Positions 1 to 6,625 of a stretch of 6,625 nucleotides of DNA are shown piece after piece. This stretch comes from Erysipelotrichaceae bacterium (GTDB taxonomy: Bacteria > Bacillota_I > Bacilli_A > Erysipelotrichales > Erysipelotrichaceae). Under the pieces are notes generated by a model, which ran no database searches, had not been told where the DNA came from, and saw only the letters and a list, made by a program, of their open reading frames with translations. Both the position numbers and the translations under genes were made by a program. The DNA is taken from positions 1-6,625 of the forward strand of contig JAFWKS010000285.1 in assembly GCA_017511325.1 (NCBI GenBank). Reading direction: 5' to 3'. Within the stretch, counting starts at the first letter, position 1; each line of letters begins with the position of its first letter.

Positions 1-2
1 AC

Positions 3-158
3 ACTCCAGTTGCGCTGTCAATCAATGCTGATGTAGGTGACAGCGTTCGGGTGAGAGTCGCGAACGGAAAAGCCTGGATCACTGGAAATGATACGCTGCC
101 CCCGTCAAATGACAAAAAGGAAGTCGGCACCAAGATGATGAAGAACATGTCCGATCGG
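3..158 (+). pseudogene. Phage tail protein fragment (3'-truncated, start outside window)
   Basis: The frame beginning at base 3 has no stop until 236 and reads TPVALSINADVGDSV, then RVRVANGKAWITGN and DTLPPSND. This 'N/TPVALSI-ADVGD-V-VRV-NGKA-ITGN-T-PP-DD' pattern is typical of tail or host-binding proteins of Bacillota siphophages, where it leads into a coiled-coil or tail-fibre region. It is recognised from memory, not by a search. Recognisable phage sequence fades after about codon 45. From about base 159 the frame merely runs antisense through the lyase gene on the other strand until the TGA at 234-236, so the chimeric tail of this frame should not be read as protein. The 5' end lies beyond the left edge. 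It could be a prophage remnant, a recombination scar or an assembly chimera. Confidence 0.55.
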
Positions 159-773
159 GACGATGACATCATCATTGACTTCTCTGATCTTTATGATCAG
201 TTCTTCGATCTGTCTGATGGTGAGAGACTTTCTTGAAGAATAACCGCGGGATTTCTGGATCTCTACGAGCTTTACATCTTTTTTCTTAAGCCTGTTTACG
301 ATCGCTTCTGCAGCAAACTCATCGTTTATCAGATCGATCTGTTCATATTTGACGCCATAGGCCTTTAATGATTGAGAGGAATCACCACACAGGCCGATCA
401 TCTCCTGCAACGAATCATAAGGCAGACCCGTCAAAGAGATCATCGTATCACCGTGTTTGAGCAAGGCAGAAAAGACAAGATACAAAGCATTGGTCCCGCT
501 CATGATGTGGGGTCTGACCAGCGCATCCTCACATCCTAATACTTCCGCGAAGATCCTTTCGAGCTTGTCTCTGCCAGAGTCATAGTTTCCATAACCGTTG
601 ATGTCCGCAAAATCAGTATAGGAGACCTGATTCTTTAAAAATGCGGAAAGGACCCGATTGGAATTGATCAGGCAGATGTCATCAATTTTTTTATAGATGT
701 CTTTAAGATCTTCATCTGATCTTGAAGACAGTTCGTATATTTCTTTATCGATCTGATTTATAACCATATGCAT
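105..773 (-). pseudogene. Methionine gamma-lyase-like (aluminium resistance family) protein, C-terminal half lost
   Basis: The family is a fold-type I PLP enzyme group (Pfam Met_gamma_lyase, Bacillus YnbB relatives) of roughly 400 residues, often labelled aluminium resistance protein; its true substrate is uncertain. Visible family motifs are GYGNYDSGRDKLE (60-72), SGTNALYLVFSALL (92-105), TGLPYDSLQEMIG (115-127) and IQKSRGYSSRKSLTI (172-186). Homology stops at Val205 (bases 159-161), where the family normally continues into a VDNCYGEF-like segment. Residues 206-222 are out-of-family readthrough into phage-like DNA, ending at a stop at 105-107. The PLP-binding lysine lies in the missing half, so the product should be inactive. 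The ATG at 771-773 follows the channel gene's TGA with one base between and has an AAGAAGG-like ribosome site 5 bases upstream; a second ATG two codons in is possible. It is probably cotranscribed with the channel gene. Confidence 0.85.
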
Positions 774-774
774 A

Positions 775-1632
775 TCAACCTTCTTTATGAACGACGATCT
801 GATTGTAAGGAATAGAGATGCCTTCCTTATCGAAGCGCTTCTTGATGGCCAGCTTGAGATCTCTTTGGATCGTGAAATGGTTTCTGCCTTTGGCTTTCAT
901 CTGTACGGTCATGATCACAGCACTTTCATCAAAAAAAGAAATAGCCAAGACCTGCGGTTTATCATAACAGATCTTTCTGTTGGCTTCGTAGTATCTGTCA
1001 GCTTCCTCCTGCAGGATCGCCTTGACTTTCTCGCTGTCGGCTTCATAAGGTGTCGGTACATCAACGATCGCCATATTGAACTTGCCGGAGTAGTTGATCA
1101 CTGTTTTGATCTGACCGTTCGGGATGATGATCCTTTCACCTTTCCAGGTATCAAGATAGGTGCAGCGCATCGCCATGGCTGAGACAGTTCCGCTGTATTC
1201 GTTTATCTGAACATAATCACCGACACTGAACTGGCGTTCAAACAGGATGAAAGCCCCGGCGATCATATCGGAAATGACACTCTGTGCACCCAGAGAGATG
1301 ACCAGCGCTCCGACTCCGGCAGCTGTGATGATGTTGGAAAGGACAGAACCGTAACCCAGCTGATTGATGATTATACAGAAAGCGATGAAATAGATGGCAT
1401 AACGCGAGATGCTTCTAAGCAGGGTCATGAAAGTTATAAAAGATTTAGCTTTGGGATCGTCACCTTTTTCCATGGCCTTGTCGATAGACTTACCGGTAAA
1501 AGATGAGACCATTTTCATGGCCAAAGCCGAAATGATGATCACAACAGTAATCATGATCAGATCCTTTATCAGATTGGTCGAATTTATTTTGAATTCCTTG
1601 AATATCTCTTCCCAGTTTATCCCTTGATTCAT
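775..1632 (-). CDS. mscS: MscS-family small-conductance mechanosensitive channel
   Basis: This 285-residue inner-membrane channel is almost the same length as E. coli MscS (286) and would act as a tension-gated release valve in hypo-osmotic shock. Three hydrophobic segments are visible: TM1 about 21-42, TM2 about 71-92, and the pore-lining TM3 about 99-131. TM3 has the Gly/Ala-rich pattern AAGVGALVISLGAQSVISD that packs the pore helices. The beta domain follows, with RQFSVGDYVQI (133-143) and GTVSAMAMRCTYLDTWKGERIIIPNG (148-173), the canonical 'GD-V---G-V--I--R-T-L-T-DG--IIIPN' layout. The C-terminal alpha/beta domain extends to 285. The start is the first ATG of the frame. No good Shine-Dalgarno sequence lies in the 40-bp spacer, so the start is less certain than the rest. 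The gene is divergent from the methyltransferase gene and leads a probable two-gene unit with the truncated lyase. Confidence 0.93.
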   Translation of the reverse strand: MNQGINWEEIFKEFKINSTNLIKDLIMITVVIIISALAMKMVSSFTGKSIDKAMEKGDDPKAKSFITFMTLLRSISRYAIYFIAFCIIINQLGYGSVLSNIITAAGVGALVISLGAQSVISDMIAGAFILFERQFSVGDYVQINEYSGTVSAMAMRCTYLDTWKGERIIIPNGQIKTVINYSGKFNMAIVDVPTPYEADSEKVKAILQEEADRYYEANRKICYDKPQVLAISFFDESAVIMTVQMKAKGRNHFTIQRDLKLAIKKRFDKEGISIPYNQIVVHKEG

Positions 1633-1672
1633 ACTATAAGTTTATCAAAATATAGGTAAAATAATAATTAAG
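1633..1672. promoter_or_regulatory. Compact divergent spacer between mscS and rlmD
   Basis: This 40-bp, very AT-rich spacer must contain both start regions if neither gene is read through from elsewhere. Candidate -10 boxes are TAAAAT on the plus strand (1657-1662), 10 bases before the rlmD ATG, and TATATT on the minus strand (1654-1649), 16 bases before the mscS ATG. No convincing -35 box is seen for either, and neither ATG is preceded by a GGAGG-like ribosome site. Transcripts from these boxes would have very short leaders. The box assignments are inferences from pattern only. Confidence 0.35.
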
Positions 1673-2986
1673 ATGAGACTGGAGATCAAAAAAGCAGGCA
1701 TCAATGGAGAGGGCATCGCTTTCTATAAAAGAAAGCCTGTTTTCATCGAGGACTGTTTTCCTGAAGAGATCGTCGAAGCCAAGCTCTATGATGAAGGAAG
1801 GCACTTTCGAGGCGAACTGTTAAAGGTGATCAGACGAAGCAAAAACAGAGTCAAGGTCCCATGTGAACATCAGACAAGATGCGGCGGATGCGCCTTGATG
1901 CCTGTCTCATACAGTGAACAGCTTAAGATCAAAAAACAGCTTCTGGAAGGAGCGCTGTACAAGTATACCGGAGAAGATATCGATGTGGGGCAGATCGTTC
2001 CAAGTGAGAAACAGCTCTTCTATCGCAACAAATGCAACCTGCCGATCGTAGAGAAAGACGGCATACTGATCAATGCCTTATACGCTTCAGGTTCAAACCA
2101 TCCGGTCTATATAAATCACTGTCTGATCCATGATCTGAAACTTGAAGAGATCAGGATCAGGGCCATGAAAGTCCTGAACAGGCACAGATACAGACAGTAT
2201 GACCATCATCTTAAACAAGGCCTAAGACAGCTGATGATCAGAGGTTTTGACAAGCAGTATCAGATGGTGTTGATTACCGGGAAAGATATCATCGATGAAG
2301 ATACGATCAACGATCTGAAGAAGATCGACTTGCTCGTCAGTATCTATCAGGGCATCAATATCCATAAGAATCCAATAAACATGATGCCGGATAATCTGCA
2401 TCTGCTTTATGGGGAAAAGAAGATACAGCTGAAACTGGGAAGATACAGATTGAGATTAAGCCCTCAGGCTTTCTTTCAGCTGAATCAGGATCAGGCAGAA
2501 AAGATCTATGAGGAAGTCAGAAACATGATCGATGAACATTGTGAAACTATCGTAGAAGCTTATTGCGGTATCGGTGCTATCTCCCTTTACCTCAGTGATA
2601 AGGCGAAACAGGTCACCGGAATCGAGATAGTTGAAAGAGCAATTCAGGATGCCAAGGAAAACGCAAGATTAAATAATATAGATAACACGACTTTCATAAC
2701 TGATGACGCACCAAAAGCGATCAGAAGGATCCTGAAGGATCAGGATATCGATGTACTGGTCGTTGATCCGCCAAGGACTGGTCTGGATGATGAGCTGCTG
2801 CTAAGCATCATGAAGTCGAAGATAAAAAAGATCATCTATGTTTCGTGCAACCCGGCAACGCTGGGCAAGAATCTGGATGTGCTGAGCAACAGATATCGCA
2901 TTGAAGCGATCAAGGGTTTTGACATGTTTCCTAATACACCACACGTCGAGACGGTCTGTTTGATGTCAAGGGTCGAAGGAAAATAG
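1673..2986 (+). CDS. rlmD: 23S rRNA (uracil-C5)-methyltransferase, RlmD/RumA family
   Basis: The 437-residue cytoplasmic enzyme transfers a methyl group from SAM to C5 of a uracil in 23S rRNA (U1939 in E. coli RlmD; some Gram-positive homologues also modify U747). Domains in order are an N-terminal TRAM RNA-binding domain (about 1-57), an Fe-S cluster site (C64-x5-C70-G-G-C73 with C150), the central RNA-binding insert, and a Rossmann methyltransferase domain. Key motifs are FFQLNQ (267-272), the SAM-binding EAYCGIG (295-301), DPPRTGL (365-371), the nucleophile Cys392 in SCNPATLGKNL, and the general base Glu426 in HVETV. Length and motifs match the full family, so the gene looks intact. The ATG directly begins the TRAM domain but has no clear ribosome site. 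The exact target uridine cannot be read from sequence. Its 3' end carries a 13-bp sequence repeated at 6261, relevant to an integration event. Confidence 0.95.
   Translation: MRLEIKKAGINGEGIAFYKRKPVFIEDCFPEEIVEAKLYDEGRHFRGELLKVIRRSKNRVKVPCEHQTRCGGCALMPVSYSEQLKIKKQLLEGALYKYTGEDIDVGQIVPSEKQLFYRNKCNLPIVEKDGILINALYASGSNHPVYINHCLIHDLKLEEIRIRAMKVLNRHRYRQYDHHLKQGLRQLMIRGFDKQYQMVLITGKDIIDEDTINDLKKIDLLVSIYQGINIHKNPINMMPDNLHLLYGEKKIQLKLGRYRLRLSPQAFFQLNQDQAEKIYEEVRNMIDEHCETIVEAYCGIGAISLYLSDKAKQVTGIEIVERAIQDAKENARLNNIDNTTFITDDAPKAIRRILKDQDIDVLVVDPPRTGLDDELLLSIMKSKIKKIIYVSCNPATLGKNLDVLSNRYRIEAIKGFDMFPNTPHVETVCLMSRVEGK
2943..2955 (+). repeat. att-like core, left copy, in the 3' end of rlmD
   Basis: The 13-bp ACGTCGAGACGGT lies in the codons for His-Val-Glu-Thr-Val near the C-terminus of the methyltransferase. 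It recurs exactly at 6261-6273, while bases immediately outside differ on both sides. Several streptococcal ICEs are known to integrate at this conserved part of the rum gene (family knowledge from memory). Calling it an attachment site is inference, because conserved coding alone could also explain part of the match. Confidence 0.5.
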
Positions 2987-3101
2987 CGGCAAAGGCCAGT
3001 AATACTGCGGTTTTCGGGCAATCGGGCAAATTCGGAATCAGCCAGACCAAACGCTCTGCGGTAACTTATCCGAGGGCAAATCCGGTCAAAAAGTGTGAGA
3101 A
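2987..3101. other. Non-coding stretch after rlmD, with short tandem repeat and a possible decayed reading frame
   Basis: No gene is supported here. The 8-bp TCGGGCAA is tandemly duplicated at 3014-3021 and 3022-3029. One plus-strand frame is open from the rlmD stop to a TGA at 3103-3105 and reads AKASNTAVFGQSGKFG, then ISQTKRSAVTYPRANPVKKC, but it has no start codon or ribosome site. It may be a decayed coding tail or a dispersed intergenic repeat. No intrinsic terminator for rlmD is seen. Confidence 0.4.
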
Positions 3102-3178
3102 TTGAGTTGCCAAGTTAGATGTCAATAAGTTGAGTTGCCGAGTTAGATGTTGGGGTGTTGTGGCTGTGAGATAGATGT
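3102..3178 (+). repeat. Three direct repeats with exact 28-bp period
   Basis: Two 21-bp copies begin at 3102 and 3130 and differ at one base; their core is GTTGCC(A/G)AGTTAGATGT. A third, degenerate copy starts exactly 28 bp later at 3158 and keeps TTG at its start and TAGATGT at its end (3172-3178). The 7-bp gaps differ. The array ends 15 bp before the ribosome site of the Fe-S protein gene. It is too short and too regular for CRISPR. It could be an operator array, an element end or simple tandem duplication; no function is shown. Confidence 0.7.
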
Positions 3179-3193
3179 CAGGGAAAGTCGAAT

Positions 3194-3200
3194 GGAGGTG
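3194..3200 (+). promoter_or_regulatory. Strong ribosome binding site that sets a TTG start
   Basis: GGAGGTG ends 5 bases before the TTG at 3206-3208, a near-ideal spacing, and no ATG or GTG in the same frame fits. This is the reason for choosing the TTG as the start of the Fe-S protein. Confidence 0.85.
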
Positions 3201-3205
3201 ATAGA

Positions 3206-4024
3206 TTGAAGAAATATTTGGCACCGCTTTTTATGCTCATAATCTTTGAAGCTGTTGCAATTACATTATGGCTTACAAAGGATAATATTTTTTACCTCTT
3301 CAATTTCAGCTACATCGGGCTTTCTATATCTTTGGGGATTTTTCTGTTTATAAAAAAATATAAGCACGCAAGACGTATCGTTCAGTTGCTTGTTGGCTTA
3401 TATATGCTGATATATCTGGGGATTATCTGCAATGAGAATATGCAGATCGAGGGATTCTGGTATTACTTATTCACCGGAGTTTTTGAGGCTGCCACCATTC
3501 ATTACACCGTTGCAAAGATTTTCGGGCCACTATTATTCGGCAGAGGCTGGTGTGGATATGCCTGCTGGACAGCTATGGTCTTGGATTTTCTTCCTTACAA
3601 GTCTCCATCACAACCAAGAAAGAATCTCGAATGGATTAGATACATTACATTTACGTTTTCACTGGTATTTGTTGCCTCATTGTTCCTTGCTAAGGTTGGC
3701 AATATCGAACGGATTATGTTCTGGGCATTTATTGTCGGCAATCTCGCTTATTATGCTGTGGGCATTGCACTCGCATTTGCGTTTAAGGATAACCGAGCAT
3801 TTTGTAAATATATATGTCCCATCACTGTATTTTTGAAGCCAATGAGTTACTTTTCGGTTCTCAGGATAAAGTGTGACAAAGACAAATGCATCTCGTGCGG
3901 GAAATGCAAACGAGTATGTCCTATGAATGTTGATGTGACAGATAATTCTCGAAAACGAAAAAATGGAACAGAATGTATTCTATGCATGGAATGTGTTAGA
4001 AATTGCCCAAAGGATGCACTTTAG
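3206..4024 (+). CDS. Membrane-bound 4Fe-4S ferredoxin-like protein (NapH-like)
   Basis: The 272-residue protein probably moves electrons between a membrane carrier and two [4Fe-4S] clusters; partner and pathway are unknown. It has several hydrophobic spans (about 5-23, 29-49, 57-76, 84-105, 144-163, 170-193). Two Cys pairs typical of the NapH/NosR/CcoG-like group are present: C116-G-Y-A-C120 in FGRGWCGYACW, and C200-K-Y-I-C204-P. The C-terminus holds two ferredoxin motifs, C228-x2-C231-x2-C234-x3-C238-P and C257-x2-C260-x2-C263-x3-C267-P, and ends almost directly after the second. The first TGCxxC-style half resembles the Cys pairs of polyferredoxins. It starts at TTG behind a strong ribosome site. 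No redox partner gene lies nearby, so it is an orphan. It is AT-rich with ATT/ATA Ile codons, unlike the GATC-rich genes to its left, suggesting different origin. The specific NapH role in nitrate reduction is not implied. Confidence 0.85.
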   Translation: MKKYLAPLFMLIIFEAVAITLWLTKDNIFYLFNFSYIGLSISLGIFLFIKKYKHARRIVQLLVGLYMLIYLGIICNENMQIEGFWYYLFTGVFEAATIHYTVAKIFGPLLFGRGWCGYACWTAMVLDFLPYKSPSQPRKNLEWIRYITFTFSLVFVASLFLAKVGNIERIMFWAFIVGNLAYYAVGIALAFAFKDNRAFCKYICPITVFLKPMSYFSVLRIKCDKDKCISCGKCKRVCPMNVDVTDNSRKRKNGTECILCMECVRNCPKDAL

Positions 4025-4137
4025 GACAGGAAAAGGGCTCCGACACTGTCATCATCGGCAACGGGGAGCGCATTTTACCGGGCTCAACCAGCGGTAGAGT
4101 TGCAGGAAATCAACCTACGGTTCGTGTAAAAATATGA
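4024..4137 (+). other. Spacer with an unexplained protein-like open frame
   Basis: Between the Fe-S gene and the HTH gene (4025-4178) one frame is open from 4000 through to the TGA at 4135-4137. It reads GQEKGSDTVIIGNGERILPG, then STSGRVAGNQPTVRVKI. It has no ATG or GTG start and no ribosome site, so it is not called as a gene. The frame may be the tail of a decayed gene or part of a dispersed repeat. A weak -10 candidate, TATGAT, lies at 4133-4138 for the downstream regulator, without a clear -35. Confidence 0.3.
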
Positions 4138-4162
4138 TGATATCGGCTATGCTTGAGTCATG

Positions 4163-4172
4163 AAAGGAGGTG
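4163..4172 (+). promoter_or_regulatory. Ribosome binding site fixing the ATG start of the HTH gene
   Basis: AAAGGAGGTG is close to a perfect Shine-Dalgarno match. Its GGAGG lies 8 bases before the ATG at 4179. The upstream in-frame GTG at 4170 is part of this ribosome site itself, so it is rejected as a start. Confidence 0.9.
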
Positions 4173-4178
4173 CCCGAT

Positions 4179-4793
4179 ATGGATCAAATCAAAATTGGAA
4201 AATTCATAGCATCCTGCAGGAAGGAACAGGGCATGACTCAGGAAGTCCTTGCCGAGAAGCTCGGAATCAGTGACCGGGCGATATCAAAATGGGAGACCGG
4301 AAAGGCTATGCCGGATTCCGGGATTATGTTGGAGCTGTGTGAACTTCTGAAAATTAACGTCAACGAACTCCTGTCGGGCGAAAGAATTATGGCAGAAGCA
4401 TATGACAAACGGGCAGAAGAAAACCTGCTGGCAATGAGGCGAGAGGTTGAGGAAAAGAACAGACAGATGCTTAAGACGGAATACTGGATCGCGTTTCCTG
4501 CCGTCATTTCCGGACTGGTCATGGTGTTTGTGGCTTCATTTTTAGAGATGCCAGTCTGGCTGCGAATTGCACTTATCGTGTTTGTTCTCATAATGATTTT
4601 TACGGTCGCTTTTATCGCCGTGGGCATTGAGCAAAAGGCCGGATACTATGAATGCCAGAATTGCCACCACAGATATGTACCTACATACTGGCAGACAAAT
4701 CTTGCTATGCACATGGGACGGACAAGGTATATGAAATGCCCGGAGTGTGGAAAAAGAAGCTGGCAGAGAAAAGTTCTTACAAAAGAAGAGTAA
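4179..4793 (+). CDS. XRE-family HTH regulator fused to two membrane helices and a C-terminal zinc ribbon
   Basis: This 204-residue protein is a probable membrane-tethered DNA-binding protein; its target genes and signal are unknown. Residues 4-65 form an HTH_3/XRE domain (IGKFIASCRKEQGMTQEVLA, then GISDRAISKWETGKAMPD). A charged, helical linker (about 70-100) is followed by two hydrophobic segments, about 103-121 and 126-149. The C-terminus carries a zinc-ribbon pattern, C159-x2-C162 and C187-x2-C190, with a basic ending. HTH plus membrane helices plus zinc ribbon is seen in uncharacterised regulators of Clostridia. It has its own ribosome site and is followed by a strong terminator, so it appears to be the last gene of its transcript. 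It might regulate the Fe-S gene just upstream, but that is only proximity. Composition is intermediate between its neighbours. Confidence 0.88.
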   Translation: MDQIKIGKFIASCRKEQGMTQEVLAEKLGISDRAISKWETGKAMPDSGIMLELCELLKINVNELLSGERIMAEAYDKRAEENLLAMRREVEEKNRQMLKTEYWIAFPAVISGLVMVFVASFLEMPVWLRIALIVFVLIMIFTVAFIAVGIEQKAGYYECQNCHHRYVPTYWQTNLAMHMGRTRYMKCPECGKRSWQRKVLTKEE

Positions 4794-4800
4794 GCAGACC

Positions 4801-4845
4801 AAGGCTCTTCGCTACTGATTAGGTTCAGTGGCAAGGAGCCTTTTT
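4801..4845 (+). terminator. Strong Rho-independent terminator after the HTH gene
   Basis: AAGGCTC (4801-4807) pairs with GAGCCTT (4836-4842). An inner stem CTACTGA/TCAGTGG continues the helix with one G-U pair, and the run of T ends at 4845. The middle TTCG/CAAG segment has only one mismatch, so the stem is about 18 pairs long with a short loop. It begins 7 bases after the stop codon. Confidence 0.9.
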
Positions 4846-4946
4846 ATGCTTCGATTTAGATTGCGATCCCGGACTTGAATTCCACATGCAAAAACACAGA
4901 GTTAACAATACAATAATCACAAAACACAAAATAATGTCGCAATAAC

Positions 4947-4975
4947 TTGCGAATTCTAATCGCCTCTCGTATAAT
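4947..4975 (+). promoter_or_regulatory. Near-consensus sigma-A promoter of the ATPase gene
   Basis: The -35 box is TTGCGA (4947-4952) and the -10 box TATAAT (4970-4975), separated by exactly 17 bp. The -10 is a perfect match and the -35 matches four of six bases. Transcription would start around 4982, leaving a leader of only about 14 bases before the ATG at 4996. The -10 lies inside the palindrome described next. Confidence 0.75.
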
Positions 4976-4993
4976 ATACGTGAGGCGATTTTT
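4958..4993 (+). terminator. Terminator-like palindrome enclosing the ATPase promoter -10 box
   Basis: AATCGCCTC (4958-4966) is perfectly complementary to GAGGCGATT (4982-4990). Inside it, after one T/T mismatch, CGTAT (4968-4972) pairs with ATACG (4976-4980) around a 3-base loop. A run of five T (4989-4993) follows, and the ATG is two bases further on. In RNA entering from upstream this would be an intrinsic terminator. The right arm also holds the GAGG (4982-4985) that is the only ribosome-site candidate for the ATPase, 10 bases from its ATG. As DNA it could equally be an operator. The -10 box sits at the tip. Confidence 0.7.
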
Positions 4994-4995
4994 AT

Positions 4996-6228
4996 ATGAA
5001 ACTGTTTAGGCGTGAAAAGTATATATCACGAATAAGACCTTTTTTACATGATACCGACATTATCAAGGTTATAACAGGAATACGACGCTCAGGGAAGTCG
5101 AGTCTGCTGCAAACCGTTGCAGAGGAACTGGTGGAAAGTGGCGTGAACAAAAATAATTTATTCTTTTATAACCTTGACAAATATGGCTATAAAAATATTA
5201 AAACTCCGGAGGCATTGGAAGAATTACTATTTGATGATGAACACCCCGAGGGTGTTAAGTATGTTTTTATTGATGAGATACAGAACGTTGAAGGCTTTGA
5301 ACCGGTGATAGAGGCGCTTAGACTTGAAGAGGACTATTCCATATTTATCACAGGATCCAACTCATACCTGTTAAGCGGTGAATTGGCGACCAAGCTTACG
5401 GGACGATATATAGAATTTGAGATTCAAACTCTTGGATTTGATGAGTATGAAGCTATGAAGGCATACTATGGAAAAATGATTGACACAGATATGCTGAGGG
5501 AATTTGACTCATATCTGCTTGGTGGCGGTTTTCCCAAAACGCTATTTTATGATGAATTGCATGAAAAGCAATTATATGTAAAAACGGTTCTTGACGACAT
5601 ATTCAATAAAGACATAAAAGGGAGGGTCAAGATAAAGAACGTAGAGGCTTTCAATATCGTAAGAAACTATGTGATCAATAATTTTGGCTCAACTGTCAGC
5701 ATCAGTAATATATGCGATGATCTTAAGAAAACAGGGATAGCGATTACTCGTCCCACGATCACCAGATATATACAGGCACTGTCTGATGCCAAGATCATCA
5801 GTGAATGTACCCGTTTTGACATGAAATCCAGACGTTCTATGAAGAATGCAAAGAAGTATTATCTGGCCGACCTGGGTATTTACTTTTCAACCAACACGAA
5901 CAACAGGATAAATTATGGGCCAGTGCTTGAAAACGTGGTTTATCAATATGCAAGGTCAATGGGATACAAGGTGAGCGTCGGAAGAATCGGTAATCTGGAA
6001 TGTGATTTTGTACTGCGTAGTATACAGAATGAATATGCTTATGTACAAGTGGCATTAACGATCATGGATAGCAAAAATACAGAAGACAGAGAATACAGGC
6101 CTCTCGAAAGTATAGCAGACGGTTATCCGAAATATCTGGTTACACGAAGAGATCTGATACAAAAAAGAAATGGAATAAAACACGTGGATATCATAGATTT
6201 TATTCTTGATCAAAAAATGTTTGATTGA
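4996..6228 (+). CDS. AAA ATPase of the AAA_14/DUF4143 family
   Basis: The 410-residue protein belongs to a large, widely spread family of bacterial and archaeal ATPases with no settled function. Residues 7-140 form the AAA_14 core: Walker A G28-IRRS-GKSS, Walker B YVFIDEIQN (89-97), sensor-like ITGSNSYLLSG (118-128) and TGRY (135-138). A linker with the conserved GGGFP (176-180) follows. A winged-helix-like segment lies about 230-270 (SISNICDDLKKTGI, then TRPTITRYIQALSDAKII). The C-terminal DUF4143 part (about 285-385) resembles a PD-(D/E)xK nuclease fold, with Glu312 in LENVVYQYARSMGY, Asp337 in ECDFV and then VQV at 350-352, where active nucleases usually have E/Q-x-K. The missing Lys suggests a non-cleaving fold. 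The gene is full length with typical family start, is isolated between a terminator and a rum fragment, and carries its own promoter. It is often found as a lone accessory gene. A role in conflict or stress is speculation. Confidence 0.9.
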   Translation: MKLFRREKYISRIRPFLHDTDIIKVITGIRRSGKSSLLQTVAEELVESGVNKNNLFFYNLDKYGYKNIKTPEALEELLFDDEHPEGVKYVFIDEIQNVEGFEPVIEALRLEEDYSIFITGSNSYLLSGELATKLTGRYIEFEIQTLGFDEYEAMKAYYGKMIDTDMLREFDSYLLGGGFPKTLFYDELHEKQLYVKTVLDDIFNKDIKGRVKIKNVEAFNIVRNYVINNFGSTVSISNICDDLKKTGIAITRPTITRYIQALSDAKIISECTRFDMKSRRSMKNAKKYYLADLGIYFSTNTNNRINYGPVLENVVYQYARSMGYKVSVGRIGNLECDFVLRSIQNEYAYVQVALTIMDSKNTEDREYRPLESIADGYPKYLVTRRDLIQKRNGIKHVDIIDFILDQKMFD

Positions 6229-6241
6229 TTCAATAACGAAA

Positions 6242-6340
6242 TTTTTACCCACAGGAAATGACGTCGAGACGGTGACACTTTTATCCCGCAGAAAAGATGA
6301 GCCGAGAGTACAGGTGACGATGACTTGCAAGTCTGACTAA
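6242..6340 (+). pseudogene. Orphan C-terminal fragment of an RlmD/RumA-type methyltransferase
   Basis: The frame reads FLPTGNDVETVTLLSRRKDE and continues 12 codons to TAA at 6338-6340. VETVxLLSR is the C-terminal hallmark of the rum/RlmD family, equivalent to HVETVCLMSR at the end of the intact gene at 1673-2986. Nothing upstream in this frame resembles the rest of the enzyme. It differs from the intact gene's end in codons and sequence beyond the 13-bp core, so it is not a simple duplication. The best reading is a displaced 3' end left by integration into a rum gene. A chance fragment from another rearrangement is the alternative. Confidence 0.65.
6261..6273 (+). repeat. att-like core, right copy
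   Basis: ACGTCGAGACGGT is identical to 2943-2955 and in direct orientation. It encodes the same Val-Glu-Thr-Val stretch within the orphan rum fragment. Together the two copies bracket about 3.3 kb of accessory genes. No recombinase gene is found between them. Confidence 0.5.
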
Positions 6341-6391
6341 TACAGTAAAGAAACGTTTTAAAAAAAATCGTATTTATGGGAGATGACTCAG

Positions 6392-6625
6392 ATGAACTAT
6401 AAGGTAATTGACAGAGAAACATATTATAGAAAAGGTGTATTTCGCCACTTTACGGAAGACTGTAAGTGCTCGACCTCGATAACTTCGAGAATAGACGTAA
6501 CAGAGCTCGTCACACATTCAAAGAACACAGGAACGAAGTTTTATGTCAATTTCCTGTATATTCTTTCAAAGGTTATGAATTCACGTGAAGACTACAGAAT
6601 GGGATACCTTTGGCAGACAGATGAG
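6392..6625 (+). CDS. catA: Type A chloramphenicol O-acetyltransferase, N-terminal part (runs off the window)
   Basis: The enzyme acetylates chloramphenicol with acetyl-CoA in the cytoplasm and confers resistance; the full protein is a trimer of roughly 210-220 residues per chain. The 78 codons present show the family's N-terminal features: MNYKVIDRETYYRKGVFRHF, the segment STSITSRIDVTEL, and KFYVNFLYILSKVMNSREDYRMGY (family pattern 'KFYPAFIFLVTRVINS---FRTGY'). The catalytic His motif (HxxxD) lies beyond the right edge, so activity cannot be judged. The ATG at 6392 has GGGAG (6378-6382) nine bases upstream. An in-frame ATG at 6383 is too close to that ribosome site. No convincing promoter is visible in the 50 bases after the rum fragment. 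An 8-codon frame (6376-6402) overlaps the start in another frame but has no ribosome site. Its position beside the rum fragment suits a mobile element. Confidence 0.9.
   Translation, partial: MNYKVIDRETYYRKGVFRHFTEDCKCSTSITSRIDVTELVTHSKNTGTKFYVNFLYILSKVMNSREDYRMGYLWQTDE

What the first reader, a model, noticed from the sequence alone, without database searches (positions are those of the whole stretch)
2943..6340. Signature of an insertion at the 3' end of rlmD/rum: 13-bp direct repeat and displaced gene tail
The sequence shows ACGTCGAGACGGT at 2943-2955 inside the intact methyltransferase and again at 6261-6273. The second copy starts an orphan piece coding VETVTLLSRR, the C-terminal signature of the same family. 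Between them lie 3.3 kb of accessory genes with different composition. Streptococcal ICEs are known to integrate at this conserved rum site (from memory). My inference is a decayed or cis-mobilizable island flanked by attL and attR and lacking its integrase. The orphan tail diverges outside the core, as expected when the element supplied a replacement 3' end.
Basis: partly seen in the sequence, partly recalled or inferred. Interest (0 to 1): 0.7.

Follow-up and report, generated by a model that had tools for sequence, protein, structure and literature searches.

The report
Decayed gene cassette behind rlmD
The end of a housekeeping RNA-methylase gene in this gut bacterium has been replaced by the left end of a mobile DNA segment, followed by three passenger genes and a worn second copy of the docking site; in another bacterial family the same left end recurs in front of different single genes, like beads on a string.

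Summary
Repeat and orphan tail are real. The 13-bp repeat alone is not significant (37% of simulated windows hold one); its context is. Window 2943-3205 matches an orphan module in an unrelated Lachnospiraceae genome in 221 of 264 columns, starting exactly at the repeat, so rlmD has an element-supplied 3' end. This left end ('LE') consists of nine tail codons (CLMSRVEGK), a stretch that folds as a hairpin in some relatives (not here) and three iterons 28 bp apart. Profiles trained without the window find LE behind rlmD, behind serine integrases and between passenger genes. Genome G846 has three modules in 4 kb, with a single long ORF between successive modules and no recombinase found. The orphan at 6261 is perhaps a worn rlmD-site mimic (borderline). 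Best reading: a non-autonomous, integrase-less, probably decayed segment (CIME-like cassette) carrying fer4, an HTH gene and a candidate defence ATPase, beside a CatA-like gene. rlmD as a serine-integrase target is known; nine open-access searches found no description of LE or of such arrays.

The parts
1673..2955 (+). rlmD (23S rRNA m5U1939 methyltransferase), host part up to and including the first core copy
   Evidence: TIGR00479 310 bits; 86% aa identity to RUG14856 over residues 69-433
2943..2955 (+). Core copy 1, ACGTCGAGACGGT; left junction (attL-like)
   Evidence: similarity to the L290 module begins here
2956..2986 (+). Element-supplied rlmD tail CLMSRVEGK and stop
   Evidence: First 45 columns from 2943 identical to the orphan module of L290; same C-terminus on integrase P0079
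2987..3190 (+). Non-coding part of the left end (LE); hairpin stretch CCAGTAATACTGCGG degraded here
   Evidence: Non-coding profile trained without the window: 2991-3156, E=6e-9; whole-module profile 2945-3157, E=3e-17; no stable fold here, z=+1.57
3115..3178 (+). Three iterons [TA]TAGATGT at 3115, 3143 and 3171 (28 bp apart)
3206..4024 (+). Passenger 1: membrane 4Fe-4S protein (fer4, NapH-like)
   Evidence: Pfam Fer4 families, TIGR02163 below its cut-off; homologue directly behind rlmD in G031
4170..4793 (+). Passenger 2: HTH regulator with a C-terminal zinc-finger-like part
   Evidence: HTH_3; 90% aa identity to a gene of the G031 array; DNA block 4084-4788
4996..6228 (+). Passenger 3: AAA_14/DUF4143 ATPase, candidate defence family PDC-S01
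   Evidence: PDC-S01, E=8e-130
6238..6260 (+). Possible worn copy of the rlmD left half-site (DMFPxT-coding), about one base out of register
   Evidence: 9 of 200 shuffles (0.045) score as high; borderline
6261..6273 (+). Core copy 2; right junction (attR-like relic)
6274..6340 (+). Orphan tail TLLSRRKDEPRVQVTMTCKSD; not matched by the LE profile
   Evidence: no homologue found for the 44-aa frame
6383..6625 (+). CatA-like O-acetyltransferase gene, cut by the window end; beyond the second core
   Evidence: PF00302; best NCBIfam match CatA_like_3, below its whole-protein cut-off because cut short; 94.9% nt identity to a pSRC6 gene

Best explanation
rlmD was recombined within the 13-bp core that codes for the start of VETV. 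From there on the DNA is the left end (LE) of a mobile element: nine codons that complete RlmD, then about 200 bp with three iterons. Three passenger genes follow, then a worn second attachment site, then another passenger gene. The segment has no detected recombinase, so it is a non-autonomous and probably decayed unit of the kind called CIME. Inferred working: a serine recombinase supplied by another element with the same specificity (candidates: prophage-like elements in which LE is followed by a triplet of serine recombinases) joins LE to rlmD or to an rlmD-site mimic, so that segments pile up in tandem. The LE codons keep RlmD complete; the hairpin, where intact, would end rlmD transcription; the iterons would bind a directionality factor or a regulator. 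Shown: the foreign left end, its recurrence with different cargo, tandem modules, no recombinase in the G846 units. Inferred: movement in trans, hairpin and iteron functions, present inactivity.
For: Window 2943-3205 against L290: 221 of 264 columns, starting at the core; non-coding identity 0.81 against mean 0.48 and maximum 0.65 of 200 random segments. Profiles trained without the window hit it. Upstream genes agree with the closest relative, downstream genes do not. An intact relative shows the mechanism: G043 rlmD with a long tail and a serine integrase ending in an RlmD-type tail. Tandem modules with one long ORF between them and no recombinase among five scanned ORFs in G846. LE followed by serine-recombinase triplets in G671 and G760, the latter with phage lysis genes.
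Against: The right junction has the core but no LE behind it, and its site mimic is borderline. The window hairpin does not fold. In G934 a module follows what looks like an integrase remnant, and L088 has a 76-aa integrase remnant (DUF4368, below cut-off), which fits decay of larger elements as well as free cassettes. Passenger fer4 also occurs without rlmD tails nearby. Only 4 of 10 Lachnospiraceae LMSRV tails reach E<=0.05 with the non-coding profile. No circle or activity seen.
Confidence: 0.75

Rival explanations
1. Accretion and decay of larger elements only: complete ICEs, IMEs or prophages integrated one after another at rlmD, lost their recombinases and most genes, and left LE, cargo and junctions. 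There is no cassette-like movement of single genes.
For: CIME accretion is described (PMC5704250, passages). Integrase remnants lie beside tails in L088 and, by eye, in G934.
Against: G846 has modules 1.55 and 2.18 kb apart with one long ORF each, no recombinase among the five ORFs scanned, and near-identical 100-bp right ends before both full modules. The window and G846 share LE but not cargo.
Confidence: 0.5
2. The orphan at 6261 is this host's native rlmD tail, displaced by one insertion of a 3.3-kb segment between identical attL and attR cores.
For: Same strand and exact 13-bp core, third codon positions included. Native RlmD ends vary widely among relatives, so the tail cannot be excluded as native.
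Against: In relatives orphan tails are also junctions between segments. A half-site mimic upstream is not expected at a simple attR. The closest relative ends differently (CCLRR).
Confidence: 0.3
3. Chance: the second core and the orphan frame are coincidence, and only the left end is an attachment relic; the downstream genes came by other routes.
For: A repeated 13-mer is found in 37% of simulated windows. No homologue of the orphan frame; no LE behind it; borderline mimic.
Against: The peptide match was reached in 2 of 300 simulations, and the left copy is independently shown to be a junction.
Confidence: 0.12

Closest known systems
Streptococcal ICEs and IMEs integrated in rumA/rlmD by single serine integrases (PMC4701971, PMC5357655; passages)
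   Same: Same target gene; direct repeats of 2-21 bp; the rumA 3' end is replaced by element sequence
   Different: No integrase, relaxase or conjugation gene found in the window; LE with iterons and single-gene units were not mentioned in the passages read
CIME (cis-mobilizable element; PMC5704250, passages)
   Same: Attachment sites kept, integration and transfer genes lost, tandem accretion
   Different: Descent from an ICE or IME not shown; the same LE heads unrelated single genes in other genomes
Prophages inserted beside rlmD in Erysipelothrix and Listeria (PMC12785378, PMC9680904; passages)
   Same: Same insertion site; in G760 LE is followed by serine recombinases, a GH25 lysozyme and a phage holin
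   Different: The window has no phage gene among the ORFs scanned
Integron gene cassettes (recalled, no call)
   Same: Single genes in tandem, one orientation, separated by recombination sites
   Different: Sites are rlmD-tail modules, and the only recombinases seen with them are serine recombinases; no integron integrase was searched for

Membership tests
CIME | Flanked by attL and attR | tested here: inconclusive
   Left junction strong; right junction only core plus borderline mimic
CIME | No integrase or recombinase | tested here: met
   No recombinase family among nine ORFs; ORFs under about 80 aa not scanned
CIME | No transfer genes | tested here: met
   No relaxase or conjugation family among the same nine ORFs
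CIME | Derived from an ICE or IME | not testable with these tools
   No remnant of an ICE or IME backbone in the window
rumA-type serine-integrase ICE or IME | Serine integrase gene whose 3' end holds the attachment site | tested here: not met
   None in 2987-6625; present in relatives G043 and L143
rumA-type serine-integrase ICE or IME | Element sequence replaces the rumA 3' end | tested here: met
Integron cassette array | IntI tyrosine recombinase and attC sites | not tested
   No search for IntI or attC was made; sites found are rlmD-tail modules

The most novel reading that the evidence does not exclude
rlmD anchors a gene-cassette system of Bacillota that is integron-like in layout but runs on serine recombinases: single passenger genes, each headed by a common left end (rlmD tail, hairpin, TTAGATGT iterons) and closed by a mimic of the rlmD site, stack in tandem behind rlmD and are moved in trans by recombinases of prophages and ICEs that share the left end. 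The window is a worn member whose left end is 84% identical to one in another bacterial family.
Probability: 0.35. Interest if true: 0.85.

Novelty: new variant of a known kind. Interest (0 to 1): 0.6.

Why it matters
rlmD/rumA is a documented hotspot for ICEs, IMEs and prophages in Bacillota. A recognisable left end lets the borders of integrase-less islands there be read from sequence alone, helps explain why relatives share shuffled single genes behind rlmD, and offers a testable route by which passenger genes move without their own recombinase. The same module lies inside a resistance-gene cluster on an Enterococcus hirae plasmid, so such junctions may have had a part in how that cluster was assembled.

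Tried and rejected
1. A guess from memory that the orphan's TGND|VETV junction is a standard element end: 0 hits in viral contigs, 0 of 392 genomes, and with a shorter pattern 0 of 9 and 0 of 299. Rejected.

2. I first took LMSRVEGK for the host's native end because an integrase (P0079) carries it as its C-terminus. Dropped after L133 and L290 showed this kind of tail together with the non-coding module at junctions without rlmD.

3. I expected each passenger to be bracketed by rlmD tails. Of ten further fer4 regions, seven had no match to the tail pattern and three (L106, L107, L111) had matches that I judged by eye not to be rlmD tails. So fer4 also lives outside such arrays.

4. The hairpin as a conserved structure: clear in L188 (z=-2.78), weaker in L244 (z=-1.50), absent in the window (z=+1.57); only these three were folded.

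6. DNA searches of phages and plasmids with the window gave single passenger genes only, in 3 and 2 records; the left end alone gave none in phages, and the right junction only weak matches (E of 2 or more).

7. Count of first neighbours of rlmD: one search printed 24 downstream and 19 upstream families for 28 genomes, but three genomes on each side had no neighbour and were counted as families. Recounted: 21 among 25 downstream, 16 among 25 upstream. One of 29 loci (L069) gave no row.

8. Several loci are one place fetched twice (L048/L078, L041/L088, L285/L290 and others). The nine proteins given to PADLOC were picked by eye from the flanks listed, so their defence share is biased.
Full report
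The repeat. ACGTCGAGACGGT lies at 2943-2955 in rlmD and at 6261-6273. In 300 Markov-1 simulations 37% of windows held some repeated 13-mer, so the bare repeat proves nothing; the peptide DVETVTLLSR read from the second copy matched HVETVCLMSR as well as or better in only 2 of 300 simulations. The gene is RlmD (TIGR00479, 310 bits). No whole genome is held for the window. The nearest rlmD found is in an uncultured Erysipelotrichaceae MAG, 86% identical over residues 69-433; in the same genome (G001) mscS (92%) and the lyase gene (82%) lie before an rlmD start as in the window.

rlmD is a synteny break. Within 4 kb of rlmD in 16 genomes, shared upstream genes keep their order between close relatives: window and G001 share mscS (-41/-41) and the lyase (-900/-906), G010 and G016 share five genes. 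Downstream, window and G001 share none and G010 and G016 share none, while the window shares fer4 (84%) and the HTH gene (90%) with the more distant G031, in another arrangement. Against this, two close groups (G003/G004 and G017/G026/G037) do keep most downstream genes in order. The first downstream gene falls into 21 families among 25 genomes, the first upstream gene into 16 among 25 (recounted). Nine passenger families recur in different places between arrays (one of these arrays, G192, has no rlmD in view).

How it works in intact relatives. In G043 an element sits in rlmD: rlmD has a long tail and a serine integrase (PF00239, PF07508, PF13408) ends ...SLDNDTHVESIVLLQRR, an RlmD-type end. 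Of 7983 homologues the best 120 were listed; after a near-constant stretch ending in about SLDND[ST][HQ], found in 119, the sequence varies, and 82 of 120 continue with an RlmD-type tail by a strict pattern. This agrees with the exchange of rumA and integrase 3' ends described for streptococcal ICEs (PMC4701971, passages). In G003 (L088) four orphan tails lie behind an rlmD paralogue, one of them on what looks like the last 76 aa of an integrase (DUF4368 E=0.005, below its cut-off).

The left end (LE). In L133 a serine integrase ends NTVETVCLMSRKEK and is followed by TTAGATGT iterons, as rlmD is in the window; clusters of three or more such iterons occurred at these two places only in 1.18 Mb (motif chosen after seeing both). 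The iteron pattern was then scanned in viral contigs: of 218 matches in the loci held, 12 had a VETV-like tail within 300 nt upstream, 11 of these (10 loci) RlmD-type LMSR/LITR tails. The tail pattern gave 23 viral stretches: three in long RlmD frames, one open to the contig edge (L257, ambiguous), 19 orphans. A profile of 18 modules, window left out, hits window 2945-3157 with E=3e-17. A profile of the non-coding part alone, trained on the ten iteron-pattern loci, hits 11 places at E<=0.1 in 2.46 Mb and none in a shuffled copy; the window is among them (2991-3156, E=6e-9). Two of the eleven are one G034 place fetched twice, and L213 starts at a contig edge; the other eight lie behind RlmD-type tails.

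The decisive comparison. In Lachnospiraceae genome G846 (L290) an orphan module with the same tail VCLMSRVEGK is identical to window 2943-3205 in 221 of 264 columns, the first 45 without a difference; in the non-coding part identity is 0.81 against a mean of 0.48 and a maximum of 0.65 for 200 random segments. Before the core the two differ: rlmD coding sequence in the window, an rlmD-site mimic in G846. The DNA from the core on is therefore foreign to the rlmD it follows here.

Modules with cargo. In G846 three modules (the first partial) lie at 5439, 6989 and 9165 of the reversed locus. One ORF of at least 90 aa lies between successive modules: a YhcG/DUF1016 nuclease and a Fic protein; a Cys/Met PLP enzyme follows the third, and then further genes with no next module in view. 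None of the five ORFs from rlmD to that PLP gene matches a recombinase. In G934 two modules are 4.9 kb apart; an integrase-like remnant ends on the first (by eye). In G952, G861 and G636 the module follows full-length rlmD. In G671 and G760 the module behind rlmD is followed by three serine-recombinase genes (3 of 3 in each match PF07508), in G760 also by a GH25 lysozyme and a phage holin; in G636 and L293 one gene of a similar set was scanned and matched. Upstream of orphan cores there is often a copy of the rlmD left half-site (coding DMFPxT): 20 of 32 sites reach 0.05 in shuffles, 1 of 6 sites that end on an integrase and 19 of the other 26, the window among them at 0.045 and one base out of register. 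In viral contigs 8 of 9 genes behind modules matched a PADLOC model at E<=0.001, two of them weakly (L142, L206), but the nine were picked by eye. In the window one of three passengers is the candidate defence ATPase PDC-S01 (E=8e-130); fer4 matched no PADLOC model.

Prevalence. The iteron pattern is in 7 of 348 Lachnospiraceae genomes (G911 looks like a plain repeat; fetched regions of the other six all hold the module) and in 1 of 195 genomes of the family of G001. The tail pattern is in 10 of 150 Lachnospiraceae, eight in full rlmD, two orphan. The module profile reaches beyond the coding tail in all ten (only to position 81 in L298); the non-coding profile reaches E<=0.05 in four.

Open points. 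The right junction has the exact core but no LE behind it; it may be another event, an older copy or the displaced host tail. No circle, empty site or activity was seen. Whether units move singly or are remnants of larger elements is undecided: I give the cassette model 0.35, the accretion-and-decay model 0.5.

Literature. Nine searches of open-access papers listed rlmD/rumA as a target of ICEs, IMEs and prophages, and CIME accretion, but nothing that I recognised as the LE module or rlmD cassette arrays. Subscription journals are mostly missing there. Of PMC4701971, PMC5357655, PMC5704250, PMC11578063, PMC12785378, PMC12904643, PMC13214566 and PMC9680904 I read passages; of the others, listings.

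Noticed in passing
L276 (Enterococcus hirae plasmid pHDC14-2.133K) 6014-6138: A truncated module (tail HVETVVLLSRVEK, with an rlmD half-site mimic before it) lies between lnu(B) and the ant(6)-sat4-aph(3') cluster.
   Followed up: partly
window 6392-6625; L104 1-500; L135 6001-6651: DNA similarity of the CatA-like gene begins at its start codon (6392) in G192 (89%) and in Selenomonas plasmid pSRC6 (95%), while the DNA before it differs.
   Followed up: partly
L135 (Selenomonas ruminantium pSRC6) 3595-6651: The close relative of the CatA-like gene lies behind an annotated 'radical SAM mobile pair' gene set.
   Followed up: no
L043, L045, L046, L054, L061, L063, L073, L088, L290: A second tail type...CCLYHQKKDFISVPYEPK..., is shared by rlmD genes and paralogues of several genomes and also occurs as an orphan, which suggests another left-end family.
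   Followed up: partly
L050/L080 (G016): The rlmD frame runs on into about 170 residues that look like a GNAT acetyltransferase, an apparent fusion of rlmD with a downstream passenger (not checked with a family search).
   Followed up: no
L089, L013, L069 (rlmD C-termini): A tail of about 60-100 residues (SKLNTKQHIEVEVKMDELDLT...) extends RlmD in unrelated genomes; its effect on the enzyme is unknown.
   Followed up: no
window 3206-4024: The fer4 gene is patchy (11 of 244 genomes of the order at E<=1e-30), with 77-83% aa identity in six of them.
   Followed up: partly
window 105-773: The methionine-gamma-lyase-like gene covers only positions 3-195 of a 405-position profile, so it may be broken; the similar stretch in G001 matches over the same part.
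   Followed up: no
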